Positions 1-64,000 of a stretch of DNA of 64,000 nucleotides are shown piece by piece. This DNA is from Antedon mediterranea (lineage: Eukaryota; Echinodermata; Crinoidea; Comatulida; Antedonidae), in assembly GCF_964355755.1 (NCBI RefSeq), contig NC_092680.1, positions 18,639,001 through 18,703,000 on the forward strand, given 5' to 3'. Numbering within the stretch: the stretch's first letter is position 1; the number at the start of each line of letters is the position of its first letter. The notes under the pieces are model-generated. The model saw only the letters and a program-made list of their open reading frames with translations. It searched no databases and was not told where the DNA came from. A program made the position numbers and the translations under genes.

Positions 1-3000
1 CTCTGAATAGAGACAGCACCGTCTTTTGTCCCATTCATCTGAAAGCATCCCGTTTCTACTTTACCTGTGACGGTTTCAGGAGAAATAGTGTAGGTGACGC
101 CATAGTCAAAGCCAGCATTCTTTTCAAAGAGGTAAGTCTTGTCCAAACCTACAAAAAATTAAAAAGTAAAGTCAGTTTATTGTTTGGTTATTGCCAGGCT
201 CTTACAAGCTAATAGTAGGCATTCACATTTGAATTTGAACAAAAAAATGAATGTATGAAAATACAGATATTAAGTGAAATTTTCCTTTTATAAAAGTTGG
301 CTCTCTCTTACATAAATGCACAAGCTCTTTCCTTTCTAACCGGGAGCTTTTGATTTGAAGTTGAGGTAGTATTTCTTTTAGGCCTTTTTTTTATTATCCA
401 GCAAAGGATCAGAGAGGGAAAGGTGTGCAGAAGTGCATCACATTGCATGATTGCTATGTGTCAGACGATGAACATCGACATGTCGACTCACCTAGGTCTC
501 AAATCAAAAGCTCCCTATTCATTCTTCCTTCAATTTTTTGTTAATAAAGATTATTAATAAAGTATTGGTATAATACTATATTCCTATACATTTTTACCAT
601 TATAGAAGGAAACCAGGCTCCTTTTGGTCTTCACATCATAGTAAATAGAAAACTCCTCCTTCAATTCAGCGTACGGTAATTGCAGAACACCAGAGGCATA
701 GTAGCTTCCTGTAAATGCTGGCTTGGGAGGATCTGCTTTCACTGATAATGAACCTGTGGAAAACAACAACGTTTGACATTAATACATCTTCACCTGATAA
801 AGTGTGTCATTGTTTTAACACTAAAAATGATTACCATTGCACAGGAAACGGAAAAGTTATTATATTTGGTTAAATATCTATTGTCCACCAAACAAAAATA
901 AAGGTGGAAACAAACTTATAATATTCTAATCCATTTTTGTTTTCGGACAATTATATCTTTTAAAGACTAGCTCCAGGTATAAAATTTATATTTATGATAA
1001 AATATAAACCAACAACATTGATAACGCCATTAATTGTCAGCGGTAAAGAAAACAAGTTTTGTGAAATAAGCCTTTTTCAAACAAGTGGTGCTATAAGAAT
1101 ATGTTGTAATGTTATACTATCGGAAATTCACCAAAATTGAATGTCATTTATGTAAATTTAAGTTTGCTTTTTTGGGAGAAAAAAAAGTGTACAAATAAAA
1201 AGACAGGGAAATATAATTTTAGAATTAGTTACCCAGTTAATACTTGTAAGTCATTGAAAATCGGTATAAGCCTACACGGCACAGTGCGTCGTTTAAACGT
1301 TGGTGGCGCCACAATCAATACAATTTAAAAATGTAATGCTTTTATTCACATTCCTTTCATACTGTATTTGCTTGTATTTGTTTACATACAAATAAAGAAA
1401 GCTCTGTCTACACTATCAAACTAGTTTGACAAAAACGTATGATGATAGACAGAGCTTTGGATTGGTGTATAGTATCATGTGACTTGACTCCATAAAACAC
1501 ATACAGATAAAAGGTAATCCTTTGTTTCACATTCTATTCCAACAATGGCTATTTCACTCTTCCTGTTGTACAGTAGGCCTACTTCCTCAATTGATGATTA
1601 TAGCATAGAGAAATAACTCCATGGGTATGGTATATTCACAAACATGTCTAATCAGACAAGTCTTTTACTTATCTATGATTTCTAGACAATTATCTCTCCC
1701 TCCCACATATTCCTGGAAAACTAAATAATTAGTGTGGTATATTTTGCCTCGGAGGTATTTATCCCTAATACTAAATAGTGGTTAGATGTCCAAGGTGTAG
1801 TGTTTTTTAAGGGTTTAGTTTTCCTAGAATGTAGGATTTGTTGTTTGTTTCCCAGGGTATAATTTTCCCTGGGGATTTTTCCGGATGGTACAGTAGCTGT
1901 CTGTGTGATTTATGGTGAAGTGTCTGGATATGGCAGGTTATTTGTATGGGGTAGACATTATGTTGGGTAGAATTCCTCTCACTTTATGGATCATTTGCAT
2001 GTTATCTAGGAAAATCAAATGCGATTGTATTGTTCAAAATGGAAGAATCTTGTCAGAAATTTCATAAAGGTCCAAGTTCCAGAAAAACATGCCACTGCAC
2101 CTAGCTAGGTACTGTATAGGCACAGTACTTAAAATTGGCATACAATTACATCACCTTATTGCATGCTCTGTTCTTCTACAGTACTGTGTACAGTGGTTAA
2201 AATATTAGTAAATGATAAATATTTTGGAACACATACCATTTCATATGCATAATACTATGCTATTTTACAGACAAAAATTTAAAAGCTGACTGGTGGACTG
2301 ACAATAATAATAATTAATAATAAAACAATCACTTTACTTGGATAAGTCTAGCTAGTAACAAAATATGATGAACCATCCTGGGAATTCCTTTAATTTTGGT
2401 ACATGATGCAAGGACATAATACAATATTGCAACGCATTCAAGTGATTTGACCAATCACAATCAATGGATTATTCGAACAGTCGCTTGTCATTGGTTACCT
2501 TGCTTGCATTGCGTCTACGTCCTTGCGTCTCTAGTCGGAACCAAGCTGTAATGCAGTGTTACTTTCTTGTTGACATAAAAGTTTGCGGTACACCACATAT
2601 ATAATTTCGATCAATATACACGATCATTGGATTTCGCCATGCAAACCTTCAAACAGTAGTATTTTTCTTAACAACTCATCATATTCCTATCAATTAATTA
2701 TTAAATACAGTTTTGTAATGTATAGCATGGAGTTTATTCTTTACTCCATGTGTATAGTTAAGTTAGTAAGTAAGTACATACAAAGAATTATTTGTTGATT
2801 AGATAGTAGTTTCTAGCCAAGTAAAACTAAATGTAAGTAGCTATCTTCTGTCCTTGTTGGTGGTATGGGTATCATAGTAGCCATACCAAAAAAGAGAGAT
2901 TATGTGAGCAACACTGAGACTCTGCTTACTAGCCTACTACCTACCTGTTCTAGTTACTAAGTTAGTACTAGGCCTACTGTCTGTCGATAGACCCTACCTA

Positions 3001-3211
3001 CTACTACTACTACTACTACTACTACTTACTAGCTTATTAGGGCCTAGCTAGTTTAGCTTAGTTAGGCTTAGTTAGCTGGGTTAATTTGGTTTGGTTGCTA
3101 CAGTACAACTACAAGACAACGTGTAATGTCTAACTACAGTACAGTTATTAGAATTTAATACTAACCTGATAGGTCCACTAACAAAACAAACAAAACTATT
3201 ACACACTTCAT
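1..3211 (-). CDS. Secreted papain-family cysteine protease, N-terminal exons (partial, runs off left edge)
   Basis: Three coding exons join in phase: 3211-3166 (ATG, 15 residues plus one base), 753-598 and 148-1. About 116 residues are visible. Exon 1 encodes a short hydrophobic signal peptide (MKCVIVLFVLLVDLS), so the product should enter the secretory pathway. The next segment contains LPYAELKEEFSIYYD and, across the splice, FYNGLDKTYLF, then a Cys followed by MNGTKDGAVSIQ. These match, from memory, the N-terminal domain that precedes the I29 inhibitor and C1A peptidase domains in invertebrate digestive cysteine proteinase / counting factor-associated protein D-like enzymes. The catalytic Cys-His-Asn domain is outside the window, so protease activity is inferred from the family. 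The start was chosen because this ATG directly opens the signal peptide and its donor (GTTAGT) is phase 1, as exon 2 requires. It is divergent from the stathmin gene, 732 bp away. Confidence 0.75.
1398..1458. mobile_element. Internally deleted copy of the AAAGCTCTGTCTAC MITE
   Basis: AAAGCTCTGTCTAC at 1398 and its inverted partner (ATAGACAGAGCTTT) at the other end, only 61 bp in all. The first 36 bases match the copy at 25500 almost exactly. Lies in intron 1 of the protease gene. Confidence 0.6.
2405..2547. mobile_element. Degraded hairpin MITE (GGTTCC…GCAAGGACGT family)
   Basis: Shares GATGCAAGGAC, TGACCAATCACAA, CGCTTGTCATTGGTTA and ACGTCCTTGCGT with the well-kept copy at 33691-33859, in the same order. 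Its arms have drifted apart. Confidence 0.55.
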
Positions 3212-3943
3212 AACAAAAACTCGATCCTACACTCTCTTGACAACAACAAGCTGCACTGAAATTTAAAAAACAGTGTGTGCACATCACGTGGATTACAGCA
3301 CGTGATAGGAGGAGCAATAAATCAGGTGCATTTTCTGCACGTGGTATGGGGCGCCGACATGTAATGCAATACAGTGAGCATTGTGTAGACACAATTTTTA
3401 CTTTGCAGAAATTATATTATATAGTTTGAGAAGAAACTATGTTCAGAATTTTCGCATAGTTAGAAAGGATAAAATGTTCAGTCTTCGAAAAAACAGAATT
3501 CAATTTTATCTTTGAAATAGCCTACGCGTGGCCCTGTAAAAAGTTTTTTCAGAAGTAATTCAAACTAAAAATTGAACAAACAAAATAATAAAAAAAAATT
3601 GACAAAATTAGCCTTAATTAATTTATTTATTTTCTAAATAGAAGTAGTGCCTTCTATTCATAATAATAATAAACCCTTTTTATCATGGAGGTCTATTTTA
3701 TACCTCCATGCAGCATGCTTTTTCATTAGGCCTATGTCTCTCTGCGCTCTGCATGCTAGTTGCATGTGCATGACGTCACGTAAGTTCCGCGTTTTGCGTA
3801 AATGCGTTGCTCGTACCAACGAGTTGCCACACAACTCCATGCCAACAAGAACATTCTGTCTTTGCCTTTGCTAAGACAAGCACCTTCACAATTTCTCAGT
3901 GACTATTTGAAATTAAACTACGAAATTTTCTAGTAGGCCTAAT
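3212..3943. promoter_or_regulatory. Divergent promoter region between protease and stathmin genes
   Basis: The 732 bp between the two start codons must hold the 5' UTRs and promoters of both genes. A perfect CRE palindrome, TGACGTCA, lies at 3771-3778, 166 bp before the stathmin ATG. It is followed by GC-richer sequence with an imperfect inverted repeat GTTGCTCGTACCAAC near 3806, which loosely resembles an RFX X-box. No TATA box is obvious. Transcription start sites cannot be seen from sequence alone. Confidence 0.45.
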
Positions 3944-5659
3944 ATGGGATCGTGTTATTCTAAAATTAAAGTCAAACCTGACGCAAAAGATGATAAAAAT
4001 CATCAAACAAGGAAAGAAGTGAAAGAACGCAAAAAAGTAAATCGAATTCTTAGGTTTTTCCAACGAAGATCAAACAAAGTGGGCGTCATGCCAGAGGTAG
4101 ATTTTTGTATTTTGTATATTTGGCTATTGTCAAGTAACGTGCATGTACACTTTACCATACAGTTGTGTTAAATATTTGTTAGGGCTGCATGCCAAAATAA
4201 AATAAAATATAGGCCTAATGTATTCTGTCTAACTTGTTTTGTTTTGTAGAGAGGCTTACGTAAATCTTGCCCACCAAATTTTCCACGGTGCCGTTATTAT
4301 TTTTCTGTTCATTTTTCTTTAATCAGATGTTCCTTTATAATTGTTTTTCTACAGAGTGATTCAGAAACCAATCTTTCTGATCATGCATCTTTGATGAGCC
4401 ATGACGAAAGAGTGAATGAAGAACTACTAAGATTAAAGGATGGAAACTCAACTGGTAAGACAAAAGGAAACTATAAAAAAATAAGAAAAATGATACAAAT
4501 GAATAATATCGAATATGATTACATTTATTGTAAACATACATTATATTACAAATAATCCATTTTCTTCTTTTCTTACTTTTAGCAAACATTGTTCCAACTC
4601 GTCGACTTCCACCTATTGGTAACCAAAGTATGCCGACTCTTAGAGACAAGAGCACCTTCCAGATCTTAGAAGAGCTAAGAATGTCTGGTGTCATCGTGAA
4701 CCCAAGACCTGGACAAAATGGATGCTCCTTTGACATTTTGGATGGAGTCAAACCTGTATTAGAGATGCCACGGTCATTGTCCAGACTCGAGCGACAAACA
4801 GACGACGAGAACAATGGAAGAGAAACTAATCTTACTTGGAAGCTAACAGCAGCCGAAAAGAGACGAAAAGTAAGAATACTGATATCAACCAAATATTGAC
4901 ATCCTAGCATAAGCACTACTCTTTATTATCATTGTCGTCATTATCAGTATCTCCATTTCAATCATGACGACAGTCAACAGAGTCACCAATGTTTTAACTC
5001 TTAATACCTGCTTTACCATACTATAATAACAGACAGATTGTTGCTTTAATTTTAGGAGTTTCTTCTTAAAAGAAAGCAATCACTTAAGGTACGAAAGACC
5101 ACAGCATTCCAACAAACACTTTCGGAAAAACGAGAGCTCCAGGATATGCAAAACCAAGCGAAACAAATCGCAGCCGAGGAAAGAAGACAGGTATGCAGAC
5201 TTAGGTTCTTCAGTTTAAATAAAAGTGTCTGTATTCAATAATAATAATAATAATAATGTGATAGAGTGAAGGGGAATTTTTCAGTCAAAGAATGCAGTTT
5301 ATTTCAAAAGTTGATTTTTCCCGAGTTTAAAGCTCTATAAATTTTTTTCATTTTAGAACCAGCTTCTTCAAAAGACAAAGAAAGTGAATATTGAGGATGT
5401 CAGAAAAAGATTTGATCGCATTGACGATAAAATCAGAGAAAATGCACAGAAAGTACTTAAGGAGAAGGAAGAGACTTGTAGACTAGTGATGATGAAGAAG
5501 GAGCACAGGCAGATAATTACTTGTATGGCCACAAACCAGCATCAGAGAGCTGTTAGGTACAGGAAACGAGATAGGATTGAACAAGAGAGGTTGGATTTGG
5601 AAGTTGAAGTAGAAAAAGACAACACTTACTTTGCACCGGAAGAACATTATGATCTTTAA
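3944..5659 (+). CDS. STMND1: Stathmin-domain-containing protein (STMND1-like), five exons, 325 residues
   Basis: Exons 3944-4096, 4355-4454, 4583-4869, 5056-5190 and 5357-5659 join in frame with GT-AG sites. The protein starts MGSCYSKIK: Gly2 is a likely myristoylation site and Cys4 a possible palmitoylation site, which would tether it to membranes. A Lys/Arg-rich stretch follows (residues 15-47). Exon 3 encodes a segment (KSTFQILEELRMSGVIV) that matches the conserved block of vertebrate STMND1 (…ILEELIVQGII…). Exons 4-5 encode a highly charged, probably alpha-helical region of about 150 residues (AAEKRRKEFLLKRKQSLK onward). It resembles a stathmin domain, which binds tubulin in stathmin proper. 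Tubulin binding here is inference. Exon 5 ends with an acidic tail. The gene is complete and intact. It converges on the 3' end of the spectraplakin gene. Confidence 0.8.
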
Positions 5660-5770
5660 ATTTATCATTTGAAACAAACTTTTACACGTTCAAAGTATCA
5701 GCTACCCAGATATTTCAGACAAGCTCAATATAATGTTATATAATATGTATATTTTTTTTTTATCTCGTGA

Positions 5771-5776
5771 AATAAA
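5771..5776 (+). terminator. Poly(A) signal AATAAA of the stathmin-domain gene
   Basis: AATAAA lies 112 bp after the TAA stop and is the first canonical hexamer downstream. It is followed by T-rich and GT-rich sequence (GTTGTTGATTTGTTC), as expected for a cleavage site. Confidence 0.6.
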
Positions 5777-5779
5777 TTA

Positions 5780-7495
5780 TAACGAGTTTTATTTATATCC
5801 ATTGTTGTTGATTTGTTCTCATTTTTATAAAAGGTGAAAGATGTATTACGTGAAACAAATATCTAAAGTTTGTCGCGGGGTCCTTTCGATTTTATATATG
5901 GATGTAATACCGAAATAATTTTTAATTTAAATAATTAATGTTACCTCGTATTGTTCAATAAGAGGGTCCCGTACCTCAGGTAAAGGGGCCTGCATCATCA
6001 TCAGCACTCGAATCACATAAATCATTGATGCAAAAACCATTTTACTGCAAAATAAAGTGTTTATTCACCTCCAATAGCTTTGCTATTTTAATTACTAAAC
6101 ACGCCAAAACAAAACAAAGCAGAAAGTGCCTGAATACGCAAGCGCAGAACACTATTATTACATCACACATTGAAATCTGCCATCATGTTACAATCTTTAT
6201 AATATTACTAAATTAAAAGTTACTAATTAGCAATGGAAGATTTTGCCTATATTAATTTTGTAATTGAAAATCTATTTACCCAAATTTATTAAACATCGGT
6301 GAGTGAAATTTAAAAAAGTTCAATCAATGGGATATACACCAATTACAATAATTCAACCGTAACCAAAATACTAATTTACCGAATCTTTGGTTTCCTAAAT
6401 AAATGACATAACATAAAAGGGTTTTAAACTATACATTAAAGTCTATAGTACGTTCATTGATGCCCAATTATCTAGTTTAATAATTGGATGACCTTTGACA
6501 TATTTTGATTGATTGATTTATAAATGGTCTTAGTCTAAAAGTATATGCAAAATGTTGAGAAACATATTAACATAAACCTGTAAGCATTTGCATATATTAT
6601 TTTTATTTAAGCTGTTAATAATACAACTCTATAAAAAAAGACCAACATTGTATTGCAATATCAATTAAGCATTCCTAATGCATCATTTTATATCCCAAAG
6701 CGTAAAGTAAAAATGCTTAACTACTAAGGCCATCGCAAGAAAGGAAAATATAAAAAAAAACTTAAATTCATTAACAAACAAAAATTAATATTTTATTCCT
6801 AAACACAAATGCACACAATTTTAATTAGTACTCGGCTGTTATAGATCACTGCATAGTCCCCACTTAACAGAGATCTAAAATTCAACAAGTATTTCAAAAT
6901 GAAAAACAGAAATGCCAGAATTCAAGGAATTAAGTCCCCACTTATCCTAGAATCTGGCTTTTTAAATTTATCTGAATATTCCAGAAATCAAATTATTATG
7001 ATCAACACATGTACCAGAAATATAAAAGAAAAAAAAAGTGTTTATTTAATATCTTTGTTGACATTTTTACTTTTGCAATTTTAGACAAAAATAAGGGAAA
7101 AAACGAAATAATATACTTGTTACCTTATATTAAAAAAACATCTTAAATTCCATAATTTAAACTATGAATAAATTTAATACAGTTATTTCTAAAAAAAAAT
7201 CTACACAGTATACATTTGAATAATCTGAAAATTGTACAATAAAAAAATCAAATACATAGGTACTGTATTATTTCAATACTTTCTAAATATACAAATAAAT
7301 CTAAATATATAATGGCAATATTAGCCATATAATAATATTTTTCTTTTTATTCCATAAGAACATAATATTTTCATGATAATACACATAGGTGAAATAGTTG
7401 CAAACATATTATTTAACATACATATAAAAATCTATTTAAATTGTTATCACGCGCAAGATTGTGGAGTTAAAGAATTTATTTCGCTTACTTTAATT
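5780..7495. other. Convergent intergenic region / spectraplakin 3' UTR
   Basis: This very AT-rich 1.7 kb lies between the ends of two convergent genes. The part nearest 7495 is probably spectraplakin 3' UTR. An AATAAA on the minus strand (7480-7475) lies only 16 bp after the long-isoform stop, and several later A/T-rich hexamers could also serve. I see no convincing coding sequence. Confidence 0.4.
7475..7480 (-). terminator. Possible poly(A) signal of the long spectraplakin isoform
   Basis: AATAAA on the minus strand, 16 bp past the TAA stop. Use would give an unusually short 3' UTR. Other A/T-rich hexamers exist further down, so this is only one option. Confidence 0.3.
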
Positions 7496-10400
7496 TTATT
7501 TTGGGTGGGATTTTGAACTAGTTTTTGAAGGACCAGTCGTTTTTGAAGGACCAGTCGTTTTTGAAGGACCAGTCGTTTTTGAAGGACCAGTAGTTTTACC
7601 ACCACGGGTGTATGTCGTTCTCTTATGGGTTGGCATAGTAACAGTACGGGTTTCCTCGGTAATGGTACGCACGGTGACTTCTCCGAGCGTTCCTCCGGTA
7701 TACTGTTTAGTGTTGTAGTCGACTGTAGTGTGTCTCCCCGTGGTCTTTGCTTTGGTGGAAAATCCCTTATGAGTTCCATTTTTATCCTTGCTAGGTGGAT
7801 TACCTGTCGAGAAATTGAATAAGAAAATTAGATTCAAATTCAAATGTTTTCATTTGCAGGCTTTTTTTAAATTAGTAAATATGAATAATTACAAAAATCA
7901 ACATAAACAAATCTTTTATTAGAAAAAAGCATATTTATAAGTTGAACTTATGCATGTTCTAAAAGGCAAAATAAATATGATAAATATAATATAAATATTA
8001 TATATTAAAGTATCATATGATTTATTAATTCTTTATAAATTACATACTTGCATAGAAGATGCTATTGTACCATAATGTATGCTATTTTGCACAGAAAAAC
8101 TTGTGAATAAAATTGATTTAGTATTATATAAAATTATATAAAATGTACAATACCGACTCTTTTTGACAATGCAATTTATCTTTAGGCTCTGTGTTTTTTT
8201 AAATTTTATCTTTATTTAAATATAACAATAATCATGTCTAGTCAACCTATATTTTTTGTATATAAGCATTAGTTTCCACTATTAGGCACAAAAAACCTTA
8301 AGATTGTAATGTTATAGCCTATTTTATTGGGTTGGTTAGCAAATTGTCTACCAGGACACCAAAAAAACCTACACCAACATATTACCTTTTGATCGCATTT
8401 ATTTTGTATAATAAAAATAAATAAATAAAATCCATAAATATTAGTGCTTTATATTGGTAATGTACAGTAACCCATTGGTTTTTTAAAATATTGTTTTCAA
8501 TGTAAAATGTGCTTATTTTGTTAATTTGAAATCTTTTGGTTCCACCATAATCTCATCATTGTTAATGTTGCCACATTTATCAAATGTTTTTACTACATAT
8601 ATTTTCTATTGTTTTTGTTTATATTTATTTATATAAATTTTGATTATAAATAATGATAATGATTGTTTATATTTATTTATAATAACGATCCATGCTTCAT
8701 AACAAACAGACTATGATGATAACATGTAACTGATACATGTAAATAATTATAAAGTTGTTTAAAACAATACAAAATTATAATTCATCCTGTTAGGAGCTCA
8801 TTGTACTAAGCCTCGGCATTATGTGGTAGGGTGGCCAGTTCCTTTCAACACCGCCTCATTCTCCCTAGTATTTTAAACCAGGTACTCATTTACAACTGAG
8901 TGGACTGGGAGTTGTTGGGAATTGAACTTGGGTCTCTGTATGACAGTCAAGTGTCCTAAGCACTCGGCTACCCAACTGATTACTATTAATTAGATGAATA
9001 TATAAATTCATGCTCCATGACACACATACTCTGAAAACTTTGCTAAATGACAGCAAATATTATATGTTCTAACACATGTTGTTCAGTACATCAGTTCAGA
9101 AAAATAAAAATAATTTACATCAGCAACAAAACCAGACAAATGCAGTTTTATATAAACTAAACTAAATGAAATGTTAATAAAAACAAAACTGGTAATTTAA
9201 AAGCCTTTTCCACAATTAATTTCTATTGAAATTATCCTATTATATACGATATTAGTTAAACCTGCAAATTAAAATATGATGTTTAAAGTAGAATACATAT
9301 AACATGTTAGTAACTATATTTCATGCACAAGACAAGAGTTAGTTTCATGCAGCAACATAAACTTCACTTTTTTCTTCCCCTACGATGGTTTCTTAAACAA
9401 AACCTATCACCAGGAGCTTGGAAAATGGGTGTGATCAATTTAGTTTTCCTAATTTAAGATTTAACAAACCCCCCCCACCCCCAAAAAAAAGACATATCTG
9501 ATTAACATTACGAATATTACTATTATTATTATTATTATCAAATGTCCCCTTAATAGGGGTTGGCTGTAGTGTTGGACATATATTGCCACTTGTTTGTTTC
9601 ACAGGAAATTGTCTCCTTAATAGGGGTTTTCCCTGCATAGGAGTGTTCTAATATGATTTTTAAATTTTGAATACAATTTGGAATGAAAATGTATAATTCT
9701 ATAAGCTGATGGCCAGTAAACTATATATCTTTAGTACACAAAGAACAATAATTATGTTTAATGTGTTTGGTTTGGACAAAATTGATCAGACCCAGTGAAG
9801 TATATGTGACACACAAGAGTATTACATGCATTGTTCACTTCACCCTTTAACGTTTGGAACCATAACGCTTTTGAAATTCATCTTGTACTGGTGAAAGAAG
9901 ATCTAAAAAGAGGGAGTAAGTAAAACACATATAAACACAGGTCATAGGTCATTCTTGTGAACTTCGGAAATAATCAGGCTCATCTGCTTCTGATGCTAGG
10001 AAACAATAGCGAAACAACATGTAATTTACATTTTAGTATGCACATAAGAAGATATAGAAATATTTGGGTATAACTCACAGAAATTAAAATATAAATTTTA
10101 AAATGAACTGAACGAAGAATTAAAAGACAAAAATAAACAGATGAAATGAAAATTTTTCAAAAGTAAAAGAAACCAATAAATGTATTTAGGAAAAACAACA
10201 AAAACACATACAATTAATTAAAAAAAAATAAGATTTTTAGTATAATTTATCAATAATACTGTAATACAAATTTACAATGCAATCCCACCAATCAGTTCAA
10301 CCAATAATTTATTGATCAATACCAATCAAATGATCAAACCCACCATCTTTTATCAAAATAATTTGAAAGGTTATTAAAATACTCATGTGTTAATCATTAC

Positions 10401-11628
10401 TTACGAAATACTCGTTTGAAAATTGGTATTGTACGTTTTTTTCTAAAATCTTTGCAATAAAAGACACAAACATACAAATTTGCATAAATGTGTACAATAT
10501 TAAAACAGCCAAATTGAATGATTTCATTTTAAGGAAGGAAGGATCAATTTCAATTGTTGATGATTTAGAAAGCATGCATTTTTCATTTAAACTATCTTGA
10601 CCATCAAGTTCACACTGGGAAACTCCCATTGACTGAAGCTACTACAATAAAGAAAGTGAAGACTTCTACAGTCTACCCATCAATATATATTTAGTTGTAT
10701 TTGACCTTGTATATTCCTATGGTTTCCACCACTTAAGATTGGATCATTTTCAAAAAAAGTTTCATGAGTAGTCTATGTATGGCAAGAAGGCCAGTAGACT
10801 ACAGTGAATTAACTAAAGTGAGGCATAGATCATAGAATTGAGAATATCTCACCCAAAATTTTTGGGACTGGGATTTTATAAGGTCAAATACAGTAGGGAA
10901 TGCTTGATTTGCGACGACGGAGAATTTGTTATGTCACATTGTGTGCGCATTCATGGACTCTTTCTTACTCAGTTTTGGTGGATTCTAAATCCAGACTACA
11001 ACATTCATTACAAATCGAAAGCTTCCTAGTAAAAAGAATTTTAGAAAATACATCCTACCATTACATACATTAATCGACAAAATATACATGAACATATACA
11101 TTATCATATTGTTTTAAAATTCTCACCTGGAGTAGCCTCTCTGGTGGTTGTTTTTCTTGTCATTGTTGTGCCATTTGTACGACTCGTTGTTGTTCTTGTA
11201 ATGCCTCCGTCGGGGCTCTCAGTCACTTTGGTTCTGGTACGGGTGGTCCTAGGTGTCTCCTGCCATGGCCGGGAAATATTCTTTTTCTCTCTTATCTAGA
11301 AAATTCATATTCAATTTATTTATTTTAATAGCATTCTTAATTAAAGTAAAAAAGTTGCATTGTCAAATAAATACATAATTTGTTTTTCTACATTTTTGTA
11401 GTTGATGGAATTACATTTTTTATGCTACTATATCTTAAAATATTGCGTCTTCATAACAGAATGATAGACTAACCTTAATAAGGGGCCCTTGCAGGCTGGC
11501 ACTACCCGTACTGCTTTCAGACGGCGACCGTGACCTCATGCTCCGCTTCTGAAATGGCGTCATTGACTGGCTAACTCCAGCTGCTAGGATAAATCTCTCC
11601 CTTAGTTCAACATTGGTGCGACCTTTAG
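7496..11628 (-). CDS. MACF1/DST: Spectraplakin C-terminal tail (3 exons, long isoform)
   Basis: Exons 11628-11474, 11295-11127 and 7803-7496 complete the protein. The first carries the end of GAS2 and a Ser/Arg stretch ([18 protein letters not shown]). The second is Thr/Arg-rich ([20 protein letters not shown]). The last holds a tandem TTGPSK repeat and ends SKSHPK. Basic, Ser/Thr-rich tails of this kind bind the microtubule lattice and EB proteins in the family. I see no clear SxIP EB-binding motif here. The intron 11126-7804 contains an alternative last exon at 9902-9847. Confidence 0.88.
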
Positions 11629-14600
11629 CTGTAATATAATTAAAGCAATCATATTATTCAATTGTATACAATCATGCATAATTTTACCATACTAAAATGC
11701 TTACATTTTTTTTTCAACATAAAATGCAATTAAAGTGATAAGGTTGAATAACACAACTCGTTTCAAAACAGTCAAATTTTATTGATTGTACAATAATGCA
11801 TTTAAAATTATTGCCAGAAAAATAAAAATCTTACCCCTGCACGGATCATTCTTAACCAAGAACTCGTCAAGGGCACTCCATCCGCCCCCTACACGTACCA
11901 TGACTGTACTGCGAAGAATGCGTACTAGACGCATCTGCTGAGAGGAGCCAAACTGTAGAGAAATAAACAGATATATTTGTAAATATAATCAGTAAAAAAG
12001 ATATTTAAATATTCAATATTTTTTTCAACAGCATAGATAACCAGACAGATGAGAAATAATCAAAGTACCCCTTGTTATTAGAGTATTTTTCAATGTAGAC
12101 ATTTTATAAACAGATTAAAATAAGTTGACATACCCTGTACTTGCTCTCACCAATTCGTTGAACTTTGAATTGCTTGGAGCATGTACACATGGACACTTGT
12201 CGTTTGACCTATAAAAACAAAACAATATTCCACTGTTAATACCAATTTTGTCATAAAACAACTGTAAATTACTAAAATTAAGGTACATAAAATTGACGAA
12301 TGATTGGGTACGCTTGGGCTGTTTAAAGTTCTATCTACACTATAACATTTTATGTGACAAAAAATGTGCCAATATATGGACATGGTGATTTCATATCACT
12401 ACTATATTTGGGCACATAACACTTTTTTTATGAAACTACTTTGATAGTCAGAGCTTTAAAGTTTAGAAGAGAATGGCAATGTGTAATGAGCAAGATTTTG
12501 ATTAATATGTTACCTCATCTTCAATCTTCTCTCCATCTGATTGTGGCTTGGCAGTTTCTCTATGGGGCCATAGAGCACGGATAAATTCTTTGTATTCGAT
12601 AAAGCCGTCACCATTTTGGTCAAAGATATCAGCAACTGCGTTCATTTCAAGTTGGTTTGTTGCAAATTCTGTCAAATATAAAACAATTTGAATTAATAAA
12701 CAGTTGATTAAATTATTTTGTGGTATTTAAAAGTGATCAATCCGTTTTAATACTTTAAACATTGCAACAGAATGAATCAGTCACTATATTCTTTTTGCAT
12801 TAAACATCTTTCTTTTATAAATGGTCCAAATGGATATCTTAAGAATCCACTGGCGGACCAAATAGTCTGTTTTTAACCAGGTGATTAAATCGTATCTTAA
12901 TTGTATATGTGACACAATGTCACAGTCAAAGGTGACGGGTTGTTAAAGCTAAACGAAAAGGGTAATTTGCATAGAACTATTCAGGTGTATTACCGTATAT
13001 AAGAATGGCTGAGGAATGATGAGGAATCACATCAACCTTATAGAGAAGGGAGGTGTCACACCTCAGCAATAATACAGATTGACCATTGTAATACTATGTA
13101 CTTGTAATACTATATACTTGTAAAATTAACGGTAATGTATAGGCTACAATGTAATTCTGTGCTAATGTAGATAACAATGTAACAATTAAACGTTAACGTT
13201 TGTTTGTAGTGCTGCCCGGTTGGGCTGAAGTTGGTACCAATACGTAACTGTCTGACCACCATTTTAAGTCAACCAAGCCGAGTATACACATGAATGTTTA
13301 TGTATGATTGGATTGTAATTGGTATTGAACAAGTCCACCAAGAAGTGACCGGCGGACAAAGAAATAAAGACATTCAGTTGCTAATATTATATATCTGTAT
13401 ACTTTTAATTGAGTTCTTCAGTAGCCATATAATTAACTTCAATCTAAGCATGACAATTATGGGGGCTCGTCCGGGATATAAAAAGAGAAAAGGGAACAAC
13501 ATTTGTGTCTTATGGCTTTTAAAAGTGTGGATCCACACTGGTACTCACTTGAGCCAATAATGCCGTCGATGAATTGTTGTCGAGAGAGTTTACCATCACG
13601 ATCTGTATCAAGTTTACGGAAGAAGTCCATAACGCGGGCCTTCTTGTGGTTCATCCACTTCACATATCTATCACGCCATGTGTCAAAGTTGAAGTCTTTT
13701 AGTTTTTTCAACTAAAAATAAATAAATAACAGTTAAAAATCTTGTGTATTATGAAAATAAAAAGGGGACATTTAAGCTTGTTATAAGAATTGTATTTGCT
13801 AATTTTAAAATAGATGGTAGAATATGTTTTAATAATTATTTACCTCGGCCTGTCGATCAAGTGCATCTTGTAATCGTCTTCTACGATCCATCGCCATTAG
13901 CCAGACTTGCTTCCACTTGTTGAACAGGAGAGAGACTCTAGGATTGTTTGCTGCATCAGGTCCCGGACTGGGATCCCTGCTGCGAGGTTTACCGCCCTTA
14001 ACACGGCGCCCTCTATCAAGCATTGGGATTCCACTAGGACTGTTATCAACCGATAAACGTCGTTTGTGAGGTTTAGTGACCTTGTCAACTTCTGATTGTT
14101 TGCTGGCCATATCATCTTCAAAAGTCTGCAACAAAAACAAATAACAGTAATTTAATTTCACATTATTGTTTTAAGTTTATAATTTAATAGGTAGAATTTA
14201 GTTTCCAAAAAACCAACCATATACCATGTCATGAAGATGGGAAACGATTGACCAACAGGGATCTTGTGGGTAGGCTTCTCCTTCACCAAGTGGATAGAAC
14301 GTGGATACAGACAACACTGTGGCTTGGGGTTTGACAGGCATGTGTCTCAAGAACAGAGCCATCATAACATTTTGGTGAATAAAACAACAACAATAAATAC
14401 TTCACTCACTTGATGTTGTTCCAGAAGGTTTTGAATAACCTCAATGTCATCTGGTATGGCGACGGCATCCTTTTCTTGCAAGTTGTTTTCTGCTTTCTCA
14501 AGCCATTCTAAGAGTGCCTCCACCAGTTCTGCATTGTTTTTCATGGCATCTAGTGCAGTGGTGAGGCGTTCACCACGCTGAGTTGACCAATTATTTACCT

Positions 14601-17600
14601 AAAAGAACATAATAATGAGAGTGTATTATTTGTCGGAATAAAAGTGTTTGCACACAAAACGAAATTGCATGGAATAGAAAATATTGGAGGAATGTCATCA
14701 AAGGAACTTTAATGGAGCAACTGAAATATACATTTTGCAAAGACTTCTCAGCGGAAAACATCAAGTCATGCCAGACTGGAGATATATAGCATAGTAAACA
14801 AAAGATTTCCTAAATACTTGAAAATCTGTAACAAAAGTCATTAGCTTATCAAAATGTATGTGTATATTCACAAACCTCTTCCCATCTAGCCTGTATTACT
14901 GTGATCCAATGCTTAATCACAGTGACAGCATCTGGATGACACTTGGCTAGGATGTCAACGCCCATTTGGGTTGTTTTGTTTAGTTCACTTTCTTGAGCTT
15001 GGAACTTGCGTTTGAAATCCTGCAATGGTGAAAAAAGTTTAAAAGGAGAATGAGTCATTAACTATGACTAGTAAAGGCAAAAACATACATAATTATTTTT
15101 AATATAAAACCAACAAAACACCTTGGGCAATCTTTCCTAGTGGTATATAAAAATAAACAAAACCAGATTAATTACTTTATGATCTTCTAATTGTTCTTGC
15201 AAGACTTCAATGTTTTCACTCATTGGTCCGTGGAACCGCAAGCTTTGCTCAGCGTCAGCAAGCCACTCTAATAAGTGATGTACTGCTTCGTGGAATGCTT
15301 CCGCCTGTAAAAAATAAATTTTATGTAAATCAGTAATTATGAACTTGCATAAATAACTAAAATGTCTGTCAACTTAAAGATACTGATAAATCATGTAGCC
15401 TGTAGTAAATTCTCCCAATACCGGATTCACTGAAAACCAGACATTTCTTCCAGTTGTCCAAAAGATCCCAAATTCGTTTTTGTGAATCGTTTTGAGTGAA
15501 TCTGTCTCCCTTTCATCCAAGTGTTTGTGACAATTGTGTAAATTGTTAACCATACTAGTGTGGTTGTTTTGGCTTTTATATATTGTTTGAAATACTGTTT
15601 CTCACTGAAAGTAAACCAGTAATAATGCTGTACTACCTCTTTCATAGCTCGTTCGAGTCGCTCCTGCTTTTGTCCACTAAGCTGACAGACGTTTTCCCAC
15701 TTGGTGGTCAGTTCTTGCAGCTTGGCCTTCAAGTGCGATGTGTCTTCACTGGCCGATTCCATCAACTCCTTTGCAGACTTATGCACAGATTTCACACTGG
15801 TTTTGTGACTTGATAAATCTCGTTGGAATTGCTAAAAAACAACAGTAATATATGATTAATTTTGATATTGAATAGATTGTAACCGCCGTTTTGACCACAG
15901 TTTCAACAACTGCATGCAATATGCTGCCCAAATGTTAGAAGAATTAGATTTGGGGGTGGGGAGTGAATTGGTAAAAGACAAAAATTTTCAAAAAACCTCT
16001 TGGACAGACGTGAGTTGCAATGGATGACAAGAGCGGCAATGGATGACAAGAGCCTCAATGAGCAGGTTCAATAGACACAAAACACTTGCAATGCAGAATA
16101 GTGATTTTAATTTTTTTTAAACTCACTTTATGAGCTTCCATAAGATTGATAACTGTATCAATGTCACCATGTACTGGATTGTCATCCGAGAGTGTTGGTT
16201 CTACAAGGTACACCCAGTCCAGCAATGCTTGCAAAGCATCCTTGAACTGGCCGCTGAACAACAAAGCTTCCTCTAACTTGCGTTGCCTTAATTAAAAGAA
16301 AATGAAAAACCAATAAAAGTTAAATCTAGTCTGAAAAGTGTTAATGTAGGAGCAGGCTGACGATTATTTTGTTGGTACTCACAAGTGTGCAAATGAATAA
16401 TTTGCCAATGTATAATTTCTGTTTTATTCTTAAAGTAAACTTACCTATCAACTGACTTAGCACATACAACTTCCCATTTGTCTTTCAATTCAGAAAGTTT
16501 GCCACCGATGACCTTCATGTCGTTAGGATTGCTCTTCTCCCGAAGTGCTCGTCCGTTACGTACAATCGTGTCATAGTTTGGTTGCTTTGCTCCGAGCGAT
16601 CGTTGGAACTCCTTATGTTTTCTCAGTTGAGCCTTGAGAGTAGCTGGATCAGAGCCTATCATACGGTCATAGGTCAGTTTATTGTCTGCATCACTTAACC
16701 ACTCGTACATCTTGCTGTATTGCTCATCAAACTGCTTTGCTCTCTTGTTGCCTGCTTCTAGTTGTCGGCTGCGTTCATTGCTGCGGTTCTGAACCTTCTC
16801 CCATCGGTTTTGAACACTAATTAGGAGGTTCTTGATAAGTATTACGTCCTGTTTCTGACTGAAGTATTTCAGTTGAGTGCCGGTTCGATCAAGATCCAAA
16901 ACGGTTTGCTTCTTACCGATTAGATCTTTCATAAACTCCTGTAAAATTGAAACAATGTTTTCATAAATATGAATACAAAACAGTTTATCAAAGTTTTTAC
17001 ATTAAAGATAAAATAAATGAATCTCAAGAAACCACAGAGATTTCTAAAGTCAATAAATACATGTCATTTCCAACCACACACTTTTTAACCCAAGTTATCT
17101 TCTAATATAAACTGTGCATACCTTATGTTGTTGTATCTGTTGTTGAATTGTTTCTAGTACTGTGCTTGGTGGTTTGCAGCTGTTCAGGTATTTTTCAGCT
17201 GTTGTTAACCAGCTGATAAAGGCCTGTAACGCATCATGGAACTGTTGAGCCTGAGCTAATGCTTCCTCAAGCTTTTTCTGAAATAGTATAAATGACAATA
17301 ATGTATTTTTATTAGGTGTGATAAAGGAATTCTACTAATTATGCCGACCATTTGCCGACTATCAATATGCAAACAAGTCTGTAGCCAGGATTGATACGGG
17401 AGGTTACAGGCAAACACTGTCATCACTTCAACTGAGTCTTTAGATTGTGAAAGGTGAGATGTGGTCATTCAAACCGTTGAACCTCCCACTAACTAGGTGC
17501 TTAGAAATGTATCTGATTATACATTCTTTTTTAAAAACTGTGCACATATACATATAGATATGAATACACAACTACATATTTTACCTTCCTCTCATCTGCT

Positions 17601-20600
17601 TTGTTTCTTGATGCTTCCCATCTGGTCTTGAGTTCATTTATCAGTTGACCTATACTGCCATCCCCTTCTGGTGTTAATTTCTTGGTTGATTCCATTAGAC
17701 GATTGTAGTGTGGGATTTCACGGTCGAAATGTCGCATAAGTTCCTAAATAAGATGGAAAACATAAATTACAATATGTAGTAGGCCTATAATAGGTTTTAA
17801 AGGTTATATACAGTAATCTGAATATATTAATCATTGTTATTCTAATGTTATTCATATTGTTCTCACATTATGTTTATCAAGTTGTTCCTTAGCTGTTTCT
17901 GGAAGACCTCCTACAGGTTGTGTTGCTGACAGTTGACCATCAATGTCATGAAGCCAGTGTAGCAGGCGACGAGCTTCATCTTGTAGCGTCTTGGACTGTG
18001 GATTCAAAATATTAGTATACATTATTTTCTGACGAGTCTTTCCACAGCGTTTACTATGACAAACAAGGTTTATCCATGAATGAGATTTGTGCGTGTGGAT
18101 AGGCTAAATATTTATTTTTCATACTGTAGTTCTATTGGTGCAAATGACCTTACCTCTCCAAGTGCATCCTCAAGTTCTTTCTGTCGTTGGTTACCCTTAG
18201 CAACTAGATTTTCCCACTCTTTGTTCAGACTATCAAGTTTTGTACTGATTACATTTGCCAACTGTGTGTTGTCAGTGTTAGCTACAAAGTTTTTAACTGC
18301 CTGGTTGATGGAGGCCAGACTTGGCTCATGAGCTAAGATGTCATTTTGAAGAATCTATTAAAATAATTTGAAAAATGATGTAATTATTTGTATAGTGTAG
18401 ATTATACTTGTATAACTATAACTACTACAAACAAATACTATTTGTATAATGCTTCTTTTTTTGTATTTAAACATTATTTTTATAAGCTTATTAAAGATTT
18501 TTTTTTTACTGCAGCTTGCCTGTCATTTTGTTCATACTACTTTTAAATTAAACAATTGAAGCAGCTACATAAATATGCTATACATGCTATATATAATATA
18601 AATATAAATGGTACAGTAGGACAGAGTACTATTGTACTATACTATCTAAGCTATTTTCTTTACCTTGTGTTTAGCAAGCTCAATTTCTGCAACTTTGGGG
18701 TCTGATGTGTTTGGTGCTTCTTCATCTATTGCCTTATTGGTGTGATCAAGCCAGTTCTTTAACTCATCAAGGGAACTGTCTAGTTGACCAAGGGCTAACA
18801 AACCTGCTTGCAATTGGTGCTAAATATAATAAAAACACATATTTTAATTGCACATCAAGTCAATGCAAGTCAATATTTTGCAGTAAACCAAACTGTACCT
18901 TAGGTTTCAAATTTATGTAAGAAACATTAGATAATAAAAATGTTATGAAGATTCAAGAAACAAGGAAGGAAAGATAGTAAAAGACCACCAGGACATGTAG
19001 TGTTTATAGAATCAATCAACCTCAAAACATTATACAACAGTATACACACGATCAGTGCACTGAAGTCACAAAGTGTTATGCAACCTAAAACAACATACCA
19101 CTGTGCTCCTCTTACCTGTCTTTGGAATATTGCCTGGTTAAGATCCTTCCAATGTTTGTCAACATCATTTAGTGGACCTTTCACAAGATCTGCGTTCTCT
19201 TCAGTGGATTTTGCCATAAGCTTGTTGCATTGTTGGTGCAACTTTTCCAGGTCAACAGATCTCTTGTCTACTTCCTCTTTGAAATCCTAAAAATTTCAAG
19301 ATAAAAGGCCCCAATAAATTAAGTAATTTATGTTTTTATTGTTATACAAACTATTATTTCTAACATTAAAGAATGTTAATGTAAATCTTTATAATTACCA
19401 TCTCTACAAAACAAATTTTCCTACCAAATAAAAATGGCAACAAACTTAAAATTCTTTCATCAACACATTGACTAAACAAATTCACTATTATTTACTACCT
19501 TGATAAACATTGACATCTTAACTTCCAAGTTAACCTTCAAAATAAAAGTCGGACAGCATAAGATTTGAAATGTTTAAACTATTTTACCTTTATCTCATCT
19601 AACTGTTGCCTAACAGTTTCTGGATTGGCTCCAACTGGTTCCATTGCTGCCAACTTATCGTCTGCTTTGTTTAGGAACGCCATCATCTTGACTAAATCTT
19701 CTTCAAATTGTGTTGCAAGATTCAGCGCCAAAACAAGAGCATCTTCCCGATCTTCATAAGCAGAGTTGAGAGCGTCCCAGCTATTGTTAAGTTCATCAAT
19801 GTTCTTCTGGACTTCAGGTTTGTCTGCATCTCCGCAGAGTTTCATCAGATCAGCAGCAAAGTGACGACATGTTTCAATATCATGAGCCACACTGTCTATT
19901 TCTTCCTTGATTGCCTAAAATATGTGAAACATATTATATTATTGGTTTTATCCACAACTTCCTCACTATTTACACAATAAATTTCTACTTCTACAACAAT
20001 TTCTACAACATCTTGTATTATACCCAAACTTCCCATTAATATAAAAATACCAATGTCAAGCAGTCTAAACACTGTCCTTCATCATTTGACATTCTTCTTA
20101 TTTTTCTTATTCTATGGTCATAACATAAAGGTGATGGGTGAATATAGAAGTAAATAACATGAAGTGTGACTATACCTGATGAACATCCTGTTGTTCTTTG
20201 ATGGCATTTACTTCTACCGCTGGTAATTCCTGGGCTTTGATAGTTTCATGAAGCTCTTTCACAGTGTTCTGAACTCCATGTAATTCATCCCAGAAGGAAT
20301 CAGCAGCCAAGAGAGTCTCTTGCAATGCACCAGAACGTTTGTTAGCATTGCTAACAATGGACTCCCAACGGTTCCCAAGAAGGTTGATCTTTTCTTGCAG
20401 TTCTGTTGGTGAAAGAAGAAACAATTCCAAAGTGTACTGTTTTGAAAGATTTAGTTATCATCTGGTTTAGGTAATTATGTTTGCGTCTGATATTCCTGTA
20501 TTTATTTCCATGTTATTGTGACTTCATTTGCAAATTATTCTACAAACCTTTGCATGCTGGATCATCTGGTTCTGAACTCTTAATCATTTCAGTGCCAGCT

Positions 20601-23600
20601 TTCTTCATTGATTCCACCATGTCCATCTGGTTGTCAACTTCATTCTGTAAGGCTTGTAACTTCTTTATCTGCTTCCTTATGATGGGTGGATCTGCTGAAA
20701 CACCTTCAGGGCGGCCTAGCTTCTCGGACATTATACCAAGCTGCTCTAGAGCTGTGTCAAGATCTTCCACGAACTACAAATTTAAGAAGGTTTAAATTAT
20801 TCACAATATTTTTTATGTTGATGTTGACGAGTTGTTTTAAGGAGAGTTTAAATTTATGTACATTCAATTTATATATTCTTACTGAGCTTGTTCTTTGAAG
20901 GAGGTCAAACAGTTGGCTTCCTTTTTTGTTCACTTCTTCCTTGACTTTCTCATATCGTTTGTTGTCGTCCTCCACCTTAGCCTCGATGCCTTTGGCACCA
21001 GAGCCTGGGCTGAGAGCACACAGCTGAGGAGCGATTCGGTTTAACTTGTTGATATGCTGTTGTTTTTCTGCTACCATTTGTTGCATTAACTGAAGAAAAA
21101 CAAGGTATAAAGAATAAGTTTTAAACATGGTTTGTGATCAATATTCAATCAATATCAGTATTCAAATTGTATCATTGTCTAGTCCTGTACTGACTACATA
21201 TCATATATATCCAAGAATCTCTTTTAAATCTTACCCTATTGTTGTTGACTTCCTTTTTGATCTCCTCCGCATCCAGACCAGGTGGTCTGAGATTTCTAAG
21301 CTCTGCCTCGATGTCGTTCAACCACTGTGCAATCTCCTCATGGGATTCCACAAACTGCAATGTCAAGGGCAAGGCTTCTTCCAGTTCTTCTACTCTCTTG
21401 CTGCTCTTGTTTGAAATGTCTTTGTATGTTCTATCGAGTTCATCAATGTGCTTCTGAAGTTTGGCCTTCTGTCTGGCATCAGCAGTTTGCTCTAGGAGCT
21501 TCTCGCCAGCTCCGATAGTGTCCTGGACTCTACTTTCTTTAGCGTGGATGTCTCGATCAAGGGCCTTAAAATTGAGGAATAAATTTAAGGATATATTTAA
21601 CTTTAGCAAGTCATGTGAACAGATTTTTTATAAATAACTTGTAGATTTTTGGATGCAAATCCACCAATCAAATTGACATTATATAGCCGATAGGATCTAT
21701 TTTGTTGTAAAAACAATACATGAAAAGAAAAAGTTTTGAGTCAGTACTACATACCTTAGCCTTCTTAAGCTGGTCACGTATACCGTCAGGGTCGACGCTG
21801 ATAGGCTCTTTACAGGCTGTGTTAAGCTTTTTCTCAATCTCTTGAAGCCAAGCCAAGAGGTTGTCCATGCTTCCCTCAACCTTACGAATAAATGATACAA
21901 TTAAAACTCATCTACTGTATTACAATATTTTTGAAGATTTGATGGTAAAGTCAAGCACAAAACATCTTAACACAGAAGCTAAGCAGTAGCTTTTGAGTTT
22001 CTTTACCATCACCAACATTCAAATGTATACATTACCTTCTACATATATACAATATTATCAATAGTAGATACCTATTCAAAATGGACAACTGTTATGTTAT
22101 TTAACAAATTTAAAAAACATAAGATTTAAAAGAAATTTTTCTATAATGATATATGATTGATGGTGTAAAACAATGAATAAAAGTTGTAAGATTAATTCCT
22201 GTTTTAATTGTTACAACACTGGTGAATATTAGCCCAACCTTTAAGTTCATTGCCTTGGTTATGAACATGTACTCAAAAATTGTAAAGCTTTTACCTTCTG
22301 AGCTCCTTCCAACATGGCACTCAGTTTATACTCCACATCCTTCACCTGACTAGAAACCTTACTAAAACGGTCATTAGCAGTGGCCATCTCTTCTCGGATA
22401 TTAGCTGACCCTTGACCTGGACTGATGTCCATTAATTTGGTACTATTACTGTTCATCTTTTTAAGTACATCTCGGTTAGTGTCAATTTCACTTTGCAGTT
22501 TCTGAAACAAAAATGTTAGTAGATAAATGATTACTGTTATAAATTTAAGGACTGCAATTGACAAGATATCTTATTAACAAACTGAACTATTAAAAAGAAC
22601 ACAAAGTTCTTTGACTTACTTCTTGCTTAGCTCTTTGCTTCTCTGTGCTTGCATTGTGGTTAAAATCTTTCACTTGTTTCTCAACAATATCTAGCCAATC
22701 AGAAATCTCGGTTTGGTTCTTTTCAAACTCGGTGGCCAATGGTAAAGCTTGTTGTAAGAGGCCAAGACGGTCCTCAGATTTTTGCACCAATTCTCCATAG
22801 CGACTTTTGATGGCATCTAGTTTCTGTTGAACATCGATTACTTCTTTACCTAATGAATAATTATGCAAAGTTCATTAATATTCATTATGGATCCCACTTC
22901 TTATGTTCAAAACAAAATGCTAAATTTTTAACCGAAGTTCATAATATTCAAGTTTACCTGAACATTGTTTGAGAAGCTCCTGACCATCAGCGATGACCTT
23001 CTGAACATCAGCGTTGTGGTCAGTGATGTCATAATGCAGATCCTGTAAAACAATAAGGGTATTGTCATTGAATATCCAAAAAATAATACCTTTGAACCAC
23101 TTATTTTATAGCAAATTATATGCATGCATTCATTAACTCATTACAAATATAAAAAAAAACAAGTAACATTTTATACATAAAAGTAACTTTAAAAAATGGA
23201 AAAAAAAAATTACTATATCAAATAAAATGAAATTTATCTTCTATCACAGATTTCATAATTAAGAGATTTTGTAATAATCTAAATGATTGCATGTCAAACA
23301 ATGGTCGACTCTTGACTATGAATTTTTACTCCACCACCATATGCATGCAGGTTTAAGAATGTCTTCCTATAAACATTGTATAACCTATGTTTGTTTATTC
23401 TTTCACGAGCCAGCGTGGGTAGATCCTTGCATTCATATGTATTCACAAGCTTGAGTAGCACTTCATAAACTATTTTACATTCAACTTTAATAAATGTTTA
23501 AATAACTAATAGGTAAAAGCTAGGCTACACATCTAAATTTGTCTTCGTCATCCTTAAAAATTTCATGCAACCTGTCTATTTTCAAAGCTGAAACCAGAAG

Positions 23601-25952
23601 CACCATTTCATCTAGTTAAAAGGCTGCATCTCCCTTTAAGCAGTAGAATAGGTATTGTTTTTACCATCTGTTGTACCATCTGCTTTCTAGTGAGTGTTGG
23701 ATGAATAGAGGGTGGGGGCTTATTTTTCATCCGGTTTTCCATCAATGTTAACCAGCGGGATAGAACTTCCTCTTCCTTAAGGAACCCACTGGAAGCTTCC
23801 AATGCTATTTCAATGTGCTTTTTACGATTGTTATTCCTGTGTTTGATATCTCTTAGTCTCTGCTTCACAGCAAGTAGGAAATGCATTAAGGCACCCTTAT
23901 CGCTGTTAGCACACATCGTGTGCAACTCAGCACCAATCCTAATGGCTCCTGTTACTTTTGGAGTATAGATTTCAATTTCTCGGCTAATTGACTGAACATA
24001 ATAAGAAATAGTGTAATAATAATAATAATAATAAGCTATCTATATCTTTAAAGTCAGAGGATTTGTAATAATAATAATAAGCTATCTATATCTTTAAATG
24101 TAAGAATGGAAGAGTAATATTTAACAACATAATCTAACATAATTGAAAAAAACAATTAGAAACGTACAAAATAAATAACACTACAGTACTGAATATGAAT
24201 GGCTAAAAACAAACAATCTAAGTTGGAAAATTCCATTAAATACTAGGGAAGTTTGGACAAACCTAAATACAAACCACTGACCTGCTGTTCAACAATCTGT
24301 TTTTCAATCTTTCCATGTTCAGTTCCAACAGGTTCCTGAAGCCCAAGGCGTCGTTCCGTCTTCTCAATCCATTCCATGACTGGCGAGATTTGTTCCTGAA
24401 AGCCTTTAGCTGTTTTCTCAGTGGCTTCAAGACGTCGACGTCTGTCACGTACAGCATCTACAAGGGCGCTCCAGCGGCTGTCAAGATCTGAGAGCTGCTG
24501 GTTGATACGTGCCTTATCTTGAGGTTCAGATACCTGAGCTAGTTGTTCTCCCATGGTTTTCAAGGCCTCAACACTTGGTTCAAGGTCTGTTATCATCTTG
24601 TCAAGTAACTAAGGGGTAAAAGATGAACAAAATTAAGAAATATAAATTCAAATTAAAGATAAAAAAAAGATTTAATAGATATACAGTAGAACTCCAATTA
24701 AGAGGACACCTTTGGGAACCAAAAAAGTATCTCCTCAAGGGTATCATTTGAATAAGAGTTATCTGTATTAAAACATATTCTCTCATTCCTTACATTGAAA
24801 AAACTCTGAATAGAGATATCCCAAAGGAGAGGTCCTCCTGAAATCATAAACTAAGCTCACCTGTTGTTCTGACAACTGGGCTTTTACCACTTTGTAGTCA
24901 GAAGATGGATCTTTCTTGTTGGACACCAGATCTTCCATGTCACCAATACGATTATTAAGAGATTGTAATGCTTCCTGGAATCGACCACATCGTAGTAGGC
25001 CTTCATTCAGTTTGCCAACTCGATCATTTTTCTGTACAAAAATGGTGAAAAATGAAAAGTTGCAGGAAAGAGATACTAGAGACTATTCATAATAATAAGA
25101 AACTTTTGACATTGACTGACAATATTCAGTTATCTATAGCTAAGAAGAACTGTGTTTTTACCCGTGTATCAAGGGCTGCCCATTTCTCATTTATTCTCTC
25201 CATCTCAGATTCAAGCTTTCCTGTATTGACACGAGGAGCAGCGCTCTGTACCAGGCTCTGGCCAACTCGGTTCATCTCTTTCACCTTAGGTGCTAAAACA
25301 TCCACATGGTTGCGTACATAAGTCTAAATGAAAAATTTTCAACAATTATTCCACATCATAAATTATATATTTAGTATTTTTTAGTGAAGTATCCTTCATA
25401 AGATGAAGTACCATGTTTTAAAAGCATCCTACATTAATAGGTGCGGTAGATATTAAGTAAACTTGGTTCCACCATGCAAATCATTCATTTGCATATCCTA
25501 AAGCTCTGTCTACACTATCAAACTAGTTTGACAAAATGTGCCCAATTATGGAAGTGATATGCCCAAATATTATTACAACTATTAATGCAAGAGTCTATAA
25601 AATATAATTGCAAACATACCTTAAATTCTTTTTGCTGCGCTTTGATTGTTTCTACATCAGCACCTACTGGTTTCTGTATCTTAAACTGATCGGCTGCGTT
25701 GTCAATCCCAGCATCAAGGTGTGCAACTACATCGTGGAATTCCCGAACTTTGCCAAGAGCTTTGTTTACATCTTCGTTTCTACTGTCACAACGTTGTTTT
25801 AATCTTGAATAGCGTTTGCCAAGATTATCAAGCTGGAATAAGAAAAATATCAATTATTAATAATAAAATTAAAATATTTAATATGGATTTTTACCATTCG
25901 ATGTTTAGATATACTGGTAGCGCATTCAGAAGACAATTACCTTGTGTGTGGT

Positions 25953-25983
<31 letters not shown>

Positions 25984-28900
25984 ATTATGATGATGATGAT
26001 GATGATATTATGACGATGATGATAATATGATGATATCATGATAAACAATTAGTTATAAAATGCTAAGAGAATGCTAAAATCAGTATTCATTCAGTACAAA
26101 TGACAAAAGTACTGAAAACAACAATGGTATGAGACAAACATAATGAAAATAAATTTCTAATGAAATCTAAAAATCTTCTTTTCCTACACAAAACAAAAAT
26201 TGGTGAAAAACGTACAAACATCTGATAAATATAAACAATCAAAACAAGACAGTGTGCAAAGAACTTGTTTAATATTCAAGCAAATATTTTAAGAACACAT
26301 TTGAACATATTGTCTGCTTCTGACTAAACTTGTGCATGTTTTGCATGTACAGTAATGTATATCTTGCAGGTGAATAAATACATGCAAATGAGTGATTCTA
26401 AAAAATGCACTAATTAAATATATCTGTAAAAAATATCTGTAAATTAGGTTTAGGTGCAAAATCCTAATACTAGTGTGCTTCATCACAATGTGGTTAGGTT
26501 GGGTCGTTCATTCCAATGCAAGGGGTCGAGTATCGGTAAACAACATCCAAAAGCTCTAAATTATAAATCTCAGTGCTGCAAAGCCTTACCTTCATTGCAA
26601 GCCATACAGAGGTTGGGACGTTAGTAAAAGTCTGGGAGTAGTTTTTTTGAAAATGTTGGTGGTAAAAAAGAACAATAGATTGTTTAGTGTAGAGACATAA
26701 AATTTATAAACTGTTTTTAAAAGAAAATGGATAAAATTTGCTTCAGTTTGTGTTGCATAATTTTAACAAAAGTGATTAGTATTTCAATCTAAACTGGTGC
26801 AATTCTAAAGTTATAATTTTTTAAATAACTGGTTCATAATACACCGTGAAAAACTGTGTTCAGGTTAATTCGTAATTCATTCATATTTCATAAACCTGAA
26901 AATGTAATTACCTGTTCCCTTAGGCCCTCTGGATCTGATAGGAAGCCCCTGTCAATGATGTCTCTGAAGCGCCTGTTAACCTTGTGTAAGTCTTCTTTGA
27001 TGTTCTCCATGCTAGCCTTTGCCTGCTTAGCTTCATCCGACTGCCTTGTTAGGACATCAAGGTCACGACCTATCTTGTCTTGCTTTTCTTGGATGTCTTC
27101 TTGTTCATCAAGTTGTTCTTTGATGTCATTAAGAATAAGCTACAGAGAAAAGATGTGTAATTGTAAATTATTTCAGCCTGCATTTAACCAAGAAAGATAA
27201 GAAAGTGTTACGTAATGGCCTATGACAGTGTCTTAAAATAGGCTTGCATTGAGTCAATGACAGTTTGTGTAAATTGATTGTGTAAATATAAATTAAGTAG
27301 ACTATTCCTTACTTGAAAGGAGCTTAGTTCTTCCGCACCGGCTTCCAATCGATTGTGTCGGTCTGCAATCAGGCCTTTGAGATTGGTGTACCGCTTTTTG
27401 ACTCCATCCACTTCATCACGTATGTGAGCTGATTCTGACGGTGTTGGTGCTGCTGACATGAGGTTTGAACTCATGTCTTGAACGGCACACACAGCCCCAT
27501 CAATCTCATCTACCTCATCTTGAAGTGCCTGAAAATTAAGCATAACATTTTGTAATTACAGATAAGCAAGTTTTGAACTGTAGTTTACAGGGACACAATT
27601 TAACTCATCAATAGATCTAAATTTTATATATTTTAATTTATTTGATTGCTTGTTTCCTGAATGTAAGAACTTACTTTTAACTTTTCAAGGTTCTTTGGAT
27701 CTCTTCCCAACATTCCCAATGCATCATGGGATGCTAGTCTTTCTTCGAATCGACTGATGTTAGCTTGTGAATCTTTGAGCTTTTCTTGGAATTCTCCGAG
27801 TTGGTTGGATAAATCTTCATGGGCCAAAAGCTGAGCTTTTAATTCTGAAGAAATAATTAATAAATAAAATGTACACACATTTTAGACAACATTTGACAAA
27901 AACTATGTTATAATTTAGAAATACATGGAGAAAGGTAATTTTTAATTACAAGACCACTTTTTGCTTTTCACTCTTGACATTACAAAAATCGTAAACATTG
28001 ATCAGTCGGAATTGAACCAAGAACTGTAAGGATGGTTAAAACATATTAAACCAAAAAACATTGGTACCACTTTAACCTAATAACTTACCTCCATTCAGAT
28101 TGTCCCACCTTCGGTTGACCTCTGTGACCTCATCACTGATAAATGGATGGTCGACATCTGTGCAGCCAATCAACTTCTCCGCTGAGGTATTTGTAGCAAG
28201 ATGATGATCACGATGGTTGTTTACATCATCATGTATTTGCTACAGTGAATAAGAAACAATATTTGTGAGAATTATGAATTGAGTAAATGAATTAATCAAT
28301 TACGATACCCAAACATTACATCCTCTATAATGTTGAACTTTATAAGAAAATTAGTGCGGAAAAACCAGCTTACCTTAAGTATATCAAGTTGACGTTTGAT
28401 TACAGTTGGTTTTGTCGACACCGGTCCAACAGATGTTAAACGATCTTCTGCTGTGCGTAACCATGGTAGAAACTGGTTGAGTTCATCCGTGTATGATTTG
28501 CATTTCTCGTCAGCTTTTTCTAATCGTTCTTGACGATTACTGACCATTCGGTTCACATTGTCCCACTGGTCTTTAAGTTCATCGTGTTTAACTTTGAGAT
28601 CATCATACTCGGGACCAAACTTAGCATCGTCCATAAGTCCTTGAACCTTTTCGACCATGCGATCATATGTGTACACTTGTTTGACCAACTCCTTTGGTGT
28701 TTCCTATTGGTGAAGAAATGTGTAAACAAAGAAATATAATTATTGTGTTATGAATAGTTCAAACTGAAATAGCTTGTAACAGGACTCGGTAATAAAAAAA
28801 TACACATTGCAAACCTCAAATTCAATAAGTTGTCTTCTTAGTACTTCTGGTTTAGCTGAGATGGGTTTAGTACTTGCTAGATCTTTGTCTTTTGAAGCTA

Positions 28901-31900
28901 ACCATCGTAGCATGTTGGCGTACGAGTCTTCAAAATCTTGCGATTGTAGCAAAGCAGCTTGAAGCTTACCCTGCCTCTCATCTGTAAGAAATGAATAATT
29001 AATAATGGTGTAGGCCCAAAGTACCATTAGCATCACTAGTGTGTACATTTTCAAGATGTGATCATTATGATCATGTTGAAGCTGTGAAAAGTATTTCTTT
29101 TTTTAGCATATGGATTCAAATACAAGTATTATTCAATCTTTATTGAAACTCTGAAACATATATGCAGGTTAATTTCTTGATTGTATCATTACTCAAACAA
29201 ACCTAGTTTTTTGCATATATCTTGGTATGGTGCTTTGGCACTTTCCAGCTTCAAGTTGATCTCCGCTGTTGCCGTCATCTCTGGGTTTAGTACACCAAGC
29301 TTACGTTGACTTTCAGATAATGCTTGAACTTCTGGGCTCTTACGTTCAACTTCTTTCTGGAGACTCTGAGAAATACAAAAGACAAATGTTATTGTATTGA
29401 AGCCATTAAATTAGTAGCATTCATGTACCAAAATAATTAACTTATCAATAATACCTTTTAGAGTGAGGAGTTACAGGTGTAAAAAGAATCTGGTATTTTC
29501 AAATTATAAAATAATTAAATTTTGCATACATAATGTTAAGCAGGAGGACTGAAATCTACAGTAAAATCATCAAATTGGCAGATTTAAGAATCCCTTTTGC
29601 CAAAGAACAAGTTCTGGATGGAAGGACGAATGCTGTTTGATGCCATCTCTATACATGATGAAAGTTGGTGTCAAGGTATTCTCATTGCATTTTCATTAGA
29701 GCCTCCTTACCTTTGTTTGTTCCATTTGCTGTTTAACAGCATCTGGATTGGAAGCAATGGCTGGAAGTGCTGTAACCTTGTTACCAAAACCAGTCAACCA
29801 ATCTGAGAAATCTTGCAAGTTGTCGTGGAACTTTTCACTTTCCAGAAGCACATTATCAATCTTATCTTCTCTGTCATCAAGGCGATTCTTTAAATCATCC
29901 CATTGCTTGGTGATGTCATTGATCTGCTGTTGTAGTGGTGAGTCTTGTCTGGATTGAGGATCCTGTTTTTCCAAGAGGTTCTTGCCAGCCTCTTTGATGT
30001 ATTCCATCTGCGCTTCATGACTCGCAAACTCATCTTGCAGAACCTGATGAAATTAAAAACCAAAATGTGATTATCTTAATTTGTGACAAGCAGAAGGCAA
30101 TGGCAATAGATTGGCAGGAATCCTTTCAAGCAGAAGGCAATGGCAATAGATTGGCAGGAATCCTTTCAAGCAGAAGGCAATGGCAATAGATTGGCAGGAG
30201 TCCTTTCAAGCAGAAGGCAATGGCAATAGATTGGCAGGAGTCCTTTCAAGCAGAAGGCAATGGCAATAGATTGGCAGGAGTCCTTTCAAGCAGAAGGCAA
30301 TGGCAATAGATTGGCAGGAATCCTTTCAAGCAGAAGGCAATGGCAATAGATTGGCAGGAGTCCTTTCAAGCAGAAGGCAATGGCAATAGATTGGCAGGAA
30401 TCCTTTCAAGCAGAAGGCAATGGCAATAGATTGGCAGGAATCCTTTCAAGCAGAAGGCAATGGCAATAGATTGGCAGGAATTCATTCAAGCAGAAGGCAG
30501 TGGCAATAGATTGGCAGGAATTCTTTCAAGCAGAAGGCAATGGCAATAGATTGGCAGGAATTCTTTACAAAGGACTCTTTGTACCTTTTGCATAACAAAT
30601 CTCTGTACATAAGTGTAGTTACTAAAGGCCTGGGTACAAAATTTGCCAAAGGGATGCTTGTACAATGGATTGAAAATCTTGTGTGCGAATTTAGCTTAAA
30701 TTCAGGAGTACCATAAGATTATTCTCGAGTATGGGATTATACTTGGTAATATACAGTAACTAAAATGTAGTCTTTACTTAATCATAGACTGTTGTTTTTC
30801 CTCCTATCTATTTTATCACATGATTTTCTGTGTATTTTCATGTAGTAAATGTAATTTGTATTTAAATGTAGTAGTCTTTTAGTTCATTTTTTTTTTCAAT
30901 CTCATGACTCTCACTACAATACAGTACTGTATAACAATGGAATGGCCATATGGTTTTTAAAACATATGGTTATGTATTATGAAAACAATATATTTGGTTG
31001 CATCATGTGATTTCAATGAATTAACAAATGCACATGTTAACTCCCAAAGATATTCACTGATCAGTGATCTTAAAAGTGTTACCTCAATTTGTTGTTTCTG
31101 GTTGCGTAATATTCCTGGTTCTACTCCGATTGGCCCTAATACAGACATCATCTTCTCTTTTTCGCTGAGCCATGTTTTTAGTCGGTTGTGGGCAGACTCA
31201 AAATCACTGAGGCTCTTTATAGCCTGTTCAAGTGCCTGGGTTCTTGCTTTGGCTTTATCTTGTAAACGAATCCATCTCTCTTCTGCAAAGAAGAAATCAT
31301 AGAGAAGGTAACCAAATAGAACGTATGGAATAATCTCCCAGTATGACATCATCATGTATCAATAAATAGCCAATCAATCAATCAATCAATCATTCAAACA
31401 TTTACAACTTCAAGATCTTTTTAGTTGAGAAATGAAGCAAAGAATATTGACCAAATACTACACTACAGAACATGTTTTTAATAAGAGACTTCCAATTAAA
31501 AAATACCTTTGACTTTAGATAACTGCCTCAATGGGGATAGACTTAGAAATGCTGTACAGATTAGAACATTGGTAGGCTAATTAATTAATTTACAAGCCCA
31601 TCCACATAGTTTTATCTTCATTTATACACACTTAAAATACTGTAAGTTAAAGATTAAAAAGAACACATGCGCACTTTTACAAGTTAGTTATTATGAATAT
31701 ATTTAACTAAATGGGAAAATAATTAGTGAAAATTTAAAGAATGCACTAACATTTTCAAAGAAAAAATAATTAGGAAACATTTTGGTATACTGACTATGAA
31801 ATTATGGTCACACATCAGGCTCCTAATTTTAGTTTTATTTTGTAAATTTATTGGTGACCGTTTATCTTTTATTTTTATACAGTATCTTTCAGTTTTTGGC

Positions 31901-34900
31901 TATCTAGCTTTTTACAAGCTCTTTTGAGCTTTTTATCCATTTTTTTTCATATGATGAAAAATTGTAATTTGAATTGAATACTCAGATGCAGCATCTAATT
32001 AACAACACCCCTGAACAATAAATGGTTGAACCCACACATGGTTGATTCACAGTTGAGTGATGACATCATTAGGGATTGCCTGCAGGTTATGTTTATTTGA
32101 TTTAACAGTAAATCACAAGTGGCTATTCAACAAGTTATTTTGCACAAATTATGTCACTATCTGGAAAATAATTTCTTTGTTTTATGTACATTCATAAACA
32201 AATTATTATTGTTATCATTCCATAGGAGGGTTTCCCTCCTGTTGTAGTTGTCTGGGCCTATTTTATATCCTCCAAGTGTTGTCTGCCCCTGTTTGAATCA
32301 TCTCATATTATTATATATGGGATGCCATGGAGGTCAAAAATAAGTCTCCATGGTCATTCCTAATACATTAACATTAGTAAAATCCATGTTCTTCTCATTC
32401 AAGATTAATTTTCAGGCTTATTATAAATGAATGAGTCATATACAACTTGATGGGCCTTGTATATGTATGAAAATAATAGATATTTAGTTTGTTATTTATT
32501 TACATGTATTATTACTAATATTATGTACATATTAATATTATTTATATCTATATTATACAATAGTAGTAGCGTCGATCCTTTGTAATTTCCTTATCCCAAC
32601 CCAATAGAACGATTATCATGCCTTTGGCGCTGACACACCCACTAATCCTTAGTGATGTAAATGTATCTACTATGCCCCTACAATCTTCTAAGTCACGGGA
32701 CAACTAGAGCTAGAAATGTAACAGCAAGAAATTGTCCATCAAACGTATTTCTATCCTTTATTTCTCCATGTTTAGACCGAATATCTTTGAAATAGACACA
32801 TCTTCAGCAATTCTCCACCATATTTGTCACATGTAAACACATTCAGGTCACAGAAAGGTCAAAGATATAACATATTTTTTATATTAAATCATCAAAATGT
32901 ATAGGTATTTACTATATATAGAGATTCTACTATATTCATTGTACAGTGCATGACGATGGTGATATTATTATTAGTGAAGATAATATACTATATAATATTG
33001 TTACTATTAGCAAGCTAAAGACAAAAAGAACACAAATTATATTCATTAATACTATTGTTATTATAATAATGGACAAGGCTGTAGCCTTTAAATTAAAGGT
33101 CTTCAATCTAAAAATAGAAAATATAGTGCTGTAAATTCAATTAGCATAGTAAAGTGCCTTATTACATTCTAATGATATTGTAAGTGTCTTTGAAGGGGTT
33201 TTTCTTGTCAATCAAATCATGATCAAATCAGCATTTGGAACTCCTTATTGAGGAGGTAAGTTATCCCCTCAGTACAATTGACAATAAGGCCACATGTGTT
33301 TATGTTAAATAATAATAAATAAGAAAAAATAAATAAATTTGAACACTAGTAATCATAATGTGAACAAAATGCAATAAACACACAAATTGAAACTAATACA
33401 ATTATATATTTCAGGATAATGAGGAAGTCCAATCAATAAATTCAGTTTCCGCTTATAATATCGGAGTCTAAAAATTAATTAAGATAAAGTATTACTTCCA
33501 TTGTTGTTCATACAACTAAAAACAAAACAGTTTTGGAATCAAATTTAGATATTTATTCTTACACATATAGTAATTGAGAAAAAAGTTATGGGTCACTTTA
33601 TTTCTGGATGAAATTAGAGATCAGATAAATTAGAGATCAGATAAATATATGTAGTATATATAACAGAACCATATTTTCTCCATAAAGCATGGTTCCCACT
33701 AGCGACGCAACGCAAGGACGTAACGCAACGCAAGTGAATTGACCAATCACAAGCGATGGCTTATTTGCTTGTGATTGCTAACTGTCTATAACTTCGCTTG
33801 TCATTGGTTAAAACACTTGCGTTGCGTTTACGTCCTTGCGTTACGTTCTAGTGGGAACCAAGCTTAAACAATGCTCTACAATAAAGCACTCATTTCCACA
33901 TCAAAAAATATAAGATATTCCACCATGTGTATTTATTATTAAATGAACTGTCATATTAAAATAATATGACAACAGCTAATAAATAAACAATTAAGGACTT
34001 TCAGGGACCTGTCGTGTATGGTGAATTTATCTTTAAAAGCAAATATGAGTGATTGAATTTTTATACTTCTTCTTAACAGTAAAATAAACATACATAATAC
34101 TTGACTAATTAGTTAGTTTTTCTTTGCATTACAATGGCAGCGACCACCATTGTGTGATTTATGTTGCCTTGTGAATATAAAATGTTATAATAAATATTAT
34201 AATAAATATTATGATAATGTAGGATTTAAATTTGAAAATGATCATTTCCAGTGCTGTATCTCCACATACGGTATTTGTCTATTATCATAGGCAATCTCTG
34301 TAATACAGCATCTCATGTGAATCACATCTGGTGCCTGTTTGTTAAGGTTTATAGTTACAGTACTATGATACACAGGCGTCACCTGTGAAACACATATGAT
34401 GCTGTATTTCACAATTTTTCTATGATACTGGGCAAATTACATACAGTAGTGAGAATCTGTTATTCTACAACACTCACAAAATGTTTTCAGAATTGTATTG
34501 GTTATTTGTTACTATTTACATACAAAAACAGCATTCATAAATCTTCTTCGTCACAAGTAAAAATCAGGCCTGAATTTAAATCTTAAAAATCGGTCATGAA
34601 AGTCATGCTAATACCATCATAAATTTAATTAATTACAGACAGCTCTCATATAGTTCTTATAGGGTCTTATGGCAAAACAATTACAGAATGTGGACGCTTT
34701 CAATTGTAATCTAGAGAAGATGTGTAGTGCTCATATATTATCCAATTTAAAAAAACTAAATTATCTAAAGTATGACAATTGTTAAGTATGACATAAAAAA
34801 AACGTAGTAAAACTATTTTAAGAGGTAATTTCCCCCACTCTTCGTCAATAACAATACCAATTTCCCTTACTGTCTAAAACTTAAATGGTTACTAGTTATA

Positions 34901-37900
34901 AAACACCTACTCAAAAGAAATCTAATAATCGTTCATTACTACACAATATGATTGTTTGAAAACAAAAACAGACGTTTTGAAAGGCATAAAAGAAACGGTT
35001 CCCTGTGCAACAACACGTTAACAATACCAATTAATCGGTTAAATTAATCTAATAATAATGGTATAAGGAATTATGTGTTAAAAGTACACTCAATTTGGTA
35101 CTTTATATCAAAACTTGGCATATATTTTTCTTTGTAAACACAGTGGAGGAGGATTCAGGATTTTGAGAATGGAGGAAGGGGTGAATGGGGAGGGGGGTTG
35201 TGCTGAGTGTTACAAAGCCTTGTACCATACATGATTCAACATGCTTTTAAGCTCTTGATGTCATGGCTAAATTCCATAGAATCATCAGGTTATGAAATTG
35301 TTCTCTGGTCCTTGATGAGGAATCTGAGAAGATTCAGTTCATGTGAATGATAGCTGATTACCCTAATTAAATTACTATCATTTTACAATTCCATTACAGC
35401 CTGACTGTACATACAATAAATTTCCAAACCATCTGGCTCAGACCTGCAGAGTCTAAAAACAACTTGACACCAGACAACCAGAAATATCATCAATCAATAT
35501 TAATATCATTTATAATGATTAAAAGCTACATATTGAAATCTGTTTAGATGGGTCAAGTTCAAATTTAAATGACAACCCATAAATCAACAGTAGAAGATAA
35601 GACAAATTTAATCCTTATTAAATAGCAATCCATCAAAATCACCTTCCTGTACACCTATCCACCTGTTTCCTATAAATGGATGCTACACTTTAAAATAGAT
35701 TAAGATAGAAGATGGGATGTTATTAAGTTTAAATGGTAAAGAAGTAGCTATAGTTACATAATGTTGATGTTACACTTTGAGATAGATATCAAAGTTGTAG
35801 CAGAGCAACTGAAGAACCAGATCAGATCAAGCCACTACAGTTAAATCAAAACAGTAAAATGTCCAGTGTATGTTTACTTTTACCATAGAGATATTATAAT
35901 AATATGCTTTTACTAAAGTGCAATTCTTTTATTGAAAATGAGTAAGCTTCTTGTAACTAATCAATAGGGCTAATCTCAGTTGACCTCACTCAGACCTCTT
36001 ATTCAGACAATAATATGTTACAATTAAATTCCATCATGTGAAACACAGACAATCAATAAATAAAAATGTTTTTATATAATATTAGTTATATGTAAGTTTG
36101 CCTGGCAACAAAATTAAAGTTATTTTGTTAGAGCTGGAACTGTTTTTAACATTTATGGTAAAACTTTTGTAATAAAAAAATGTTTAGAAATATTTTGTTT
36201 CACAAATGGACATATAATATAATATATATAGAATTAATGTTCTGTGTTTATACTGTATATATATATTATAATATATAATTTGTCTGAATCACTTACTAAA
36301 TAGTATTCAGACAAAAATATGTAATATTAATTTCATGTCGTACAGTAGGATACAAGTTGTCAGACCATATTTCCAAACAAATTTCATGAATATATTTAAC
36401 AGCAGAAAGGGAAGCTTTTAAATACGCTAGATTGGATTCACTTCTGGGAGGTGTAAAGTGATTCTATCAAGCTTCTTCAGTCAGCCTTCATATTAAGGGT
36501 GGAAGTGTCACACCATGAAATTTACTCAAAAAAGAACAATTCACAAGCAGATGTCTACCAGGTGGCAAAGAACAACATCAGGTCTATGACCTTACTCTAC
36601 AATTCTACAATATATTTAAATATTATACAATTCAATTTATAAAATTTATCATTTTGTATATTTTGTATATGATAGTCGGAAATTCTTATTAATATTAAAT
36701 TATTCGATAGAAAGCCAACCTCTTTTTTAATTAAGAATTAATATTTTCAAATTAAATTATTTAACACATTTTTAATTACAAAAACATTTTTCATTAATTT
36801 ATCATGAATGTTGTAGCAGCAGATAAAATAAATAATAAATAATAATTTTATCTGGCACAAGCTTTTGGAACTGCATTATTAGGGAGACGCCACTATGAAG
36901 GAACACTTTTCCATGAAGGGGATTCCAGGACCACCTCTATTATAAGGACACTTTTTTGAGTTTTGAAGGTGTTGCCTTTATAGGTGTTCTGTGAAAGTGT
37001 TTGGTATATTTTCTAAATATGTTCCTGAAAACGTTTAGTACCCATGTGATTTTTCTGTACTACTGTAGTCTACCTCACGTACCAAAATGTGCATTCGGAA
37101 CTATTGGGAATTGTAGTAAATTGATTGGTATCTATTGACCCCTAGGTCAATATTTATAACCCTTATGACTTAATAATGGGTGAATAAAGAAATAAAATGC
37201 TGAGGTAATTTCCCATTGAGTGGGTTCACCTCCGGTAAAACAAAGCAATCTATTATTCTGTATAATTCATTCAACCAATTATCTCAAATCTAGACACCCA
37301 GAAAACCGGAAGTCGTTCTAAAGCAACTTTTCTATTTATTAAAACAAATTCCAAAAACATGTATTTAAACATTTTTTTTTTCTAAATCTTATTTCAGCAA
37401 AAAATATGAGTTTGTGAGGGCACTCATTTTCTTAAAACTGAGAAAGTTTATGCTTAAAAACCGAAGTATGTATGTATGTAGCATATACCCACATAATCAG
37501 TTTGTATAACCCCAAATACACGCATGGTGATCTTATTTTTATCTATATTTTCTCCCAGTGAAAATAATTTCAATATTAATATTGCTAGGTCTATTCAATA
37601 CACAATCACTTTATTCTTTCATAGAATTTTCATTCCTAAACAGCTGAAAATCAACATGTCAACTACCAGCTTGATTTAAAATGAATATTCATAAATCTCT
37701 CTATTTAGATAGTTCACTCTTAGTATACATAGCAATAGCATGGTGACACAATCATACCACTATTGTAATGCTATAACTATAACACTGGAAAAACATAAAA
37801 TTTCTCACTGCAGTTCAAATAGAATTCTGTGTCTCAAATACTTTATTTCTTGTTTAATAGTATTGTTAGAATTGGAAATGACGTGCATCGTGAGGTTGGC

Positions 37901-40900
37901 ATAGAAATAAATTAATGTTATAAATTGAAGGAGATATTCATAATTATTCCCCTTTCTGTCTGAGTGATGATATTATATACAACCAATGTAATAAAACCAT
38001 TGAAAAGGGAATGAGAAGGGATTTTGACACAAGAATTATGGTATATAGAACTAGTTTAAAAACATATACCCAAGGCATAACTGCATGAAGGCTTGGCTTC
38101 TGAATGGATTCCAGCCTGAAAAAACAGTGCATGATTTAAGCATGGACCTATAAATTAGGTGCATTATAGGTCCATGATTTAAGCATGTATCTGCTGAAAT
38201 TCTAGGTATCTGGGTTGATACCGTAAAAGAGAAAAACAGTACAAGACACAAGCAAGGAAAAAACCTAGAAATAAGGTTCATAAGAAATTGATCATTGTAT
38301 GTACTACAAGCCAGGAACTCTTCCCTGCTACAAACATAGTATAAACATTGGATGAATTATAAATAATTTAATTTTCTTTATATAGGCCTATTGATTGTTC
38401 TAAAGTAAACAAATACCCAGGTCTTAATTTAATCAACTTGTTGAATAATCTACTATATATGTTTAACAAAAGGTAGACAAATAATGAATAGCTGGTTTAA
38501 AGATAATTAGTGAAAAAGTGAATTAGTTTGTAGACAGATTAATGTGAGCATCTTATGAGTGGTGATACTAGAAAAGATGCTTCAGCTTTTGGTGAGACTT
38601 TACTTATTGTTTGAATTGTAAAGTTTGTCTTAATCCTGGATCTTCAAATACTAATGAGTTCAAAATAGAAAACAAATGCTCTGCAGTCTTTTTCTCACAT
38701 TGAATCCTTACACAATAAGCCTATTCAAATCCAATGTAACACAAACATGAAGGATTTCTTAATTCAGAAAAATTGGAAAAGATTATTTTGGACCAAAATT
38801 GGATGCAATTTCTAAGTTTTCACATTCTACAGTAAAATGTAAACCTTTTCTATATATCAACACTATAATTCCTGATAAGAACACATTTAAGGCTAGAATA
38901 AATATTTAATAAACAAAACAAATAAAATAAGAACATCTGAGTTTGTCTATCTATAAGAATAAACAAACATCTAATAACCTTTTACCATTTTATCACATAA
39001 ATTTATGGAATCTGTTAACTTCTAAAAAGAAAAATGCCCAGCCATTGATAACATTAGAATTATTATATATACTTCAAATATGGGTAATATGACCCTGAAT
39101 CTATTACCTGCCTTATTGTTGTTAATTGCACACAGTAGATTATATCTGGGATTTTCCATGGGGTTTCCTATATAGAATACCCAACCCAATCATTTTTATC
39201 AATATATCAACTATTATGGTAACTGGGTTGGATTGATTACTGATTGTACTTAAATTAGATAACCTAAAAATGGATAAAATGTGCAATTAAAGAGTTCAAA
39301 GTCTATACTTTTACAATAGAATAATATATAATTTATTTCTACATATTTAATGTTACAGTGTACTTCAATATTGATAGGTGTTCTTTTGTAATGTTTGTTA
39401 TGATTAATTATTCTTGTTTAAACATCTGTTCAGTAAGACTTTGCACGTAACCCTCTCAGGTATTTTTAAAATTCTATGCTAGTATTGTAAAATTGTATAT
39501 ACAGTATAATTCCCTATTAAGAGGACACCTTTGTGACCTAACAAAGTGTCCCTTAAAGTGCTAGTGCCACAGCCTTTAAATTAAGATATTAATGATTTTT
39601 TGGGTAGACTTAATGTCTATAAATCTTGACCGAAATTTGCATTGACCTACTTTTAACGGTATGGCCGTAATCGCCTCTTAATTAGGAACGTTAATATGCC
39701 CTCGTACTTTATAAGCGTGACGTCACAGGCAGAAGACATTCTACTTCCGCCTTTTAAAACAACACACGTGCATGCATGAGACGCTGGTTTACTACTAATA
39801 ATATATACTGTATACTGCTTTCTACTGGTACTAATTGTTATTTTCAACTATTATTATTGTCAGCTACTTTTTTATTTATCTATTATAATAAATCAATATG
39901 CCTTCTCGCTGTGTTGCTGCGAATTGTGATCATGAAAATAACTTATTGTTTCGGTGGCCAAAGGACAGTTCCATCGCCAGGCAATGGACGCGATTTGTAC
40001 GTACAAAACGCGATAAGTGGAAACCCACAGCTCGATCAGTGCTCTGTTTTAAGCATTTTTCAGACGATTCATTTACAAACATGGGTCAATTCAAAGCTGG
40101 TCTAGCTACAAAGTAAGTATTTGTTAATTAGATGAATTTACTTTTAATATTTTACCTTCAACAAAAACTGCATAAAATACGTTCGCCGTCGCTATTGTTA
40201 GGCCTGCTGGGCCCGCTGGGCCAAGCCTAGCTTCTAGGCGCGCCGGCACATAATTTGCAGTAACATTAAAACTACTGTACATACATACAGAGTACAGTTG
40301 CTCCGCCTGATATATATGTATAGTATTTACTTTATGTTGGTTTATCTTTAAATAAACTTAACATAATTAATAAGTAATAGTAACAGTTTTGCCTACACCA
40401 CACAGATAACTCAACTAGGCCTAACCTAGTTGTTATGTATTTGGCTTATTACATTAATAATAATGGGATAAGGGCTAGCCTAGCCAGGCCTAATTAGTAC
40501 TACTGAATGCTGTACAAACATGATGGAGGTTAGTCAATGCCTACACTATTATGCTCAGTAGGAGAATGTCCTGTCGGTGTAAGTGGGAACTAACAACTAT
40601 ATTATAATTATATTGCTTACGTTATTTTGCCCTTAATATTAACTAGACAACGGTTTCCTCACTACTTTTAGGCTTTTACTGAATGCCAAAACAGCGGTAC
40701 CAACAATACATGTTGTGAGGGAGACATCCGACGATGGTGGTCAGGTGGCCAAAGAGTGTACAGCACAGAGGTTAGTGTAATAGATTCAATAAATAAAAGA
40801 AAAAATGTTTAGGTTTGTCTGATATTTATTTATTAATAGTATTAATATTCATTCCAACAGGTCAGCATTTGTTAAAAGAGAAAAGGCGGGAGTGATCAGG

Positions 40901-43900
40901 GAGCTTATTACTGGAACAGAGGATGAGGAAGAGGATGAACAGGAGCTGGCAAGTGTATGCGATAAGCCTCTTATGGTGTCCAGAGGCACACAGACACGAA
41001 AGCAAAGAAAACGTGTTCGGCGACGAAAAATGAGCAAAGCTAAAGTCGTGGCACCCAAAAAAGCCAAACCAACATACAAAGAACAATCGTCTGATGAAGA
41101 TGATGAAGATTTTGATGAGTCGACAGAAGATGATAGCGATTCAGATTATCGACCGGAAGAGGATGTATCGGTTTCAGATGGTGAGGATACAGAGATGGAA
41201 GATGATGAGATGAAAGGATTTAATGGGGATGCACATAGACAGCCAAAATACATTGTTTTTCACAATCACCTACTGATGCTACTTTCTATATGCCTTTCCT
41301 GTTTTTCCAGTAAAGTTCAAGTATGTTGTCGTAACAAGGGAAGCATGCTTATTGCAAACATAAGATGCTTATGTTGCCACACTAACCGCGAGTGGAAAAG
41401 TCAGCCAGAAGCTAGAGGTACCCCAATGGGTAACATTCTACTAAGTGGGGCTATTCTTTTTTCTGGCTCAACACCCACACAATTTTTAAGAGCGCTAAAA
41501 AGTATAAATGTGAGCGCCATTAGTAAACGTACTTTTTTCCGTCACCAACAAAATTTCTTGCACAGAGTTGTAAGGAATAATTGGTTTTCTAAAAGGGATA
41601 AGCACTTTGCTGAATTACAGGGCAAGGATATTTCTATTGGCGTAGATGGACGCTGTGACAGTATGGGCCACAGTGCAAAATATGGTTCATACACATCAGT
41701 TGACTTGACCGAAAATAAGATTTTGAATGTTGAATTAGTTCAGAGTAGTGATGTTAAATCATCTTATCATATGGAACTTAAGGGTCTACAAAAAACATTG
41801 GATGTCTTTAAAGATTTCAAAGTAAATATAAGTACAATTGTTTCCGATAGACATAGACAACTACAAAAATATTTAAGGGATAATTTTCCAGACATTAAGC
41901 ATTATTTTGACTGCTGGCACATTGCAAAAAGTATTAAGAAAAAGATCCAGGCCATATCAACAAAAAAATCGTGTAACCTTTTAGGTAATTGGCAAAAATC
42001 TATTTCTAACCATTATTACTGGTGTGTAATGTCCACCCACATTGATGAAAAAGATATCATTGAAGCAAAGTGGAAGTCTGTGGTAAGACATGTACAAAAT
42101 CTTCATACTGGACATCCTGAACCATATACGGAATGTGCCCATCCGGTAATGTCTCCTTCAGACCAACGGTTAACAAAGTGGTTGACTGCTGATACTGAAG
42201 CTTGTGATGCCTTACAAAAATTTGTTGAAACCAAAATGTTGGTGAAGGACATTCGCAATTCTTCACCTCATGGGCAAACGTCATCAGTGGAAGGGTACCA
42301 TAGCCTTATTAATCATTTCGCTCCTAAAATGTTCCACTTTTCATATAGTGGAATGAAGAGTCGACTTTTCATAGCTGCTCTTCACTATAATGAGAACAGT
42401 ACCAGAGAACAAATGGTAAATAAGGCTGGAGAAAAGCAATACGTAATATCATTTCCCAAGTACAAGAAAGGGGGTTACATTGTTAAAAAACTTTTAACAG
42501 AATGTACATATAATTATGTTGATGAGTTGTTCAAGAGTCTTCTTGAGGTTGTTATGGAACCAAATCTAGATGCATTTACAGAGACCATACCACCATCATT
42601 GTGCGCAGCATTTGAAAGACCTGAAAAAAGTGCTGCAGTTGCCCAACATACAAGCCGGTTTAAAAACCAGTAATAACTTGACACCATGTTTATTAATCAT
42701 ATAAATGAATTGAACACAGCATATTATTGTAGACATAATAAAATTGTTGAAATATCCACAATGTACTGTATTTTCAGACTATTTCATTTTTTCCCCAATA
42801 ACAATGTATTGGAGATGTATATGAGTGAGAGAAGCAATAAAATCAAAATGAGTTGCAAATTGTATAAATTATTACTGTACTTTATTTAATTTCAAAAAAT
42901 TATTAAACTAATACTAAATAGTATAAGAAAATTAAAATGCTGCTATGGCTGTTTTAATTTAGGTCGGGTAATTTAAATCCTGTAAACACTGGGTCATCTC
43001 CAGGTGGTGGGAAATGTGCTCTTATGCAAGAGACAACACAAGACGGAAGCACTATACGGATATTTTTTCCGACATATCCATGTATCCATCGGGCATACTG
43101 TCTGTACGATATGTGACGGTACTTTTTGTTTTTTGGTCCGTTATAGATAACTTTCTTATCATAGTGTTGCTTATACGAAAGCCATGCTACTTCCAGCACC
43201 CAAGGGTCAAGAGCAACAGACTTGAAACCTGGATGATTTGTGATGCAGGAGAATGGAGCATCATTGTTGAACAGATTGACATTGTCTTCAAGTTTAGCAC
43301 TTGTGTTTTCGCACTCCTTGCAGCAGATGCACTCTTCCCCTGAGCCCATGATTTGGCAATGTTCACAGGAACACCTGAACAAGATGAAAACATGTATTTA
43401 GTCATTATAAAATTAATTATTATGATTATAATTAGTTGATCATATCAGCAGTCACTCAATCAAGTGAAATTCAAATGCCCATTTGAACTATGACCAGAAT
43501 ATTAATATTAATACTTTAGGCCTAGTCCATCTATTATTATAACCAAACCCAAGCCAAGCAAGGAGTAGCCTATTATTATTAAACCACCGTCCCAAATCCG
43601 ACCCATCTAATAATAATCATCAAACAAATTACGATGGGGACTTTATATTAACGTATGGCATCTCACAAAATTTGAAAAAAAAAAAACCGATTGTATATTT
43701 AGAATTTAGAAACACTGAGGTAGCTCTAGCTTCGATTGATTAATTAGGCCTAGCCCAATCAAGCAGACGCTTCACTACAACAACCACAACGGGGGAACAC
43801 CTACCATTCTAAATTATCCAGGCGTGCAGCCATCATGTCAACATCTTCACCTTGGGCTTCTTCATCAATGTCTTGTAATTCATGTTCCTCAAAACGTGGT

Positions 43901-46900
43901 TCGAAATTATATGGTATTATAAGGCCAGTACCATTTTCCTCATCACTTGATGATGAACTACTACTACTTGGTCTATCTGATGAAACACTTTCTAAATCGC
44001 TTTCGGAATCCATAACAAATATTCAGTAAGCTTGTTGTGATCGCCGCGGGGTGTGTTATAAGGCGCAAGATGCAGGTTAGTTCCTCCTCGCGATCGTCGG
44101 TGTTCTGGCTGTGACGTCACATACAAATGTCGAAAGGTAACATTTCGTGACCAAATAACGACACACATATTGCTTTTTTTTTCATATATATAACACTTTA
44201 TTATTGAAACTCAATTTAACACAGTATCTACATATATTATTCTTGATACTGATAATAGTAAATGTCGTATTTGTCGAAAGTGTGGCACTAGCACTTTAAT
44301 AGGGGTGTCTGCAAAATAAGGCTTGTCGTAGTGTATACATTGCATCTTGTTCGTTTCACAAATATGTGTCCCCTTTGTTTGTTTGTTTTATCTTTATACT
44401 GGGTAACCTCTTCAGTCAAAGACTGATCTCCCAGAGGGCCCAGTTGGTGATCAGTGGCTGTGATGTACTAATACACCGGGGTAACCCCTTACTCGTCTCA
44501 AAAGATGTACTAGGTTCTTTAAAGTGCACACGAGCAAGTTGTGTACACTGGACCTACGGTTTATAGTCCTTATCCGAGAAGACTCGTTCTACCACCAGAA
44601 CCATGGAGTGAGTGAGCCTCGGACCCCTGCCGATGTTATGGCTACGTGATTACGGTTCCACTGTCTTAACCGCTCGGCCACTCACTCCCTTAAAAGGAGC
44701 GTCCATTAGGTGTGTCTCAAAGGAGCGTTTCTACTGTGTATGAATTAACATGTTGATGGCATATTATAATTTGCAATATAATGAGCATATGATCCTTATA
44801 TTTATATCTATTTATATCCAAAAGCCTTAGATATATTTGACAACAGACTACCTACTCTACAACTATTAAATCAAGCTAACAGAATGAAACTCTTGTAATT
44901 CTACAATGTCCTCACAAATCTACCTCCATGCTAAATTGAACAGTTTGAAAGCAGAATAGTTGGAAGAAGATCAAGCAGTTAATGAATTAATTGAGCTTAA
45001 AAATTACCACACCAATGTAAATCCGGGAAGGACGAAACTAGATTTTTAATGATGAACTAAATATTATTTCTATTCTGTACATTAAGCAATTGTACACACC
45101 TTGTGGAACCTAATGTGTTAAAAGTAAAAGTGCTGTACTATGTCTGACTCAATCAACATACTCTATTTAAATTATTGTAGAAAATGGTTGGTTTTTCTGT
45201 TTATTATTTCTTTAAGCTTTGACAATATAAATGGCTGGTGGAAAGAGGGAGAAGAGATGGAGACACAAGTTTCAGAAAAGTGCAAACTAGATGTAAAACA
45301 AATATATAGCAACAAATTTGAATAATTTCTTTCAAAAAAACATCATTTCATTACTAAGAATGTTAAATATAATTTTATTTAAAAATATATATTCTCAATA
45401 TGTCCTATTTGTAGTAGTAGTAATAATACCTATTAAAATTGGTATAAGTATTGATATGCTTATGCAGTTCTTCAATGAAATGTATAGTATATACAGACGG
45501 ACATAATTGAACTGACTCACATCCTTGTGAGAGGAAGCCTATTTATCCTACACTATTCACAATATAAAGTAACACCATTAAGGTTCATACTTGTGGACCC
45601 CTTCTCAGCCCATATAGAAAAATCATTAAGATAAATATTTGTTTACAAATATTGTAATGTAAAATACATGTCGTATCAGTGACATAAACGTAAATATTAT
45701 TTCATTTGTATTAAAAAAATGTTTTTATTTTTTCTGTTTAGTGCAATAAAGGGAGTAATACTTTTAGAAGTCTTTGTCTTGAATTGAAATAAGTTGATAA
45801 ACATGTAAAAGTTAAAAGTATATCAAAGTTCATAGACGCCCCTCCCACAATTTCCATACTGTAAGCCAGGTCAGATTTATATCATTAATACATCATTCAC
45901 ATACAAAATCACTTCATAAGAGCACACTTTATTGTCTGGTGGTTACTCACCAACATGGATGTGTACAGGATGACTTTTGAATTCTCAATAAGGAAAAAAA
46001 AACATTAAAAAAAATAATATGGGAAAGTATGAACTATGAACAAGCAATATTCAGTTAAGTTAAGTAGTCGGGTATTTTATGATGGTCAGTTACAATTCTG
46101 TTTTCTACATTTTTGTTGCTCTATGTTAGACTGACAGTTCACTAATTCTTTGACAAATGTCACCAATTTTGTTTCTTAAAATTTCAGTCTACTAAAACTT
46201 GTACAATCTAATACTAAAATATCATTTAATATATTAATTAATATTAATTAATATATAACAAAGTAGAAAATGTCACAAAATCGCAAATAATAAAAAATAA
46301 AATGAACTTTAATTTGCAAATAAAACATAAGAAATCTGAGTATTTATTTCCTCTTTATAATGCTAATCACTTTGTGAATGAATCACTAATTAAGTTCATA
46401 CGTTTAAAATTGTTTATTAATAAATAAATAAAAAACGTGGCAAGCACCAAGATTCAATCAAGAGAGAATTTGCATAATTGATTGCAAGCCATGTCGAAAC
46501 ACTGTCAATTCACAAGATATAGTAATAATATATAAAAATAAAGTAACCCACATAATTGAATTATCCAAAAACAAAACCTTACATGAAAATAAACAACATG
46601 AAAGTGGAGCGCTGAGGAGGATCATGGATAGAGACACCACTATCACCGAGTAGGGTGTGATCCTCTTCCTCCAACTTCCAGAACATAACATAAAAACAAA
46701 TTACATGAAAAATGTTATTGCACATGTTTGTTTTAAAGTTAATGTTTAGACATACATTTTAATTATGTTAAACATTGTTTGAAAACAATATTGTTACTAT
46801 ATTACACCACGTCGAGGGGGTTAAATTGCTATCCGATTAAATTTGTAGGATTTAATTCTGCATAATATCAAGAAAATGATTCTGGGGTCAGGTAGGAGGT

Positions 46901-49900
46901 AGCTTTGTTTCATGCTTTTTATTTCCTCATCATCATTCACTGTTGAATAATTCAATTAAATTAATTTCCAGTATATCACCAGGTGGTTTAAAGTTTAGAA
47001 TTATATTACAAATGTTTGCAATATTTTTTCTTAAACATTAATTAATTTGTCAAAAGTCAAAATACTGTAGATGAATAATGAGAAGAACATCTAACCTGTA
47101 CTAAATCGGTCATACCACACAACTTTTAAAACTTACCTTGTTATTAATCACTTGTTTGTAAATATAAACATCAAGTGCTTCAAATGTAAGGGTTGATTGT
47201 ATACAAGATATTCATTTATTTATATTATTAATTTATACTGGTACAGAAAGACATCTACTCTCACATAATTTAAATAACTAGACTAATTATATTGCATAAT
47301 ATTATTTTATTGCCATGGTTAAAATGTTTATGTTTAAACTGAACTGTATTTGGCACTGACACAAAAGGACAAATAAATAATAGTAATATTTATTTGGCAT
47401 ATCAAGAACAATCTTGCAATACTGTAGGCAAAAGCCTAAACATATTTAACTGTTTATATGGGAAATACAGCTTAACTATTTATTATGCCCATTCAGAAAT
47501 ATTATTGTATTTTTCCATTACTTAATAAACACCCACAAAATCTTGCAAAAAATAATGATGAAATATGTTAATAATGATAATAATGTTATTGTTTGTTTTG
47601 TAAAATCTGGAATAAATTTAATTGAATTGAATTGGTGCCACTTTCATTAAAACAACATACATTTTCATGATGCAGGGGTTGCTTCACCACAGAGAGCAGT
47701 GTGTGCATTGGGTTCATGATGCAGGGGTTGCTTCACCACATAGAGCAGTGTGTGCATTGGGTTCATGATGCAGGGGTTGCTTCACCACAGAGAGCAGTGT
47801 GTGCATTGGGTTCATGATGCAGGGGTTGCTTCACCACAGAGAGCAGTGTGTGCATTGGGTTCATGATGCAGGGGTTGCTCCACCACAGAGAGCAGTGTGT
47901 GCATTGGGTTCATGATGCAGGGGTTGCTTCACCACATAGAGCAGTGTGTGCATTGGGTTCATGATGCAGGGGTTGCTTCACCACATAGAGCAGTGTGTGC
48001 ATTGGGTTCATGATGCAGGGGTTGCTTCACCACAGAGAGCAGTGTGTGCATTGGGTTCATGATGCAGGGGTTGCTTCACCACAGAGAGCAGTGTGTGCAT
48101 TGGGTTCATGATGCAGGGGTTGCTTCACCACAGAGAGCAGTGTGTGCATTGGGTGGAAGTGATTTTGTAACTTCTCACACACATGTACTTATTGTTTCAA
48201 TATTTTAGAAGAAAAAGCAGACAATTTTGACCATGAACTCTAAAAACTTGTAGACCTCCCGTCAAATGGGCAACTGAAGGAACCGCAGGCGAAATTAGAA
48301 ACACTACAATTACAGACAACTGAAGCAAAAGCAGATAATTGGCCAAGGTAGAACGATAATAGTGATACTTTTGTTATCATTAAGTTAAAAGAATCTTCTT
48401 AGGTGAATTGTAACCTTGTTATAGTATCTCATTAAAGGGTGTTTACTTAGTAACGTAGGAAGAGGAAAGGTAACAGAATATTGGGAAAACATAAAGGATA
48501 AACATTCAATAGACACTAAAGTTTAGACAGTTTTAGTATTCTTGACAGATACAATTATAATATAGGCTATTTTGCTGTAATTGGTAGTGTTAACAAGTTT
48601 GCCTCTTAATTTCTTATGCATTAGTGTCATTGTTCGTTATTATTAAGATTTAATTTTAATGAACAGCAAAAATCTTGCCTTCTCAGAAAGTATGATATAA
48701 AAATCAATATTGTTCATAATTCCTAAAGTGTTTAGTGGTAACCACCAAAGAGGAAATATGTACAAAACAATTGTGGTACACCCCATAATTACTTGTTTAT
48801 GTGGTATAATTTTGACTGGATAATCATAAATGCTGTGTGTCCTCTCAATCCTATTTTATTAATTTAAGTAACTTTTTACCTGGGATTTTTATTATTTTAT
48901 TTATTTATATTTTTCACACAAAATATAATGGAAATTAAACAAATGTGTGGATGAGCAAAACAACTTATGGGCATGGTCATTTGTTAATAACTACAAAAAA
49001 AAAAAAATAACTGATTGAGGGTTTCATTGTTTTTCTTAGATATTGTTTTATACATTTTATGTGTGTTTGATATGAATAAATGAGATGTACATACATTAAA
49101 CAGCAATTGCAATCCTATATCAAGGATATGAATTACACCCAAGTCTGATATATTTTATTTCTACCTGGTTTAGTACAATGAAAGGACACTAGATGAGGTG
49201 TCGACAGCTGTCAAAGAATGATCAGGAGGACGAATCTATACCTGTGTTGCAGTTTGTACAAGAAATATCTAGGCTAATTCAGTATGAGTATTTTAGTTGT
49301 TTTTATTAACATTTCTCTTATGTTATGTTGTATAAAGTAATTTATAAACATATAGTCTGTCATAAATAAAGCAAACGCATCATGGTATATATTTAAACAC
49401 TTCTTATGCACATTTTTAAGCAAGTGTATAATAATATTAACAATATTTTGGATGTGTTTAATTTCATTTAGAATATTAGTGTTAAACTATTGTTGTAGTT
49501 AACAATTTAGAGATAAAATATACTACATTACTAAATTATGGTTATTTCTTTTGAAAACCTAGCACATAAAACTGCCTCAAGTCAACGTTTTACTACCTAC
49601 TTGAATGTATTGTAATTTGTTGATATTTATCTTTTCTTCCAGGTCAACAATAGCTACTAGGTTATACATATAAAGACTATCTATACATTGGGTAAGTTAC
49701 TGGTTACTACAGGGAACCTAATATAATTTAAACATTAAAGTTTATTTCATAGCCTCCCACAACAAAACAGTAGATCAAACAGATACAACAATCGCTTTTG
49801 GTTTCTGGTTCGTCGTTTTTATTATATGATATAAGTTCTGAGGCTGTTTGAAGAAGTTTAAAGGTTGTTTTGTTTATTGTAGATGAATAGTTTATAGAGA

Positions 49901-52900
49901 AAACAGATTGCTTAGAAGAAATACAATATAGTATTGTAAATATGGTATTGTAAATATGGTATTGTCAATATGTTTGGTATCTTCAGGTCTAGAATGAGTA
50001 ATTGGCCAACAAACACGACAATTAATTAATTTGGTTCTGGCCAGTTTACCAAATCCCATTTTCGCCAAGTCTAGTTTGCTGAATTCCAATTTGCCAACTA
50101 ATAATAAAAATGAGTAGGATACTTCGAAAGTCGCTATGTAGGAACTCCATTTTTTAACTGTACTAAAATTTACAACAATTATACTTATTTCATGTGATTA
50201 GATGAGAAAATTATTAATACCGTGTCAACCTAGAAACCTTAAAAGTTTAAGCCTATACAAAATCTCTCAATCATCATATCCATTTGTTGATGTGTTGCTA
50301 TAGAATCTATTATTCTGATAAAAATGGTTAAAACTTGTTTTTGTTTGGCTTCACAATGACTTTAAACAACCTAATATAGTCATGCATAACAGCCTTTTAA
50401 TCATTGACTAAAATTGAGGCCCAGAAAAAGAGGTAAATATATATTAAACGAATTATTAATGTAAGTTCAGTAAAAAATGATGACAATTTTTGTTAAATTT
50501 CAGTATGATAGTAAAAAATAGTATAAAAAAATAAATGTTAATATTAAAGATAGATTCACACTAAGACGCAACGTGATTGGTCAACTCACTTGTGTTGCAC
50601 CTAGGACAGTGCATTGCGTCCAAGTAAGAACCTAGTTTTTTGTAATATACGATTTATTTAATGGTATTATCGTGCATCCAGTAAAAAAGTTAATCCAAAA
50701 AGATGATAAATTAATTTAAACAATAAACACAAGTAAAAAGCAAAGAGGTTAGTTATGGGTTTTTAATATTCATTAAATTTGATATTAGTTGTCAATGTTT
50801 CTATAATAGGCTTAAAAATTTAATTTTTTTGGAAAGCTTACCAAGATTCTCAACAGCTTCAGGAAGATAAAGAAAATAGACAAGATGAATTAAAGACAAA
50901 AGAAACAACAACAATAGGAATAGCATTGCACAAACAAAACAAAACAAAAAAACACTGTACTGTACTAACACTGGGATCTTAAAGTTTGTTTATCATTGGA
51001 AAAGTTATTGCTTGCTTGAGATAAAATCAACACCAGGAACACATATATTTTTTCACTAAGAGTAATATAAATAAGAATAGAAACAATTATTCATAATTAC
51101 TACTATAATATTCCTAATAGAAAAAACACATTAAACTGATTAGGAGAGAAAACAGCCGCCATATATAATATAAACAACACAGGAAATGAATATCAGCAAT
51201 AACAAGAAAACAAATCTATTTGTGTCATTCTGAATTCAATATAGCGTTCATATACCGTATTCAAATCTAGTACTATTGAAAAAAAGGAAAGAAAACTGAA
51301 AGTAGCCAATCAATATAACTGTGATTTTAAAGATATGTTGGATCAAAGTATGGTACTCTAGTAGACAAGAGTACTATGTTGGTAGATTACAGTATACGCA
51401 CCTTTGAGATAAACATGCAACGTTGCTTTTGATGTAATTCTTCCACACGCATTAGTAATCTCAACCGTGTAATCTCCACTATCTAGTTTTGACACATCGC
51501 AAAGTAAAAGCGACGTCGTTGTTTCCTCTGTGCGTACCATGCATCGATTATTTAGAGTCAAAGTCCGTCCATCTTTGCACCATCGTATCTCATCCGGTGG
51601 GGGATAACAATGAAAATGACAGTCAAACATAACAATATCACCTTCGTCGACTTCGGTGTCTATTATCTGTCGTTTTAAACAAGGTGGTTCTTCTATATAC
51701 TGATAGTAAAGTTCAGGTGCATGCACCTCGCGAGAGTAGAATTCAATTTCCATAGACTCTCCCGCTTCTTCGTCCGTGATCAATTGGCGTGTAACGCCAA
51801 CCGAGTCATCCAGCGAGCCCATCGTTTTTGGTATTTTTGTGAAAGTTGCTGGTGAAATTAACAATTCCTTTTCATACAACATTTATGAATATTTAAATAT
51901 AAAAACAAGGCACTAAAAAATTAAAGATTATATTGCATAGATATGAATGTTATGGAAGTAAAAGATTAAAACAAATCTTGCGACAAATTTACAAAATTTC
52001 TTCGAGCTTTCAAATATAAATATCTCGACAGGTAAATATTGAGCACCGTTTGATCAAGTAATCCAAGTGGTATCCAACTTGTACGATCAACAGATTCAAT
52101 TTCTCAGAACATAAATAACGATCAATTCCTGCATTTTACCCAATACAATAATGTATCGCCAAGCAGTCTTCCCAATTTAATTTATAGAATTCAGTGTATT
52201 ATAGGTATCGAACAGATCAACTGAATACAAAACACTAAATTTCTTCCGTTTAGAGTGTCACATCAATAATACATTATTACTTCAGTTCTATAACATCCCA
52301 TTTTTGTATCTTCCTGTTCCGTTTCCCATACGTATATCGTAAAAGTAAATAAACATTTGCTGTACGTCACAGCCCAATATTGTCCCAAATTCAACCACGA
52401 CTTTTACCTTGTAACAAGGTACCTAAGCTGTCCTGTTTCCTGTGTGATGATACAGTTCAGCTCGTAAATAATTTCTGGTCTACAGACGACAATGCTGGCT
52501 CAACATGTGAATGATGTATAGTAGTAGCACAGAGAAAACCCCACGAGATCCAAATCAATTAAAGCTGGGATTCAATACCACATACACAATAGGCCTCTGG
52601 ATTAGTCCTTTGCGAGTAGAGGGGAGTAAATACTCACAAAAATAAACAACTCTTTAAATATTAAATACACCTTTGTTAGATTTTTTAACAGTAGTTATCA
52701 GTAGCAACTCTCCAAGTGGGAAGTAGTGTACAATATGTTAAGGTATTCTCAATAATGACCTTTGATGTATATATAACAAATAATTTTAATAGTCCAACTG
52801 ATCAAATCTTGTGATTGTAATCTATAGTCAGTCTTTCACTTGAATCAACATCAAGGGCTGTATTATGATTTTGAGAACGATGATGAAATCAAGCCAATCA

Positions 52901-55900
52901 TACCAGTATGATGAGTATGTATATCCAAGAATTTAACAGGTAGTTGAAACTGAATGTAAAATATTCGTTGTTTAGCCGCCATTATCTGCAGCAGTTCAGA
53001 CAATCCATTCTAATAATAAAATATCTGGAATATACCTTACTTGTTGTGATTCACAACCTGAGAATGAGGTATGGAAGCAGCAAACTTTCGATTAAAGCAT
53101 TCCCTATACTAAGAATGAGGTCATCCATGTGTGTGTGTCACTACTGTAGCTGTTGTCTACCTTGACCGCCTACACTAGTTCAATGGCTTGATTCAACCAT
53201 TATAATCAGTAGGGGTGTTTGGTAAATAAATATTTAATCTGATAGAAAGAACCCTACTGTGTTTGCTAAGTCAACATGAGGGGGCTAAACTGGGTTATGA
53301 ACGTGGTTGCGTACATAGGCCATAGCATTCAAGACATTCTACATTCTGCTATCAGACACAATGACCGAGCTGAGCATATATTTATTTAAGACATACCTAA
53401 TTGTTATCGTCATTTTGGGCGGTCTGAAATGTTGTACAAACACATTTTCTAATGTAAACCATTTTAACAAATCCATATTGAATTGCCTTTATATTATTAC
53501 GAAATATTTAGACCATAAAATTAACTAACAAACTACAAAATGGATATTTTTTATTTACAAAAAGGAGAAATATGCCTTTATATTATATCTATATTTTTAT
53601 ATATTAAATGCTGGTATTATAAAGAAAATATATAAACCAGAATGCAGTTTTATATTTTTATTTATGAATAATATGTCAATGCCATTGTGTAGTACAGTAT
53701 TTATAATTCAGGTAAGAATAAAAATAGCTAAGATGCTACAGAAAATATAAACTAAACATGACTGAATATTATTATTAATTTAAGCTAGTTTTATTTTTAA
53801 CATAATCCAGGTCATTTTCCTGGTATTCTAACCCCCTAATTTTCCCCAAATTGCGTAGCAGGTCCTCCGTCCCATGGGGCTATATTTGGTGAAATTTTTA
53901 CTGAATGCTGACATATGTTCTGTTAGTAGAAAATCAATACTAAGATATAAACAAACCATATCATCCTTGTAGGAAACACAACATAAAAAATGTAATAAGC
54001 ACGATCAATAAGACACAGACTTAACACAACACCAATAAAACATGTCATCATGATATTGATTATTAGGTTGCTATAGCAATGTATTATTATTATTGTAATG
54101 TAAATGACTTGATTGGTTTCTAAGGTCTAGTTCAAACTCAAACACTTAAAATGAAGAAAGAATGAAATAGATTTTTATTAGTTTCTAAAAATAACGCTCA
54201 TAATAAAATCTGTAATATTATTAGGAGGACGAGGGTTTGAGATAGCATATATATATATCCTGATACGGAAATTTCTCATTAAAATTAAAAGATTTTTTTT
54301 AAATGCTGTAGAAATTAATACATATTCTACTTGAGTACAGTAATATTTTATTTCAAAGTACAAACAATTAGGCAGACTACTAATACCTCAATAGCAATAG
54401 TAATTTTTCAGCTGTCAATTTATATTTTTACTCAAGTTCCTGTAATTATGGCGTTCATTTTGTAAAGGCCATTGAATGCGTAAAAGTTAAATAAAAAAAA
54501 ATTGAAATTCTTCCAAACTTTTTAATCTTAAATTACAGTTTGTATTCAGACTAGAATTTAGAAACTCTGAAAAGTGAAAAGAAAAAATGAAGAAAAACTG
54601 GAGGAATCTGATCAAGGAATCTGAAGCAGATATTTTGGAAAACCTTTTAACATAACGAAGTTTGTATTATTTGCAAAATTAATGTAATATTATAATTATT
54701 GATGGTAAAAAAAAATACATACAGCATTCACAAAATGCATCTACTAAAAGTACTACTGTGGTTTATGATATGCACCATCATCACCAGATAGATTTCTGGA
54801 ATTGACTTCTTCCAAGAAATAAAAGCTCTATTTGACTACCACCGCCCATTTAACAAATTAAAAATTATAAATGCAAATTTTGACATTTAAACAGAAAAAT
54901 ACCCCTACACAAATAATGGAATAGACTTTTATTGTTGGGATTCATTGCAGCATAGATTGTCACCTATGCATTGTCTACGCTGAGAAAGCAACAGCTTTGA
55001 TGAGAAGCAGCCAATGCAGTCATCATTCGTAATGCACTGGTAATCAGAGAAAAAATCAATTCAAATTTATTTGACAGATAGGAACCTAATAATTCATATG
55101 CTGTAATTTCCCACTAGTTCATTAAACTTTCACGTTTCAAAATAAATTACATACATTTTCCTGAATCTTTAAAAAAGCTATTATAAAGTTCCATAATTTC
55201 CACCATCAATAACATATTGGGAAGATATTGTCATGCAATGTATTCTTCGTGTCGAATGGCAACACAGCAAATGTTATAGTTATACAGAGGGCGACAAACA
55301 AAAACTGCTATGTATATAATGTTAAGTTCGTTAAGATTAAGATACTTTCTATTCTTTTAAAACGTTTTTGTTTTAACCAACTCAAGAAATTATTTAATTT
55401 GACTAAAACCCAACATATAAAAAGTCATACAAACCTACAGATATAGATATTTTAATTTATTTGTAAAATATTTTAATAGAATCTAAACTAAACTGTGGCT
55501 TGTTGAAATCTCTTGTCTCCCAATAGATTGATTGATTGATTTATCGATTGATTTATTGATTAACTTATTAGAAAATATAAATTTTTATATTGAAAGAAAA
55601 AAATCATAAAGCTAAAAAACAATTTATACAAACCCAAACATCTTAAATTACTTATCTCTGATTTCTGCTGTAAAAAAAAACCTAATATTGAGTCACAAAT
55701 AATCTTCGCTCTTCAGAATTCTTCATTCTTCCACTTGATTGTTGATTGTATTTTTATTGATTGACTAATTGATTGACTGAATACCATACCATATAAGCGC
55801 CATGAGCGCCACATGGGTGGAGGATACCGGCGCTATATAAGTTTTCATTTATTATTATACAACCTCAGCCCTTTCTTTCCCTGGGCAATTTTCAAGACCT

Positions 55901-58900
55901 TGGGTTTCTTTTAAGACCCTGGGATCCTTTCAAGACCCTGGGCTCCTTTCAAGACCCTGTGATCCTTTCAAAACGCTGGGATCCTTTCAAGTCCCTGGGC
56001 TATTTCAAGATCTTGTGCTATTTTATTAGCTTTTAATGCACAAATTATTTGCCAAACACATGCAGGAGCTTCTTTGAAAATCAAATAGGGCTAAGGGCTA
56101 AACAATATTAGGATGTTAATATGAGACATAAAACTGTAGGCACTGTCAAGTTAAAGCTTCATTCCAGGTTTTGCTGTAATAAAATTATTAGAAAAGAAAA
56201 ATGAATGTATTTTCATACATACCAAATACAGCCATCTGAGATGTAACTGCCTCAGCTCCTGGCTGATGTGACTTGTTCACTGTAACCTCATCAGCTAGGC
56301 CCCGAAGGATTGCAACCATTGACTTATGCTCTTCAATGTCACTATTGGTGTCCTGGTAAAACAATAAACAATAGAGATAATGATAATAGGAAAAAACAAT
56401 GGCTGTATCAAATAACAGCAAAACATGTCATTTATAGTGTAAATTACAATTATGGGTAGATAGATTTAGAAAAAAAACCCAATCGAAGTATTTTGGATTT
56501 GGTAAGACAAAAAAACTTTAATCTTACCTTTTGCTGTTGCAGCATAGCCTGTGCTTGCTCCACCTTCACCCCAGGGTTAACTTTCTCTTCAACATCTTTC
56601 TCCTTGCTTTCAATCCAATCTACCAAATTTGACATTTCCTCCTTGTACTGCTGACCCTTCTCAAGCGCGCTCTCTTGATCAAATTTACGTTCTGCCAGTT
56701 TGTCTCCTAGCATTTGATAACGATCATTGATATCCAGAAGTTGCCTCTGGACTTGGCTAAGATCTGCAATGAAATAAAGTTATTTGTAAATGAGAGATTT
56801 TGACTGCTATATGTTCAGTTAGTGCATGTATGGTTACTTTCTATCAATACATTTATTGTTTAATGTCAAGTTTGCTAGGAATTCTTGAAGTGTTGGGTTT
56901 TTCTAATTAAATTAAATAAAAATAAATTACGATTAAAATGAAAAACATATAAAGGTTACAAAACTTACTTTCGTCCATCAAGAAGGAGCTCTGATCCAAT
57001 TCTGAACCAATTGAACTCCTACGTGATGTGTGGCTTCGTGATTCGACACTACGTGTTTCTGAGCGTGCTTGTAAGTACCAGCGTGATCGACGGAAGGGCG
57101 ATGATTTAGTGGAGGAGGGCTCAGAGTCTTGTGTCATGTTCTCCAGTGCCACTCCTTGGCTATTGACGTCATCGATCTTGCCACTAAATGCATCATATTC
57201 TTGATTTAAAGGCTAAAATAAATAGAAATATGATTTAAAGTTAAATACTGCATACAATTTGCAATATATTCTTATATTATTAACATAAAATAAAAGTATC
57301 ATAAAATAATAATTAGTTTTTTTGGGTCTGGCAATAGAAAACGATCTGCAAAAATCTTTATGAAAGTATCAGATTGTATCGCCAACCATTGAACACATAC
57401 TACAAGTTACATTCTCTATCATTATCTTTATGCTACTGAGACTTTGAAACTGCCAAGATGATACTTTCTTCATGTTTATACTCGGGTCATTCTCCCTTAC
57501 TTCATGTATGGTGATTACTGCAATACACTTTTTACAAATGTCTGATTTATAGTTGTCACAATGTATTTCTCAGCTTCGGTAACAATGCCCTCTTTGTACA
57601 CTACATTTACAACATTGTTACTTACCTCATGTTGATTTTGTTGCTGCATCAATGTCTCTGTATCTATGGCAATGGCAGGAAGTGCGTCGACTTTATCTTC
57701 CATGTTTTCCAGCCAATCACAAACTACCTTAGCAAGTTCACTGAACTTATCATGCGCTTCTTGACAATCTTGTAGTTGAGTATTTCTGCAGGAGATAAGC
57801 ATTTACATGATAAAATCATAATATAATAAGAATGTAAATTAATATGTAAAGATGGTACAGATGGAAATATAAATAATCTATGTAAGGAAAAGATGTAACT
57901 AAAATTGTCATTATAATTAAGTTTTACATAGCTTTTTTTGCTGAAAGATCCACTATAAATGACATCAAGAAACCTCCATTTTGGGATGGTACATGAAGAA
58001 GATGGTAATTTAAAAAACCATGATTGTTGTTGGATGTGGACAGAATATATTACTATCTCTTTCAGGTACCCCCTCACAAAAACGAAAGATCTCTAATATT
58101 TATAGATAATTTACCTCTTTTGCATGAGTGCCTCAAGGACCTCCCAGTTCTTGGACAGGTTACTCATCATGTCAGTGATCCTACTGGTATCTGATGTCTT
58201 AGGATCTCTGGTGATGTCACTACCAAGTCTTTTGATGTCTTGGTAGTTGTAACGGTTTTCATCAATTTCTCTTTGGATATCCTGTATAAAAATATAATAA
58301 TAAATTTAGGTTTAAGATGATTATTCTGTATGCATGAAATTCCATTTGTTCAGTGGTATATTCTGCCCTGCAAATCCATACAATTTATCATGTACTCAAG
58401 TATTCAAAGCATGTTTAATAATAAACCACGATATTTACCATCAATTTCATGCCAAGCTCCAAGAGTTCCATCTTATTGAAATCTCTCGACTCAAGTCTCT
58501 CTATCATTGGTATGAGCCAGTCCTCCAGTTTGTCAACCTCTTCTTGCAATTGATCGAGCTTTGCCAGCATCTTTTGTAGATAATCGTTGTGATTCTTAGC
58601 GACATTGCTAACCTTGACGTATCGAGAGCTTAATGTGTCAAGCTTTCCCTTGATGTTCTTAGCAAGTTGAGGATCACTGGTCTTGATAAGAGCCATAGCC
58701 GACTCGTGGAGAGAGTCAATCGCTGGTTTGTTGCTTTCAATATCTGTCTGAAGCAACTGTGAACAAAATATACATTTTATTTTAGAAGTTAAAGTTTGTT
58801 AAAGTTGTATAGCCATTTACAATTTATTGTGTGAATAAATCTTATACTAATAATAAATAATTTAAATTAATTTAGAAATACCAGTTCTGGATGAACAGGG

Positions 58901-61900
58901 AATACTAATTAATTGAAAGGTAATCAAAAACAAAAAATGATAGTCCCAATTAGATAAACTAAACTATAAAATGGAACTAAAACTATAAAATGGATCTATA
59001 AATAAACTAAAACAAATTTACTGAACAAAACCAACAATTAGAGTAAAATATAAACCAGAAAAAACAACTTAAAAACCCTGAAATTTACATCAAATAAAAG
59101 TTATAAATATATACCTTATCCAGGGTTGGAAGTCTGACTGTACTAAACTTTTGAGGACAAATATAAATATATATACTCTTAAAATATATTTCATCAAATT
59201 AGATGTATTATGATCACAAAATCTACTTTTGTATACTTTTTTTAAAAATAATTATTTGCAGCTTAAATTATGGAGGAATTCATTTTTTAAATGGATTCAA
59301 TCCAGTTACCATATTGAGTACAAAAATATGTAATTACAAATTTCTAAATTATTATTTTGATATAAACAACAAACCTTCAAATCTTGAAGTCTTTCTAAGA
59401 GAGCTTCCTTTTTGACGATAACTGGCGATTCTGAAAGCTTGGCAACACTCTTTTCTGTGGAATCCAACCAACGAAGAAGCTGGTCTATGTTGTCATGAAC
59501 GCTGTTAGCAACAACGATAGCTGTGCGCAATTTGTTGCTACGATCTGCTAGTTTTGATTCCATCCATTCATACTTCTCTGTGACATCACCTATGTGAATA
59601 TTACAAATATAATAATAATTTAACAGCGATATGAATGTATATTTTTTTTATATTCGTTTTATTTTATATGTATTTATTCTTTTGCCTATATTTTTTTTAT
59701 CTTTGTGATAATATTTGTTTTGTTCTAAAGGGTCTTATGACTACAGACAATTACTTGTTTCTGTAAAATCCCTGTAATGTAAGTATTTATATTGCTGAAT
59801 AAATGTGAGTGAATAAAATAATTAAATAATAAAGTATATATTCAGGCTTGCGTATTAGTTATTTCATATGAAAAAATACTGGTACAGTATTGTGTATAGA
59901 TTTAAACTCTGCACAGTGAGATGGAATACAGAGCCAGGACAATCTGATATTTATAGTTTTTAAATCATCTTAAAAATAAGTAAAGGATGGTCATTTCAGT
60001 TATATATAGTATCTTAGTGTTTCCTTAGGTCTTCTGAAAATGGATGAATGAAAAACTTACGTATAGTTTCATCGACTTGATCTTTGACCTGTCCTTGAGC
60101 ATCACTTAGATCCTTACCATACACTTTTAGTTTCTCAATATCCTTTGTGTGTAGTACACAGTCATCATGAAGAGCCTACATAAAAAGAAAAAAGATAATT
60201 TTCTTTGCAAAAATCATTGGAATCGTTTATTTTCAACTGTTGTTCCTCTGTAGGAAAAATAATTTCCTCTCCAACCACCCGTTTTTCTATTCTTGTTGTG
60301 CTTTAAAGAGATTAAGAAGGCAGAAATAGTCTCAACCATAAACTAGACTAAACTTTGAAATTAGTACTGCCAATCTTGATGCACTGCTACCTACTAACCT
60401 TATGTTGGTCCATCTGAGAGGTCACATTCTGAGGCTCAGCAGCAATTGGCTCTGCCACCTCCTTTGACACTTTCTCATATGCACTCTCTAACCATGGCAA
60501 CACAATCTCACAAGCTCCTTTGTATTTCTGGTGTTTTCCAACAAGTTCCTTTTGAACTTTGTAGTGAGCTCGACTTCGGTTTTTTAAACTCATGTAACGT
60601 TCGTAAGCATCTGCAAGCTCATCACGAACGATGTTTGATTCTGGTGTCTCCAGGAATGACTTGTTGAAAGATGCAGGCATGGCAGATTTACGGAATTCTG
60701 AAAGACCACTTCGAAATTCCTGTATTATAACACAAAACAATTTAATTTTAGATATAAAATTTAATTAATCAAACACATAACAATCAAGGTATATTCAAAA
60801 CCTTTAACCTTATACATTTATTTCTTGGAGAACCTGAAAATGTATCTTATTTGCAAGTCTATGGTATAGACTATAGACTTGCAAAGAATAATAAATAAAC
60901 AATAGATCTAACCTTTGCATTGTCTAAGTATTTGTGACCTGCTCTCTTGATAAATTTCAGATCACCTTTGTGATCACTAACATCTTCCATGAGTTCCTTC
61001 ATCTCCTCAATCTGACTAGCAAGTGTTGGAAGATCACGGCCAACATCTTTTTGAAGATCATCTACTTTCTGTTCTTTCTCTTGCAACCAGTCTTCAAACT
61101 CTTTAAATTCCTCTTTGTACTGCTCCAGATCTTCCAAGGCAGACTTTAACCGATTCAGTCTAGAGAGTGACTGTCCGCTGACAGCATTGTAGCGCCTTTT
61201 CAGGTCATCACTTGCAAACTTCAACTGTGCTTCTTCTTCTGGTGAAAGTTTGTGGCCATGTTGTCTCAGCATTAGGACCACCTCTTGTTGAGCTTGTGAC
61301 AAGGTCGGTTGGTGATCCACAATATCCTGATATAATGCCTACATTTAAAATAAAAAGCAATTGCACCTTTAAATTATTGTATCTAGTGTGTTGATATTCT
61401 AAGAATTTGTTTAGTGTTATAGATGATATTTTTTGCAATTCTAGTTTTCTTTTATAATTACCTGTTGTTTTTCTAGCTGTACAGACACAGTTTTGACTTG
61501 TTCGTTCATGGGCTGTGCAGATCCTAGCTTCTGTTCTGTCTTGGTCAACCAATCCGTGAAATCTTTAATTTCATTCATTACCTCTGACCTCTTTTCATCA
61601 AGAGATGACTGCAAAAATTTATTTAAAAACATAAGATTGAAAAGCAAGATGAGATGATATAGAAATGTTGATTATAACAACATTAATAATACACATACTC
61701 AATACAAAACAAAAAAGACAAACATATAAAAGCAATTTGGTTGTAATTTCTATACCACCACCGTCTCTTACTTACCCTGGTAACCAAATATACAACTATA
61801 GCATTTCATAAGGACCAAAAGCTTGTAAATATTAAACAAATATGTTATAATATAATTGGAAAAAAAAGGGAATTTACATTTACAATAATAGATTATCAGA

Positions 61901-63931
61901 ATGAGAATTAATAATTGAAAAGCTCTAGTTATTAAAAGTAAATGCATTATCTTTACAAGTATTAAATAATTATTTAGTTAATTTATAAAAAAAATGTATG
62001 TTATTTTTTTTAATGACAAGTAACAGGAACTTTGACACAATGAAATACAAATCTTGGAACAAGAATGTCACCTTTTCTTCTTCTTCAGTTTTCTTTTTCT
62101 GGATAGTGTCTTCAATAGCCTTCTTTCGCTCTACAATGTCACCAGCAAGTTTGCTGAAGCGATTCTTCATCACTGTATGTCTGTTCTGGAGGACTTCATG
62201 ATGTTCTGGTCTAAGTTTCCTACCACGTTCTTGTATCAGATGATCGGCACCCACAGAAGCCTCTTGGACTGGATTCTGCTGGCACACGATCTCAGATTCA
62301 ACAGCCTGTGGAAAAAAAATTGAAATAATAAACACAAGAGCCCTAAGACCCTTAAATAACATTTTATTGGTTGAAAATCCATTGACAACAAGTAGTAGGT
62401 CTTTATAAATCGAAGGCTACCTTTTCAGTTCAAACTCACCACTAAGGTCTCCAGTTCATGCTGGAGCTCGGTCAGGCTCTGAGGCGTTGCCTGAAGGTTC
62501 GTGCTTAATGTATCCTCTGTGGCCGTAATCCATTCGATGACATTTTCCATTGGGGTTAACTTCTTTGTTGTCTCTAGAACCAGTTCCAGTTCATCCTCAC
62601 GATCCTCAAGTTCATCGTCAAGATCCTTGTAGCGTTTGTTGACATCAGTCACTTGCCGTTGAATCTCAGATTTCTCTGAAAAATTACAATTACAATATCA
62701 CAACATATTGTTTGTTTTTTCCAACAATTTAACAAACATCTTACTCAAGATATTTAACAAAATAAGTATATCAACAAGCAAATATTGCATATTATATTAT
62801 GGTAGTAGTCTGGGCCTGGAAATTGAGTTAACATACATTTTGAGGAAAAACTGGTATCTACCACTAATTTCCAGAAATGGACCTAGACTACAGTATAGTT
62901 TTATATTCATAAGCAACTTACCCTCAATAAGTCCACTAACATTCAGATCATGCTGGTCTCTAGGTCTTGACATGACAGTCTGAGCAACAGGTGTTGCAAT
63001 CAAGTCTGTTGATTTACAGTGTAATCTGGTGATCGCTTCTGGTGCATACTGAATGAAGTTGTCTAATACTTCCGCAAGGTGGTTCACTTTGTCAATGTTT
63101 GGTTTATATTCTACTACCTCTTCCTTAAATGGCTATATAGTATCAAAGTTAATGTTAATATTATATTATTAGGTGTAAACTATTAACTTTGTGTAATGGT
63201 GTAAATAAACAACTAAAGAATCTATTTATTGAATCTTAATTTCATAGTTAAATTTAACCAAATTTTTAAAATGTAGCACAAGATATTAAAAAACAAACCT
63301 TAACTTCTTCAAGTTGTTTCTGAATATTCTTCACTTCAGTTGGCATGGGACCAAGTTGACCTTTCTTTCGTTCCATTCCTGTTAACCAAGTGTTGACTTC
63401 ACTTAGAAGAGAATTATACTCCTCACGAAGATTAGTTCTCTCTTCAAGTTGTTTTTTCCTGTTCAAAACAAAATATTAACACACTTTTTAGAAAAGACAT
63501 ATTTTAATTTTTGTCATTACAAAACAGGCCCTTATTTAATCTTGTACAAAGATTTTAAATTAATTTCACTTGGATCCAAATGATTCTAATCAAAATTAAA
63601 AAGGTACTTTATTAAACTAACTATAATAAAAACAAGACCATGCACCTAAAACCTAAAAAGACTAAAAAAGGATAACATTGTACCCAACTATTATTATTTT
63701 AAATACTTCAAAGGTAATAATCAGTATAACAGTATTAAAAGTTGATTAAAATATTCATAAATACCTAAAACTTAAGAGGTCATCTAGTTTTGTCCAGTTC
63801 TGGTCAAGGTTTTGTACAAGTGCATTGATGTTGTTGACGTCGCTTGTCTTTGCATCTCTTACCATCTCGTCTGCTACTTGATGAACTTCGACATATTCAG
63901 GTTCAAGCCGGGCACGACTGGCCTCAATTTC
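7496..63931 (-). CDS. MACF1/DST: Spectraplakin (MACF1/dystonin/shot orthologue), 3' portion: rod, EF-hands, GAS2, tail
   Basis: Fifty-nine coding exons with matching phases run from 63931 down to a TAA at 7498-7496 and give about 4,105 residues, open at the N-terminal side. Order: a long array of spectrin repeats (about 30 or more by length), a short basic linker, two EF-hands, a GAS2 domain, and a Thr/Ser/Arg-rich tail. Spectraplakins link actin (N-terminal CH domains) to microtubules (GAS2 and tail). Only the rod and the microtubule-binding half are here. Diagnostic stretches are [18 protein letters not shown] in the rod, [17 protein letters not shown] before EF-hand 1, and [15 protein letters not shown] in GAS2, all near-identical to vertebrate MACF1/dystonin. 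No frameshift was found in any exon. Exon coordinates are listed in the block entries that follow. Confidence 0.93.
7522..7593 (-). repeat. Coding 18-bp tandem repeat, four copies (TTGPSK)
   Basis: Four head-to-tail 18-bp units (plus-strand unit TTTTTGAAGGACCAGTCG) code for TTGPSK repeated in the spectraplakin tail. The units are identical except for the last few bases, which suggests recent expansion or ongoing homogenisation. The unit length is a multiple of three, so copy changes keep the frame. Confidence 0.9.
8781..8978 (-). mobile_element. tRNA-derived SINE
   Basis: Read on the minus strand, the element starts near 8978 with a pol III A-box-like TAGCCGAGTGCTTAGG (8970-8955) and a B-box-like AAGTTCAATTCCC (8929-8917). 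These are spaced as in a tRNA head. A non-tRNA body follows (…AATGAGTACCTGG…, …GGCCACCCTACC…) and ends near GAGCTCCTAAC. The body resembles the conserved central domains of widespread invertebrate SINEs, but I cannot name the family. Confidence 0.65.
9847..9902 (-). CDS. MACF1/DST: Alternative last exon of spectraplakin (short tail)
   Basis: After an acceptor at 9904-9903 (CTTTTTAG) the frame set by exon 11295-11127 (phase 1) reads [18 protein letters not shown] and stops at TAA 9849-9847. It replaces the TTGPSK tail with 17 new residues plus a shared split codon, for a total of about 4,021 residues in the window. The short, charged, in-phase ending right after a good acceptor supports a real terminal exon. 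No perfect AATAAA was found just downstream. An ATTAAA on the minus strand near 9757 could serve. Confidence 0.6.
11835..12208 (-). CDS. MACF1/DST: Spectraplakin GAS2 (GAR) domain (2 exons plus the start of the next)
   Basis: Exons 12208-12134 and 11952-11835, continued into 11628, encode the GAS2 microtubule-binding domain: [18 protein letters not shown], then [15 protein letters not shown] and [16 protein letters not shown], then [19 protein letters not shown]. The Cys residues that hold the zinc site in this family are present in CTC and DPC. A short stretch found between KYR and FG in some vertebrate isoforms is absent. The intron sits exactly at that point, so the difference may be one of splicing. 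Confidence 0.93.
12322..12460. mobile_element. MITE, 139 bp, with ends TTTAAAG…CTTTAAA
   Basis: Inverted ends TTTAAAGTTCTATCTACAC and, on the other strand, TTTAAAGCTCTGACTATC. Related sequence occurs at 1398-1458 (AAAGCTCTGTCTACAC … AGACAGAGCTTT, internally deleted to 61 bp) and at 25500-25574. It is a non-coding element in a spectraplakin intron. Confidence 0.6.
12514..14125 (-). CDS. MACF1/DST: Spectraplakin linker and two EF-hands (3 exons)
   Basis: Exon 14125-13844 encodes a basic, Ser/Pro-rich linker ([26 protein letters not shown]) and a last helix ([18 protein letters not shown]). Exon 13711-13549 encodes [17 protein letters not shown] and EF-hand 1, with loop [12 protein letters not shown]. 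Exon 12668-12514 encodes EF-hand 2, with loop [12 protein letters not shown]. Loop 2 has the full set of calcium ligands, including Glu at position 12. In loop 1 position 12 is Gln where vertebrate paralogues have Glu, so calcium affinity at that site may be reduced. In spectraplakins this EF pair packs next to GAS2 and regulates microtubule binding. Confidence 0.93.
14225..14365 (-). CDS. MACF1/DST: Candidate internal first exon for a short C-terminal spectraplakin isoform
   Basis: A minus-strand open frame from ATG at 14365 (or 14341) to a donor at 14224-14223 (GACATG|GTATAT) ends in phase 0. That fits the exon at 14125 (TFEDDM…). It encodes 47 residues ([14 protein letters not shown] onward), and its base composition is GC-richer than the introns around it. 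I found no phase-0 acceptor at its 5' side, so it does not work as an internal cassette. A local promoter would give a product of linker, EF-hands, GAS2 and tail without the rod. A chance ORF remains possible. Confidence 0.35.
14410..16938 (-). CDS. MACF1/DST: Spectraplakin exon block 6: highly conserved last spectrin repeats (6 exons)
   Basis: Exons 16938-16445, 16286-16127, 15831-15637, 15304-15176, 15019-14876 and 14598-14410 encode 437 residues. The 494-bp first exon contains [18 protein letters not shown] and [15 protein letters not shown], which are nearly the same in vertebrate MACF1 and dystonin. This makes the family assignment secure. Helix A motifs are [30 protein letters not shown] and [10 protein letters not shown]. 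The block ends with NLLEQHQ, just before the linker to the EF-hands. Confidence 0.93.
17122..21089 (-). CDS. MACF1/DST: Spectraplakin exon block 5: rod spectrin repeats (10 exons)
   Basis: Exons 21089-20883, 20773-20548, 20402-20176, 19914-19588, 19286-19116, 18819-18664, 18354-18154, 17995-17867, 17743-17585 and 17277-17122 encode 653 residues. Trp-containing helices include [20 protein letters not shown] and [10 protein letters not shown]. The repeat encoded by 19914-19588 has Phe in place of the helix A Trp ([11 protein letters not shown]). Introns are short, mostly a few hundred bp, and AT-rich. Confidence 0.9.
21235..25832 (-). CDS. MACF1/DST: Spectraplakin exon block 4: rod spectrin repeats (10 exons)
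   Basis: Exons 25832-25620, 25323-25162, 25031-24861, 24608-24282, 23991-23665, 23042-22958, 22849-22620, 22501-22295, 21880-21755 and 21564-21235 encode 726 residues. Helix A signatures include [40 protein letters not shown] and [10 protein letters not shown]. Three exons are 327 or 330 bp, one repeat each, which suggests growth by exon duplication. Exon 23042-22958 (85 bp) is the shortest rod exon seen. Confidence 0.9.
24013..24100. repeat. Microsatellite with tandemly duplicated flank
   Basis: An AAT run followed by AAGCTATCTATATCTTTAAA occurs twice in tandem (about 24013-24052 and 24067-24099). It looks like a small segmental duplication anchored on the AAT run. Confidence 0.7.
25500..25574. 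mobile_element. Partial copy of the AAAGCTCTGTCTAC MITE
   Basis: The left arm is well kept (AAAGCTCTGTCTACACTATC, then TTTGACAAAATGTGCCC). The right arm is not evident. It lies just upstream (in plus coordinates) of the spectraplakin exon at 25620. Confidence 0.55.
25952..26040. repeat. (GAT)n microsatellite with ATATTAT interruptions
   Basis: About ten uninterrupted GAT units, then several blocks of GAT separated by ATTAT. It lies in the intron between spectraplakin exons 26631 and 25832. Confidence 0.9.
26590..26631 (-). CDS. MACF1/DST: Candidate 42-bp cassette microexon of spectraplakin
   Basis: On the minus strand, 42 bp are bounded by a good acceptor (CTACTCCCAG) and donor (GTAAGG). 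They read [14 protein letters not shown] in phase 0 at both ends. The flanking exons (ending …GLREQ, starting LDNLGKRY…) also join in phase 0, so the microexon can be included or skipped without a frame change. The encoded 14 residues are not spectrin-like. Whether it is used is unknown. Confidence 0.55.
26912..31282 (-). CDS. MACF1/DST: Spectraplakin exon block 3: rod spectrin repeats (9 exons)
   Basis: Exons 31282-31083, 30043-29711, 29365-29203, 28981-28815, 28703-28374, 28239-28089, 27844-27675, 27528-27313 and 27139-26912 encode 653 residues (first codon split with the upstream exon). Helix A signatures include [30 protein letters not shown] and [10 protein letters not shown]. The first exon starts mid-repeat ([16 protein letters not shown]), which continues the helix begun in exon 56352-56223. 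The last exon, 27139-26912, has no helix A Trp and is followed by a 42-bp microexon within the next intron. Confidence 0.9.
30087..30566. repeat. 40-bp minisatellite, 12 copies
   Basis: Twelve head-to-tail copies of a 40-bp unit starting CAAGCAGAAGGCAATGGCAA. Units differ mainly at one A/G site (GGAATCC or GGAGTCC), and the last three have TTC variants. It lies in the spectraplakin intron only 43 bp from the acceptor of exon 30043-29711. Confidence 0.97.
31283..39499. other. Large spectraplakin intron, part 1 (plus-coordinate side)
   Basis: This 8.2-kb AT-rich stretch has no convincing exon on either strand. It contains a short (CAAT)n run near 31370-31393, the hairpin MITE at 33691-33859, a purine-rich stretch near 35145-35205, AT palindromes near 36205-36290 and repeat-like sequence near 36880-36990. 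I see no coding signal. Confidence 0.6.
33691..33859. mobile_element. Hairpin MITE with about 60-bp inverted arms
   Basis: Starts GGTTCCCACTAG and ends CTAGTGGGAACC. The arms (…GACGCAACGCAAGGACGTAA… and its inverse …TTACGTCCTTGCGTTACG…) pair over about 60 bases with few mismatches around a short loop. It is non-coding. Degraded relatives lie at 2405-2547 and 50553-50640, so the family is dispersed. Confidence 0.75.
39557..39571 (+). repeat. Left terminal inverted repeat
   Basis: AGTGCTAGTGCCACA directly after TTAA. It pairs perfectly with 44281-44295; the match stops at base 16. Confidence 0.93.
39717..39734 (+). promoter_or_regulatory. Left subterminal repeat with CRE palindrome
   Basis: GTGACGTCACAGGCAGAA, 160 bp inside the left end and 164 bp before the transposase ATG. 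It holds a full TGACGTCA. It matches the right subterminal repeat (inverted) at 17 of 18 bases. It is probably a promoter element and may also be a transposase contact site. Confidence 0.65.
39898..42673 (+). CDS. THAP-domain DDE transposase (Kolobok-like), three exons, 708 residues
   Basis: Exons 39898-40112, 40672-40770 and 40861-42673 join in frame with GT-AG sites. Residues 1 to about 85 form a THAP zinc finger (C2CH): [10 protein letters not shown], then CFKH, and, only after splicing, the family's closing motif AVPTI. THAP domains bind the transposon ends in P-element and Kolobok systems. A Lys/Arg-rich patch and a long Asp/Glu-rich stretch follow (roughly residues 115-225), then a Cys pair region (RCLCCHTN). 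The catalytic region shows Asp367 (GVDGRCDS), Asp434 (SDRH), DCWH (455-458) and Glu582 ([11 protein letters not shown]), a plausible DDE triad of an RNase H-fold transposase. Residue numbers come from my splice model. No frame damage is visible. An AATAAA lies at 42737-42742. A domesticated THAP gene is unlikely, given the intact transposon ends. Confidence 0.85.
42737..42742 (+). terminator. Poly(A) signal of the transposase gene
   Basis: AATAAA 64 bp after the TAA stop. A second AATAAA lies near 42836. Confidence 0.55.
42881..42886 (-). terminator. Poly(A) signal of the P2X7-ballast-like gene
   Basis: AATAAA on the minus strand, 68 bp after the stop at 42954. The two convergent transcripts would overlap little or not at all. 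Confidence 0.5.
42954..44013 (-). CDS. P2X7 ballast-domain-like protein encoded by the transposon, two exons, 209 residues
   Basis: Exons 44013-43805 and 43374-42954 join in frame, and the Trp codon that opens the domain is split by the intron. Exon 1 encodes an acidic Ser-rich lead (residues 1 to about 35, with a nine-Ser tract) and [12 protein letters not shown]. Exon 2 encodes WCSCEHC, CICCKEC, then [35 protein letters not shown] and FTGFK. The order of Cys clusters and the YRxYAxW, ILPSC, IR..FP and GFK motifs match the cytoplasmic zinc-binding ballast domain of vertebrate P2X7 receptors. There is no channel or membrane segment, so this is a stand-alone soluble protein. Its role is unknown. 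Position inside the terminal repeats, with its own CRE-bearing end, argues that it belongs to the element. The frame is intact. Confidence 0.82.
44103..44120 (-). promoter_or_regulatory. Right subterminal repeat with CRE palindrome
   Basis: On the minus strand GTGACGTCACAGCCAGAA, 175 bp inside the right end and 90 bp before the ATG of the P2X7-like gene. It is the mirror copy of 39717-39734, with one mismatch. Confidence 0.65.
44281..44295 (-). repeat. Right terminal inverted repeat
   Basis: TGTGGCACTAGCACT, the exact inverse of the left end, directly followed by TTAA. Confidence 0.93.
44364..44688 (-). mobile_element. tRNA-derived SINE with class II tRNA-like head
   Basis: Read on the minus strand, the first 84 bases (44688-44605) fold like a Leu/Ser-type tRNA: an 8-bp acceptor stem GGAGTGAG/CTCACTCC, A box GGCCGAGCGGTTAAG and a B-box-like GGGTCCGAGGC. 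A 200-bp unrelated body and an AAAC-rich tail follow (CAAACAAACAAAGGGG). The flanks share CCCTT, a possible short target duplication. It sits just right of the Kolobok-like element. Confidence 0.7.
47664..48153. repeat. 49-bp minisatellite, 10 copies
   Basis: Ten head-to-tail copies of a 49-bp unit starting TTCATGATGCAGGGGTTGCT and ending GTGTGTGCATTGGG. Units are near-identical, with an A/T variant (CACAGAG or CATAGAG) and one CTCCAC variant. It lies in the 25-kb spectraplakin intron. Confidence 0.97.
50553..50640. mobile_element. Short degraded copy of the GCAACGCAAG hairpin MITE
   Basis: Contains CACACTAAGACGCAACG, GATTGGTCAACTCACTTGTG and GCATTGCGTCC in the expected order, but is shortened to under 90 bp. 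Confidence 0.4.
51402..51882 (-). CDS. Ig-domain exon of the spectraplakin locus (alternative first exon or cassette)
   Basis: A 481-bp minus-strand open frame starts with ATG at 51882, immediately preceded by an in-frame TAA, and ends at a donor (CTCAAAG|GTGCGT) in phase 1. It encodes about 160 residues: an acidic lead of some 65, then an I-set immunoglobulin domain. Visible Ig features are Cys in FDCHFH, Trp in EIRWCKDG and the DSGDYT motif. The usual second Cys after DxGxY is replaced by Val (DYTVEITN), as happens in some muscle Ig domains. Spliced to the exon at 31282-31083, the join is in frame (G|AA gives Glu). An acceptor-like CAG lies inside the ORF (51851-51849), so exon 51848-51402 (447 bp, phase 1-1) could instead be a symmetric cassette. 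A separate nested gene is also possible, but I see no downstream partner exons of its own. Confidence 0.6.
51883..56222. other. Large spectraplakin intron, part 3 (upstream of the Ig exon)
   Basis: If the Ig exon is a first exon, its promoter and 5' UTR lie in the first part of this 4.3-kb region. I see no TATA box or clear promoter motif. Other content: a SINE-tail-like GGCGCTATATAAG near 55830, TGAT microsatellite sequence near 55525-55560 and the 19-bp repeat at 55892-56020. Confidence 0.45.
55892..56020. repeat. Degenerate 19-bp tandem repeat
   Basis: Six to seven imperfect copies of CAAGACCCTGGGATCCTTT. Copies vary at several sites, so the array is older than the two minisatellites in this window. 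Confidence 0.75.
56223..58756 (-). CDS. MACF1/DST: Spectraplakin exon block 2: rod repeats with a Ser/Arg-rich insertion (6 exons)
   Basis: Exons 58756-58439, 58281-58115, 57785-57626, 57212-56969, 56763-56528 and 56352-56223 encode 418 residues and end in phase 1. Trp-containing helix A segments are [20 protein letters not shown] and [10 protein letters not shown]. Exon 57212-56969 carries a non-helical insertion of about 50 residues rich in Ser and Arg. The last donor (56222-56221) is followed by a 25-kb intron before the next spectrin exon at 31282. Its phase-1 end fits both that exon and the Ig exon at 51402. Confidence 0.88.
59375..63931 (-). CDS. MACF1/DST: Spectraplakin exon block 1: rod spectrin repeats (10 exons)
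   Basis: Exons 63931-63765, 63458-63299, 63132-62922, 62675-62440, 62305-62072, 61608-61462, 61338-60913, 60719-60399, 60175-60061 and 59589-59375 encode 744 residues in one frame. The exon upstream of 63931 must end in phase 0. The protein is heptad-rich and helical with regularly spaced Trp residues at helix A positions ([40 protein letters not shown]), the hallmark of spectrin repeats. By length it holds six to seven repeats. The 426-bp exon at 61338-60913 is the longest of the block. Confidence 0.9.
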
Positions 63932-64000
63932 CTGAGGTTGAATAATAAGAGATTATAACAAACCGGTATATCCAGATACATTTTCAAAGTGTTTCCCTTA

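Follow-up and report, generated by a model that had tools for sequence, protein, structure and literature searches.

A young two-gene Kolobok transposon in Antedon mediterranea, and its KolX gene as a putative trans-acting accessory factor

The window (the whole stretch of 64,000 nucleotides that was analysed) contains an element of 4,739 bp that is best explained as a young Kolobok transposon with two genes, belonging to the KolX-bearing Kol0 kind, whose second gene, KolX, would encode an accessory factor acting in trans; we give this reading a probability of about 0.82. The second gene of the Kol0 lineage was named KolX by Kojima and Bao (2022; PMC9587614), who equated its product with the ballast of P2X7; in their account, P2X7 arose when a P2X4-like gene was joined to KolX. 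An earlier sequence-only reading of this DNA had recognised a Kolobok-like transposon and a ballast-like protein within it, and had suggested that such elements may be the source of the P2X7 tail. All three fit the present results, but this headline idea has already been published (PMC9587614), and the window element is a well-preserved new example of a published pairing, in which a transposase gene travels with one for a small zinc-binding-type protein akin to the vertebrate P2X7 tail. What is added here, in checkable form, is that both genes have a GTGACGTCA site upstream and that CCxW may connect P2X7 to one sublineage of KolX. The near-identical copies with whole frames and a defined insertion context make the role of KolX, and of the ballast, open to a transposition assay.

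Structure of the element and its two genes

The element (39557-44295) has a copy of TTAA on either side and ends in 15-bp perfect inverted repeats, as had been read from the letters; with the TTAA these form a 19-bp perfect inverted repeat. Its features are as follows.

39553-39556, unstranded: left TTAA target-site copy (repeat analysis; context of copy L002)
39557-39571, plus: left terminal inverted repeat AGTGCTAGTGCCACA, beginning AG (5'-RR); nine other two-ended copies share the ends, one with one mismatch per end
39717-39737, plus: left arm of a subterminal inverted repeat, holding GTGACGTCA (TGACGTCA at 39718-39725), 180 bp ahead of the transposase start codon
39898-40112, plus: transposase exon 1, THAP DNA-binding domain (domain search, splice model)
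40672-40770, plus: transposase exon 2 (splice model)
40861-42673, plus: transposase exon 3, with an acidic region and the DDE core (VDG...SDRH...DCWH...VEGYH); stop at 42671-42673
42954-43374, minus: KolX exon 2, encoding the P2RX7_C (ballast) domain and its seven conserved cysteines; stop codon 42954-42956
43805-44013, minus: KolX exon 1, encoding an acidic/serine-rich N-terminus that includes PYNFEP (splice model)
44100-44120, minus: right arm of the subterminal inverted repeat, holding GTGACGTCA (TGACGTCA at 44112-44119), 106 bp ahead of the KolX start codon
44281-44295, minus: right terminal inverted repeat, ending CT (YY-3'; repeat analysis)
44296-44299, unstranded: right TTAA target-site copy (repeat analysis)

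The termini (AG...CT) are of the Kolobok type, 5'-RR...YY-3', and the arms of the subterminal repeat are 21 nt long with a 90% match. With up to two mismatches allowed, the 19-bp end pattern was found 26 times in the genome, against once for a backwards control. Copy L002 supports a duplication of TTAA on insertion: it lies within a 17-bp tandem repeat in which each uninterrupted unit holds one TTAA.

The spliced THAP-DDE transposase proposed earlier was recovered as a three-exon model of 708 aa, for which the best consensus sites were picked by eye from the many GT-AG combinations that keep the frame open. Its THAP domain matches PF05485 (E 2.3e-9) and its DDE part gave a sub-threshold match to MULE (E 7.6e-5); no match to the core was found among solved structures. 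The Kolobok DDD/E triad with C/DxxH is present (D323, D390, DCWH at 411 and E538, in model columns), and both aspartates and the glutamate are kept in every aligned transposase with a letter there. DxxH is found in seven of the 11 rows with letters, the divergent reading in L012, L018, L022 and L024 possibly being intron sequence at the boundary.

Convergent to the transposase lies KolX, a protein of 209 aa with a GT-AG intron, whose exon junction reads ...LEWCSCEHC, in agreement with the spliced ballast-like protein of that length described before. The profile comparison that had been recommended for it gave a match to Pfam P2RX7_C at E 4.3e-11, and the best match to P2X7 chains of the PDB has an E of 6e-5; judged by these similarities, KolX is homologous to the P2X7 ballast. 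A second gene with ballast similarity and seven cysteines is a trait of the Kol0 lineage, and across families the seven cysteines are invariant (100%) in every row with a letter at the position. Single-sequence AlphaFold2 prediction of exon 2 alone gave a pLDDT of 37.9, too poor for reading the fold.

Compared by description rather than by sequence, Kolobok-1_XT shares the TTAA duplication, the 5'-RR/YY-3' ends, a DDD/E transposase with D/CxxH and a ballast-like second protein, and no difference in kind was seen. KolobokP likewise pairs a Kolobok transposase with a convergent second gene, but there the second gene codes for a His-Me finger nuclease and terminal direct repeats of 450 or 660 bp are present (PMC9587614), whereas the window element holds no His-Me finger domain match and no direct repeat longer than 24 nt. 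The P element and THAP9 also combine THAP with an RNase-H-type transposase; they are described with a target duplication of 8 bp and a transposase that contains a GTP-binding insertion (PMC7776569), whereas the window element has TTAA and a separate KolX. The TTAA target is common to piggyBac, from which the element differs in its AG-beginning ends and its Kolobok-type transposase; piggyBac proteins are said to lack most of the seven cysteines, all of which KolX has.

Copies and related families in the genome

Ten two-ended copies of the window family were found, nine with exact ends and one with one mismatch per end. Both genes are present, at least in part, and convergent in all ten, so that the copy count suggested by the sequence-only reading turned up none that lacks the small gene. 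When the one-ended L011 is counted, the KolX frame is whole in 8/11, the transposase frame in 6/11 and both in 5/11; three copies (the window copy, L002 and L004) have both frames whole and free of inserted DNA. The surmise that the element is very young is borne out by pieces that are 98.0-99.9% identical to the window copy, the exceptions being L010 and L011 (88-96%). In the Ka/Ks comparison (NG86), which has few changes to go on, dN/dS between subfamilies is 0-0.14 for KolX (3 synonymous and 0 nonsynonymous changes, or 2 and 1) and 0.27-0.43 for the transposase; for the transposases of L003 and L008 it is 1.45.

In all, nine or ten deeply diverged families with KolX and transposase exist in this genome, and their transposases, close pairs aside, are 24-42% identical. 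By profile, KolX is convergent to the transposase or its remnant in all 21 KolX loci fetched outside the window family, although at L030 the transposase piece is weak; these loci comprise L012-L018 and L033-L035, which were chosen for both matches or are second copies of such places, ten chosen as lacking a near transposase, and L023, chosen as a transposase place. Genome-wide, a transposase match lies within 8 kb of 43 of the 90 KolX places; 1000 rotations, run with approximate lengths for contigs C6 and C11, gave a mean of 0.29 and a maximum of 8. The 90 places were reduced by eye from 92 + 70 rows, with apparent extra exons removed, and the 68 transposase places from 99 rows, with 89 of 267 candidates scored. 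Twelve of the 47 KolX places that looked lone were inspected, and all hold transposase pieces (L030 weakly) or sit inside a window-family copy. Conversely, four transposases were picked as seemingly lacking KolX: in three (L022, L024 with L036, and L025) none was detectable, and in the fourth, L023, KolX is present.

Trees of KolX and of the transposase both group the window with L012 (0.99 and 0.59), L014 with L015, and L017 with L018, and a group of L013, L016, L023 and L027 is roughly common to both (0.76 and 0.99). Over ten families the Mantel r is 0.75 (0 of 5000 permutations), and it falls to 0.33 (298 of 5000) once L015 and L018 are removed and to 0.05 (2039 of 5000) when L012 is also left out; deep co-divergence of the two genes is therefore weak.

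The role of KolX

It had been left open whether the ballast protein travels as cargo or serves as a cofactor of transposition. Because KolX is convergent to the transposase in 21/21 loci and 10/10 copies, cargo is disfavoured and a cofactor favoured, and KolX is most likely an accessory factor of transposition. It is not needed in cis, since L003, in which KolX is broken, and the multi-copy L019 type, in which KolX is interrupted and only the last 51 transposase residues remain, both exist. In the proposed mechanism, the transposase would bind the ends and move the element into TTAA, and KolX, as a zinc-stabilised accessory factor, would act in trans on the transposase or on the ends. The two genes would be expressed from opposite ends through promoters sharing GTGACGTCA (CRE/ATF-type), a shared site that suggests they are made together.

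Of 19 loci examined, 11 have an oriented GTGACGTCA site upstream of at least one of the two genes. When 96 palindromes of equal composition were compared, TGACGTCA ranked first (14 of 27 regions) and TAGGCCTA second (12 of 27); TAGGCCTA was dropped as the shared site because it is commoner outside the element, with seven occurrences in the window's other 59 kb against two of TGACGTCA, for which no association with Kolobok was found in the open-licence literature.

The same upstream GTGACGTCA, at a gene that starts from the opposite end, could also serve an element-encoded regulator, for instance one that represses the element's transposase or counteracts silencing by the host, and this is the alternative to be taken most seriously, if at clearly lower odds. 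KolX is whole in three copies with a broken transposase (L001, L006 and L007), but duplication and inversion connect these copies, which therefore do not count as three separate insertions. Nanor, likely a domesticated KolX (Kojima and Bao; PMC9587614), has a role in transcription hypothesised for it in PMC7016195; KolX itself has no Pfam domain besides P2RX7_C.

That KolX is a captured host gene with no role in spread is improbable: its dispensability in cis, as shown by L003 and the L019 type, would suit mere cargo, but the convergent position and the seven cysteines persist between transposases as divergent as those above, and the 12 inspected of the 47 lone-looking places all proved to hold transposase pieces, L030 weakly, or to lie in a window-family copy. 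Chance placement of a host gene between the ends can be set aside, given that seven copies outside the window carry, each between the same ends, a KolX exon 2 whose protein is 99-100% identical, and given the excess of neighbouring transposases over the rotations.

KolX and the P2X7 ballast

P2X_receptor matches are confined to two places, C3:4.20 Mb and C3:6.68-6.72 Mb. Among the ballast matches listed, none lies within 1.4 Mb of either place, and hence none is fused to a P2X channel. In viral contigs, one stretch encoding a relative was found with the single KolX protein, and a three-family KolX alignment gave 68 pattern matches, none of them a relative.

In LG, WAG and IQ-TREE trees P2X7 groups with L016, L027 and L013, a placement to be taken as a lead only because support is low (45-73 in IQ-TREE, over about 80 columns) and identity to P2X7 hardly separates the families (36/33% for L027, 34/33% for L016 and 31/30% for the window). 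CCxW is common to P2X7 and the L016/L027-type KolX, and this lineage, rather than that of the window, may be the nearer to P2X7. A more specific and rather unlikely version of the accessory-factor reading is that KolX would be a separate guanine-nucleotide-binding factor for assembly of the Kolobok transpososome, performing in trans the task of the GTP-binding insertion within the P element transposase; in that case the GDP/zinc ballast of P2X7 would be a transposition cofactor domesticated from the CCxW sublineage (L016/L027 type) and not from the window's lineage.

The window KolX resembles the P2X7 ballast, the PTHR36981 'ZCD' proteins and Nanor (Rump 2020; PMC7016195) in its seven cysteines, its equivalents of RH (R546-H547) and R578, LPSC and GFK; it differs in lacking a P2X channel part and in having an acidic N-terminus with PYNFEP. 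Across the KolX alignment the equivalent of R546 is kept in 15/15 and that of R578 in 13/14. When aligned with the guanine-nucleotide site of the rat receptor, the window protein keeps R546, H547 and R578 and has V for R574 and P for K583, two residues that, according to PMC7016195, P2X7 itself retains in mammals only.

Architecture and copies of the element

The window element is a new, well-preserved member of the already described KolX-bearing Kolobok transposons. KolX, their second gene, was described in the Kol0 lineage and identified as the P2X7 ballast (P2RX7_C) by Kojima and Bao (2022, Mob DNA 13:24; PMC9587614), who also derive P2X7 from a P2X4-like gene that fused with KolX and regard Nanor as a likely domesticated KolX. 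The central inference of the sequence-only reading, that ballast proteins may travel with transposons and that P2X7 may have gained its tail from such an element, was therefore already in the literature. Rump (2020; PMC7016195) had earlier found that ballast proteins occur throughout the animals and that P2X7 originated by fusion; the main text of that paper holds no word beginning ‘transpos’. The features of the element are as follows.

Element: 39557-44295, 4,739 bp, flanked by two TTAA copies
Transposase: 39898-40112, 40672-40770 and 40861-42673, three exons, 708 aa, running inward from the left end
KolX: 44013-43805 and 43374-42954, two exons, 209 aa, running inward from the right end

TTAA and the 15-bp ends together form a 19-bp perfect inverted repeat. 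The first transposase exon encodes a THAP domain (PF05485, E 2.3e-9), whilst the exon junctions are a model, since many GT-AG combinations keep the frame open and the choice was made by eye on splice-site consensus. The KolX protein matches P2RX7_C (E 4.3e-11), and among PDB structures it matches P2X7 chains, at E 6e-5 for the best.

The structure of the element and the co-retention of its two genes are demonstrated, and the copies found in the genome demonstrate its mobility. The 19-bp end pattern (up to two mismatches) occurs at 26 places, against one for the reversed control: ten pairs (nine exact, one with a single mismatch per end), four lone sites with two mismatches and two lone exact sites, one belonging to copy L011 and the other, C5:885105, with no KolX or transposase match nearby among the matches listed. 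Both genes, whole or in parts, are present in all ten two-ended copies and in L011. The KolX frame is whole in 8 of these 11 copies (window, L001, L002, L004, L005, L006, L007 and L008/L009, the last read as two sides of one copy with ~18 kb between), the transposase frame in six (window, L002, L003, L004, L005, L008) and both in five. Intron 1 of L005 contains ~3 kb of inserted DNA, and a 22-bp insertion common to L001, L006 and L007 breaks their transposase. Identity to the window copy, by piece, is 98.0-99.9%, and lower (88-96%) for L010 and L011. The L002 site is a 17-bp tandem repeat with one TTAA per uninterrupted unit, which supports TTAA duplication. The flanks of the window copy (39546-39556 and 44296-44309) read GTGTCCC-TTAA-TAGGGGTGTC and resemble the unit hit by L002; a target preference for this repeat is possible.

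Between the two subfamilies, KolX shows three synonymous and no non-synonymous changes in L001, L006 and L007, which are mutually linked, and two synonymous and one non-synonymous in L009; transposase dN/dS is 0.27-0.43 between subfamilies and 1.45 for L003 against L008, all of these comparisons resting on small numbers of changes. The values fit, without proving, a picture in which both genes are under purifying selection in the active lineage while individual copies drift.

L001, L006 and L007 lie at 17.42, 19.09 and 19.36 Mb of C4 (flanks L038-L043). The left flank of L001 is the inverted right flank of L006 (2 kb, 99.7%), and its right flank is that of L007 (2 kb, 99.95%). A duplicated locus with its second copy split by a ~262-kb inversion would fit, as would an assembly artefact; an inversion would have both breakpoints at inverted copies of the window-family transposon.

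KolX in other Kolobok families

KolX exon 2 has 92 matches in the genome and the P2RX7_C model 70. A listed transposase match lies within 8 kb of 43 of 90 KolX places (rotation mean 0.29, maximum 8), and 12 of the 47 remaining places were inspected. Two (L009, L010) belong to the window family; the other ten (L019-L021, L026-L032) all have convergent transposase sequence by profile search, that of L030 being a weak 29-column piece (E 4e-3). Such sequence was found at each of the 21 KolX loci examined from outside the window family, about half of which were chosen because both genes already matched there. Four transposase places were chosen as apparently KolX-free; profile search showed that one, L023, does carry KolX, which was undetectable at L022, L024 (with L036) and L025. 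L022 groups with KolX-bearing L014/L015 (0.999) and L025 lies very close to L012, and because of these tree placements both look like KolX losses.

Between families, transposases are 24-71% and KolX proteins 23-60% identical. There is a correlation between their distance matrices (r 0.75, 0 of 5000 permutations), but r falls to 0.33 (298 of 5000) once L015 and L018 are left out, and to 0.05 (2039 of 5000) when L012 is also removed, so that the correlation derives mostly from close pairs; the two trees concur on these pairs and, roughly, on a single deep split. An internal deletion has left L019 at 3.1 kb. Its end bases, AGATCATGGAACATGG, are identical to those of the 6.2-kb L033 element, and it retains a KolX that is interrupted, together with the last 51 transposase residues; piece by piece, L020 and L021 match it at 93-96% identity. 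Twelve KolX places listed at 52-54% identity each contain one TAG and one TAA. At L022/L037 (C5:15231002-15246831) the transposase occurs three times at a 7-kb period; no KolX was detected in the unit read, which also contains ORFs resembling, by eye, retroelement pieces.

A shared site upstream of both genes

The CRE/ATF-type palindrome TGACGTCA lies 180 bp upstream of the transposase ATG and 106 bp upstream of the KolX ATG in the window. Of 27 outer regions, each reaching at most 1,300 bases outward from the first coding match, 14 contain it, as do 11 of 19 loci; in these counts neither the pair L033 and L019 nor the two ends of L035 can be treated as independent. The expectation for 27 regions is 0.19-0.28 by composition, or ~0.9 judged by its frequency elsewhere in the window, where two occur in 59 kb (3771 and 57164). 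Eight loci lack it (L016, L017, L024, L025, L026, L027, L030, L032), some of their outer regions being short or uncertain. A G precedes the motif, read into the gene, in 14 of 14 cases. GTGACGTCA, oriented into the gene, lies within 39717-39737 and 44100-44120 of the window and stands upstream of transposase and/or KolX in L014, L015, L018, L019, L022, L028, L029, L033, L034 and L035, deeply diverged Kolobok families. In the three elements with both ends known (window, L033, L019), TGACGTCA is ~160-200 bp inside each end. We read it as a candidate shared promoter or end-recognition site coupling the two genes; no report of it together with Kolobok was found among the open-licence papers searched.

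The KolX protein and its relationship to P2X7

P2X-receptor matches fall in two regions of C3 (4.20 Mb and 6.68-6.72 Mb), neither near a ballast match among the matches listed. Against P2X7 chains, the KolX of L027 reaches a score of 47.9 bits across 82 residues, compared with 26.3 for the window and 27.7 for L034; PSCCxWxIR is common to L016, L027 and P2X7, other rows having V, A or L after C and no W; and trees place P2X7 with L016/L027/L013 at weak support. These three observations are a lead that the donor, if a KolX, may well have come from outside the window's sublineage, although plain identity to P2X7 is only slightly higher for L027 (36/33%) than for the window (31/30%).

Seven cysteines (profile columns C41, C43, C46, C57, C58, C83, C152) are present in all KolX rows with a letter there (15 rows); in P2X7, two zinc ions are surrounded by seven conserved cysteines (PMC9587614). 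By the KolX-P2X7 alignment and the P2X7 numbering of PMC7016195, equivalents of R546 and Y550 are each found in 15/15 rows and that of R578 in 13/14, H547 is kept in the window KolX and not in every family, and the rat GDP-site residues R574 and K583, also lost outside mammals (PMC7016195), are not retained.

The transposase would move the element into TTAA, with KolX as a putative trans-acting accessory. In the P element transposase, GTP bound by an insertion in the catalytic domain serves end pairing and positioning (PMC7776569), and sites for GTP/GDP and for dinuclear zinc are present in the ballast of P2X7 (PMC9859053). A tempting proposal is that KolX might supply a nucleotide-dependent assembly function in trans; what speaks for this so far is only two arginines and a tyrosine, and two of five rat GDP contacts are absent. 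A PYxFEP-like motif was also seen by eye near the acidic N-terminus of KolX in the window (43805-44013), L013, L014, L019, L023, L029 and L033.
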